A program made the position numbers and the translations under genes. DNA of 64,000 bases from Terebella lapidaria. Its lineage: Eukaryota; Annelida; Polychaeta; Terebellida; Terebellidae. Positions within the stretch are counted from its first letter, which is position 1. Each line of letters begins with the position of its first letter. The notes under the pieces are model-generated. The model searched no databases. It was given only the letters and a program-made list of their open reading frames with translations, and was not told the origin of the DNA. The DNA lies in the NCBI GenBank assembly GCA_949152475.1, contig OX424560.1, positions 6,944,001-7,008,000 on the forward strand, given 5' to 3'. Shown piece by piece: positions 1-64,000 of this stretch.

Positions 1-1061
1 ACGACCACATCACGTCACCACGTATTTTATGTAAAGTACATATTATATGTATTGTCATACTGTAGCAACTCTTACATGCGTGTAACTTCTGAAAGAAATA
101 TGATGATCATAATATCACTGACGGGTCATGTTGGTGTATGTATCCTGACGCTGATAGGTAATGTTGGTGTATGTAATTCATGTTATCTGAAAATGCTACT
201 GGTTTATGACAGAATACGGAAGGTATATAGGTTGTGCTTTGTCAGGAAAATGACGAACCGTCACAAATTCAACGGTTGTGGTGTCCTGTATGAAACATTT
301 GTTGATGTGATGCGCAAGTTGTTTGCTCGATATTGTTGGCATCAAATTAAGTTTTACTATGAATCTTAATGTGTTCCTCAAACGATTCACACATGAAATA
401 CATATATCTAATACTCATCAGAAGAATTGTAAATGAGCATTGTGACTTCAATTATGTAGGAAGAATGAAACTATATAAATAAGGATATAAATAGGACGAT
501 ATGAATCATGTGACAATGTATCATTGAATGTTTGGGTTCGCATACGATTTTGTTGAGAATACAAGCTAACGTTACAGCAAAACTTCCATTCTTGGTGGAT
601 GTAAGCATTGCCGTTTGCCTTCCATGTGGATTGTGCCAAACTATGATACCGTTACAAAAATATAAGCAAAACAACTGTGTAAATGAATTCAGGAAACCAT
701 AGTATAGTTTTAGCTTCTATAATTATGTGGGTTGGTGACTTTCACTTTCGCTTCGTATTGTATTCGTGATTCTAAAAGCCATCTGGTACAATCAAACACT
801 TGTCGCCAGTGAAACCTTCTGGCTATTGGCTTACTAATAAAAAATGGTGTTTTATTCAGCGCCAGAGGCCTTTTGTACGTACATGTTTACTAATGAAAAG
901 TGGTCTTTATCTGTGTCCTATTACGGCATAGGCTACGCTGGTGGTTTCTTATACATGTAGCCAAACACGTATGTTCTCAGTTAACTGTGGATCGATCACA
1001 CGACCCACTTATAGGGAGATAAGATTTGTGTAACATCCGCTGTATTCAGGGAAGCGTCAGG
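1..1061. repeat. 5' flank of secreted paralogue 1, part of a duplicated unit
   Basis: No gene is seen here. Bases about 60-480 and 720-870 align by eye with 30765-31150 and 31810-31910, upstream of paralogue 3. Shared words include tttatgacagaata, gtggtgtcctgta and ttggtttcactttcgc-like stretches. This makes it the 5' part of a segmental duplication and not unique sequence. The small ORFs here differ between the two copies, so they are not supported as genes. Confidence 0.6.
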
Positions 1062-1826
1062 ATGCTCCAGCCTTTGTACGTCGCTTTGTTATCACTGATT
1101 TTGGTGTCAAATACTGTCTCAACAAACGACAACAATCTCAAGAAAAGGTCGCTAGACTGGCTCTCCAACTACACAATCAGATCATCGAACCGTAACGCGC
1201 CTGATATCGTTGTTACGCACCTCAAATCTCACGCCAACAATGTACGCCAAATACTCACGAATCAGGTATACATGGCCTTTGTGTTGTATAAGAGAAACGG
1301 AGCCATTCTGGAACCAAACGGAGGGATATTCCATTTCACAGAACTTGAAACCGCTTTCAACAATGTTGGAGGATGCCAGCCCAGAACAAATCACTCTGGC
1401 GCCTACAAATACTTCTACGGTCGATGTCCGAATGAAGATCACAGCCTAGTTGCTTCGGGATACTGCTATCGACGAAACGGTCTTGTATACAACTCGGCGA
1501 CTTTCAACAACAGGAGACCTTATACCGACGATAGATACTACAATATACGCAACGACCGAAGCGTACACGAGATTGAACAAGCCTTGCTGAATGACTGTTA
1601 CAATAGATGGAGAAATAGTGAGTTCCAGACGACCGGCTGGGAATGTGATGTTCGTGACCTGTCTAAGGCACAGTTCCAGGCACTGACGGCATCCCTGGAC
1701 ACAGGGGATCAATGCTGTGAGTGCTGTGACGGCCCGTGCTCGACCTCTGGTGGGATTTCCCTGGGTCCATGGCCCGGGAAACTGGGCTTCACAATGATGT
1801 TCTTGTTTGTGTTGTTGCATTTTTGA
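1062..1826 (+). CDS. Secreted Cys-rich, probably GPI-anchored protein, paralogue 1 (unrecognised family)
   Basis: A complete intronless frame of 254 aa. The ATG at 1062 is chosen because the hydrophobic signal (about residues 1-20) starts there and the paralogues start at the same place; the frame upstream has only a non-ATG start. After the signal comes KKR (27-29), a likely dibasic processing site, then a conserved SLxW. The core carries HLKSH, FVLYKRNG, EPNGGIFHF, GAYKYFYGRCPN, LVASGYCY and IEQALL. Near the C-terminus is QCCECCD, then a Ser/Gly spacer and a 15-20 residue hydrophobic end typical of a GPI signal. Sequons NYT and NHS are present. AATAAA lies at 2026-2031. Paralogues at 4765 and 38884 share every landmark. 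I recognise no known domain; extracellular or cell-surface location is inferred from the two hydrophobic ends. Confidence 0.85.
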   Translation: MLQPLYVALLSLILVSNTVSTNDNNLKKRSLDWLSNYTIRSSNRNAPDIVVTHLKSHANNVRQILTNQVYMAFVLYKRNGAILEPNGGIFHFTELETAFNNVGGCQPRTNHSGAYKYFYGRCPNEDHSLVASGYCYRRNGLVYNSATFNNRRPYTDDRYYNIRNDRSVHEIEQALLNDCYNRWRNSEFQTTGWECDVRDLSKAQFQALTASLDTGDQCCECCDGPCSTSGGISLGPWPGKLGFTMMFLFVLLHF

Positions 1827-2934
1827 ATTGCAATACTGGACAACACATGATTAGGTACATGTATTAAAAGATCAATTAACGTAACGGAAAGTATAATGAC
1901 CGAAATGCAAAGCAGTAGGAATGCGCTGTTTCGTACATCAATTAGTTTTGTATAAATGTGTGAATATTTATCATGACGAAACATCTTTCCAGAAAGAAGG
2001 CCAATAATATTTGTGAGTGAAGCAAAATAAATTTGGTGATATGGATTAGGTGCAATCATATGCTCAGACTTATTTTTTCATCATTTTTGTTCTGTCTGGT
2101 ACCTAATGATGTCTCGGCCTGATACATGCATCTGTCATCCTGTTGTTCTTATCGAATGAAACCACTTCTTGTCATGGCCAGGTTTTGGAGAAAATATGAT
2201 GACACGTTTTGCACAGAGTACGTGGCTAGTTTTTTTTTCACATGTGTTTGTGCAGATATGCACCAATTATTACTGAATATGACATGTTAATTTCGGGACA
2301 TTGTTTGTTTACACAATACGATGATGAATCAGCTATTAATTTCAATTGTGCAAGTGGGGTAATCGTTCCAGAAAAAAATAAATTTCAACAATAAATAATG
2401 TATCTATCAATATACTTGGACCCAAAGCGAACTGGTTGGTGGTTGGTGGTTGGTGATTTAATTAATTGTGCTTTCACCAGATACCTGTGTTGTGCTAACG
2501 CATACTGTAGGCACCATAATATGTGCACTGAAATATATTTTGTACATGTACTTACAGCATAGTATATTGAATATGTATTTTACTAATATAGCGAATTATT
2601 ATTTCCTGCCTTTCAATGTCGGAATCTACTGGCAAGGCTTGGTTTCTTCATGTACAAGCTGAACCTACTAAAGTTAAACAAAAAAAAACAACTGTTCGTA
2701 TGTTGACGAAACCAACTCTGACATTTGTTTTAAATTTGAAAAACAAATTCGTTGGGAATTGAGAAATTCCAGTCACCTTTTCTTCATTGACTGGATGTAT
2801 GTGTATTAAAATGATGATTAGAAATATATTATTTTATACTTTTTTGGTTCCTAACTTCACATTTTTCCCGAGCACCTTGCAGCCAGATGGTTATTTTCCT
2901 TATATTATGTAGAACTCGTGTATCAAATCTATTG
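1827..2934. other. 3' flank of paralogue 1, no gene seen
   Basis: Contains the likely 3' UTR and polyA signal at 2026-2031. Further stretches match the 3' flank of paralogue 3, for example ACATGCATxTGT and ATGAAACCAC near 2120-2170 against 40035-40075, and the GTTTGTTTACA word near 2304 against 40925. Nothing coding is supported. Confidence 0.5.
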
Positions 2935-3262
2935 GTCAGGAGTCATATGTGAATTAAAACTTATAATGCTTCTCGTATGTCAAATTCACTGGAAAATATT
3001 ATTTGGTGATATTTCCATGTTTACCACACTAAAATTCTTGTTTGCAGACTGCACGTGTAATAACTTCAATTCAGCTTGATTGCATGCATTATGATTACGG
3101 ATGAAATAGTTTTCACGACTATTTATGTGCAACGTTATGATGCTACGGTGTCATGAATGAATCAATGGTGGAAGACTGTGTTGCCTTAAAAATAAATAAC
3201 ATTTTCCTTGTCAATGAGAATCCGTGTTTTTGAGTCCATACCCTTCAAACACAAATTGGGTA
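2935..3262 (+). repeat. Conserved downstream block, copy 1
   Basis: Noncoding block repeated at 8340-8650, 43461-43765 and 48708-48900. Shared landmarks in order are GAATCATATGTGAATT-like, CACACTA, CAGCTTGATTGCA, CAACGTTATGATGC, CATGAATCAATGGT, AAATAAATA and CAATGAGAATC. Sequence between landmarks has drifted. It lies downstream of each paralogue, so it may be a duplicated distal 3' UTR, an unannotated RNA or simply part of the duplicated unit. Confidence 0.65.
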
Positions 3263-4764
3263 AAAAAAACCACAAGGGGTACTAAACACCAACACACCCA
3301 AGCTACTTTTCTAGAAAAGAACATGTGGATTTCCGGTCTCCTGCCGATCTTGACATTCCCTGTTTTTACACGTGGCATCGGGTCTGCTACGTTAGCGTAG
3401 CCATCTGATCATGGCTAAGCTAACGAATGCAGGTAAATTAACCAAAATAGAATGTACAGAAAAGACACAAACGTTTACTTTTTATGATTTTATGTTCAAA
3501 TGAAATCATTGACAAATTGTGGCTATGAAAGTCAATCCGCTTTTTCTTGTGTAAAATGAACGTCACAAGTAACTGAAATATAAAACACAACTGTAACTGA
3601 AACATATAAAATCATTCATAACTGTTTGAATGTGACGAAAACAATAATTACTTTCTGAGATCACATTTATATACCTCCAGTAACTGCAGTAAGGTTGTAG
3701 AATCACACGGACATATATAGTGATATTCCAGTATACAGAGAATATTTCTAAATAATTTATATATATAATTAGTTATCTGTGAATCTTAATTATTCATGGC
3801 TGAACGCTCAACCACCAAACCAATTAACGACTGGTCGCATTACCGGTCGTAAACAATTCCACAAATAGCAGAAATTTTGCATGAAGGGACATTTTGCAGA
3901 ATACTGTTTGTATTTGAACAGAAGTTAGTCAACACTGGTAACTACCAAGAATAATCTTACATGATTTATAGATGGCCCGTCATTATTTGAAGTGTAATGG
4001 AAATCTGACTGTCTGAGTGTCTGTTTGTGACCGAAAGATCTTGAGTGTTTTAATACACTGGCATGCATACATACATGTATCATGTATGAGGAATAACTAT
4101 TATACAACACATTTTTAGGTACAAAGTTAACCCTTGTGATGGATTAAAGATATTTCTGTAAGATCATGATTTTTTTCTTGTTGTGAATGCATGTATAGAT
4201 CTGCAAAAGGTGGAGAAGTAAACACCGAGTATTGCAAGGGGATATATCATACATTTTATAGATATACTGTATCATAGGGAACGAAATGCATACGAAAGTC
4301 GGGCGTTGATTTAGTTTGCCAATCCAACAGAAACGAAAAAAAAAATTCCAGAACAAATCAAGAGATGGATTTTGATAATGCATCAAACTGTGATTACTAG
4401 ATTACCTTTATCGTTTTGACTGTTTGGAACAGAAAATAGTCCTCAGTTTTGATTCTGAGTAATCGTGATTAACTGAAAACAATGAAAACCTCATCCTGTC
4501 CTACTATTCATATGCATGTGATATGGCATTGAAATGCTTGTGGGTTAGTCCCGGAAATTTACGACATGTCATGTGTTATCATTATGACGCTGACATTCTC
4601 AGTTTCATTATTACGTTGACGATTTAAAACATGCAACAATAGCAATGTATGCACTTGCTTTTAAGGCGTCAATCGGCTAAATACTGTGTCTATTTTCTAC
4701 ATGTCACATTTCTACAGAGTGATTTCACATCCTCCACTTCTGCTGTACACGGTCAAGATCCAAA
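3263..4764. other. Intergenic between paralogues 1 and 2, no gene seen
   Basis: AT-rich sequence with no frame resembling a gene. It must contain the promoter of paralogue 2. No clear TATA box placed within 40 bases of a defensible start could be chosen. Confidence 0.4.
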
Positions 4765-5538
4765 ATGTTCCAACTGCAACACTGCGCTATCCTGACACTG
4801 ATCTTGGTTTGGAATCCCGTCTTGATGACTGCAGACCCTCTCCAGAAGAGGTCACTGCGGTGGGAAGAGCTCCCTCGCTACACGGTCAGATCTTCCAATC
4901 CAAACCAAGAGCCTGATCTCGTCGTTTCTCACCTCAAGTCACACGAGAGAAACGTGCCAATCCAGTCCAATCGTGTTTACATGGCCTTTGTCTTATATAA
5001 GCAAAACGGACGGGTGCTGGAGCCAGAAGGAGGAATCTTTCACTTCATAGGCGTTGAAACAGCTTTCTATATGATTGGAGATTGTCAACCCCCAACGAAT
5101 CACTCTGGCGCCTACAGATACTTCTACGGTCAATGTCCGAATGCAGATGACAAGCTGGTGGCTTCGGGATACTGCTTCAGTGGAAACCGCCTTGTGTACA
5201 ACTCGGCAACTTTCAACAACAAGCACATGTATACGGATGATAGATACTACTTGGACAATGACAGAATGGTTAACCGGATTGAACAAGCCTTGTTGAATTC
5301 CTGTTATAGCAAATGGAAGGACAGTGGATTTCAAACTGATGGTTGGGAATGTAATTTCGATGAGCTGTCTAATGCACAGTTCCAGGCGCTGATGGCATCC
5401 CTGGATGAGGGTGATCAATGTTGTGAGTGTTGCGACGGGCAGTGTCTGATTTCTAGTGGAATGCCATTCAGTCCGTGGTCCGCAATTTTTGGCTTTACAT
5501 TGGTGTTATTGTCTGTGTTGTTCAGGTACACCAATTGA
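4765..5538 (+). CDS. Secreted Cys-rich, probably GPI-anchored protein, paralogue 2
   Basis: A complete intronless frame of 257 aa. The signal peptide spans about residues 1-23, followed by a QKRSLRW processing region that matches paralogue 1 (KKRSLDW) and paralogue 3 (EKRSLRW). The conserved landmarks are all present: HLKSH, FVLYKQNG, EPEGGIFHF, NHSGAYRYFYGQCPN, LVASGYCF, LVYNSATFNN, YTDDRYY, IEQALLN, GWEC and QCCECCD. A hydrophobic tail ends the protein, as expected for a GPI signal. The NYT sequon of paralogues 1 and 3 reads RYT here. AATAAA lies at 5556-5561, 18 bases after the stop, so the 3' UTR could be very short. Same strand as paralogue 1, 2.9 kb away. Function unknown. Confidence 0.85.
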   Translation: MFQLQHCAILTLILVWNPVLMTADPLQKRSLRWEELPRYTVRSSNPNQEPDLVVSHLKSHERNVPIQSNRVYMAFVLYKQNGRVLEPEGGIFHFIGVETAFYMIGDCQPPTNHSGAYRYFYGQCPNADDKLVASGYCFSGNRLVYNSATFNNKHMYTDDRYYLDNDRMVNRIEQALLNSCYSKWKDSGFQTDGWECNFDELSNAQFQALMASLDEGDQCCECCDGQCLISSGMPFSPWSAIFGFTLVLLSVLFRYTN

Positions 5539-8339
5539 ATTTCGCTCCTTTGTCGAATAAAAAATATATCTGTAAAATTGTGATATTATCTTTTCCTAAT
5601 GAATGCAAGTAAAATCTAAGAGGTACGTAGGCATTTGGTGTAGTTACTTCTTGTTACCGAATTGCAAAGTAACGAGAAATATAATAAATTTTGTGGGTAT
5701 AGTAGAATGATAAATGAAAACTATATAAGACATTGCTGTGTATATCTCCCGAGTTGCTGTGTGTGTGTGTGCACATGTATCATGGACACTCGCACCCCAA
5801 CTCTCCACTATCATTTATAGAATGGTCCTCCCCAGTCTCATTTTATTTCAAGGACTTATAATAGAACACGTCTTGCTGTCAATGTAAAAACAAAACGAAT
5901 TATCGTTTCGGATTATTCACAAATAGGACCCTCGGCCTGCGGCCTCGGGCCCTATTTGTGAGAAAGCCTCAGATGAGGGCCCTATACTATACATAAAATG
6001 CAAGTGGAAAGACATTTGGTTGATATCACGGCCTTATTACATGCATGTGTTGTGAATATTATTCTTGTATCATAAAATCATTTCCTGCATAAGCAGATTT
6101 TTCAGAAACCATGATTGCACGTTTTGCCCAGTCTGTTTCTGGAAATGCTCACTCTTCACGAAACACCTGATTTCACCTCCTAGTGGCCATTTATGGGTTC
6201 AGGAGTTTCCCTGTCTTTTTTGTTTTCTCTCCTGTGCCTGATATGACTTTCTGTATCCGGACTATGAGATTAGTAACAAACCCTGTTTTTTTGGCTGGAA
6301 ATACTTACTACCGGGTATTGATTCTACGTATATTCGTCTCGGTACATATATAATCACCCTTATTATTTGATGTTACATGTTTGTATTTGGACGCTTACAT
6401 TGTATATGAATGGGTGTCTTCAGGATCAAACCACTAGTAAGAAATCAACACAGTGCCGCGACGAATCACATATTATCTGCGATTGAGCATGCGCGGTAGT
6501 CATAGAAAAACTAACATTTCAGCAGTGAGCAGAGATTAACGTAAATATCAATTAACCTGGGCGCAAAATGAAGTGATTGTGAATGTGAAGGAAAGTAACA
6601 ACACATATACAGCAAATCAAATTAAACAACAATCATTTCAGTATGTCAGTGAAATCGAAGTAAAGTTGAACTTGGCAGATTGACATCAATACAGTAGGAA
6701 TATGTGATTGATCAAAGAAAACAAGTGGCATGACATATGCCAAACACTGCATTATGACATGACCATTGCAGACAAACCAACGTAATCCCAACATTGTGGA
6801 ATGACTTCGATGACTGGTTCCACAATAATGGGTAAAAAGTGAACATACAACGTAGCCACAAACTATATACATGTAGGTATAAAATTTTGTGTGATGTTAT
6901 ACATGTAGGTGTTAATTGTTCACACATTGATGTCTACATCATCATGATGTATTAGATTACCTAGATATTCGTTTATTATCATTGTCTTCACCAGAAACCT
7001 GTATTGTCATCATGTATGTATCATATGCGCGTACAATAAAATAAATTTGTGAATGCATGTACTATTATCATAATGTACGTGAAAAAAAATATGTGAATAA
7101 TTATATTTCTTGTCATTGATGTCATTTAATAATATACCTTTGATTTGATAACCTATTGGCATGGCTCTTTTTCTCAAATATTTTAAGTTGTATCTGTTGA
7201 AGTTGAATAAAAAATACTGAAAATATTATTCCATGAGGGAGGCTTATCATTTTTACCCTCGGGGCGATGGTATTACATTTGGGTCTGTCTCCTTGTATGT
7301 CTCCCTTTTTGTTTGTCGGCCTAAAAAAGGAAGAATGCTCCTGGATTTCACAGGAAATCGGGTGGAAATGGTTGGCATGGCAACGGGATACAAGAAAAAT
7401 AATGTTTTGTCCATAACTTGTGAACAAATCGCCATAGAGACCTCAAGCTTGGCTCATAATGCAGGGCATGGGTAAGATATGACCCATATCTTAACCATAT
7501 CTCGCCACTGGTCGAGACCAAGGTCATTCACAAATGTCTGTGCACCACATTGTGTAGTATATTAATGGAAAGATCTTGAGCACAAAATTCCAGATATATC
7601 TTATTTTGGTTTTGGCGCCATGACATATAATGATGTCCCGATGACGTCAGAAACAAAACTTAACTGTATGAAATTTCTTAAAATTCGATATGCATCTTAG
7701 AGGTAATGAACGCAATAGGATGACTTGTCAAAGTCAAGGGTCATAGTGAATATCACCAAGAATGTGAGAAAAAACACACTTCTCTTATTGCTTGGTGTTT
7801 GGTATCACACTTGCCTTTTTCTCTGACCTCAAAGTGAGGTAGATAAATACGGGAGGAAAGAAATTGCAATCACACGTGAATTATAAATCTCGAGGTCAAA
7901 ATGTCAAGGCCCAATTTTCAAATCATTTGAAACCTGTCGTGTAGTATAGATCTGTAGCCTCAGATTTCGGACATACCAACATACAGTGACGTCACAATGA
8001 CGTTATGAACATACAATTTTGAGAACGTCAAATGTCACAATCTCAAATGTCAAAAAGTGCAAGAAACCACTGTCCGAAACCAAGTCCGATGTGTTTTGGA
8101 CAATATTCAGCAAAATTTTTCACCTTTGAGAAACAAATGTTGGGAAATGCAATATTGCCGTCATTTTTTCCTGCATTGGGTCAAATGTATGTATAATTAA
8201 GGTTTTAGCACATTTCAGTGCAAAATAAGTACAGCGAGTACAGTGATGCTAAGTTTGACCTCTGGTGAACTTAAAAAGGTCAAAACAACGATTTCCGGTG
8301 AGGAAAAAAAACAGATAATACTGGTGTATACTCGTGTAT
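5539..8339. other. 3' flank of paralogue 2, no gene seen
   Basis: Bases 6560-7020 align by eye with 41110-41560 downstream of paralogue 3 (shared GACCATTGCAGACAAACC, TACCTAGATATTCGT). A short hairpin of GGCCCTATTTGTGA type lies at 5922-5963. Bases about 7245-8300 look like an old dispersed repeat rich in aaggtca and gtcaaa words; no coding region is supported. Confidence 0.45.
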
Positions 8340-8655
8340 CCTAATCAGGAATCATATGTGAATTGGAAGGTTTGATGTTTCTCACAGGTCAAAAATATTT
8401 TTCATTATACATATTCTTCACGATTACCACACTACAATTGGTGTTTTGCAGAGTGTAATGTAATAAATTGAATTCAGCTTGATTGCAGGCACTATGTTTA
8501 TGGACGAAGTAGTTTTTTTACTATTTTTTTACTGCAGCGTTATGATGCCATGGTGTCCCATGAATCAATGGTGGAGGGACATTTTGACCTGAAAATAAAT
8601 ATTATATTTCCTGTCAGTGAGAATCGTGTTTCATAGTCTGGAATCTCCCAAGGAA
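8340..8655 (+). repeat. Conserved downstream block, copy 2
   Basis: Second copy of the block at 2935-3262. It starts with CAGGAATCATATGTGAATTG and runs to CAGTGAGAATCGTG. It preserves the uninterrupted junction GTATCCTAATCAGG near 8336, which serves as the empty site for the MITE at 42791. Confidence 0.65.
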
Positions 8656-8758
8656 ACTGGGATAAAATCACTTGCAACACTAATCAATGGAACACACACA
8701 AGTTAAAGAACCAGGAAAAAGCACATGGAAAGGGGGCCTCCTTCCAATCTCGACCTTA

Positions 8759-9495
8759 CTACCGGGGATCCCCTATTTAAGACCCTCTTTGGATAAGCCC
8801 ATGGACTAATACATGGGGAGAACTACTCTTGTATGAGCCCATGGGCTTATAAACGGAATAAAATTTTGCCTCGCATCAGGAATGGGCCTATATTTAGGGG
8901 AAAACGTAGGTGACGTTTTGTTTTTCGCAAATGCTGGTACCTAGAATAAGTTACTGAATCCAGCTGGATTTTATCTGGTACGTGCATGCATAGGTATTTA
9001 TCACTGCCTGAACACCAATCCGAGACTGTGATTGGCCAGTCACAACGGTGATATAAACCCATGACCTGAATATTTAATTTGGCACGCGTCACCTTCGATA
9101 CGAGTTCCCGTATCCTTTGTGAGTCTCGTTTTCAGTCATTGATAAATCCGGCCTTCGGCCTCATGGGATACGGACAGCTAGACGTAGATATAATTCCATA
9201 TTCCGTAAACAAATATGAGATAACCTATAGTGTATGTGTCCCCGTTTATAATATGACTATGAATATCTGTGATTATACATTGGAATAAATGTTTGTATAA
9301 ATATAGTTATGATGCATATAAGAAGTGTTTCCCTTCCAATCCATTGTAAATCCAAGTGTGCGAAATAAAAGTCGTAAAATAAATATTCCCCAAATATAAG
9401 CCCATGGGCCTATATATGGCGTTAAATTTCATTCCACACAACACCCTTCTCCCAATTATAAGTCTAGGGCTTAAATACGGGGATTTCCGGTAGCT
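8759..9495. repeat. MITE-like element with ~27 bp imperfect TIRs
   Basis: The left end reads TACCGGGGATCCCCTATTTA and the right end, reverse-complemented, reads TACCGGAAATCCCCGTATTT, both continuing into AAGxCCCT. A second inverted motif, AAGCCCATGGGC, sits further inside both arms. No transposase frame is present, so it is non-autonomous. A target duplication was not resolved. Confidence 0.6.
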
Positions 9496-9989
9496 TCTGC
9501 AAGTTTAAATACAGTGGGTGTATAGTTGAGAAAAACAATATAGTATTGATTGGTTCCTTGAGTAATCGAGGAAAGACAATTGCAAAATGCTATGCATGAA
9601 CCAACATTTCAAGTACATGTACTGCATACGGGCAATTGATCAATAGATTAGCTAATTTACTGTTTCACAACTACGACAATCCAATTAAATTGCAAAGACA
9701 CAACTGGTTTTGCATCATTCGTACTTGAAAGAAGTATATTGCAGGATAATTTTCGTCCAGCAATTATCGAGCTCTGCTCCTATATTGTTCTGGAGCGCTG
9801 TGTATCGAAATATCTCTGGTGTGCGACTTTATCTGTATAACATACGCGACAGGAATTTGACGAGTTCAGTGAGTGAGTTCACTCACAACTGTCAGGCCCC
9901 TGCCGGTCTTTAAACATTTCCAATCATTCGCATGACTTCATTATTCATATCCCTTCAGTTATAGTGCAATTAGTTCCCTATAGTGGAGC
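9496..9989. other. Intergenic, nothing seen
   Basis: No gene, RNA or clear repeat is supported in this stretch. Confidence 0.4.
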
Positions 9990-12900
9990 GGATATGTAAC
10001 AAAATATGACAAAGATGCTCAATGCTGGCAGAAAGTATGAAAATTCGTCTCTGGGGTTTTTTGGGTATGCTGATTCCGAATTTAATGGGAACCACGTCGT
10101 CAGAACAAGGGATCCCCCTCGAAATGACCTTCTTCAAAATGGCCACCATCGACAAATCTAAAATCATGTTTTGGGCTGTAACTCAGCTTCTATTGCAGAC
10201 AGAGACATGATTTTGGCGTCTATACCCATGTTTTTGATACTGAGGAATCCAATGATCTCATTGCTGAGTACATATGACAGATGGTTGCCTCAAAATCCAA
10301 CATGGCTGACAATGACACCTGCGAAAATCATATTTCCTGCCGTGGTGCGACTGATATGCATATAAATCCTAAAGGGGTCCAAATTGATAGTACAAGCAAT
10401 TCCATTCCCATATATCAAGCTCAGAACATAATCATTATTTCACACAAATAGTGCCGAGATGGATTATCTCAAATTTCTGGATTTATTAAACAACAATAAA
10501 CGTGATGCTCACTCGGGATCGGTGAAATATATTACATTTAACCTAGAAATATGGTGATAAATTCTTGTGATTCAGTATTCATGGTCTGCAGAATTCAATA
10601 TTATCAGATGTGCATGAAATGCGACCCATTTTGTCCTCCACGGAAATTAAGGGGAGTCCAAGATGGTCCCCACAACCAACAGATAATTTCTGAATTTAAG
10701 ATATACCTTTGCATAAAAATTACAAGTAATGATGCAACTGTCAATCGTATAATAGACTATTGCAAGTTCTGCAATTTATCTTCTATTCCATTGGAGTCAA
10801 GGCACCATATAGCATGCCATTGATGTTTGCCTCTATTATTTGCTCGTTTGTTTTTTCAGCTGCCTCAAACATGGGAAGTGTTCCCGCCTCGGTGTCAACC
10901 CTCACCACTTTTTCTGCGTGGGAAATAAATCATGTTCAATGTTGAAGAGGTTTCTTGTTGATACAGTAGCATAATCATGATGATGTGTTTGATACAATGA
11001 GCATAGTAACGATGATGTTATTGAAAAATGATTGCGCCGTATGTATGATATAATTGTGGTGGGTGTGTTTTTGTTCAGTACAATATGACCAAGAATAGAA
11101 CTCTCTACTATCCTTGGTATGACAGCTAATTGAACACAATGCAGTAGTTCATAATACATGTTTAACGGCATCGCCAGCTCTGACTCCTGTTCTCAAGAAT
11201 GGGTTACACAGCATATATACCTTTGCACACACATGTGCATTCCAAATTAAGTTTTTGTGCAATGGCATTTGATATCAAAATCGAGGTCATCTCTGACAAT
11301 ATGTATTGTGGTCCAGCTGGGGAACATCTTGCAGTCATTCTCAGCCCATCCATGTTCTGTGGGGTTTTGAAGAGCATATAGTTGTTCATGGGCTCTAGTC
11401 CCTTAGTATGCCCACTTGGAAAACTTCTGAAATATTATTCTAGCACATCAATTGTGGGAGGAATTTATCACCAATCCATGGTCTTGTGACAAATAAGCCT
11501 CAACCGAACGAGGTCAACATTGATGTCATCGTTGACAGAGCCATAGCCTTATTCCACGGCTTCATTGGATCTCACAGTAGGTCTTCTTTGAATTCACGTG
11601 TTACCAAAGCTGAGATGAGTGATGATGCAATTAGTCTGTTTCCTGACAATAGGTATTGTGGTCCAGCTGGGAAACATCTTTTCATCTTCCTGAGCCCATC
11701 CATGGTGTGTGCGGTTTTGAACAGGTCCCTATGCCCAATTGGAATATTTCTGAGATATTTTTCTAGCACATTACTTTTGGGAGACTTTCATTACACATCC
11801 ATGGTAGTGTGACAGAAAAGCTGCATCCGAACGAGGTCAACGTTGATATCATAATCCTATTCCACCATATCATTGGATCTCCCACTAGGCCCTCCTTTGA
11901 ATCCAAGCGTTGCCATAGCTGGGAGAAGTGATGAAGGCTGTAGTCTGTAGGCTGTACCCTAATGAATTTATCACTGATGACATTCATGGTGACCTCGTTG
12001 AAGTGAAGGTTCGCGGTTCTTTGTCATAATACCAGGGATATGTAATGAATTCCTCCCACACGTGATGTGCTAGAACAATATCTCAGAAGTCTTCCAAGTG
12101 GGTAGGCCTATATGTACTAAAGCCCATGGACAACTGGGGGCTCTCCAAAACCCGACATACCATGAATGGGCTGAGAAAGACTGCAAGAAGTTTCCCAGCT
12201 GGACAGCTTCCCTATGGTCAGGGATGTCGTCGATCTTGATATTGCCATTGCACAAAAACTTGTTCATCTTGGAAATGCAGAGAGCATAATTTGAAGTGCA
12301 CATGCATATGCGAAGGCAAATATGCTGTGATTTGAACTACTGAATTGTGTACAGTTAGCTGTCATACAAAGAATAGTAGAAAGTTATTTTCTTGGTCATA
12401 CCGTGTTGGACAAAAACACACCCATTACCATTATATCATAAAGGTACATTTATTTTTCATTGTGTTAAACACATCATCATGACTAGGCTCGGTTTTTCAT
12501 TGTATCAAAAAATTTCATCATGATTATGCTACTGTGTCAAGAAAAACCTCTTCAACAATGAACGTGCTTTATTTGCCACGCAGAAAAACGTGGTTGACAT
12601 CGAGACTTCCTATGTTCGAGGCAGCTGAAGAAACAAACAAACAAATAACATATAGCAAAAACATCAATGGCATGCTATATTGTGTCTTGATTCCAATGGA
12701 ATAGAAGAGAAATTGGAGAACCTGCAATAGTCTATTATACGATTGACAGTTTTATCATTACTTGTAATTTTTATGCAAAGGTATATCTTAATTTCAGAAA
12801 TTATCTGTTGGCTGTGGGGATCATTTTGGATTCCCTTTAATTTCTGTGGAGGACAAAATGGGTTGCACTTCATGCGCAACTGACAATATTGGATTCTGCA

Positions 12901-13845
12901 GACCATTAATAGTGATTTACATGCACTTATCACCATATCACTAGGTTAAATGACCCAAAAGGTGATATATTTCACCGACTCCGAGCGAGCATCGTGTTTA
13001 TTGTTGTTTAATATATCCAAGAATTTGAAATGATCAATCTTGGCACTATTTATATGAAATAATGATTATGTTCTGAGTTTGATATATGGAAATAGAATTG
13101 CTTGTACCATCAATCTGGCCCCCTTTAGGATTTATATGCATATCAGTCGCACCACGCAGGAAATATGATTTTCGCAGGTGTCATTGTCAGCCATGTTGAA
13201 TTTTGAGGCAACCATCTGTCACATCTGTACTCAGCAATGACATCATTGGATTCCTCAGTATCAAAAACATAGTTATAGACACCAAAATCATGTCTCTATC
13301 TGCAATAGAAGCTGTGTTATAGCCCAAAACATGATTTAGAATTTTCGACGGCGGCCATTTTGAAAAAGGTCAATTTGAGTGGGATCCCTTGTTCTGACGA
13401 CGTGGTTCCCATTAACGTAGTCCGCTACAAACAGTGAGGTAACGGAGAGTCAACATTTAAAAGTCATTTCTTGAATATTATCTCTTCAAAATGACATTAT
13501 TTTATAGAGTAAATGATTAGCATCCTAATACTGAAAAGAAAATAGGGGGTCACCGTGCTCGTTTCTTCTACATATTCGATCAAAATCACACATATTTACC
13601 TAAAATGACATAAATTTTTTAGTTTTAGGATGCTGAACTGTTACTCTATAAAATATATCATTTTGAAGCTTTAGATTTTGTTGATCGAGTATTTATTTTT
13701 TTTTACAAAACCCTTTGACCCCCTTCCCTCACTGTTTGGAGCGGACTACCTTAAATTCGGATTCAGCATACCCACAAACCCCCAGGGACGAGTTTTCATA
13801 CTTTCTGCCAGCATTGAGCATCTTTTTCACATATCTGCCTGACTA
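9990..13845. repeat. Large palindromic element, ~1.2 kb inverted arms
   Basis: Left arm (about 9990-11165) and right arm (about 12370-13845) are inverted copies of one another. Shared marks are GATGCTCAATGCTGGCAGAA at the tips, then GTATGCTGA, GACGACGTGG, AAAATCATGTTTTGG and ATATGCATATAAATCCT. The centre carries a further repeated module (about 11290-11540 and 11625-11860 direct, 12010-12270 inverted) marked by GTCCAGCTGG and CGAACGAGGTCAAC. The right arm is longer because a TTAA-flanked MITE sits in it. A 90-residue frame occurs in both arms (10551-10823 + and 12664-12936 -), but that follows from arm identity. Class unknown. Confidence 0.65.
13416..13750. mobile_element. 335-bp MITE with TTAA target duplication
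   Basis: The ends are 24-bp near-perfect inverted repeats: left CGTAGTCCGCTACAAACAGT, right (reverse-complemented) GGTAGTCCGCTCCAAACAGT, both continuing GAGG. TTAA flanks both sides (13412-13415 and 13751-13754). The other arm of the surrounding palindrome keeps the empty site, with one TTAA at 10082-10085. TTAA duplications are typical of piggyBac and Kolobok families; which one cannot be told without coding sequence. Confidence 0.8.
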
Positions 13846-14514
13846 CTATTTTTTTATCTTCTTAAGATCACGTTCATTCTACTCAACTATAAATACGGCA
13901 AGCTTCAAGCGTGTGTCTGTGGAAAGTTGCAAGTGTGTCTCACCTTGCAGGTGTCATGTTGTGATTGGCTGGAAGTGATGTATTTACCACGACGGAATGT
14001 AACTGTATGTAGATGAAGTGTTAACTTGAAGGCATATGAGTGGGAGGTAAGTACATTGGCTGTGTTGTGTAAGTGGGAACATGTATGTCGTGTACAGTGT
14101 CTGTGATGGGAGGTTAAGCTAACGGAAAACATTCAATAATGTTACCAAATAATTTCCGTGATGAAATTGGATAATTTTATAACACTTAACATCAGTCGAG
14201 TTATTGTATGAGTTCGAATGCCAAATGAACATCAAGATTAATGTAATAAATTAATGTTGTTGAAACTGTACTATTGCACAGTCCCGGCAGTAATATTCAA
14301 CGGTGGAAAATAATTAAGAATAAGGATGACAATCGTGCTTATTATGAAGGCATGTGATGGCTCATAAGTTCGCTATCACATGAATACAATCCATATGCGT
14401 TATTTAATGGAGCAAATTGTTACATTTCTGTGGGACTCTGCTGTCCAACTCCATATTTGAACATTTGCATTCTCAAATTTTCGTGTTTGCTTCTCAGTGA
14501 GGAAACCTTACGAA

Positions 14515-14611
14515 ATGGAAGTAGATTTTGTAATAATTTTGTGTATCGCTTGTGAACTCACTTGTCCCATGCTGAGTTTGGCTTGGGATATCAATGGAAT
14601 ATTGCATTCAG
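14515..14611 (+). CDS. Exon 1: signal peptide
   Basis: Begins ATGGAAGTAGAT and encodes a hydrophobic leader ([15 protein letters not shown]) ending LHS, then one base of a split codon. The donor is CAG|GTCAGT at 14612. Phase 1 matches the SUEL exon acceptor. The bases just upstream, TTACGAA, are a modest initiation context. Confidence 0.7.
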
Positions 14612-17600
14612 GTCAGTGTATCTTTTCAATGTTTTATTCAGCTGTTTTAATTTTTTGAATCGGAGTTGAAAACAGCAAGGCCAAGGTCATAGAAAAGGAC
14701 TTCCATGATTTTACTATGACCAATTCCCCATCATTTGCTATGTGAACAATGTTCGTACGACCAAAATTACCTATTATTGCCCAAGATCGAAAATGTGAGA
14801 GTCATCAACTGAAATCACCGATTTGGGATATTTCAAGTAGTTGTAGTTCCACAATACTTGTAAAACCACTGACGATGCCAGAACTAATATTGTATGAAGC
14901 ATACACATGTATGAAACATGACTTGCAAATTCAGAGAGGTCAGCATCAAAATTCAGGTCATGTTCGAGAATAAGGTATAACGCGAAAACTCATAACAACT
15001 GAAGTTTTGAACGCACGTCGTGTTTGCTTTGATCCAACAAAATGCAGACAGCAGTTCATATTTGAGCAAAATACTGCAAATCACACGGATAATTCCCTCC
15101 ATTGTAGAATACTATTCTTAACATATACTATATTCTTAACATATACTATTCTTAACCCTAAAGCCACTTCCTGTGGACCACGCAAGATCAAAACAACTTG
15201 CAACAATAATGAACTGATCCTCATCAAATCAGCATGGTTTGGCTTTACGAGGAACAACACGTGTGGTATCCCGTACCTGACCAGTCACCCTGGTGGCTGT
15301 AGGGATGACGTGGCAAATCCGGTGGAGAGGGTCTGTACAGGAAGACAGGACTGCCGGGACATGCCACCTCTAGAGAGTGAACAGTGTCAAACAAATGGCC
15401 TTGGCTTGTATTTGCAGGTCGACTATCAATGCTTCCCAGGTATAAAGATTAGGCACTCATTCATGATTACAATAGTTAACTATATATACACCCTTTTCGA
15501 TGACGTCACGAAATCACCTCGTTTTGGGTGCGCCGCCATGTTGGAGGACACCGACGCCAGCATGGCTGCCGCCAAAATTTCTGCTCCGGCGAGGTCTGCG
15601 TATTTTGAGTCGTTAAGCAAAGCAGATCAATCGTTCTACGAATCTAAACTGACTTCAATAGATGGTGTAGACCCATATTGTATGAAAAAGAGTGAATGTC
15701 AGTGCGAACCAGAGGCTTTTCCGGATGTGAGTTACGGCGACATCGTGAACTACCTGGTGTTATCGCCCACCCCCCTCTATACTGCCGACCAAATGAAAGC
15801 GTATAAGGGCTTGGAAAGCCACAACCAGTTCACCAGTGGTTGGGTCCGTGAGGTCATGGTGCATTGGCCAAAAGACAATGGCAACGTTGCTGTTATCATT
15901 GGAAAAGTAAGTTGAAGTTAAATCCCTAATAGAACTAATATGTGTACATCCATGTATTCACGTGACACAAAGCTATTAGTATTATAAAACAGTACTGTTG
16001 TGTTTAAGAGACAGCACGACTGGAGAAATTCACTGTCAGTCCTACCTCCTGTTCTACTTCAAAAATTCAAACTGAAATTTATTGAGCTCCCCTCAACGCA
16101 CAGGCATGAAACTCCGTAAAGTATCTCTATATGCCGTGTAAGATTATCATGATATAATTAAAAAAAATAAATAGATCTGTTATTATTCTCAAAATGTTGA
16201 ATTATTAACAATATCTTCAGGTACATCCTGCCTAAAAATTCACAAAGTATTGATTCTGAAAACATACTCACAATGTGAAATTGGAATCCTGCTGTAGCGC
16301 CCGAGTCTCAGATTATCCTAGGGCCCGGACGAGTTGAAGATTTCGGACGCGGGTACCCGTGTGGTTTGACCCTACCCGCCTGGATAACCCGTCCAAACAT
16401 AGATCAAAATTTGAATAGGATGGAGCAAATACGAGCAATTTGTAATGTCACGTAAGTGCTAGTCATCGATCTTTGACACATAACATATTTGTTTCGTCAG
16501 TGTTAAGTTTCAAGTTATGAGATCACATGATCTCCTGAAACGGCTTCCGATTTTTTCCGATGAATTTCTTGTCATTCTTGTGATTTTACTAGCGTTTATC
16601 GCAAATTTTCGATACTAAAACTATATCATTTTTTGTTCTCGGGTACCGGTAATTCGGGTACCCGTTGACTTGTCCGGGCCCTAGATTATCCATTGTTCAA
16701 CTGAGTGCTGCACATCTAAAGTGCAAAGTTGACACTATTGGTACTGTTGGTAAATTTGACAACAGTCCCCTAATTTGCACCTTCCCCCAACTGTGGCAGG
16801 ATACCCATTGTGCAGTGTGAGTAAATTTTTGGCATGAATATTTATCTGTGTCAAATTATATCATTATAATCTTCTACACAGCATATAGAAATATCTTGGG
16901 AAGTTTCAAGCATCTACAATGAGCGACTCTCAGAAATGTCAGATTTAAAATTTGAAGTAGACCACAACTCGCAGTGGAATTTTTCAGTCAGGCTGACATT
17001 TAACTGCATTCAGGTAATAATGTAATCATGGATCAAAGTATATATATAAGTAGAAAGTGTGTTTAAAATTAAACATCCCAAGTTTATTTGTATCTCTGGG
17101 CGATGAGTCGGAGATACTATTGTTTGGCCTTGTTTTGCAATGCGTCTGCATACTTAGGGGGTTTCTCATAATATACTACAGGTCACAATTTGGCTGAAAT
17201 CATTCCATAATTCTATGTAGGCATTTGTTAGGGGTAATTCTTAAAACCTGCTTAATTTCATAAGCGTCATACATCTTTTCACGATTTTATGATCAAATAT
17301 GGTAAAAAAAATATAAATGGATTTTGAGTGTTATTGTCTGCAGATAGGCAGATAAGGTATTAAACATTCACAGGCAGTCATATACAGAATTTGAATCTAT
17401 GACATTGATTTTGACCTTGGATCAAAGTCAACATGGTCAAATATTCTGCTTCAGTGTTTCTCCCAAATTTTGCTCTAATTGGTGTGTAATTTTGTAATAG
17501 CATTTAGTGGGGTTAGCTAATATTGTCATTTACAGATTTTGAAGTTTTGATGGGGTGCGAACATTTATTGAAGATTTTATGACAAACTATGGTGAGAAAT

Positions 17601-20600
17601 ATTTTAAAATGGCTGTGGAGTGTAATTGGTCAAAGATAGATTAGTATTTAACACTTACATGGAGCTATATTGGGGCTTCGAAAGGGTGAGCTTCATTGGA
17701 TGGAGGGGCTAAGGCGTTGCAGATAGAGTACATGTGTACTAGTATATTTTTTAGTACAAACATTTCCGTTCTTTCAGCAAATTGAACAATATAATGGATA
17801 CCATTTCATTGACTCTGAATATGTTCTGATATATCAATACTTGTTGCAGGTTCTGCATTCACAAAGCCTGAATGACACCCCAGCGAAAGGCTGGCTGATC
17901 GTACAGAAGGACGGCACGGTGGTGACGGCAAACTGTGATTGCAAGGCAGGGCAAAGTAGCACATGCACCCATATCTCCTCCATGCTGTTCTACATCGAAG
18001 CAGCAGTGCGAATCAGAGAGAACAAGACAGTCACACAGGAGAAAGCATACTGGTTGCTACCCCAAGGACTCAATAAACTGGAATACAAGCCTGTTTGTGA
18101 GATCGATTTTACCTCAGCTAAAACGAAGAAAAGCAAGCTTGACAGTATGATCTCATCAGATACAGTGCCAACTGATCCCAGCACACCAGAACCAAAACCA
18201 GTGAAGGCTCGTCGTACAGACGTATCTGACACTGATCTGGATGCCTTTCTGGAAAAGTTGAGTCTGACTGGGACTAGAAGTGCCATACTTAGCATCAGTG
18301 AGCCCCACAGTAACCAGTTCGTTCCAGTGCCCATGAAAACCCACATGCCTCAGCCCCTCACAGAACTCAAAGACGAGAAGTACCTGAGTATGAGCACAGA
18401 GGAACTTCTGGATACATGTGATAAGCTGGAGGTAGCTGTATCCCAAGAAGAGTCTGCAGCAGTGGAAGCCGAAACCAGAGCTCAAGCCAAATGTAAACTG
18501 TGGTTCCGTTACCGGGCTGGCCGCATCACTGCTTCAAGGATGAGAGCAGTATGCCACACAAAACTGGAACAACCGTCCAAGAGTCTTGTGAAGGCAATAT
18601 GTTACCCACAGGAAGTGGCTTTCACAAGCAGAGCAACAAACTGGGGATGTGACCACGAGAAGTTTGCTTTGTGTGATTTCAGTTCTCTTATGGAGAAAAA
18701 CCACAGTAATTTCAGCGTAGTTGAAAGTGGTCTGGTGATCAACCCGTCTTACCCGCACATTGGGGCTTCTCCCGATGGGGTCACACACTGTGATTGCTGT
18801 GGTTCTGGGCTGGTTGAGGTGAAGTGCCCTTACTGCATACGGGATGCGTCAGCAGAGGACCACCAGTGTCTGACTTCGGAGAAGAAACTCGACAGGAAAC
18901 ACAGCTATTTTTACCAGGTGCAAACACAGCTCTTCGTTTGCCAGAAAGAGTTCTGCGACTTAGTCATTTGGACAGAGAAGGGACTCCACTACGAGAGAGT
19001 GACACCCGATGATGTTTTCTGGAAGGACATCTTGAACACAGCCACATTGTTCTTCAGGAGAGTCATCCTGCCTGAGCTGGTCTGTAAACACACGACCGCT
19101 AAAGAGTTCAAGAGTCCTCGGCCGCTCGCAGAAAGAAATCCAAACCAGGACGCTTCTCAAGCTGCACGTCAAGCTGAAGATGCGACCGAACTTTGGTGTA
19201 AATGTCGAGATGTCTCTGCTGGGAGGATGATCGCTTGTGATGGCGAAAACTGTCCATATGTTTGGTTTCATTACAAATGTGTTGGAATCAAACGGAAACC
19301 ACGAGGAAAATGGTTTTGTTCAGAATGTAGGCAATAAATTGTCATGTCAACTGAGATTATTAGTTTGCAAAGTGTTCATGAAAAATTTAATTCATTTCAT
19401 TGTATGTAGGGCAATACACTTTGTTGAAAAATTGAGGAATACTGAGTATGTACACTTATTATTGAAATTTTTTCAACCCGATTGAATGCGAAACAGCTGA
19501 ATCAAGCCAATTGTTGTTTTGTGTGAATTCAGACACTGAAATAAATAACGTGTGCATTTGTATACATTAATGTGAGTTAGTGGCCAGTAGATTATTGATG
19601 TTTGCAGGACGTTTTGTTTACATTGGTGTACACTGTTGTTCAAACTCCTGTGTGATGAAATGTAAACATGTATCTCATGTATATAGCCTTGTATACATGT
19701 CCGATGGATTGCAAAAGTGTTCCATAGCAAAGAAAAGTAAACGGCATGTTTGCAGATACAGGGAAGGGGAAGGTAACTACTAAATCATGTTCATTACAAA
19801 TACATCAAAATCATGATTATGTTCTGAGTGCTGAATATGTTTTTTGTGAAATAAATGATCCAAGTCATGAGATACAGTAACATGTTGGGAGTTTATTTTT
19901 CACGATTAGGCACTGATTAATAGTAGTCAGAGCAATGACGCATGCAAATATAGCAGTAACACATTCGTATGATGTAGTATAGTACTAAAGTACTTTTATA
20001 ATAGGCCATTCACATTATGCACAAAAATTCACTTCAATTGAATGGAACAACAGAGGGTGACAAGTTTGTCAGTGAGCAAGCTACGTGGACCACTTTATCA
20101 ATTAATGTCATTTTGTCTTCGTCTGGAGACATCAAGTAGTCAATTGGGATAGGTCCATTCAAAATTTCATACCTCTGCCTTGCAACACCAATAACTCTTT
20201 CTACGTGGATCATGAAAGCTGGTATTTTTATCGTTGCACTCATCATACCCAGTGCATCTGCTAAATCGAACCCCTATCTGCAAGAACTACTTCACCTGGT
20301 AGGATATTATTCAAAAATCCACAGTTCTCGGTGAGATATTTATCACTAACTCTACCACCCCATGCCTTGGAAATGAAGCTTATCACACCTTGGGGGGTAA
20401 TTCCTATAAGAAACTTAATAGTATTATGGTGTTTGTACGAAGACCATGTTTGTGCACGAGCCATTAAATTTGATGGTCTGTCTATAAATACTTCAAAACA
20501 ATCTATTATACAAACAACCTTGCTTCCAAAATTCACTCTGAAACACATAGGCATTGTTTTAACCAGTTCTTCCCTTGAAGGCCACTTTACCAAACGTTTT

Positions 20601-23600
20601 AATTTATGATACAGCAATGTTACAATGTTAGAAAATATCTTGGAAGCTGTGGATGGAGAAATACAAAATCTATACCCGACATCTTTCAACGACAGATTGA
20701 GTCTCATCCGCATTAAACACAGAACAAGTTGTTGAAACTTTGACAAAGCACTCTTAGATGTCACAGTGATGTCAACACTCACAAAATTAAAAACTGTCAT
20801 CAAAACCTTGAAACTAGGGAGGCCAGTATAGAATTTAACATGGGATTCATCACTGCCAAAGAACTTCTCATTGAGTTGACGACTATCAATCTTTTCCTTC
20901 AGGGTGATGTTTTGCTGTGTCAGTCTGTTCAGCTCCTGCTCCATTTGGGAAATGTAGCTGCATGTCATCTCAGTCTGTGTACTTGTGGTAATGCTGCTGG
21001 TAGCTGCGGGTTCGGTGACCACCTCATGATCCACCAGGTTTTCCTCATGCAATGTGGAAATAATGATTTACAACCATGAAATCTCAAAAAGAAATAATTC
21101 CACAACAATTACCTTTATTACATGAAGTACTTTCAATACTATTAATAATAATTAATAATAATTTATTTTCTATAGCGTAAATCCACAGAGTGCTCTAAAA
21201 CGCTTTATGTGATGACATAGGATATTATGATTACATGGGATAGTATGATTAGACATTAAAATATTCATTGAACAAGTGTGCCTTGATTTGAGACTTGAAA
21301 AGTTCTAAATTGGGAGCAGTTCTTATACTGTGGGGAAGACTATTCCAGAGGCGTGGCCCTGCAAAACTGAAGGCACAGGTCTGAACAGCTGATGACCTTG
21401 TGAAGGGGATTTGGAGCAAGGACTGGTCACCGGAACGTAGTCCTCTAGCTGGCTCATATCTGTGGAGGAGTTCATGAAGGTACACCGGGGACTGATTGTT
21501 CACTGTCTTGTACACCAGAGTGAGGATCTTGAATTTGACCCTCTGCTCGACTGGCAGCCAGTGGAGGGATTTGAGCACCGGTGTAATGTGGTCCCTCCTC
21601 CCAGTTCCCGTGATCAGCCTTGCTGCAACATTCTGGACACGTTGTAACTTGTTAATCAGCACAGAAGGAGCCCCGCACAGGAGAGAGTTACAGTAGTCCA
21701 GCTTCGTTGTAATGAACGCATGGACTATGCGTTCAAGTGATGGACGGTCCAGGTTCCTCTTGATCTTGAAAATGTTGTGAACATGGGCATAGGCAGATTG
21801 ACAGACAGCTTGCACGTGCGCCTGCATGGACGTTGTGGAGTCCATCACGACACCAATGTTTCGAGCGCGGGAAGATGGAGCAACATGATGATCACCGATG
21901 TGGATGGACGGAGGTACTCTGGTGTGTGCAGATGACTTGGAAGAGATCATGAGAAACTCAGTCTTGTCACTGTTCATCTTTAGTTGGTGTTCTATCATCC
22001 ACTGTTGTACAGATGCAATACATTTCTCGATTTCGACAACAGCACAGTCAATTTCCTTGGGCTTGCATGTAAACCAGATCTGGGTGTCGTCTGCGTACAG
22101 GTGGTAACTTGTGTTTAGCTGTCGTAGGAGCTGTCCTAGAGATGCCGTGTAGATAGTAAAGAGGACCGGTCCTAAGACCGATCCCTGAGGCACCCCACAG
22201 TCCAAGGACATGGGATCAGACCTTGCCCCTTGGATTTGGATAGTCTGTTGGCGACTTTCCAGGTAGGACACGAACCACTGCAGCATGGTGCCGCCGATAC
22301 CAAGATGCTGAAGTGTGCTGGCAAGGAGCTGATGACTGACCGTGTCAAAAGCGGCCGATAAGTCCAAAAGGATGAATAGAACTACTTTCTGCTGGGCCAC
22401 AGCACACACAATGTCATTCCGGACACGGACAAGTGCAGTCTCGGTACTATGTCCCTGTCTGTATGCGGACTGGCAAGGTTCGAGTAGGTTGTGATCCTCC
22501 AGGTATGTGCTGAGTTGTGAGACTACAACCTTTTCAAGGACCTTGGAGACAAATGCCAAATTTGATACTGGGCGGAAATACTTCAGTATGTTGACATCGA
22601 GCGATGGTTTTTTTAACAGTGGTGTGACAAGTGCTTCCTTGTAACATGAAGGGAACACGCCACTCAGAAGAGATGCATTGACAATTGCTGTGATCACTGG
22701 TCCCACTTGATCCAGGACTGACTTCACCATTGACGTCGGCATCGGATCGAGGTCACAGGTCTTGCTTGCCATCGATGTTACTGTTTTTGTAAGTGAGCCC
22801 GTCGTGATTGCTTCAAAACTTGATATTATACTTGTGGATGGTAGGGATATAAGATCTTCTGTGCCTGACTGTCGTTGGATGGTATTTCTGATGTTGACGA
22901 CTTTCTCCACGAAGAACTCCCCGAACAGTGTACATAGTTCCAGTGGAGACTTGTTTGCTGGGAGGTCTTGGGTCTTCTTTTTGCCCAGCAGAGTGTTGAC
23001 CACGGAAAACAAGCGTTTGGTGTCGCCCTGATTCTCATCAATGACAGCCTTGTAGTGCGCCTGTTTTGCAAGGTCAATGAGTCTGTTCACTATGTCCCTT
23101 TTGGCCATATACATCTCTCTATGGACGGTAAGACCTGTCTTTCGCCAGAGCCTCTCGACCTGTCTCCGATGCTGTTTTGCTTCCCGTATGTTGCTGTCGT
23201 ACCAATCAGCCTCAGGTCTGACTGTGATGTTCTTGGTTTTGAGTGGTGCTAGAGTGTCAATTACTTTCCTCAGTTCTGTGTCGTACAGTAGTGTGAGTTC
23301 ATCCAAAGACAGATCTGACAAGTTGGATGAACACAAAGCAGAATTCTCAATCGCTGACGTCAGCATTTCACCCGTGATGGCCTTGTACCTCCTGTAGGAG
23401 ACTTGGCGTGTTGGGTGTGGAGGTTTCTGCAGGGTCAGATGAGTAAACACTGGGAAATGGTCGGGAAAACCATGGTCGGCAGGACTTGTGTCCAGTACAA
23501 GCATGTCGTGCGACCTGCTAAGCACTAAGTCCAGCGTGTGACCAAGTCTGTGGGTGCTGTTGTTGACGTGCTGTGTCAGGCCGTAGTAGCCGATGAGATC

Positions 23601-26600
23601 AACAAAAGCAGCTGCTTCTTTGTTTCCGAGGTCGTTCACATGGTAATTGAAGTCCCCGACAATCAGCAGCTTTCCCGCTATTCCAGCTATTCCAATTTGC
23701 TTATTGGAGCTTTTACTGTAAAACTACTAATTTTGATGGACGATTTGGCAAAATCGCCAAATTAAATTGTCCGCCAAATTAACTAGATATATGTTAAGAA
23801 ATATATGTGGCTTTGAAACTGCAAATTAAATCTCCGCCAAATAACGTGGTGCTCACAACCGCCAAATTTAATAGCCACCAAAATCAGTCTTTTTACAGTA
23901 CATCATGATCAAACATTCATTAGTAGGATTAGTTGCCCTGTATAAATGATCAACTACATGCTTGAAATTTACCTGACACTGTGCCCCTGGTACAGTGACC
24001 TTCCTGTTGGCGCGACGCTGGTACCTCTCCACAGATCGTCCTACGCCTTTGACCCCGTCATGTCCTAAGCATAGAGATGGTGCCCAATCTGGATGGGTGT
24101 TGTCATACAGAGACGATGGCTTCCCTGTGTCATACAATTATTATTTACTGTAGAAGAGGTTATGCATAGATGAACCAACGGTATTATAGCATTGTAACAT
24201 GATTAAATATCCACCATTATTTATCCTGAATGGGATAGGTAATATCTGACATTAATTTCTTTTCAGAGTTGATGATTTAGAATACTATATATGTATAAAT
24301 ATACTGTAGTATAGTACGTAAATATTACAATGACAATACATATCTTATAAATACAGATATTTCAAATGCTAATGTTATTGGATTGACTTGGAAATTTTGA
24401 TTGCGAATAGCCTATATATTCGAATATTACTCACATCAAACAACTGTATGTGACAGCCTCAGACAGTGTCCATTCAGAACTTGTGAACATTTAGCTAACA
24501 ACAAACATTTTAAACAAACATATAAACCATATCTTGAAATTTGTTTGAAAATGTAGAAATGATTTGATTGAAAATGTACAACATGTCGAAAATGTAAAAC
24601 AACATTATACTAGTATCTCACTTATGGAAGTAAATATTAACACTTGACAATAACTCTAGCAACAAAATTAATTAATGTCAATACACACCTGTTACGAAGT
24701 GATCCGAACAAATGCGGAGGAATGGCAGCGAAGATGGTTTCAGATCAGCCCTCGCGAGCCGTCTCAACCATGTCTCCCGCCTCTCCTTCGACAGCTCCTC
24801 TGTCTGTGTTCCCTGATAAATAAAAACAAGATTTCATATAAACAAATCATCAAAATATGCACACTTTCATAGCATTTATTTATTTTCTTTATTTATTTTA
24901 CCACATTTATTATACATAGTTTTCAAACAAAGTTCACTCAAAAACAAACTTGATTTTATCGTTATTGATATTGATTGTTACCATTCTCTTGTATTACTAC
25001 AGCGTATACATCTACTGTATCTCCCAAAACAATGAGAACAGCCACATGTATATTATATCAAGTATCAAATATGCTGGTGAAGGGCAGGGTGTTGACTGAA
25101 GCAGATTACCTTAGATTACTTGTACATATAATTTAGGACAATTTTGAAGGGTACCAAAAAGCGGCTCGATGTACAATAACGTGGGCAATGACATAGGCTG
25201 TGATTAGTTCAAAACTGGTCACGATGTAAATAGATTGTAGATATTTGACCAGGTATCACTCAATCCTATATGTCCTACCCGAAAGGAGCCTGAGCCCGGG
25301 CGGAACAAGGTAACTAACCTGGTTGGTGATGATTGCTGGAATTCGGTAAAACGACTTCTTGTCTCTGTCGCCCCTATTCCCGCAACCAATAACAGCACAA
25401 AAATTAACCATCGCGGTCAGCGTGTGGTACGAAACGCAAACTAAACAGTCAGAATCAGTGCCAACGAGCTGTCAAGTCTCTTTGACAAGTGTGACTTTGC
25501 CCTTGAATCGCTCACTTCCTTTTCCACTGACACTGGGGAGAAACATGTCCGCGACTTCGTTCGTGAATACGTACGGTGTGTCACAGTAATTCCATATTTC
25601 GCATTCACTTAGATCCATTAATTCTTTTTTAAAAACTCATTTCCATCCATTTCAATGATAAATACATGTGACAATCTTGTTTTTTTCGTCAATAGTTCAA
25701 TGAGCAAAAAGGCTTTTCACCGTTCATCAAGAAAAAACCCACGGACATGTTCCTCTCCAATGTAGGCATGGCGGGAAAAGCCGGGAATCTCCGCAGGTGT
25801 CCTCCAAGATGGCGGCGACGTAATTCGTGACGTCATACAAAAACACTGTATACTGCATCGTGCGAAGTTATCCCACTTTCACCGGTTGAGTGTTTGTTTA
25901 AAGTAGTTGCAATACTGTACACGCATAAAACCTAATTGTTTATCAATAAATGGCGTTTGTACAATATCATTGAGATCTGCTGGCGAAGACATGTACGATC
26001 AGGACAGAAACTGGGGCAGAGTTGTTGGTGGCTCCTGGAAGGCGGTGCCGGGGAACTCAAGGTCCAATCACTGTGAAGGCGAGGGATGGGCAGCAAGTCA
26101 AGCTTGACATGCTAGATCTCTACTCAAGAGACCGTTATCCAGCCAAACGTGAGAAGTATTTCACAGTGCGTGAGGAGGGACGGCAGGACGATATTTTCGG
26201 CAGTTCAGCACGCGAGACGGAAGTGTATAAATCTGAAACCAACCGGATGCACATCATACTGACAGAGTCTGACGACATCAAATTCATTCTCAAGATAAAG
26301 GGTGAGACATCTTTCATGCTCTGACCAGCGTTACAGTTCATTCCATCAAAATTAATTCAACCTGATTTGCATGAGTGACACGTCAGTTTTCGTAAATTTA
26401 TACAATTTTATGGATGCCATACCATATATTTTTCTGTTTTGTTCATATTTGTGGCGATTGTCACGAGTTATTCCTGAACCCTAATGATGATTAAATTTTC
26501 TAGAACATTGTGGTAAAAAACGCGCAAACTCCTGCTCGTTTAGATAGTTTATTCCAAAAAAACAACAAGTATGTTCGTAGGCATAATAAATATAGGTAAA

Positions 26601-29600
26601 TGACGGGATATCGTGTTTGATCAGAGAGTGTAGAACAGAGAGATGTCACTCCACTGGCACCATTTTGTATTTTGAACTGGTGGCACTCCTGGCGGACGGA
26701 TGCGCCTTATGAATGAAAGTGTTTACTACTATTACCAAGGATCGTCTATAATAGGATGTCTAACTCTGCTCAATGTGGACGTAAAAAACGTGATTACGTA
26801 AAATGACGAAATTTCATTTGAGCGTGTCAAAACGGTGACAGGTGCTCGAAATTGAGTTTTTCATACTGCTTATCAGTTCACTCATAGTGAGAACATACAG
26901 AATCGGGCCCTGGGATTGAGCTCAGTGATCTGGGAGGGCACGCGTGTGGGGTGGAGCCTCATTGTCATCCACAGTTTGTCTTTCTTCCCGCGTGCGAAAA
27001 TATTTTTGATGTGGTCCAAGCACGTGCATGTCTGTATGCGTGTTTTTGAGCACATCCACGTCAATAATTTGAAAAGTTACCATTCCATCTTTTCAAAAAT
27101 TTAGGATAGAGAAGCATCATCCATTGCCTCGTAAATATCCCGTTTCCATGGAAATCCGATGAAAACTGTCGGTATGAGAACCATTCTAATATCATTGCAA
27201 TACTCGACTTTCATTAATTTTGGAGGTAAATGCTCTGTCTCATAACTCTGAAATGAATCTATCTTTCACCTGAAAAATACAACCAGAGTTACACCAGAAC
27301 TTGCTCTCTACATGGACATGTCCATGCTCTCTATTATGTGGGGTTTTTTTAATGAGGCGCCAATATTATTGTCACCATGAGTGGGTCGGTTCTACAGGCG
27401 TTTTCGGTGGCAATAAAATGGCATTTCAGGACTTTGAACGGTTGCCATGGCAACAAAAATCAACCGATTTCCATGGAAACTGAATAGTTTCAAGCCGAGA
27501 GGTTATTCATCCCATTGCTTAAATTTAAAGACGACTGGATCAAACCCATTCGAGTTACAGCCTTCGATTCACACACAAACATATAAACGGACACTCACAA
27601 ATCCCGACCCCAATACCACATCAACTGTAACGCGAATGCTGAATATTGTTGAAGAAAGTTAGGCCGTATCCCCCACTCAATGCAATCACCTATCATTTAT
27701 TTCAATATATGATTCACAACTCTGCTCATGTCCATTACAAATCGATGTGCCCATTCTGATTTTTAGTGACCGGCACCGTTTCAACACGCTCAAATCAGAA
27801 TTACGTCATATTACGTAATCACGCCTTTTTAGGCAGAGTTGGATATCCTATTATAGAAGATCCTTGCTATTACTACGACATGAATTTATGAATGGAAGAA
27901 TATGTAAGCAAAACGAAATGACGTAATTTTCAATCGTCCCTGAGGATGACAGACTACAACACCGCATCGTGCCACCAGGATTACAGGGCTCCATGAGACA
28001 AAATGGTAGACAATAGAAATTTGCAGAGTGACACCTCTCTGTTCTACACTCTCTGGTTTGATGCATGAGTTCGTGTCTGGGTCGCAGCACGCACGATTCT
28101 ATATCAGTCCTGTATTTGATCACGGCCGCAGGAACATGTTTGCTCTCCGTGAACAACTAACTGGAGAGTCAAACGCGGGAACAACGCATATGTTATTTGA
28201 TCCCGCCCCACTTCTGCAGTGAAAGCGCAAATGTGTTCTGTGGGGAAAGTAAGGTGAAGGTCGTGTGCTAGTAATGTCGAGTATGAGCAGTGTTGTGCTT
28301 CGCGTAGGGCGCATGTTCATGTTCCCAATGTATGCAATAGTTATAAATAGAATCTAAGACTGATGTCATGGGTGCACTGGGAAAGTATTACGTACGCAAG
28401 TTTTTTGTTGTTGTATGTGGCCCAGAGAACAGTGGAATTCCCCGGGTAAAAATGACACAGACGGGGTCGGATACGTGTGATGTAAGCGTGTATGTGCTAG
28501 GGATAGGCTTTGGGGACGGGTCCTCACGATAAAATATACTACCTATCTGTTACAGCAGTCGGATGCCCCCGCTACAATGCGTCCGAAGAATATAACGTGA
28601 TGCATCTCTCTGGTGATACTGTGGTTGTCAGTTGCCCACATGATGAGCAGAGATGGAAACTACACTGTGAAAACAATATTTGGATCGGCAACTTGGGGGA
28701 ATGCACAGGTCTCTATCCACGTGACATTAGTGTATGTGCATGTCCTATTGTAACACTAGTATATTTGCACATAACCATGTGGAAGCATAATGCTTTCACT
28801 AGAAAATCCAGATTTGCTGTGAAACCCACCCGATTCAGCTGAGAAACTCACCCAATAAATAGTACTATACTCCCTTGGAAACATGCAAGCAATGTCACGT
28901 CATCACTCAGTTCTCTTCGTGAATCTTCAATGAACGGCCACTCTGACAGCATTTATTCCAACTCATCGTCCACTCAGGATGATGCATCCATGTACCTAGT
29001 ATCCTCTGTCAATTTTGTATGCTCCTCGTCTATTTCTCTAGGTACTCCTCGGTCATACTGCTCACTCGGCTGTCTTTCCCCTCTCCTGGGTCTGCCTCCT
29101 GAGAAGGAGGAGGCAGTCAAAGTTTTGACGGACCCATGGCTATTGAATGTTGGTCGATTTTGGGTTAGTCAGAAACCTCGTTCTCCCACGTGTGTGTTAT
29201 AGGCCTCGTGTGGTTCTTCGTTTTCTTCACCTCTTGGTCCACAGCAAAAAAAAATCATGTACCTCCTTCTGGTCGCCCTTCCGAACCATCGTCCATGACT
29301 CTACTGTGGGCAAAATTGTCTGCCCCTTCTGTTTGGCGTTCTTAGCAATATCATGTTAGCCACATTCTTTTCCCCGCTCTCTATCCGAAATTTTCGCCCT
29401 ACCTACCGAGCTTCTCCATCATTCAGAACAAGCACTCCTCGACCTTGGATGGAGGTCAAACGGGTCGATGGATACTCCTGTGTCCCAATTTCCGACAGTA
29501 CCACCAGCTGCCTGGTCCTGGCCATCACATTTCACTATGCCCCATATGTCTTAGGGACAGTAGTTTTTCACACAGCTTGCGTCAGATAGACCAGCTTTCC

Positions 29601-30473
29601 CTACTGGTAATTCTTCCATAATTGATCCCCTGGAAGAATTCCCCCAAGTAGAGGTGATTCATGCTGCTTCACGGGGCTGGTGACTGTCTCCCTCCACTTG
29701 CTGAGAGCTCTATGTGATTCTTTAGGACTGGACTTGCTGTGACTAGGAGTCCTGATCACTTTACGCGAGTCCTAGCAGTTATTCCACTTGCCTGACTGTT
29801 CTAGCAGATATTTCATTTGCCTGAGTCTCTTGCCTTCCAAGGGAAGTTAGAGACCATCTCTGCTTGGTTGCAGTATACTCTGTGACTCATGGATCCCAAC
29901 AAGTTTCGCCCTGCTTTAGAGGCACACATGTCTCATTCATGTGGAGTCATGTCGCAAACACTCCAAATGTTTCTCCTGCAGATAGTTGTTAGGGACAATT
30001 CTACCTGCGTCTTCCTATTACATTGCCTCCTTTCGGGGGTTGTTATATGTAATCACATAACAAGTTATTCACACGTTTATTTACAGTGAATCAGGTTCCA
30101 GTGAACATCTTACTTATAATAGGCTCTATCGTCTGTGACTTCATGCTGGTTGCTATCTTCGTAACAGTCTTGTGCTGCATGACGAGAAGGTGAAGAGTAT
30201 TTTCACAAGTGATAATAATGATACATAATAATGCAGTTGGCAGATTTAGATCTGCACAATAATCGTTTAAAAATATCACATAAAGATTGGTTAGGGATTA
30301 TCATATCAGATCTGCTTTCTAATATCTCATGCAGGCAAGAAACAGCAAATCGCGGACTGAGAGCAAACCAAACTCCATCTGACGACGTTGAACTGGACGA
30401 ATACATGCGAACTACAGTAACACAGCTGGTCCGAGATGAGTACATGGCCACAAGCGAGATGCAAACTGTGTGA
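14515..30473 (+). CDS. SUEL lectin - CUB-like - CCP-like single-pass membrane receptor (six exons)
   Basis: Exons 14515-14611, 15164-15439, 25975-26301, 28556-28708, 30087-30189 and 30335-30473 total 1095 bases, giving 364 residues plus stop. Intron phases are 1,1,1,1,2 and all agree. Residues 1-32 are a signal peptide exon; about 33-124 a SUEL (rhamnose/galactose-binding lectin) domain; about 125-233 a CUB-like module; about 234-284 a four-Cys CCP-like module; about 291-313 a TM helix ending CCMTRR; the rest a cytoplasmic tail with two DEYM motifs. SUEL and CUB modules are known to bind carbohydrate or protein ligands outside cells, so a type I surface receptor is inferred. Intron 2 carries a 10.4 kb transposon. 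The start of exon 3 is the least certain junction. AATAAA lies at 30658. Confidence 0.78.
15164..15439 (+). CDS. Exon 2: SUEL/galactose-binding lectin domain
   Basis: The exon is 276 bases, phase 1 at both ends, with acceptor CCCTAAAG|CC and donor CCCAG|GTATAA. The 92 residues show the SUEL Cys pattern: [10 protein letters not shown] near the start, [25 protein letters not shown] and QCF near the end, and the SAWFGFTR segment corresponding to the usual SAxYGR. Only 49 bases separate the donor from the transposon's left end. Confidence 0.85.
15489..15560 (+). promoter_or_regulatory. Left TIR with CRE and YY1-like motifs, also the promoter side of the YqaJ gene
   Basis: TGACGTCA at 15501-15508 and GCCGCCATGTTGG at 15532-15544. 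The latter contains the start codon of the nuclease gene. The same two motifs in the same order and similar spacing lie in the right TIR. TGACGTCA is the ATF/CREB palindrome and GCCGCCAT fits the YY1 consensus; use as a promoter is inference. Confidence 0.65.
15538..19337 (+). CDS. SWIM zinc finger - YqaJ-type PD-(D/E)XK nuclease - PHD finger protein of the ISL2EU element
   Basis: Two exons, 15538-15906 and 17850-19337, join in phase 0 (AAA|GTAAGT donor; TTGTTGCAG|GTT acceptor) to give 618 aa without interruption. The ATG at 15538 has context CGCCGCC. Residues about 75-125 hold a conserved [10 protein letters not shown]...SGWVREV N-terminal module. SWIM ligands are C152, C154, C162 and H164. 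The YqaJ nuclease runs from about [13 protein letters not shown] (341) through GASPDG (429), VEVKCPY (about 444) and YQVQTQ (478), the usual D, ExK and Q motifs. A C4HC3 PHD finger (571-618) ends the protein. PHD fingers usually bind histone H3 tails, so chromatin-directed DNA cleavage or repair during transposition is inferred. AATAAA lies at 19540. The intron holds a hAT-type MITE. Confidence 0.88.
16319..16683. mobile_element. hAT-type MITE with 8-bp target duplication
   Basis: TIRs begin TAGGGCCCGGAC on the left and, reverse-complemented, TAGGGCCCGGAC on the right, with GGGTACCCG as a second inverted motif inside. Perfect 8-bp direct repeats GATTATCC flank it (16311-16318 and 16684-16691), the length typical of hAT. 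It lies in the intron of the YqaJ gene and so entered after, or travelled with, the host transposon. No coding capacity. Confidence 0.88.
21140..23700 (-). mobile_element. 5'-truncated CR1/L2-group LINE
   Basis: Minus-strand non-LTR element, inserted in intron 3 of the transposase gene. Its frame (23639-21249, open for 796 codons and extending up to about 23690) starts inside the endonuclease: GDFNYHV just upstream of VNDLGN, then HGFPDHFPV. The reverse transcriptase has [20 protein letters not shown] and YADDTQ. The C-terminal part has [15 protein letters not shown] and [11 protein letters not shown], common to CR1/L2-type elements. The 3' end has a CGCTATAGAAAATAAA-like motif followed by a TTATTAATTATTATTAA tail. 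Truncation upstream of GDFN makes it dead on arrival. The long open frame suggests a fairly young insertion. Confidence 0.85.
23716..23898. mobile_element. 183-bp MITE with TA target duplication
   Basis: Ends are CTGTAAAACTACTAATTTTG on the left and, reverse-complemented, CTGTAAAAAGACTGATTTTG on the right, each flanked by TA (23714-23715, 23899-23900). The interior repeats CGCCAAAT-like words. A Tc1/mariner-like origin is inferred from TA and the CTGT termini. It adjoins the truncated 5' end of the LINE. Confidence 0.7.
25319..25411 (-). CDS. Transposase exon 1 (first half of THAP finger)
   Basis: 93 bases, 31 codons, starting [12 protein letters not shown] and ending IITNQ before donor CAG|GTTAGT. 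It has the two first THAP Cys ligands. It joins phase 0 to exon 2 (24812-24689), which supplies CSDH. Confidence 0.8.
25785..25848 (-). promoter_or_regulatory. Right TIR with CRE and YY1-like motifs, promoter side of the transposase
   Basis: Mirrors the left TIR: TGACGTCA at 25828-25835 and CCAAGATGGCGGC at 25804-25816. Here the triplet corresponding to the nuclease start codon reads ATC, so this TIR does not encode a start. The transposase ATG lies about 375 bases inside. Confidence 0.6.
25975..26301 (+). CDS. Exon 3: CUB-like module of the SUEL receptor
   Basis: An open stretch ending FILKIK plus one base at a clean donor, AAGG|GTGAGA (26302), phase 1. The best start is after CATTGAG at 25974, which keeps phase 1; an in-frame stop at 25971 prevents a longer exon. 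The sequence has [35 protein letters not shown] and [10 protein letters not shown], a beta-rich pattern resembling CUB domains. The domain name is a judgement from pattern only. It lies 126 bases right of the transposon. Confidence 0.65.
26612..28066. repeat. Foldback element in receptor intron 3
   Basis: Left arm 26612-26850 and right arm 27770-28066 are inverted copies. The outer ends share GAGAGTGTAGAACAGAGAG, next TGTCACTC. Inner shared words are ATTCATAA, TAGTAGTAATA-like sequences, TCTATAATAGGAT, ACGTGATTACGTAA-like sequences and TTTGAGCGTGT. About 920 bases lie between the arms. No coding sequence is supported; the class is unknown. Confidence 0.6.
28556..28708 (+). CDS. Exon 4: CCP (sushi)-like module of the SUEL receptor
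   Basis: 153 bases, phase 1 at both ends. The acceptor is CTGTTACAG (an alternative CAG three bases on changes one residue) and the donor is ACAG|GTCTCT. Four Cys in the CCP order: GCPRY, VVVSCPH, KLHCEN and GECT, with W before the third (RWKL) and before the fourth (NIWIG). Shorter than a typical 60-residue CCP. Confidence 0.75.
28709..30086. other. Receptor intron 4
   Basis: Contains unusually CT-rich, coding-looking sequence at about 28930-29600, but open frames there are short and none could be matched to a family. No repeat boundaries were found. Confidence 0.4.
30087..30189 (+). CDS. Exon 5: transmembrane segment of the SUEL receptor
   Basis: 103 bases between TTTACAG and AGAAG|GTGAAG, phase 1 to phase 2. 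It encodes VNQVPVN, then a hydrophobic run of about 22 residues ([19 protein letters not shown]), ending CCMTR. The two Cys followed by basic residues are a standard cytoplasmic border. Too short to appear as an isolated long frame. Confidence 0.8.
30335..30473 (+). CDS. Exon 6: cytoplasmic tail of the SUEL receptor
   Basis: Follows TCATGCAG and restores the split Arg codon (phase 2). The 45 complete codons are polar and acidic with two DEYM tyrosine motifs 13 residues apart (VELDEYM and LVRDEYM). It ends EMQTV then TGA. Possible phosphotyrosine sites are inference. Confidence 0.75.
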
Positions 30474-30764
30474 AATGTTTATTATATTTACCGGGAATCT
30501 GTAAGTGAATTTAGAAACATTAGATTATCAGAAATGCCGTACTATATTGATTGATATACATCATATAACGTCCCTATTATGGAGATATTGCAGCCCAAGC
30601 CCAGATTCGTCTGGTTGGCGATTTTTCTGACAAAGTACTTTTTCATTTCTTTCTAACAATAAACACCTATTAATCTACATGCTTATATTTTGCGTTTGTA
30701 ATGGAACCCACAAAACTGTCACGTCACCCTGTGTTTTTAGCAAAGTATATAGTGCATGTAATGG

Positions 30765-31920
30765 AATCCTGTATTGGTGTAACTTTTGAAAGTAAGATGA
30801 TGGTCATACATCACTGCTGAATCATATTGATGTGATATGTTGTCTCAAAATACCACTGATTTATGACAGAATATGGTAGATACATAGGTTGCGTTTTGTC
30901 AGGAACATGAGGAACTGTCTGTGTATTGCTATAACATTATATATTCCATACACACTGGTCACAAATCCAGTTGATGTGGTGTCCTGTACGAATCTATTGA
31001 GAATATGTTGCACACGTTGTGTGTTCAATATTGCTGGCATCAACTGTGTTCTACTATGGATGCCATAACCTAATGTTTTCACAAACCTTTTAGGCATGAG
31101 GTATTTAAATTTAACACTCATCAGAAGCTAAGTAAATGCGCATCAGCATTGTGACGAAAATTGTGTATTAATTAGGAAGAGTCAAACTAAATAAATGACT
31201 ATATAAATAATATCGGCACTTGAATTTATTTGCACAAAGTCATGTGGTAATAAATATATGCAGACCATCTTCCATAAATATGTAATAAATATCTTTACTC
31301 ACCTACTGAAGCCAGTATGTGGATTATCGAGAATGTGGATACCATGTATAATAAGTGTCTACTTGTAAACATAATTATAAATCTAGAACCAACAGACAAA
31401 ACCAGCACATGCCACATCAATACACAATGCAAATTAACGTCAATTATAATGTATTTCCAAGAAGAAAAGAAACTGACCACACGATTCTTCCAAAAAATTA
31501 TTATCACCCAGAAATTATTATCATTAACTATGAATACCATTATATCCAAGTCGCCAAATTTTGATGAGTTCAGAGGTTTTATTGATATATTGCTGCATAA
31601 TTGGTGGCGTTTCAATATTTTTCTCATTAGTGCATAACAACAAGAATAATATCACTAGAAATTATATACTTTGCGATATGATATATTATCTGATAGTTGT
31701 TATCATGCATACATATACTTGTTGTCTGTGAGCCAATTTGTAACCCATGAAGGGGGTCATGCGCATTTTAATGTGATACAAGTTGCTTTAATAAACTCTG
31801 GTTCTTGCTTCTAGCATATGTGAGTTGGTTTCACTTTCGCGCCCTAATGTATTTCGTGATCCCCAGTGAAATGGGCTGTGATGGTTTACTAATAAAGAAA
31901 AATGGTTTCGTCAATGCATA
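30765..31920. repeat. 5' flank of paralogue unit 3, duplicate of window start
   Basis: Aligns by eye with bases 60-870. Shared words include GTAACTTTTGAAAG-like sequence, TTTATGACAGAATA, GTGGTGTCCTGTA, CTCATCAGAAG and GTTGGTTTCACTTTCGC. Together with the shared 3' flanks it shows that the duplicated unit includes long noncoding parts. Confidence 0.6.
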
Positions 31921-33344
31921 GTAGTGTAGCATGACAAACGCGACATGTGAGAAAATCGAACACCATGTATGTCGTGTTTCTCACGGTCGAATGCTTATTA
32001 TCGCCCATGTCGCATTTTTCACGCCTGATGTGATTGGTGGATAATATTTTATTCTAATCTGCTTGCAATATCCACATCATGGATTATTTGGCTTCTAAAT
32101 ACGTTCCAATTTAATCATTGTTGCAATAGGAAATGTAAACAGACACACTTGATGTCAATTTGTGTGTTTTGCCAATGGAATGCTTTGAACTCGTAGGCCT
32201 ACTACCGTATACGTATCTTCTCACTCATGATCACCATTTGCACGACTTAAATGGAACGCAGCACATAACGCACCCAACATCGTTCGATGTATTGGTCATA
32301 TATCGCACCATAACCCTCCCCCCCCCCCCCTCCCTGTTGTGCCAGATCGTCCACTACCACTCGATTTCAGCGCTGTGTCCTGATTCAATATTGCGTTGTC
32401 CATGAATTGGACGATAATATGGTATTCCATATTGGCCCTGAACAAAAGGGTTGATTTGAACTCATAGGTTTGATTTTACATCTTTACTTCTGTTCTCTGG
32501 TTACACAAGTGGTTACTGGCGGTGGCCCGGCGTCTGGCGGTGACCAGACGCATGGTCTTCGCTGTAGACAACCGAATCCCTTTTCACATTGGCACTAAGT
32601 AAATGGGTTGATCTTACATTTCAGTTTAGCGGATCTTTGATCCGATGGCCCATTGCCGTGGCGTTCCGTCTGTCGTCCGTCAGTATCGGAGGCGTCCGTC
32701 TACATTTTCATCTCAAAATTTTATTTTGAATCCCTGTGAGGTTTTTTTCAAGAGGGAGTTGAAACTTGGCCTTTGGCCTTAATTTCGAGGTTTGAGCACA
32801 TAATGGCTCATAGCTGGCCTTTTGTCGACTTTGCATTTTGGGAACCAGTTGCACACATATGACGGGGGGGGGGGGATATGCTCCGTGTTCTCATGACTTT
32901 GAGCTTGACCCTTGGCCTACTTTTTTAAATCAGGGCGAATGGTGGCTAGTATCTCACTTGTTATCGATATTTCAGCTTGAGAGTCGATTGTGGTCGTATG
33001 GGGATGGTGTATGCTGAATATCTTTGTGACATTGGGTTTGACCAGTGATAATATTCTCAAGGCCACGGGACAAAAGGGCTAATATTAAAAACATAAAACC
33101 TTTATTGTCCGGTAACCTTCCTCAGCCTCTCGGCTGATTTTTTTTAATCGTGTACCCACATAAATATACGTATATATATCATATATAATACGCACTATCG
33201 TACACCTTCTGCTTATGCAAGCTTCATATTCTGGAGGTGTGAGGTGGTTAGTGGTGGTCCTTATAGGTTCCTGGTAGCGTTTGAATCATACAGATCCATA
33301 TCCACATCATACATTCTTCCAATTTAGTGTTCATCTTATAAGGT
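31921..33344. repeat. Left part of a hairpin-motif repeat and old dispersed repeats
   Basis: At 31930-32020 there are several CATGTCG...TTTTTCACG motifs, also clustered at 37036-37250 beyond the LINE. A CATAGTAGTGTAGCATGACA end here mirrors ACTACTGCTGCATGATAAAA at about 37258 reversed, so one element may have been split by the LINE. Poly-C occurs at 32319-32331. Bases 32640-33100 look like an old dispersed repeat (CGTCCGTC and ttggcctttggcc words). Confidence 0.45.
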
Positions 33345-36300
33345 GTGTGGTATATGTTACAGGTGCATACAACAAATGCCATACACACTAACCGTACATA
33401 CACATCTAACAGAGCCCAGCCAAGCCCTCTCGTGCCAAATATCTATCGCCAATTGCGATTATCATATTGCCACATGAGCGATCTAATCATCCCACAACCC
33501 ATGTTAGTAAATGATGATAGGTTTCTGAACTTGGACACACAATATTTTGAAGTTGAAGACATAGTCTCACACACCTCGCCCAACAAATCCAAATATTGCA
33601 CTCTTCATCTGAATATTCACAGTTTACCAAAGAAGATAAATGAACTTAAAATCATGCTTTCGAACTTACAAAACACTGGGATAGTTGTGCACTTTATTCT
33701 GTTATGCGAAACCTTTCTGAACGACAATACATTGCATTTATGCAACATACCTGGATATAACCTTGAATGCCGTAACAGACAGGGTGGGACCCGGGGAGGG
33801 GGTGTCGCGCTGTACATACATGATTCGCTACATTACGATATTAGGAACGACCTGGCCATAAATGTTGATTGCGAATTTGAGTCGATTTTCATCGAGGTAA
33901 AACATAGTCAGCGAAACACAATTGTGGGTGAAATATACCGAATCCCAGGCACAAACGAAACACTATCAATATCTAGATACGAAACAGTACTTGAAAAGTT
34001 AAACGGAACTAATTCTGACGTTATACTTGGTACAGATCAAAATTTTGATTATATCAAAATACACTCCAACAAGCACTCCGATGAATTACTTAACACCTTC
34101 ATATCATCTGGCTTCCTACCGACCGTTAATAAACCAACCAGAATAACACATAATAGTGCGACTTTAATCGATAATATATACGTAAAGTGTTCTAACTACA
34201 ATAATGTTAAATCTGGCATAATACTAAGCGATATATCTGATCATTTGCCCTTGTTTGCTGTTATGGGGGATACTTCGTCCAGCAAGGTACAGTCCCTAAC
34301 TATAACTTGTCGTCCTCTCACTTCTGAAAATATGATGTCTATATGTAATGATCTCAATTCAACAGACTGGACATACCTCGACCGAATTCCCATCAATGAC
34401 GCTTACGCATCCTTCACAAACAAAGTAAAACAGGCTATGGACAAATTCGCTCCTGAAATAGAGAAAACAATCCCACAAAAACGTGTAATAAAAGAACCCT
34501 GGATGACACAAGGGTTGTTACAGTCATCATCCAAATGTATCAAACTTTATAAAAAGTGCCTACGTAAATCAAAAACAGATAGTTCTTACCAAAAATATAT
34601 TAAGCATAGGAACTTATTCAGAGTTTTGAAAAGACAATGCAAACGCGAATACTATGGGTCTCTTCTTGATAAATACAGATGTGATGTGAAAAAAACGTGG
34701 AAAATTTTGAACAATGTTATAGGGCGAACAAATGACAAATCATCAATCACCGACACCTTTCTTATCAATAATAAACCTGAGACTGATCCAACCAAAATCG
34801 CTGACGGGTTCTGCAAATATTTCTCAAACATAGGCGTTTCGCTGGCAGAACAAATTCCATCAGCCCCTAAACATTTCACTGAATATCTAAGTGAACAACC
34901 GAACCCAAACTCTATATTCATCAACCCCACTGATCCCAACGAGGTCATGAAAATGATAGACTCATTGAAAGGAAAAAAAAGTTCAGGAGTTGACAATTTG
35001 AGTAGTCACTTCATAAAACAGATAAAACATGCAGTTTGCACCCCGATATCATTACTAATAAACAAATCAATTTCAACGGGAATTGTCCCTCAGCAAATGA
35101 AAACGGCGAAAGTAATCCCAATCTACAAAAATAAAAACAAGCAAATGCTGAATAACTATAGGCCAATATCACTATTACCCTGTTGCTCTAAACTCTTAGA
35201 AAAAATCATCCACTCACGACTGTATACGTTTCTCGTACAACATAATATACTCTATCCTAAGCAATACGGATTTAGGCCCAAACATTCAACTATTAATGCA
35301 GTTACAGAATTTGTATTCGATACCCTGACTGGCTTTAACAATAACATGTACACACTTGGAGTTTTCCTGGACCTCTCCAAGGCTTTCGATACTATTGACC
35401 ATTCTATTCTGTTGTCCAAATTAGAATATTATGGTATTCGAGGGATTGCCTTGGAGTGGTTCAGGAGCTACCTAAATAACCGTGAGCAGTATGTCAAGTT
35501 CAAAAACTCATGTTCGAACCTCTATCCTATAAAATACGGTGTACCACAGGGTTCAGTATTGGGTCCGTTACTTTTTATCATATATTCAAACGATATTCCC
35601 AACTCAATAACAAAATCAAAATGTATTTTATTCGCAGACGATACAACGTTGTATTATACTCACAATAACCTCCAACACCTATATCACATTGTTGAATCAG
35701 ATATCCTCCTCATGGTTAATTGGTTCCGGAGCAACAAATTATCACTGAATGTTAGCAAAACTAATATAATCTTATTCTCCAAGAAGCTGGTACACAACTA
35801 CAACACCCATTCGCTAAAAGTCGATACAGAATACATTACACCATCACTTTCTGTTAAATTTCTTGGTATCCATATAGACAGTAAGCTGAGTTGGAATGTC
35901 CACATTGAACACGTCTTGAAAAAATTGTCCAGCGCCCTATATATGTTAAACACTGTCAAAAACATGTTAAGTAAAGCCCACCTCAAATCGTTATATTTTA
36001 GTCTGTTTCATTCCTACCTAAACTATGGTATATTGTTATGGGGTTCTGCACAAAAAACGATACTGCGCCCGCTTGAAATCAAGCAAAATAAAGCAATCCG
36101 ATGCGTCACTGGATCACGTTTTAATGCCAGCTCTACGCCACTCTATCATAAAACAGGCATAGCTAAGCTACATGATTTGTTCAATATTGAACTTAGTAAA
36201 TTTATGTATCTTCATTCCCGCAATGAACTACCAAGTTCGCTGAACAATCTTTTTGTGGCAAACAATTCTATTCACTCCTTCAACACTAGACATTGTAAAG

Positions 36301-37035
36301 ACCCCCATATAACTAGGTGGAATGTCCAAATTTTTGGAAACAGCTTCATTCGTAAAGGTCCGGAATTATGGCTAAATACACCAACCCATATAAAAAACAG
36401 CATTTCAGTCAGTGTCTACAAATCTAAGATAAAACAACACTTCATTTCGAAATATTTGATGAATAACTAACTATCTAATCTAGTAATACTCCCTTGATAC
36501 TGTAAAATTTCATGGCTGCATTGTATTTCATAAGTTCACGTTACTACGGTCGCTTTATTAGTTTGTCTTTTTTGTGTCTTGTGTCACTTTTTCATATTAT
36601 CATTATTATTTATTTTTTTTTTTTTTGCTCTACCAATCCTGTATCTTTTGTCAATAGTGTAAGGATGTGTGTGGGTGTGGGTGTGGGTGTGTGGGTCTGG
36701 CACAACTGTATCATCATCTCCCGTGTATATGGGTGTATGTGAATAATGTGAATAGTATGTATTTCTACGTGAAATTAATGTATATATATATCTACTTGTT
36801 TGTGATGTTGTTATATGTAGTATGCAACTCATACGTGAGTCCAACTTGTAAATATTTTGTTCCTATCCGTTCCATATTTTGTGTTACTATTATTTCAATG
36901 TAATGGGCTTCACCGCTTGAGCAATCAAGTTACAGGCGTCGGCCTCTGGTGGAGTCCACAAATTGTGCATTTCTTATATCATCTATTGAATATGTTCATC
37001 TTGTGTGCAATTTGGAAATAAATTACTTACTTATG
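33110..37035 (+). mobile_element. Non-LTR retrotransposon (LINE), full endonuclease-RT frame
   Basis: The ORF from ATG 33474 to 36470 (998 aa) is uninterrupted. The apurinic-type endonuclease shows LHLNIHS, LLCETFL, GGGVALYI, YRIPGT, ILGTDQNFD and SDISDHLPL. The RT shows NYRPISLL, FGFRPKHST-like [35 protein letters not shown] and FADDTT, then the usual C-terminal LNYGILLWG region. A jockey/CR1-like superfamily is likely; exact clade unsure. The 3' UTR (36471 to about 37035) has a T-run, a GTGTGGGTGT microsatellite and a GAAATAAATTACTTACTT end. No ORF1 is seen upstream, so it is 5'-truncated or belongs to a one-ORF group. The upstream boundary is approximate. Same strand as its neighbours. Confidence 0.85.
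36471..37035 (+). repeat. LINE 3' UTR with microsatellite
   Basis: A T-run at 36610-36626 and a GTGTGGGTGT array at 36666-36700. The end GAAATAAATTACTTACTT resembles a short 3' tail repeat. Nothing coding. Confidence 0.55.
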
Positions 37036-37262
37036 CATGTCGTGAATTTCACGAACAAAAGCTATTTCAATAGCTCCGCAGTTAATGTCGGGTATTTCAC
37101 GGGCATGTCGCTTTTTTCACGGCGGAAATACCAACCGTGAAAAAAGCGACATGGTCGGATATTTCACGTGAAAAAAGCGACATGGTCACTTTTATCACAT
37201 GAAAAAGCCGACCATGTCGGGGTTTTCACAATATTCGGTTTTATCATGCAGCAGTAGTACGT
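37036..37262. repeat. Cluster of CATGTCG...CACG hairpin motifs
   Basis: The motif CATGTCGCTTTTTTCACG and variants occur at least seven times in both orientations. Bases 37104-37153 form a hairpin with perfect 19-bp arms (CATGTCGCTTTTTTCACGG) and a 12-base loop. The outer end ATCATGCAGCAGTAGTAC mirrors sequence at 31918. Probably the right half of a MITE-like element split by the LINE. Confidence 0.55.
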
Positions 37263-38040
37263 AAAGCTGGTGGTTAACAATACAAGTAGGCCAACGTGTC
37301 TCTTCAGGGTTCACTGTGGATCGACAACACCACCAACTTTTTCATGATTTAAAACCTCTTTAATGACGGTGATGAGAACAAGTGGCGAATTACCATCTAG
37401 TATGCCCCACTTGCCCTCCGTTTCATCCGCCACAGGCCCGTCGCCAGCTTTGAGAAAGGGGGAGATGTGGTTAGAGACTGACACAAATCGGTCTGGGGGT
37501 GCGGGGGGCGCCGTAAGCCCCCGAGAAAAATTTTCTGAATTTCAAGTGTCTGATAGCACTACTGAGATATACCTTCAACTGATCTGAGGTCGGTAAATGA
37601 TGCACATATATGTAATGTTATTAAATATCAGCACATATAGGTTATGTAGTTGACTGAATGAATAATGCTCAAATGCTCGGCTAGCAGCAGTCGGCGGGGA
37701 GTCTGTGGCCCGCTTAAGTGCTACTAAGCACATCAAAAGGGCTAAAGGCCTAAACTTTTGTTTGATAATAGTTTTAAATGAACATATTTTGACCCCCCAC
37801 CCCCCCCCCCCCTCCACCTGTCAATATTTTGGGTACATTGGATTTTGTTTCAGGCGAGGGGTGGGGCATGCAGTCTCTGTAAAGGGGTGCATAAGGACAT
37901 CATTCAGCCACATGTGTCCCCTGTGCCTTACCCCCCCCCCCCTTCTCTTAGATATTTATGCCATGGGTTCTAATTTAATATAATGTATATTTGATATAAA
38001 ATATAATTACACAACAGTTGTCTTTACTAAATTTGAGTGA
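37263..38040. other. Intergenic, nothing coding seen
   Basis: Contains poly-C runs at about 37797-37812 and 37930-37942. No gene supported. Confidence 0.4.
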
Positions 38041-38049
38041 ACACACAAA

Positions 38050-38545
38050 AGCTAAGTTGATCAGACGGCTTATGGATCTGATTTCCATACAACGTTGGGC
38101 CATATATAATTAGATGACAGGCCTTCGGGCTGAAAAGGGGTGGGTCGGGGGGAGGGGTGCGTTCGTACCAGAAAATGCAAAGGTTATCAGCTTTAATTGA
38201 CTAAATCTGAAGGGCGAGAGTCTGCAATTCGTTGCTTCTAGAATATGCGCGTCATTTTCGTTTCGATTAGTATTCGAGGTTGATCAGACGGTTGAAAAGC
38301 CTAGTTGATCAGACGGCTTATGGATCTGATTTTCATACAACGTTGGGCCATATATTATAAGATGACAGGCCTTCGGGCTGAAAAGGGGTTGGGGGGGAGG
38401 GGGGTCGGGGAGGGGTGCGTTCGTACCAGAGAATGCAAAGGTTATCAGCTTTAATTGACTAAATCTGAAGGGCGAGAGTCTGCAATCTCTGATTCTCTCG
38501 TTGCTTCTAGAATGTGCGCGTCATTTTCGTTTCGATTAGTATTCG
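38050..38545 (+). repeat. Tandem duplication, two ~245-bp copies, upstream of paralogue 3
   Basis: Copies start GTTGATCAGACGGCTTATGG at about 38056 and 38304. Both contain GACAGGCCTTCGGGCTGAAA, a G-rich run, GGTGCGTTCGTACCAGA and GAATxTGCGCGTCATTTTCG. Near identity suggests a recent duplication. The G-run length differs between copies. It ends about 340 bases before the paralogue 3 start codon. Confidence 0.85.
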
Positions 38546-38883
38546 TGGAAATTTACATGAGGTAATTCTATGATTCAGCACCAGCCAAGTGCTCTGTAAA
38601 GTGATAAAAAACCGTGTTGCTTTTATCGTGACTCAGCAATTCTAATTCGAGAAACTCAGGGTGACTTCAGTGCTAGGGGACGGCTCCCTCACCGATTGTT
38701 TGCCACTCCTCCGCGGGAGAAGTATGTGTTTGTCACATAGCGATATATAGTAAGTGGAGCATTTTCTTTGCCTTAGTCACGTGCAAGCACGCTGCTAGTT
38801 TCCATGCATTAAAATTTCTCTTACAAATAACATTGTGAGATTAGAGTTTGAATAACGTCGGCTTTATATGAGAAGAAATCAGG

Positions 38884-39729
38884 ATGTTCCAGTCGTTGTA
38901 CCTAGCTTTGTTGCCGCTGATCTTGTTGCCGAACATTGTCTCGTCAAACGCCGGAAATCTCGAGAAAAGATCGCTAAGATGGATCGACAACTACACGATC
39001 AAATCATCCGACCGTACAAAACCTGATATCGAGGTTGACCACCTTAAATCTCATGAAAGAAATGTGCGTTTAATTCACCCCGATCAGACCTATATATCAT
39101 TTGTTCTATATAAAAGAAACGGAATCGTGGTGGAACCAAACGGAGGAATATTTCACTTCATAGAACTCGAAACGGCAATGAACAAAAAATCAGGATGTAA
39201 TCCCGAAACAAGTCACGCTGGCGCATACAGATCCTTCTATGGTAAATGTCCGAATGATGAACGCAACCTGGTGGCTTCTGGATACTGTTATGCAGGAAAA
39301 AATGGTCTTGTGTACAATTCGGGGACTTTTAACACAAGGACACCGTATGCAGGCCCTAGCTACTACCTAGAGGACATATACATCGACGATAACATGAAAA
39401 ACCGTAGCGTACACGCGATAGAACAAGCCTTGCTGGATTCCTGCTACATAGAATGGAAAAAGGACGGATTCCAGACCGGTTGGCTGTGTAGAGTCGGCGA
39501 AATGTCTGTGACAAATTCTCTGGATCTGATGTCATTCTCGGACACGGACGAGCAATGCTGCGAGTGCTGTGACGACCAGTGCTCGACCTCTAAGCACTCT
39601 AATGGGCTTTCCCTTGGTGTACTGCCCGGGAGGCCGAGCTCGACCTCTAATGGGATTCTCCTGGGTCCATGGCTCGGGACACTGAGCTCCACAATGATGT
39701 TCTTGCTTGTGTTGTGTGTTTGTAAATAG
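38884..39729 (+). CDS. Secreted Cys-rich, probably GPI-anchored protein, paralogue 3 (longer C-terminus)
   Basis: A complete intronless frame of 281 aa, the third family member. Signal peptide about 1-22, then EKRSLRW. The core landmarks are kept: HLKSHERNVR, FVLYKRNG, EPNGGIFHF, GAYRSFYGKCPN, LVASGYCY, LVYNSGTFN, IEQALLDSCY and QCCECCD. It differs in an insertion between the YYxxD region and IEQALL (EDIYIDDNMK), and in a doubled C-terminal spacer, where STSKHSNGLSLG is followed by STSNGILLGPW, the latter being the paralogue 1 form. A hydrophobic GPI-type tail ends the protein. The initial CAGGATG context matches paralogue 1. Function unknown. Confidence 0.85.
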   Translation: MFQSLYLALLPLILLPNIVSSNAGNLEKRSLRWIDNYTIKSSDRTKPDIEVDHLKSHERNVRLIHPDQTYISFVLYKRNGIVVEPNGGIFHFIELETAMNKKSGCNPETSHAGAYRSFYGKCPNDERNLVASGYCYAGKNGLVYNSGTFNTRTPYAGPSYYLEDIYIDDNMKNRSVHAIEQALLDSCYIEWKKDGFQTGWLCRVGEMSVTNSLDLMSFSDTDEQCCECCDDQCSTSKHSNGLSLGVLPGRPSSTSNGILLGPWLGTLSSTMMFLLVLCVCK

Positions 39730-40140
39730 CAACACTGAACAACACAAGGTCAGGTACATGTATTGAAGTACATTAATGGGACACTTCATACATTTTATAT
39801 TTTATATGCTTCATGTATGTACAGAAGTATGGTGAACGAAATGCATACAGAAGGCATGTGCAGCTTGATTAAGTCGAGTAGTTCCATGTAAATATGTGTA
39901 AATATTAATCACAAGGAAACATCTTCCCGGACGGAAGATTTGTAAGTAAAACAAAAGCTTTCTGCTCTAATGTATTAGCTGTGAACATTATGGTAAGGCC
40001 TTTAAAATTACTCATCAGTTTGTGTTCTCTCAGCTACATGCATGTGTTATTGTGTTATTCTTATCCCATGAAACCACCTTTATCACAGGCATATTTTCCC
40101 AGCAATTATGGTTATACATTTTGCCTACAATCCGTGCCTA
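39730..40140. other. 3' flank of paralogue 3
   Basis: The start (GCAACACTGAACAACACAAG, then AGGTACATGTATT) matches the paralogue 1 flank at 1828. No clear AATAAA follows closely. No further gene. Confidence 0.5.
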
Positions 40141-40144
40141 TCTT

Positions 40145-40500
40145 CGTGTCTCAGGGCCCATTAGGGATTCGCCCACTTTGGTAGAGCATTTCTACTAGCT
40201 CGGCTAGTGGGATATCTCTTTAGCTCACTTGGTAGAGTGTTGGACTACCGTTTGTCAGGTCCTGGGTTCGAATCTCCCCTCGGATTTTTCCGAACAGTAG
40301 AACATTGGCGCCCGATGTGGAGACTTGCCCAAATCTCGGGGGATGAGATTTCCGAAGAGGGGAGAGTATGTCCCAGGGATCATTCGGGGTTCGCCCACTT
40401 TGGAATTCCTACTAACTCGGTTAGTGAGATATCCTTTTAGCTCACTTGGTGTTGGACTACCGTTTATCGGGTCCTGGGTTCGAATCCCTCTTGCTCCTTT
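40145..40500 (+). repeat. Doubled tRNA-like (SINE-type) sequence
   Basis: Two copies about 240 bases apart. Each contains TTTTAGCTCACTTGGT or TTTAGCTCACTTGGTAGAG (an A-box-like D arm), GTTGGACTACCGTTT and GGTCCTGGGTTCGAATC (a good B box). Upstream parts are shared also: TTCGCCCACTTTGG and ACTxxCTCGGxTAGT. Stems pair imperfectly and copy 2 lost part of the D arm, so functional tRNA is unlikely. A tRNA-derived SINE or tRNA pseudogene pair fits best. Confidence 0.6.
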
Positions 40501-42790
40501 TGGAACCAAGGAGAGAGGCTTAAATTTGAAATTCGTGATTTTCAGATTTTTAAACAATCATCAATATGATACTGTGCATTTCAAAACAGAACATTCGGAT
40601 GAAATATTTTGTTTAGTGTGAAACTATGGGTTATTTTAAAATCAAAAACATGCACGTCAGTTCGTTGATAAACAAGCAAATATCCAGAGAAATCTAGTCA
40701 CAGGTTAAAAATTGATTTGAGTAAGAATGACCAAACATGACCCATTCTGCTGGTATTTTGGGGGGTTTGATCCGAATTTTATGTTTCGGAACGCACAATA
40801 TCTTTTTGATGATGTTTGAACGACTGCAAATCATCAAACGAATTTCAAATTTAAGCCCCCCTGCTTGGGTGCAAAGGGAGCGAACATCCTTAGTTGATAT
40901 GACATGTAAATTTTGGGACGCTGTTTGTTTACATATTGTATATAATTCATATTCGTTCAGGATATATATATATATATCCTAGTAATAAATCACAACATAA
41001 AATGGAGATGAACCACCTATCAGTTGCAACTTGGAAAGTGAGGTAATCGTTTTAGAATAACAAATAGAATATTTCAACAATGATTAATGTAGATATCAAT
41101 ATAACTGGACCCGAGGCAAACTGATTGTAATGTGGAGGATGATAGTAACAACACACATACAACTAATCAAATTAACAAAGAAAAGATTTCATCAAGTTCA
41201 TGAAAGTGGCAGATTGAGTATTTTGCTACTGATTAAGAAAGACATAACGTCCTGAATCAACCGGTATGTCAACTATCTAGGGCATGGCCATTGCAGACAA
41301 ACCGACACAGTATAAACCGCGTGGAATAACTCGGTAAAAGATGGAGACAACTGTGGTGACTGTACCCACAACAACTGTTACACAATTGAACAACAAAGTA
41401 AAAATATACATGTTGGTATAAAATTGATTGTCACTTTATACGTGTATGTATTAAGTGTTTGCAAAATGACGTCCATATAATGCTGTATCAGAATACCTAG
41501 ATATTCGTGAATTCATACTGACTGTGCTCAACAGATGCCAGTATTGTACAAAGTCATGCTGTTAGCACCATGTATATACACTATTATCATAATGTAATAT
41601 AGTGAATATATCTAGTTTACTAATATAGTGAATTAGATCTAATATATTTCTTGTCATTGATGTCATTTATTCATATCGCTTTGATCTGAAAACATATTGG
41701 CATGGTTTTGCATGTTTATCTTCAAATTTGAAGTTGTATCTTCTGCAGTTGAATGGAATATTAAAAAAAAATACATCATGAAGGAGGTATCTTAACTTTT
41801 TAGTCGTTTTTTTTTTGAAATATGATCAATATAATTTTCAATATAATTTTCAAATATTTTACATATATATATATACTTCGATTTTTCTAGCTTGTTCACA
41901 GCGGTTTCTGACAATTTTTCTTTGATGCTAAATGGTATCGTTCCATACCATTTTATGGTATGAACATACACATACCATACTTATGTATGGTATGGTATAT
42001 TATGTATGGTATGGTATACACATACCATACTTACATCCATAACTCAGCACACCTCACATGGGTGTCGAACTGCAATTCTCTACCAAGTTCCAGACTTCTA
42101 TCGCGAAAATTGAAGAAATTGGCGATCTACCCCAATACTAAATTTCAGCCCATACGGGATCTCGAGAATCTGAGCATATTCGAGGCTTTGGTGCCGTTTT
42201 CATAAATCAGAATTCATGATATCATTTTAATTTTGGACCAGAAGACACATTGGGGTGTATTCTACGCAAACATATTGATTTCGAAGGATTGCATCGCTAC
42301 AAAACCGAGCAAAAAATGCACAAATTTATGCACAAATGCACAAATTTATGAACAAATTTATTTATGCCGGCCCAGAAATTAAATCACCGGGCTAAATTTA
42401 ACACAAGCATAGATTGACAACTTTTTAAATTTTCGTGATAAAAGTCTGAAATTCGGCAGAACATTGCCATTTGACCCCCAGTTGAAGTATGACACGTTAT
42501 AAAATGATAGCATTTAGCATCGCAAGAATATCAGCAAAAACAACAAGAGAAGAAAAAAATGGAGTATATGTCTCATGCGTATCTTCCCGACATGTATGGG
42601 TTTCATTGATAACAAATCAACATGTGGTAGCCATTTTTAATTTCCAACGGGACAGTAAAAACAATTTTTGTTCGTAAGTTGGCGAAACATTGAATCATTT
42701 TCGTTTTCTAATTTTACATTTTTTTCCGGTAACCTTATAGCCGTGGGCTTTTCTCTCTCTCTTCTTATATGTATAGTTCGTGTATCTTAA
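40501..42790. other. 3' flank of paralogue 3 continued, no gene seen
   Basis: Bases 41110-41560 match 6560-7020 downstream of paralogue 2. A TATGGTATGG-type simple repeat lies at about 41955-42030. TA-rich runs lie at 40965 and 41864. Nothing coding is supported. Confidence 0.45.
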
Positions 42791-43456
42791 AGAGGGACTC
42801 CGGCGAAATTGAGTGTTTTCACTCGCAAAAAAATTTATTATAGCATCGTCATAGAAAGAATACCAATGTGTAAAGCCTACACTCCTCGACAAAAATGTGA
42901 ATATATAGCTATGTGTATACTTCCATCCATAACTTTTTCTAGTGTCTGAAATGATGTGTGTTTTGCTCAAAATGGAAAGTAACTGTGAAATACACAAGAA
43001 TTCTGAGGTGTTTACAGCGTGCAAACGTAGCCTAAAACACAATGGAAAGCAGCACTATGACTACACAGGTCGTGGTAATATTGGCAACTCCTGCCTTGCT
43101 TAGTCCCACAACATACACCTACCGTAATTATTGCTTGAACAAGATGTGTTTTACCAGTTTTTCGAGATCGAAAACGCTGCTCTTCCTTTGGGGGTTTTCC
43201 AGAAAAGGCCATCCAGACTTGATGACGTAAACAGTCCTATGACGCGCACATTTCATGGGTATAGACCATGTGGTCTATCGAGAGTGAAAGTGGCAATCAC
43301 CACAAGAAATGTGTGCGGCATCACTGAATACTTTGGTGGACAATAACAGATCGATCGTGAAGTCAAAAACTCTAATAATTTACGAGTAGTAAGGTACTTC
43401 CATGTACTATGACATATGTTATTTTTATGGAACTTTTTTTTCGCCGGAGTTCCCCT
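42791..43456. mobile_element. 666-bp MITE with TTAA target duplication
   Basis: The left end is AGAGGGACTCCGGCGAAA and the right end, reverse-complemented, AGGGGAACTCCGGCGAAA. TTAA flanks both sides (42787-42790 and 43457-43460). The paralogous block copy 2 (near 8336) reads continuously GTATCCTAATCAGG, matching the flanks here without insert. Open frames inside are short. piggyBac or Kolobok type by TTAA; class unresolved. Confidence 0.8.
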
Positions 43457-43460
43457 TTAA

Positions 43461-43765
43461 TCAGGAATCATGTATGAATTGGAACTGTTGGTGTTTCTCA
43501 CTCGTAAAATTTACTGGAAAATATATGTGTTTATGTTTCCATGATTATCACACTACAATCCGTGTTATGCAGCCTGTACATACATGTATAATAACTTCAG
43601 CTTGATTGCATGCTTTATGATTATCGATGAAGTAGTTTTCGTGACTACTTACGTGCAACGTTATGATGCCATGGTGTCGCATGAATCAAATGGTTGAAGA
43701 ACATGTTGCCCTGTGAATAAATATTTCTTGTCAATGAGAATCGTGTTTTTAGTCCAGAAATCTGT
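43461..43765 (+). repeat. Conserved downstream block, copy 3
   Basis: Starts CAGGAATCATGTATGAATTG directly after the MITE and has CAGCTTGATTGCATGC, GCAACGTTATGATGCCATGG and GTCAATGAGAATCGTG. The TIR element at 43768 begins at its right end. Confidence 0.65.
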
Positions 43766-44479
43766 GCAATCCGTAATCCGTGGTAATCCGTGGTAATCCG
43801 TAGTAATCCGTGCAATGCATACGATAAAAGAAGCTAAGAGCTGTACCCGGATGTGTAGTCATTGCGCGGCAGCTGATCGTTTAGTTCATGTATGATTTGT
43901 GGTAAAACGTTCTCGAAATCGATCACATGTTTGAAATATATTCACAGGACTCCTTCGATTCCATGGAGCAGTGTATGTTCTATCATAAAATGTCACAAGT
44001 GGCAGATTTAGTTGCTTTTTGTTTTTGAAATCTGGTACATAAGGCACTCATCCTGACCACTTTTCTGTATTATCACCTTGTCAACATGGCATACGCCCCT
44101 TTTCCACGCAAACAACTCACTTTCTCGCGAGCCTGGTGTTGTATCTGACACACCGAACATTTGTTTTCAATCATTGGATGAGAATATTCAGTTTATTCCC
44201 ATGATTCTCGAAATAAACGGAACTAGTTTATTCGAAACTTAACACAGGTCATGACAGGCCGACCAGTAGGCAGAACAACTTTGCATTTACCACGTGTGGA
44301 CGTGATATATATAATATAACCTACCCTTTTAATGTCTTCGTGAATGTAATATGGAATCTCAATAATTTTTGTTTTCATACGCACCCGATATGTACGGTGG
44401 CTGATAAACGACATGGTTAAATTGTTTTTGGGAATTAAATCCACCCTAGTAGAAGTGGAGCTAACTACCTGGAGAAAAT

Positions 44480-45245
44480 GTCTACATCAGCGGAGGAAAG
44501 GTTAAATCCGGGGAGGAAAGTATAAATCCAGGGAGGAAAGTTTAAATCCGCGGAGGAAAGGTTAAATCCGCGGATGGAAGGTTAAATCCGCGGAGGAAAG
44601 GTTAAATCCATGAAGGAAATGTTAAATTCACAGAGGAAAGGTTGAATCCGCGGAGAAAAGGTTGAATCCGCGGAGGAAAGGTTAAATCCATGAAGGAAAT
44701 GTTAAATTCACAGAGGAAAGGTTGAATCCGCGGAGGAAAGGTTAAATCCGTGGAGGAAATGTTAAATCCGCAGAGGAAAGGTTAAATCCGCGGAGGAAAG
44801 GTTAAATCCGTGGAGGAAATGTTAAATTCACAGAGGAAAGGTTGAATCCGCGGAGGAAAGGTTAAATCCGTGGAGGAAATGTTAAATCCGCAGAGGAAAG
44901 GTTAAATCCGCGGAGGAAATATTAAATCCGCGGAGGAAAGTTTAAATCCGCGGAGAAAAGGTTAAATCCGCGGAGGAAAGGTTAAATCCATGAAGGAAAT
45001 GTTAAATTCACAGAGGAAAGGTTGAATCCGCGGAGAAAAGGTTAAATCCACGGAGGAAAGGTTAAATCCGTGGAGGAAATGTTAAATTCACAGAGGAAAG
45101 GTTGAATCCGCGGAGGAAAGGTTAAATCCGTGGAGGAAATGTTAAATCCGCAGAGGAAAGGTTAAATCCGCGGAGGAAATATTAAATCCGCGGAGGAAAG
45201 TTTAAATCCGCGGAGAAAAGGTTAAATCCGCGGAGGAAAGGTTAT
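44480..45245 (+). repeat. 20-bp minisatellite array 1 (~38 units)
   Basis: Unit consensus GGTTAAATCCGCGGAGGAAA. Variants (CCATGAAGGAAATG, TTCACAG, CCGTGG) recur in fixed order, e.g. near 44606, 44685 and 44985, showing a higher-order repeat of several units. Confidence 0.95.
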
Positions 45246-45524
45246 ATTCGGTCTACAGCTACACGTGAGGTACTATAACTCGAAAGCCACCACTAACCAT
45301 AACATTTCTGGTGTGTGTGTATATCCCAACTGGAAATACATATTGATGAAATCGTCACGCTCACCGCGCTGTTGGAAGTCAGCCATCATGATGTGGAATC
45401 GTATGAATGAAATTGGTTAGATTCTTTGTTGTACGGTGGCTGATAAACGACATGGTTAAATTGTTTTGGGGAATTAAATCCACCCTGGTAGAAGTGGACC
45501 TAACTACCTGGAGAAAATGTCTAC

Positions 45525-45935
45525 ATCAGCGGAGGAAAGGTTAAATCCGGGGAGGAAAGTATAAATCCAGGGAGGAAAGTTTAAATCCGCGGAGGAGAGG
45601 TTAAATCCGCGGAGGAAAGGTTAAATCCGCGAAGGAAAGGTTGAATCCACGAAGGAAAGGTTAAATCCGCGGAGGAAAGGTTAAATCCGGGGAGGGAAGT
45701 TTAAATCCGCTGAGAAAAGATTAAATCTGCGGAGGAAAGGTTGAATCCGCGGAGGAAAGGTTAAATCCGCGGAGGAAAGGTTAAATCCGTCGAGGAAACG
45801 TTAAATCCGCGGAGGAAAGATTAAATCTGCGGAGGGAAGGTTAAATCCGCGGAGGAAAGGTTAAATCTGCAGAGGAAAGGTTAAATCCGCGGAGGAAAGG
45901 TTAAATCCGCAGAGAAAAGGTTAAATACACACAGG
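45525..45935 (+). repeat. 20-bp minisatellite array 2 (~20 units)
   Basis: Same unit and orientation as array 1. It follows the second header copy, starting TCAGCGGAGGAAAGG. It lacks the TTCACAG higher-order variants common in array 1. Confidence 0.95.
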
Positions 45936-46140
45936 AAAGATCAATGCACATAGTACAACAAGGAATCTAACCAATTTCATTCATACGATTCCACATCATA
46001 ATGGCTGACTTCCAACAGCGCGGTGCGCGTGACGATTTCATTAATATGTATTTCCAGTTGGGATATACACACCAAGAAATTGTTATGGTTAGTGGTGGCT
46101 TTCGAGTTATAGTACCTGACATGTAGCTGTAGACCGAATA

Positions 46141-46640
46141 TAACCTTTCCTCCGCGGATTAACTTTCCCTCTGCGGATTTAACATTTCCTTTGTGGATTT
46201 AACCTTTCCTCCGCGGATTTAACCTTTCCTCCGTGGATTTAATCTTTCCTCCAGGGATTTAACCTTTTCTCCGCGGATTTAACCTTTCCTCTGTGGATTT
46301 AACATTTCCTTCATGGATTTAACCTTTCCTCCACGGATTTAACCTTCTTTCCGCGGATTTAACCTTTCCTCTGTGGATTCAACATTTCCTTCATGGATTT
46401 AACCTTTCCTCCGCGGATTTAACTTTTCCTCCGCGGATTTAACCTTTCCTCCGCGGATTTAACCTTTTCTCCGCGGATTTAAACTTTCCTCCACGGATTT
46501 AACCTTTCCTCCGCGGATTCAACCTTTCCTCCGCAGATTTAACCTTTTCTCCGCGGATTTAACCTTCCCTCTGCGGATTTAGCCTTTCCTCCCTGGATTT
46601 ATACTTTCCTCCCCGGATTTAACCTTTCCTCCGCTGATGT
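46141..46640 (-). repeat. 20-bp minisatellite array 3, inverted (~25 units)
   Basis: Reverse-complement units (CCTTTCCTCCGCGGATTTAA). With array 2 it can fold into a very long hairpin. It ends in an inverted header at 46631-46729. Confidence 0.95.
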
Positions 46641-46848
46641 AGACATTTTCTCCAGGCAGTTAGGTCCACTTCTACCAGGGTGGATTTAATTCCCCAAAAC
46701 AATTTAACCATGTCGTTTATCAGCCACCGTACACCGTAGATATGTGTTACCTGGTTACTTATAAATATTTCTTCGATCGTTGTCTGATTAGATACTCTAA
46801 TGTGTAATAGCGGTGTTTCACTTTAGGTGCGCATTATACGTATCTACG

Positions 46849-46990
46849 GTGGGGTCCAAAAGTCTTAGAGCACCTTGAGAGTGTCATCATAGACGTTCAA
46901 TAGTCTAGTTTTCCCAAGCAAATTTAAAAAGTGTTCAAGTTTCGTGTTTCTTTCCCCAAAACTTATTCAAATATTCTAGTGCTGCACAAT
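46849..46990 (+). repeat. Tc1-like transposon end fragment
   Basis: The sequence TACGGTGGGGTCCAAAAGTC, continuing TTAGAGCACC, closely resembles the terminal repeat of many Tc1-like elements (TACAGTGG-GTCCAAAAGTCT type). No opposite end or transposase is seen nearby, so it looks like a solo end. Confidence 0.5.
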
Positions 46991-47624
46991 TCGACGTTCT
47001 GGATTTCTACTGTTATCTGTGCATACATGCATGGAAGTGACTGAAAGAACAAATAACACATAACATATGAAATAAAAATGTTTCAAAAATGTAATATAAG
47101 GTGTGCATTTCATATGGGCACCTAAAATGAAAAACCGCTAGTTTGCCGATGCCAAATTCAGTGTGTGAGCCTATTATAATAGCTCTGATTTGCACATTCG
47201 TGCTTTTGTTTGCCAATGAATGTCTGCATTACGAATTCCTATTTCTTATATGTGCAGAGTATTCGGATTATGTTTCTGAGTTCTAATTGTTGTGATAATT
47301 CATAAATGCCGAAGTCAGTGCATGTACTTTATTAGTCGATGCGTCTAGGCTATTAATTTTGAGGCATGCTCCGTAGTAGTCATCATCATCATCATAGCGG
47401 AGCCCGAAGATCCATTATTCATTTGTCACACTAATACTATGTAGAAAGTTGCAGGATTGCACACGATTCATGTGAAGATGATGTTGTTCCTTCATATCTG
47501 ATTATATACAACATGATTTCTTGCAGGTTTATATGACAGTTTTGCATATTTTTTACATGACACTTGAAACTATTGGGATGACCGAAATGCATTCGATCCT
47601 TATTGTGGATGAAATGTTGACAAT

Positions 47625-47885
47625 ATGGTTGTGGTTCAAAACAATGAAAAGGTTGAAGCTTGAGTAGAATTTTGAACAAAACATACTATGTTTATAATAA
47701 ACATACTATGTTTATAATAAACATAGTATGTTTTGTTAAAAATTCTACTCAAGCTTCAGCATAAACAAAATTCTACTCAAGCTTCAATAATAAACATGCT
47801 ATGTTTTTAATAAACATAGTATGTTTTGTTCAAAATTCTACTCAAGGTTAAACATTTTCCTTGTTTTGAACCACAACCGAACATA
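47625..47885. repeat. Palindromic cluster of CATAGTATGTTTTG motifs
   Basis: GTTGTGGTTCAAAACAA at the left is matched inversely at the right, with GAGTAGAATTTTGAACAAAA next inside. Internally AACATACTATGTTTATAATA is repeated directly and inversely. It could form cruciforms. Confidence 0.7.
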
Positions 47886-48427
47886 CGATGTAGGCCTACA
47901 TATGTTGGCAGCCTACAGCAGCACACCGACATGAAGATGATGGGTTGTCTGTGAGACATCGTACATCGTGCATTTTCCGTGCGATGAATACATGAACCGT
48001 GAAATGAATACACCGGCCTCAGAGTTTGGTTCACTTCGAAAATCATGGGAATAAACTAAATATTCTCATTTAATGATTGAAAACAAATGTTCATTGTGTC
48101 AAATATAACACCAGGGTCGCGAGAAAGTGAGTTATTTGCGTGGAAAAGGTGCGTTTTGCCATGTTGACAGGGTGATGATACAGAAAAACGGTCCAGGTGA
48201 GTGGCTTATGAACCAGATTTCGAAGACAAAGAGCAACTAAATGTGCCACTTGTGGCATTTTATGATGCAAAATACATGTGTTCATGGAATCGAGGGGGTC
48301 TTGTAGATATATTTCAAACATGTGATCGATTTCGAGAACATTTTACCACAAAATCATACATGAACTAAACGATCAGCCGCCGTGCAATGACTACACATCC
48401 GGGTACAGCTATTGGCTTCTATTTGGT

Positions 48428-48630
48428 CGCCGCATCAGCGGCGGCCTAAATCAAATACAAAGTTACTTTAACTTCCGGTGCCGCTTAGCACAGTGCACCT
48501 TTTTCCACCTGCCGCTCAGCGTACGAACTGATATTCTAGCACAAACATCATTCAATTTTATCAGTTTATTTGACTGACGATCTCACAGCAAGAATTTTGG
48601 CCACCGCATTTGTTTCATGCGGCGACCACT
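48428..48630. mobile_element. Small MITE-like insert in the right arm of the 43.8-48.7 kb element
   Basis: TGGTCGCCGCAT at the left is mirrored by ATGCGGCGACCA at the right. The insert interrupts an arm that is continuous in the left copy (ATGCATACGATAAAAGAAGC to AGCTGTACCCGG). The boundary is approximate; no clear target duplication. Confidence 0.5.
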
Positions 48631-48707
48631 TTGCTACTCTGGATCCCTGACGTTTACTTGTATCGTATGCATTGCACGGATTACCACGGGTGCTCTGCGG
48701 GCTGTAC

Positions 48708-48900
48708 ATATAATACTTGAATTCAGCTTGATTGTATGCACTATGATTACGGGTGAAGTAGTTCTCGTGACTATTTAGGTGCCACGTTATGATGCCATGG
48801 TATCGCACGAATCAACGGCGTTAGAGGAGATGTTGCACTGGCAATAAAAAACATATTTCCTGTCAGTGAGAATGTTGTTTCTGAGTCCAGAACCTCCAAA
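48708..48900 (+). repeat. Conserved downstream block, copy 4 (partial)
   Basis: Begins at the middle of the block (CTGTACATATAATACTTGAA, CAGCTTGATTGTATGC) and runs to CAGTGAGAATGTTG, cut at its 5' side by the TIR element. No fourth paralogous gene is seen around it. Confidence 0.6.
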
Positions 48901-51545
48901 CACAAACTGGGGCAGAACCAGCAACGGTGCTAATATTAACGGCCCTCGGCAATCATAGGGTCGCTAATCATCAAAGTCGGGGCACTCTAAAAGTATAACT
49001 CCCTCTAAAGCCATCCTTTACATTATTTCCAGTAATTCGTTCGAGGCCCGGCGTTCATTGTTATATCGAAATTATTGGAGCGCCAAAAATTCATATCATA
49101 CGCCGCCAATTTCAACGTACGCCGTGAATTGAAGGCATTCAGTTAATATTTCTAATAATAAATGCCGTTATTGTACAAATAAGTGTGGGGGCCCAAAAAT
49201 GTCCGGTGTACCTTGGGCCCAGTTCAGTGTTATTTTTGTGGGGTGTCAAGGAATTTAATTTTCTTTGAATGGAACATTATCATCTAAAAAAGGCCCAAAT
49301 TCAATCTTTTATTATCTTTATGAAAAGTGACTGAGCAGGACAGATGGGTGCGATATAAAATAGGTGGACTGTATTTGTGTTCTATATAGGGGTGGCAGAT
49401 TCCCTCGCAAGCGGTCTGACCTCTCTGAGAGGGGGTCTAAAATATGTACACAAATCGCAACCGAGCAGGGTAGGTAGCCAGTGTTCGGCGTGGAGTCTGG
49501 GGCCCACTCAAGGGCCCCAGAAGCCAGATCCTTTTGGTGTTCTGAGGTTGATTCTGAACTTCTCCAGGCTCTTGACCTGGTTTCCATCCTCCAGACCTGG
49601 TTTCCATTCCTCAGATTCCATAACTTTTTAAAAATATTATTTGACTTTATTTTGATCATTCAGTGATTAAGGCCATATTGATCTTGTTTAATTTTGCTTG
49701 GTTTCTTCTACACAAATTGTGTGTGAATTCTTACTTCTTGGTTTCATTTAAACGAAATATACTTGAACAGAAAACATTTTTGGAAAATTCAGACAGGGTT
49801 CACCGTGACGATAGAATCATATATTTCTCAAGTTTTAACCAATGAAATTTAAATTTGTTTGTACAATATTCCTAACGGGGATGTCGGGGTAGGCCTATAT
49901 AGCGGCCCCTGAACCCCTTTCCTGCCACCCCTGCTTCACCGCCTCACCGTAGAGTAGTCCAATCGAGGTTCTACTCATTTTTCAGTTGTATATATCGTTG
50001 CTAGTTGAGTCAGGTTTGGAAAATCTCCCGCGATTTAATAACCGGAATGATTTTCTCAGTAGATCCATTACGCATAGTCCATGGGTTTCTGAGACATGGG
50101 ATTTTTCATTCAATTAAATGAAATCTTTTGGAAATGTATACTATATATAATGTTTTAGAGTCGTATTGGCGATCTGCAGTTCCATGCCAAAAAAAAAATT
50201 CGCGAAAATCTGGAGGGTGGCCCAAACATACTCGAGCCCCCTCTATCAAAATAGTGAGGGGGCTCGGCCCCCCCCCCCCCCCCCTCTCCGGTTCCGACGC
50301 CAGTGACCTTCATTATTTGATATAATGGCCTTATAGCAGGCCTTCATCAAGTCAGATAATATCCTGTGTCATGGAGGGGTCGCAATAACTAACAGTGGAA
50401 CACAACTCAACAAATAGAAGACATAATATCGTTTTAAGGACACTTTTGCAGAAAGTATGTATTCGAGCAGAAAATAACCACAACTGATAGATAACATTAT
50501 GTGTGTATTATTCCTATTTCATGATGCTAGAAGCAACATTGAAGTGGCATGATATAGAGGGACCGCTTGAGGTTGATGTCAATCTGACTGCGACTGTGAC
50601 AGAAATATCTTAACTGTGTAAACATTTACATATTCGATAAACTGGCATACATACACGTACATTGTACTGAACAGTAATATACGGCAGGTCTGAAAGAAGA
50701 TCATGATAATATCGATAGGGGTGTGTCTGACTTATGTCGCACTTAACCCATGGGTTAAGCACGACTAGCTTTTTCTCGCTAAACTATAGTTTAATAAGAA
50801 GCCTGTATTCCATTTTAGCTTCGTGTCATCCCAAATCCCGACAGCCACCCCCCACAAGACACCCAGGGCCATAGAAATGAATCCAAACATATGATCAGAA
50901 TCGGATAAAAACGGTGAATATCACATAACTGGTGATTATCAGTTCTAATCAAGATCATTTATTGCAACTTTTATTGTTATTTTTTTTCTATATAATATAT
51001 ATGGCCAATTCCGGATCACATGGCGAATGGCCGATGGTTGTGCCAGCAAAACTTTCCAGTATCGTCCAGGGTAGAACATTAAGGGTCACGATTTTACTAG
51101 ATTCGAGAGCATATTGTGAAGCCAGTTTATACTTTTTCTGAAATGCTTCCGCTTAGAATATGTGAGTTGATCTTCAAAACAATATTGTTTATTGGGCATC
51201 AAAACAATATTTCAGATCTCAAAGTTAAAGGACCAGGTCACAGGAGAGGGAAAAGAATGAAAATTGCAATAACTAATTTTTTCTATCAATTTTGTATTTT
51301 TCTGTGACCAAATCCCCATCGACCAGAATTGCCTTTCATCGTCCAAGGTCGAAAAAATGTATGGGTCAACAGCTGAAATCACAAATTTGTGATACTACTT
51401 CAGGTTGCTGTTATGGTGAAGAATTCTGGTCATGGTGGAAAATAAGATAAAAAGCGAAAATCCTCACTGTATCCAACTCTACTTTTATTCATGTTTTTTT
51501 TTCTGTGATTCTTGTTAAATTTTTCTATGGCCGATGTACCATTAC
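48901..51545. other. Intergenic with old repeats, no gene seen
   Basis: Poly-C at about 50268-50284. Bases about 51225-51480 resemble 14680-14990 (intron 1 of the receptor): GTCCAAGGTCGAAAAAATGT against GCCCAAGATCGAAAATGTGA, then ATCAACTGAAATCACxxATTTGxGAT. This is a dispersed repeat of unknown type. Confidence 0.45.
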
Positions 51546-51547
51546 TA

Positions 51548-51727
51548 CAGTGGCTGATAAGTGACACTGCGAACAAAAATTATTTTTCGGAGTAATCTTG
51601 ACTTGTTCTCAGTTGACATAATTTACGCGTACATAATGTTTATTTACGCGGAAATTATGTTGATTATGTATCAGTCAGGATTACTTTGAGAAATAAATAA
51701 CTATTTTTTGTCACTTATCAGCCACTG
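51548..51727. mobile_element. 180-bp palindromic MITE with TA target duplication
   Basis: Ends CAGTGGCTGATAAGTGACA at both sides (inverted), with TA outside (51546-51547 and 51728-51729). The interior is also nearly palindromic (TTTACGCGTACATAATG and CATTATGT-like mates). The termini resemble those of the minisatellite element at 44395 (CGGTGGCTGATAAACGACA). Confidence 0.85.
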
Positions 51728-51729
51728 TA

Positions 51730-54700
51730 CATGTACATTTCAAAGAGACTCCCGTTAAAAATATTTCCGAAGTCTGAAAACGTAAATATTATTGGCCCAA
51801 TCAGAAGTGATTGAATCAGTTTCAACTTGATAAATGCGCAAATCACATTTACATCCAATAACTTGACTCGTATAGTCTAAATATGTTATACAGACACAAA
51901 TTTATCTGCAAAAGTCACAATTTGTCGTTATATGTCCAGTCCTCCAGTCTCAACGGTTTTTCAGCATATAATCATGTCGCATCACTGCTTGAGTGTGCAC
52001 GAGGTCGTCGAGCGCGCGCAAGCGACTGAAGCAACTTGGAATCTCGTGTGTGGTTTTACGCTGCCATGGAAGCGCATGTTTTGCCCTCAGTAGCCATTGG
52101 TCCATTTTAAACTACCAAAATTACCGAATTATGTCAGATATTCATGAGATCCAAGGCGGCCCTGTGAAATGGCCTACCATTTTATATGCTCGATAGGACC
52201 AAAAGAATGCCCACATCAATGGAGACAGATTTATAGCAAGATCTTTGAGGTTTGATTTATAGGCTGCACATTGTACAAAAATTATCAGCATTATCCGCAG
52301 TAGAGCTTAAATTATTCCCGTCATCGCATTTTGCATTTTTGTTAGCATTGTTGTTAGAAAATTATTACGTGCAAATAAATATAACAAAAGTTGCTGTCTT
52401 CAAATGACTGATCACCGTGATTGTTTAATAACACAACACTTTATGAACACTTTGGCCTCTGACACGAATCGCTGTTTGGAGGTGATAAACGGATCAATAT
52501 GATCACACTAGCCCCTCTAGCCAGTAAATAACTCCAAACCACTGCACTTTATCGGGAGGTCGAGGGTCAAGCCATTACATCATTCACTCACCAAGCTGTC
52601 GACATTTTCACCGAACAATCACTGATCACTCACTCCCCACCTCGTGAATGTTTTCATGGTAACTGCACCCCTCTTCCACCCCCCCCCCCACCCCCATAGG
52701 CGCTAAAATTTCGTCCATATCATATTTTCCAACATAATATTCGATACCATTCGCCTTTGGAATCGTATATTACGCCCGTTCGTTTTCGACGAATTCCAGC
52801 CAGGCCCGCAAACAGTATATATCCTTAATGGATGAACCTGAGCATTAGGAATTCTCACCTGGGGTCTGGTCGCCTTGGGCAGTATTTCGAGCTTTACGCC
52901 CATTCAGGATACACTGTACTCATATATATTTGATGGATGGTTCCTGCCGCTTGTTCCTTTCGCTATAACTTACATGTATATCGCGAACTACTTAGAGCCA
53001 ATGTTTTTGTTTGTAATCATTAGCTGAAAGTAGACACTGTTCATTGAGTTTATTAGGTTGTTTGTACTTGAATGAATTCAGATGTCTGCTATAATGTATT
53101 GCATAACACTTTCCAAGTGAATTTCTTGCGTACTTGATAAAATATTTAATATAATAGTATCTACTTTATTGACATCGGGAGAATACTAGCCTATTAAGAA
53201 CTATACCTACTAAAGCATGTCTTTAGAATACTAAAAACATTGTCTTTAATCAGCCTCCTAGATGTTGCCAATCGTTCACACAATGCAAAATAAACAGCCT
53301 CGAAACACTGTCCTCGTGGTATGCGCCAGTAAATACAACCTCCTAACCCCAACAACCTTCAGCGTCAGAACAACATACTCGGCGAGGTGAGACATGAAAC
53401 AGTAAATAAGACGACCAATTGTGATAACATAGCGCTACACGCAACTCGTCGTACTTCGGCAATCATCGGCATGTTCCGGAACGCCGAAGCCATCGTCTCG
53501 GAAAGATGGGAGTATAATCATTCTGGTGATGAGTGCTGTGCTTGTGGAGCAGTATTCATTGGTTGTGAAGGGTGATCGAATGAGTGTTTCCTCACCAAAT
53601 GTCTAGTACAACCTATCTGCATGTTGTATTGTCAAATTAACAAACGAAAACATCTAGGAACTTTTGTGTTCAATGGAAAAAAGTTCCAACCTGAAAACAA
53701 ATAGGAACATACGATGATATTTGTTCCATGTAATAAAAGCTGTTGTTCATTACGAATGACAGAGGTTTTAAATTTCATACGTAAGTGATACCTTTTCCAT
53801 TTTCGGATAAATTAACAGATCATTCGACACCAATGCTGTTATTACATATTGAAAGAATATCACCTCGACATCTGATAGGACATATATATGTATATACAAA
53901 TATATGATGTTTAAATGACATCTGGAAATTTACCTATGAAAAACGACACTCATCCCCGGGTCTCAAATAGTATGGAAAACTTCTATGATGTAGCTTTATA
54001 ATATATGTTTACGGTATTATTCACTGCGGTGACTTTAAAACATTGTCTGTGAACTATTCCTCTTCGAAACAAGCTGGTGGAAAATATTTAAAACTGGTCT
54101 ACAATACAGCATGCAAACACCTGAGAGTCCATTACCATTTCGAGATGCTTAGATACATACATTATTCTGCGCTGCAATATATACCACTTAGTTTAATGTT
54201 GTCAATGATATGGGAACAGGTGTCCTCACAATATATCTGACACTATCGCTGCTAACGCCTAATTACTCGATATACGGGAATATAATATTGCCTAATATTC
54301 CACTTCATGCACGTGCCTAACACAATATGCTAATAAGAAATACATTACAAAAGCACATAACTCTCTTCAACACCATTCGAAGTTTGATATAACCCTGAAT
54401 CCCAGTGAAACAAGTCACAAAGTTGCACTACCGGATCAATACCGGTATTCAAATGTAACTCGTATTACAGTGTACACTGTGTATATCTGGATATCACCGT
54501 CATTGTAGAGAAACTGGATACACAGTATTGACTTTTTTTTCAGCAGTCGTACCTTATCTGGAGCTATATACATTGTATGCTGTACGCTCTGACGTCACGA
54601 CGTGGTACCTGCGACCATTCTGCACCTGTCTGTGTTCTCTAAGCGTCTTATGCTCTCATACAATGGTTGCTTGCTTTAAGCTTCCTTAATGACGGATAAT

Positions 54701-56424
54701 GAACGTCAAATAAGCATACTGCAGTTACGAGAATTGTCATTCCTTTGCTTGAGTTTTTTTTCTCTGCGTTTTTGCGCGCCGACTTCTCAAAGAAATGCAG
54801 CGAGCTCTGGCGAAATGGCCAACCTAATTAAAACTACAGGCGTATTATGCCCGTCCAACTAGCGATCCAACGTTGCAGACGGTGACTGCTTTGCGTCGCG
54901 TTTTGCCAGGAACCCCGCGTGAAGAAGGCGACTAGGGTCGGGATATTTCGCGACAGAACCAGCAAATTATCCTCCCTCGTGGCCGTCGACGGTAACTATT
55001 GAATTAAGACAGTGCTAAATCAAATCCAGCGGAGTTGGGTACGTACGGGGTTGAGATTGGAGTAGTCGGTGCCTCACAAAGTCCAAGTCCGAGGAACGAG
55101 GAGGGTGCGGCGTCGCGGCAGGGTGGAATGGGAGGATTGTCTTGCCCGCCTTAATGAGAACCCCCGTGTGTAGGAAAGGGAATAGTAGTGGGGTCACAGT
55201 CACAAGTTGGTGGAGGAATCCGTGTGGCTTTAATAAGGTCCACAAAAGACCATTGTCGTCTCACTAACACAGAACAGACGTGAGTCTGGAGTCTGGAACT
55301 TGGCTGAGATCTATAGTTATGTGTGGAGTATATGCGAGGGAAATACAAGAGGGTAGGAGCCTTGTTCGATACATGCTGCAGTGGAGGGATATTTTTTTTT
55401 GGTGTGTGATAAAAAGTCCTCCCGAGTGGAGAGCCAATAGACGATTGCATTTCTACTTCTGACTTGGATATCAGTTTGCGCCGGGGGCTTCAATTCGACA
55501 TTACTCTGCCTATCGGCGTTTTTTCCCCCAACGACAGCATTTGAAAGACTTAAGCGGAGCAAGTGCCCGGGACATATCCCACCGCAATTGGATGGGAGTT
55601 AGCGCAGTGGGGGCTGGAGAATGAAGCAACGAGGTCGCCCTGGGACCGCAAGAGTGATCAGGACAGGATTAAAGGCGCCTCGGATCGCATCTGCTTGAGT
55701 TCTTTAGGGTCACTTCTCAAGTCCCTAGCGGCCTGGGAAGCACAGAGTGTCACTTAAAGAGCGACTGTTCTCATGAAGTCAGCGAGGCTGCGCTGGACAC
55801 ATGTCAAATAGCAGTTGGGGGACTTAAGCAACGAGTGCTGATATTCTTCTTGTGAAACGTACGAAGGAACAGAGAGGGAAATAAGCCCTGAAATAAGCTA
55901 TAATGCTTGGTAAGGCTCCGGCCATGAGTCGCGTTGTTAATATTTGATGGAGTTCCCTGAGTGATGTATTGGATACGTAGAGACGTTAGGAAGTATTGTC
56001 AGGGTGTTTGCAAACAATATTTGGTAGCACGCGGTGGAAAAGTCGAGAGTTCATTCGTCGCTTGCTGATCTGTTTCCTTCCGGCTTCCGAGATCTTATAT
56101 CATGTCCTCGACCGGAAACGCGCCCTGTGTTCATTCTCGCGCAATGCCTCATGGGAGTGCGGGACGGCGGTGAAAACACGGAATTATACGAGACGCTCGC
56201 TGGTCAGCTTTCGGCGTCAAATATCGAATCATTCTAATAGACTTGAAATAGGATGGAAACTAATAGTGTCTCGCTCGTCCAGTGGCTGTTGGCAATATAA
56301 CCTGTCTGATTGACTGGCGGTGTATGGTTTCATCTCACGGGACCTAGCGACATGGAGCATATAGAATAGAGAACAAGGGAAGATTAATGACCAATCATTC
56401 TGGGATTGTCTGATCCCTACTTCT

Positions 56425-56470
<46 letters not shown>

Positions 56471-57153
56471 GTTGTCGAGGCGAGCCACACGTTGCCTGCA
56501 ACTCACTCGGAGTCATTCAAAGTCGCATTGTCCAAGATAAAACGGGGACGGAATGAAAAAAAGAAGATAGTCCTCGTGTAAAAAATGTAACACGACGACG
56601 GCCTCAGTGGACGCGACTGTTCCGAGATTGACTCTATGATTAATTCGACTCGTGTTACAGATGTTGTGAGCAGTCCGAAATCATTATTGTATGTGATTGC
56701 GACACTTTGCCACTGGGGATGTCCACACATATGAGAGTCATTATTCCTAGAGTTTCTACATATGGTATCAGCTAGTCAACTTCGTGAACAGGAACTCAAC
56801 ATGTCACTCCGTATCTGACTCCCCGGCTCTCAGTGAATGACAACCTGATTTGGCTGACTTATTCAGTGGGAGGCGATCAAGCATCGAATTTGTAATCTAC
56901 GGAGTCACTGATTAACATCGCACTAAGAGAAGCAACACGTGTTGCGTTAGTAGCAGGCCGCAAATTCCCATCGACCCGGGCCACACTCCAATATCTGAAG
57001 CCATTCGCGGTCGTTACCATATCCTCGCGGTGGAATAACATTATATCGACTCATTAGAAAGTGACAGGAAAACAGAATTGTTCCTGAGATCAGTGCATAC
57101 GGAGTAGATTATAACTGAACTGGAGTTGCCGTTGGTGCTCAGTAACCGTTACC
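51730..57153. other. Upstream region of the 57 kb gene; putative promoter/5' UTR part
   Basis: From about 54.6 kb the sequence becomes richer in CpG and free of recognised repeats (for example 54775-55000 and 55460-56200), as expected near an animal promoter. A CT microsatellite lies at 56432-56466. Poly-C/CA lies near 52680-52695. No coding exon is supported. A 5' UTR exon may lie here but its splice sites cannot be fixed. Confidence 0.4.
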
Positions 57154-57223
57154 ATGGAAATAATAGAAGGGGTCATAGCATTGGTTGCGGCCTTGGCGAC
57201 GGCATCAGCGGATAACGGTGGAG
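57154..57223 (+). CDS. First coding exon of a secreted or membrane protein (signal peptide)
   Basis: ATG in a near-ideal context (GTTACCATGG). The 23 codons read MEIIEG, then a hydrophobic run VIALVAALATASA, then DNGG, a textbook signal peptide with ASA|D as the likely cleavage site. The exon ends G|GTAAGC in phase 1, typical for secreted domain genes. No convincing second exon was found in the remaining 6.8 kb, so the gene likely continues past the window. The protein cannot be named. Confidence 0.6.
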
Positions 57224-60200
57224 GTAAGCTTTATAAATATTTGGTAAAATTTATTCCTGTGAGTTTTCTATCAGGAAATCAGACTTCTTTTCACATCGAA
57301 CACATCTCTAGATCGTTTAATAGTGCTGTTAATTAATTTAATTGTATTAATTAATGGTTACTATATATAGTATCGTTTTATTTTGGAATTTAGATCAGCT
57401 CGCTTTAAAAACAAAAGAAACCCAGATTTAAAGATCTCTTTCGCTCTGACACCCGCTTGACCCTATCTCGGTTCTGAAACGAATATGACCTTAAATCGTT
57501 GACATGACCTGACCTCCAGACAAAAGAACTGTATTTGGGTTAGAATACGACTAAAGATATGTTGCAGGTTGTATTGAGCATGGCATTAAATTAAACCTTC
57601 CAACGAATAGGTACGTTATGCATATGCCTAAATGTACATGAAGATCACAGTGGAATGTTGCTCAAATGTATGGTTATCTATGCTGGAATCCTCCTGGATA
57701 TATAGTCTAATATTTCCTGTACGTGCTTGCACAATCTCAACATTGCTTGAGGTCCAATGCTTGATTAATGAATGCCATTTGTACCAAGCATGATTTTCAT
57801 TATTAAGTTGGGCATTAGTATATTGCTCCAGATAACGTTATTTCTACCAGGAATCTCGTGCGCCGGTGGTCATGAAAAGTGCATAAAATCGTGATTTCCC
57901 ACCCACCCTCATCTAAAATCCTATACACCCATCAGCAGTCGGGGCAAATCGCCTGGGAATCGATCCTGAGAAAAAACTATGCCTGTGGTACTTCATAAAC
58001 TTGCTCTGCAAATCGAGACAGTTTCGATTCCCATCACCTGTTACACGCCTTACTTCCACACCCGCCAACACCAGAGGCGAACTCGCGTGGATATCCCAGG
58101 TATTTCTATCATTGCGTCCAGTGGTACTTCCCCTAAATATTTACTGCGGAGCTGGCGGAAGTTGAGATGCGCGCACGAGTTTGTTGGTGGCAATTTCTCG
58201 GTGGAAGATTGAAGAAAAACTAGAAAAGATCGCGATGTTGTAATCTTATCGTGCAGTGAGTCGTTGCAAGGTGTATGTACATTCCATTTCACAGCTTGGA
58301 ACTGTGGTATTCGGCAACTCTGAATTTATTTAGCCTCGCTATCGGCTAGATCAAACAGAAACATGACCAACTGCCCTCTTTCAAAACGTACTGATCTTGT
58401 CAGAATGTTCCAAATGATTAATTGCACAACTCACTATCAGAAAGCTTCATAAATTGCGCGACTTGGACTTTAAGAGAGCCAATAACATCCTTGCATGTAT
58501 ATGGTATATGTTGCTCACATAACACCCGATAACGTCAGGACAGCTGTGGATATGAATGTCTGGCGTGACTTTGTCTTTCTCCATAAAAAATTGTTCATTC
58601 CCTAATTGGCATTATTGCAATCTTGATATGCTATTAATAGATCGGCGATTACTACCATTTTTATTCAGTTGTCTAAATCTTTACATTAACGAAAAAAATA
58701 CGTGTAATGACATATCAACACCAATGTATACAGGTACATATACATGTAGGCATCTTGTTATCAAAGTTTGAATCATTGACAAGCCCACGGTTGATTTCCC
58801 AATTTCAATGTGAAGTTGCGCATCTATTTATCAGTCACATGCATCTGCAGCGTTTAGACAAATATAATAGACTGCTCATATACCTGGCTTGTAATATCAT
58901 ACCCTCTCCATACACCAGACGGTCAAATGCCATAAATATCATCTCAATTCTCTTATTGTAAAACAAAGCGACAATTTGTTGAACGTGCCTTTAAACTTAC
59001 AGAGCAAGGTGAGATGCATTCGATCGTTTTCACCTGTTACCGGAACGGTAAAGAAACTATCATGACTCGGCCATTGTGCTAGGTGGGGAGCCGGGCTGGT
59101 GTAGAAATTCTACCTAGAGAAGACGATATTATGTACGTTTGTCATCTGAGTGTGTTATCCCAGTCAGACAGTCACGCACGTCATCCATCCCTCACTTGCT
59201 TAGAACGGCATCGTCTTTTGAGAATGTTTTAGCGATAGGTTGAGTCCTTTGTTTCTGACAGGGAAATGGTTTTAATCCGATTTATTACAGCGGTGTTTAC
59301 CGGGCATTACAGTTAGAACCTATGCATTTTTGATGGACTGATTTGTCTAACCTATGGGCATCTATAGAAGAATGTTTAAGATGACGCTTTAGTACTCTGT
59401 TTTCCTTTCTTCATGCTGAGGTAGAGACCGAACCCTCCAGTGTTTTCACTAAAGTGCAAAATAGAGTGGTCCGCGGGGCATTGCATCTTTTTGTTTCAGT
59501 ATCTCGTCAAATGTATCGAATCAATTCGTTGCCCAGGGCAATACAATTGAATTTTAGATGGCTTTGTCTTGGATCGGAACAGCAAAGGCATTGCGGAGGC
59601 TACAGATGCTTGAAATAGTTGAGTGCTTAGAAACAAATCAAGCAGAATAGACGGAGGAGGCAAGATTGGTCGTCGTTGATATACTTCGCTACCGTGCAAA
59701 ATTGCATGGAGCATTAAGATATAATTTATTTAAAGACACGCGCTCTTTGCTCCGGTGCTAAACATCGACCTCGGCCTCATTCACTGCGGAGTGTCTCGTT
59801 GACTTCCGGTTCGCTCGTTAAACCGAATATGATAAACACCGACAGACAAAATGTATTCTAATATTTATCATTACCTCCTGTACCAGGTAATGAAGGCATT
59901 GCCTCTTAACTTTATTGGCTGACAAAGGGAGATACAATAAACCAACCTATATGGTTAATCAGCCGAGCAAAGGTGGCCATTATGTTATTAACTGCCAGCC
60001 AGACGATGTCGTTTACAGACTGCAATTTCAGTTGCTGACAGGGAGGACACCCACGAAACAAGTATCACCCCGACCACCCATAATACAGATAATAGCTCGT
60101 TATATGCGCAAAATAATTGAATGGTGTTTCGCTTTTGTCGTCTGCATCCAGCGAGTTCTGCACAATGGCAAATCGTGTAGATCCGGTCGCCTGCGAGAGG

Positions 60201-63200
60201 CTTCATACTGTAACTCAAGGCAGGATTCGATATCATTCACTTGTCGTGAAAGGAACAGCGGGGTTCAGAGTTTATTGGAGAAAACTTAGCTGGACATCCC
60301 GCGCTACCTAATCTCTATAGCCACTAAAAACCACCAATGAGTGGCCCCTCAGCCCTTTGTCCCGAGGCGGTGACATGCCCACTCCGGACTTTTCCAAACA
60401 ATTACTCCTTTCCCGCGCGCCTCTTCTAGGCCTTATTATTCTAGAGGCCCATGACAGCTGAAATCTGGGATATCATAATCAATGCCGCTTAGCGCTGTGT
60501 TTCCCTTGTTCTCCAGCGAAGTATTTGACATTCAGGGATATCTACTGAGCCCCCGGTTCCTCACCGTAGACAGCGCGATGCCTTCCGGTCCATCCTATGA
60601 TATCTATTTTCATTGATTCGGGAAGGACACCGAGATTCGTCTCGAGGATGTCCGCGATTATTGGTCCATAATGGCAAGAATTTAAGTTCTGTCACGGTCT
60701 GGTTTCCAGTGGCGAAGTGTGCCCTAGTATATGAAAAAAATATGAAATCATTCAGTGCAGATGGACTTGTGTTGTATCGGTTACACAACTGGGTAATTAT
60801 TATCCAGGCATGTACTCGACTACTCTTTTGACTAACATACTGTTTTTCGTCAAAAAATATTGGTAAACCGAAATGCGACCTTGAATATGACCATAAACAT
60901 TTTATGGATATCACAAGTTACGTACATCATAGTATACCTGTATACTAGTAACAGATAGGTGCACGTACTTCATGTACAAGTTTAATTATATACTAAAGAG
61001 ATGGGACAAGTTCCTGGACATTCGTTGGTGGGAGTATACACGTATGTTCATACTCAATGAGAGAAAACTATATGTATGACTACGAATATCTATCATTTAA
61101 AATATATCCTACACTCCATGCTCATACGCTAGGGAACGTTTACTACATATCTAAAATTATTCTTCGGACCTAGGGTCCCACCGGATCTATATCATGGAAA
61201 TAATCATGGATGATAAATTATGGGCTTGGCTTCAATAAGTGACGTTGCTTGTTGCTACATGCCTTCCGGACGTAAGTGGACAATCCTCCACATCGCTCAA
61301 TCGTATCCACGGATTATGTTTTTGTTACATGTACTTTCTAAAATAATCCTTGACCTTGCAAACTGCACGTTTGATGCCTAAACCTCAATTATTCATACAA
61401 AACTCAGACCAAAATTCACCACTTGTTTTTGCCTGTTTTTTAAAGCAGGGATTTAGACAGAATTCCTTGTAAATAATACCGTCATCAACCTGTCGCTGTG
61501 AGGCAAGCGAGTGGCCAGTGATGGATGGAAATGACGGGAATTATGCAGATTAACTGGCCCTCCTGTCGTCGGTACTTGGACCAGATACAGTGCCGCCTTT
61601 CCTGAAAGGGGCCAATTTACCGGTCATTAATCGCGATCCCGGCTGCAGCGCTGGAAAGAGACAAGTTGCCGATGTCCAGCGTTTGACAAATTCGTCCCTG
61701 CTCCGCATCCCGCCAGAGTTTCTCCTGGCCATTTGGAAGAGAAGTGTAGTGGGGGGGGGGGGGGGGGTAATAAGTCCAGAAATGTAGGGAGTGTCGCGCA
61801 ACATTAACGCGTCCATCCCAAGCACCTTACCCCTGCGGTATATAACCATGATTTCTGCCAGCTTGGTCCGCTCTTCTTCGTGAGATCCCGTTGTCACCCG
61901 AGGGACGAGGTTGTGTGAATGTCCACCGAGTTCCTACCAAGAACGGCGCGGATACCCTTGTAATGCAAATGAGGGACATTTTATGGCTTCATTTTAATTA
62001 GGGTGCTCGTGGCTTTCTCGTCTGGACACAAATCAGCCTCCTACCCCCGAGAAAACCCGACACAAACACGATTATCATTAAGTCCTCTTGTTATGTGACG
62101 CTCCTAGGGACTATATTCCCGGCGCAAGGTTATGTTCCCCTAGGGAGTGACGCGTTCCCTCGCCGACCGGACTGGAAGCCAGATAGGTAATGAGTCGGGG
62201 GTCGCTGCTTACGTAATGAGGCCGCAATCGGTGGAAGAATGGGCCTTAATTATGGGGGTCATGCATGAACCATTGAAAAGTAAACTAGGGACGATTTTCC
62301 GAGAGGGGCATTGCATCTATAATACATAAATCAAACGTACTTACGAGTTAGAGCGAGTGACCAAGAAAAACTGGCAGATTTTATCTTGCGACTACCAATA
62401 ACTGCCTACATGTGGTTCTGCTACAGTAAAGATAGGCATCACACTGCTAGTGTATGGTATGGAATCTGGGGAAATTAGTATTATTACTAATCACAACACA
62501 ACATAATAAAATTTAATTGCATTTATCAGTAGAGAGAATGACACTTATTTTGTAACTGTTGCGATTTGTTGAGATATGACGAGTTACATGTACATACATA
62601 TAGGGAATTGTGCCTGCGTACATCTTTGATACTTTCAGGCAGATCCAGTAGATGTATTGGCTTCTGCAAAGCAATACACTTCATTGTACATCACTCAGTC
62701 GCATGCAATACATGTGCCAGTCCACAATATCATCGAACATAACATGCATCCCCTAACATGCATCCCCTAATATGCATAACATACTGTATTTCTATACTGG
62801 TGCGATTTCCTTTAGGTTTTGAGAGAGCGCTTTGGAACCATGAAGCAGCGATAAAAATATGCTCTGGAATACTGAATGTGTCTTTCGTAGTCAACACAGC
62901 CCAATAAAGTAAAAGTAGTTCATCGACATTGCTACATGGGACGCAGTAGAATCTATTAACAGCGATATTAGTACCGTTGCATAGTCGAAATATGAACTAA
63001 AGTAGTCCATATTGACAACAGTGGAGTCACTTGACATACGTCATTGCGGACCGGGGTGCCGTAAAGCATTATGGGACGAGGAATAGGTGGGGCTTTCCAG
63101 GCCGATAAAGTGTGGAGACATTCGCTAAAACCCTCGCTAGATCTTATTTCCCTCGTGTCGTATCAAGCAGGATACAATTTGACATTATGGCCCTACAACC

Positions 63201-64000
63201 ATTATAAAAATTCAATATTAGAAATGTAATATTTCATCGCCGGGCGCCCCATGAAGGGGAAAAAGAAGGGGCATTAAGCTGGACGTTATTGTGGAAGGCT
63301 CGGGGTATTTGAGTATTATATGGGTTTTTTCATTGGGTTATAGACAGTTTCGTGAATCAAGGAATGGACTGGATGCAATTGGAATATATTGAATTTTCGC
63401 GTGACATGAGATCCAACATAATTTGGTTTCAATGGAAAATGTACATGCAAAAAGATATTATATAATGTTATATCCATAACTGATAATATATATATATATT
63501 GTATCTATATAATGTTATGAAAAGATATAAGAGAAAGATATAATAACATGTTATATATATTTAAAATTATATATATTCAAAATTATAAGAACGTAGAAAC
63601 AATAGAATCCAAGGAGGCAACAGTTTTGATTTTCTGCTGAAGTCCCATATGAAGTTTGAACAGAATGAACTTGATCGGGCTTGAGTCACCATCGACCTGT
63701 TGTAATTATTTTAAATCATTGTTAATATTTCTATTTACATCTATATCAAAACACAAACGAAACTAAATTTGGGTTTTTCTCGTCCGAATGCATTGATATT
63801 GGACATTTTCTGATTTCAAGTTAGATCTGTTTATGTGTATACACAATATTTGAAAACGTACAGTTAATGGCCTATTGAGTTCTTCATTCACAGATTTTAA
63901 ACTCAGCGCAATGCCACGCAATATGAAAGAAACTGCTGATTCATTTTCCTCCTGGTATGGTATGATAAGTAAAATTACGTATGCATATAAGAAAACCACA
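57224..64000 (+). other. Probable long first intron with candidate regulatory islands
   Basis: Few repeats are recognised. GC-rich, low-repeat islands stand out at about 60290-60700, 61540-61960 and 62030-62300, amid AT-rich sequence; they include homeodomain-type TAATTA/TTAATTAG cores (near 61995 and 62249). Poly-G lies at 61751-61767. TA-rich simple sequence lies at 63480-63590. Enhancer function is inference; no exon is defended. Confidence 0.35.

Follow-up and report, generated by a model that had tools for sequence, protein, structure and literature searches.

The window analysed here, a 64,000-nucleotide stretch of the Terebella lapidaria genome, contains a mobile element that spans 15488-25849 and carries two genes facing one another: a nuclease gene on the plus strand and a transposase gene on the minus strand. 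This copy is a cut-and-paste DNA transposon that was inserted recently and is non-autonomous today, and we assign it, with a probability of about 0.93, to the two-gene ISL2EU elements of the PHIS superfamily. Its limits were refined by comparing the flanks of different copies, which identified an AT target-site duplication at 15486-15487 on the left and 25850-25851 on the right. An earlier note on this DNA had placed the limits at 15489..25848 and read the duplication as TA; the two readings describe one duplication in registers one base apart, and the limits have been adjusted.

The left terminal inverted repeat (TIR) region (15488-15552) carries the word TGACGTCA at 15501-15508, which is nucleotide 14 of the element, and a YY1-type CGCCATGTT at nucleotide 47, while the right TIR region (25796-25849) carries TGACGTCA at nucleotide 15 from the end and a YY1-type CGCCATCTT at nucleotide 36. 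The inner arms of the repeat are 22 nucleotides long and 95% complementary (15531-15552 and 25796-25817), and the outer arms 19 nucleotides and 89% complementary (15494-15512 and 25824-25842). When the inner 22-mer was searched with up to 3 mismatches, the two arms were its only matches in the window (0.00 expected). The outer 14-mer, with up to 2 mismatches, gave 3 window matches against 0.95 expected, a count reached by 5 of 100 shuffles and therefore weak by itself; both of its TIR matches are exact. Next to ACAAAAAC at the right end stand the RSS-like letters CACTGT; the left end has no counterpart, and they were taken as chance.

The nuclease gene consists of two exons on the plus strand. 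Exon 1 (15538-15906) comes from a splice model and homologue alignment, with no transcript seen; its first ATG lies inside the TIR and a second in-frame ATG follows at 15562. Exon 2 (17850-19337) encodes a SWIM motif, a YqaJ domain and an ING-type PHD finger, the last occupying residues 567-618 of the protein. The two join in frame to give an open reading frame of 618 amino acids that is intact in this copy, as had been claimed for a nuclease facing the transposase. Pfam matches were obtained for YqaJ (1.7e-20), viral alkaline exonuclease and the PHD finger, the last with marginal scores (28.2 for PF23011, above its cut-off of 27, and 20.9 for PF00628, below its cut-off of 24); the SWIM motif, CxC...CxH, was read by eye and has no Pfam match. 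A small element at 16319-16683 in the nuclease intron, with 17-nucleotide inverted ends and an 8-bp duplication (GATTATCC), resembles by eye a hAT-like MITE. An additional exon at 16883-17013 was rejected, as its 131 nucleotides would disrupt the frame (by eye).

On the minus strand, the transposase begins with a THAP domain spread over exon 1 (25319-25411, the THAP start, from tblastn), exon 2 (24687-24812, limits approximate) and exon 3 (24000-24134, the THAP end, from tblastn and the Pfam THAP match, limits approximate), and continues with HTH_Tnp_4 and DDE_Tnp_4 in exon 4 (20037-21067). Pfam E-values of 1.6e-28 for DDE_Tnp_4, 1.2e-16 for HTH_Tnp_4 and 9.3e-11 for THAP bear out the identification of a THAP-DDE transposase, with the qualification that in this copy the gene is broken: exon 4 is frameshifted by 1 nucleotide near 20270 and has lost 18-21 codons that are kept by a second copy and by relatives. 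Two intact reading frames, the mark of potential activity, are therefore not both present here, the transposase being disrupted. Transposase intron 3 holds a non-LTR retrotransposon (LINE) on the minus strand (21131-23687, limits approximate) with a reverse transcriptase and an apparent 5' truncation, so that the 10.4-kb element includes about 2.6 kb of foreign DNA. Since the second copy is without the 2.6-kb LINE, the latter probably arrived later.

A search of the 761.6-Mb genome with the TIR pattern returned 4 exact matches, corresponding to both ends of two copies, and none for a reversed control; likewise, the left 300 bases of the element matched two places, at 100% and 99%. The second copy (C4, L037) shares the sequence of the window as far as both ends of the element, beyond which the two differ, and an AT duplication was found in the flanks of both copies. 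This revealed what the earlier note had named as a supporting result, a further copy with the same termini and the same gene pair in different flanks, and it confirms that paired TIR arms enclose the two genes. In the second copy, the nuclease and transposase genes are both broken.

When the genome was searched with nuclease exon 2, 86 matches were found among 433 candidates scored, and 14 loci around the strongest of these, the second copy apart, were examined. At 13 of the 14, a transposase lies downstream of the nuclease on the opposite strand (3 of the 13 also have a weak plus-strand match, E 0.001); the fourteenth, L047, is without a 2.8-kb stretch that holds the transposase in the family of L048. 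The loci sort into ISL2EU-like families, F1 (the window copy and L037) plus F2 (L047, L048), F3 (L040-L046), F4 (L049-L051) and F5 (L038, L039), with the convergent pair in all five. The seven F3 copies are 98.3-99.99% identical over aligned stretches, and L041, the only one of them whose frames were read, has an open main nuclease exon of 459 codons and an open transposase exon of 386 codons. F3 and F2 have YqaJ and full DDE and HTH by Pfam, with PHD scores under both Pfam cut-offs; F4 has YqaJ and full THAP-HTH-DDE by Pfam, together with a SWIM motif; F5 stands at 52-61% to the window protein. AT flanks were seen at 20 of 21 copy-ends across the five families, the register having been chosen to fit AT and TA being equally possible for the window copy. 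For the A|AT|T target context of ISL2EU, an eye count of the 20 AT-flanked copy-ends gave 7 with an A ahead of the AT.

Evidence for the same pairing was sought in other genomes by comparing contig sizes between the nuclease and transposase match lists (117 and 112 rows with a size, after 3 and 8 sizeless rows had been dropped). This gave 7 contig sizes common to both, as against 17 matches over 20 control offsets; one of the 7 is a Saccoglossus contig of 4,857 bases.

These data bear directly on whether the nuclease could be a normal gene of the host that a transposon merely surrounds. Such a gene might be expected from its intact reading frame and from the host-protein labels that its relatives bear; indeed, the suspicion that genes of this type are annotated as host genes was borne out, with nuclease relatives labelled 'ING3-like protein' and 'Inhibitor of growth protein 1', and a transposase relative carrying the label 'DNA repair protein RAD52 homolog'. 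Nevertheless, a second locus has the nuclease between the same ends, which contradicts a host gene with a transposon nearby by chance, and the pair recurs at the 13 of 14 further loci, making a host gene extremely improbable. The nuclease gene is part of the transposon, and its description as transposon cargo is well supported: in both copies the TIRs enclose it, and its relatives elsewhere are convergent with a transposase.

A homologue search with the nuclease scored 7992 candidates, of which 180 were above threshold and 120 of these were listed. The named relatives among the 120 come from animals (echinoderms, molluscs, a hemichordate, amphioxus, ticks, a scorpion, a beetle and fish); most of the listed rows are nameless. 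SWIM spacing is the same in 71 of the 120, many others being truncated ahead of the motif. By pattern, 77 of the 120 listed relatives have a PHD finger, and 62 of those 77 have a putative H3K4me3 cage at the four positions that we take to form it; of the 43 without a PHD by pattern, 33 end at most 70 amino acids from the nuclease core or are without its landmark, and 10 are otherwise. A viral origin of the nuclease was also considered and set aside on the basis of one scan of viral contigs, which gave 165 pattern-matching stretches and, within that set, 0 relatives by tblastn.

To follow the history of the two genes, substitutions were polarised with F5 as outgroup, stops being counted as N; unpolarised changes, 9N:10S for the nuclease and 3N:3S for the transposase, were excluded. 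On the window lineage, the nuclease shows 4N:8S (P 0.005 against a neutral fraction of 0.725) and transposase exon 4 shows 2N:4S, while the second copy shows 12N:4S in the nuclease, which looks neutral, and 8N:3S in the transposase. For the nuclease, the one-sided Fisher value was 0.034 on small numbers, and the transposase count is small too. The nuclease counts, taken with the frameshifted transposase, could point to a host domesticating this copy's nuclease, the reading frame being kept while the transposase decays. We regard this as improbable and have dropped it: transposase exon 4 looks constrained on the window lineage as well, at counts that are small, so that the constraint probably predates the insertion, and the genome has multiple copies of nuclease families whose main exons are open. 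As judged from these substitutions, constraint on both genes probably preceded the insertion of the window copy, which favours a transposon that needed both and disfavours domestication of the nuclease only.

The comparison with published elements supports the ISL2EU assignment. The ISL2EU passages of Han 2015 (PMC4482050) describe two ORFs, one for a THAP-HTH-DDE transposase and one with YqaJ, in families from animals only, at an average of about 4.84 kb, with a TIR that 'usually' begins GG, and they state the function of the extra ORFs as unknown. The window element shares both ORF types and the AT duplication with that description. It differs in its length, 10.4 kb or about 7.8 kb without the LINE, and in a TIR without the GG start, which does not exclude ISL2EU because the source says 'usually'. 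Across our families the TIRs start with AC, AG, TC or GC and not GG, the window copy starting with AC, which becomes CA if the duplication is read as TA. Passages of PMC9179366 on teleost ISL2EU give the same two-ORF description, note that there had been no report proving ISL2EU to be active, and list amphioxus as a genome in which that survey detected no ISL2EU; the layout is shared with the window element, and no SWIM or PHD domain is described in them (no 'SWIM' occurs, and the single 'PhD' in its passage has no domain sense). The words PHD and SWIM are absent from the main text of Han 2015 (PMC4482050) and of PMC12730594; the Han 2015 passages show neither gene order nor promoter motifs.

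The two-gene design is thus already known from the passages of Han 2015 (PMC4482050), and the description of an unusual transposition system has to be narrowed: the pairing of transposase and YqaJ had been published, and it is the PHD part that is absent from the ISL2EU literature checked, including the passages just cited. The same holds for the promoter-type end motifs, and both features may have been described elsewhere. Taken together, the observation in the earlier note was real and its interpretation correct in the essentials.

The ends of the element and its relatives carry short words of four types: YY1 sites and what we take to be CRE, ETS and NRF1 sites. Across the 8 ends of F1-F4, 12 such words fall within the terminal 150 bases; 6 of the ends have at least one, and both F4 ends have 0. 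Elsewhere, the 53.5 kb of the window beyond the limits of the element contain 6 of these words and 33.4 kb of interior element sequence contain 3, and a CpG-rich background of 551 overlapping segments has a mean of 0.034 words per 150 bases. In an earlier version of the analysis, with the right end of the window copy cut 4 bases too far out, 11 words were counted against a shuffle mean of 0.14, and 0 of 2000 shuffles reached 11. Because the words were selected after inspecting the first ends, this enrichment calls for a blind test in other genomes. The YY1 motif definition is that given in a passage of PMC7481187.

The word TGACGTCA starts at nucleotide 14 of the left ends of F1 and F5 and at nucleotide 15 of the right ends of F1, F5 and F2 and the left end of F3, that is, at 6 of 10 family-ends; it is not at nucleotides 14-15 of the F2 left, F3 right or either F4 end. 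In the sister families F1 and F5, a YY1 site stands behind it at fixed places. For the F5 right end, we forecast before fetching it that TGACGTCA would start at nucleotides 14-16 and YY1 at about 35-50, and observed 15 and 36; since F1 and F5 are sisters, this forecast is not independent. Between the two families, identity is 8/8 for the CRE at both ends and 8/9 and 9/9 for YY1, against 27/43 and 24/43 for the remainder. L039, the other F5 copy, has a mutated CRE at its left end and no AT flank there.

The fixed TGACGTCA could instead be a binding site for the transposase or its partner, its likeness to a host-factor site being incidental and no promoter element being involved. A fixed distance of 14-15 nucleotides to the terminus, as seen at 6 of 10 family-ends, is what a transposase site would have, and we give this reading somewhat less than even odds; the family-specific YY1, ETS or NRF1 words near TGACGTCA or at the opposite end speak against it. 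The readings of TGACGTCA as binding site and as promoter element are mutually compatible.

A similar design is found in RAG-like transposons, which, according to passages of PMC7204232, have convergent DDE and partner genes, with a PHD in all invertebrate RAG2L except amphioxus. Passages of PMC7481187 describe the ProtoRAG TIRs as bidirectional promoters bound by YY1 at GCCATCTTG, a word that occurs also in the right TIR of the window element. Thus, the likeness to these published descriptions comprises a convergent DDE gene with a PHD partner and a promoter-type YY1 word at the TIRs. The passages also report that YY1 is repressive in ProtoRAG, yet that mutating the motif lowers transcription (PMC7481187), so that a YY1 site need not imply activation. 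The differences are as clear: the window transposase matches DDE_Tnp_4 and THAP and is not RAG1-like; the RAG-like partner is described in these sources as of kelch type without a nuclease domain, whereas the window partner is a YqaJ nuclease, whose Pfam matches up to E 1 include YqaJ and PHD and no kelch family; and, as the same sources have it, the RAG-like duplication is 5 bp rather than 2 bp, and the RAG-like PHD cysteine pattern is unlike that of the window nuclease. A PHD finger is also present in Rehavkus, a DNA transposon and MULE outgroup, where the passage in PMC6446971 places it inside the transposase of another superfamily, unlike the PHD on the nuclease here. The RAG-like resemblance is one of design, not membership. 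The PHD finger of RAG2 guides V(D)J recombination. That finger binds methylated H3K4 (PMC7204232).

We tentatively propose a mechanism that combines a chromatin tether with promoter ends, to which, on motifs and domains read from sequence, we assign a chance well short of even. The transposase would bind the element ends, cut, and join at AT/TA, while its partner, a lambda-exonuclease-type nuclease, would be held on H3K4me3 chromatin through the ING-type PHD. The TIRs may serve also as promoters through CRE, YY1, ETS or NRF1 sites; if they do, expression of an element would place H3K4me3 on that element's own ends and so recruit the partner complex there. Once the element had left, the nuclease might trim or resect the DNA ends exposed at the donor site, a role in end resection that we consider doubtful.

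It may also be that the nuclease serves some other purpose than chromatin-guided transposition, such as repair of the excision break alone, with the PHD as a dispensable accessory. F4, which has SWIM and YqaJ and no PHD, fits such a role, while the retention of the cage in the 62 of 77 PHD-bearing listed relatives and the presence of the PHD in the recent family F3 argue against it; we see it as plausible and lean against it. F4 has neither a PHD nor any of the four motif types in its terminal 150 bases, yet it has a convergent pair, and so neither the PHD nor the end motifs can be obligatory.

If the tether and promoter-end mechanism holds, ISL2EU would have evolved a RAG2-like strategy independently, with an H3K4me3-reading partner bearing an ING-type PHD, promoter ends bound by host factors (bZIP/CRE 14-15 nucleotides from the cut, YY1/ETS behind), transposition limited to copies that are transcribed, and a lambda-type exonuclease acting on the break at the donor site. 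We hold this full scheme to be rather unlikely as it stands. Its parts, the PHD reader and the promoter words at fixed positions, are nonetheless worth a bench test: an ING-type PHD on the nuclease, together with promoter-like ends, offers a cheap and direct test of the role of the partner gene and an independent parallel to RAG2. Meanwhile, the inhibitor-of-growth and RAD52-like labels that such genes carry in some public records may lead astray work on the chromatin readers of invertebrates and fish.

Nested within the intron of the nuclease gene, at 16319-16683, is a small element that, judged by eye, would be hAT-like: its ends form the inverted repeat TAGGGCCCGG, and it is accompanied by a duplication of 8 bp, GATTATCC. 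Outside the transposon, a second non-LTR retrotransposon (33342-36470), whose insertion is possibly recent, encodes reverse transcriptase in a long open frame of 1042 codons. The window also carries three mutually similar, apparently secreted cysteine-rich proteins (1023-1826, 4723-5538 and 38872-39729), which returned no match in a Pfam search and form a local gene family. Among the homologues of the window nuclease, P0074 (952 aa) bears an additional Ulp1-type peptidase domain (PF02902).

Elsewhere in the genome, the second copy of the window element, at locus L037, has an internal tandem duplication of ~0.8 kb within the transposase region. The element at locus L047 (2551-7017), related to that at L048 but shorter, has kept the nuclease and lacks the transposase-bearing stretch. 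At loci L040-L046, a convergent nuclease-transposase element is present in seven copies with a mutual identity of 98.3-99.99%. This element was likely active in the recent past, and its copies would be preferable to the window copy as a subject for experiments.
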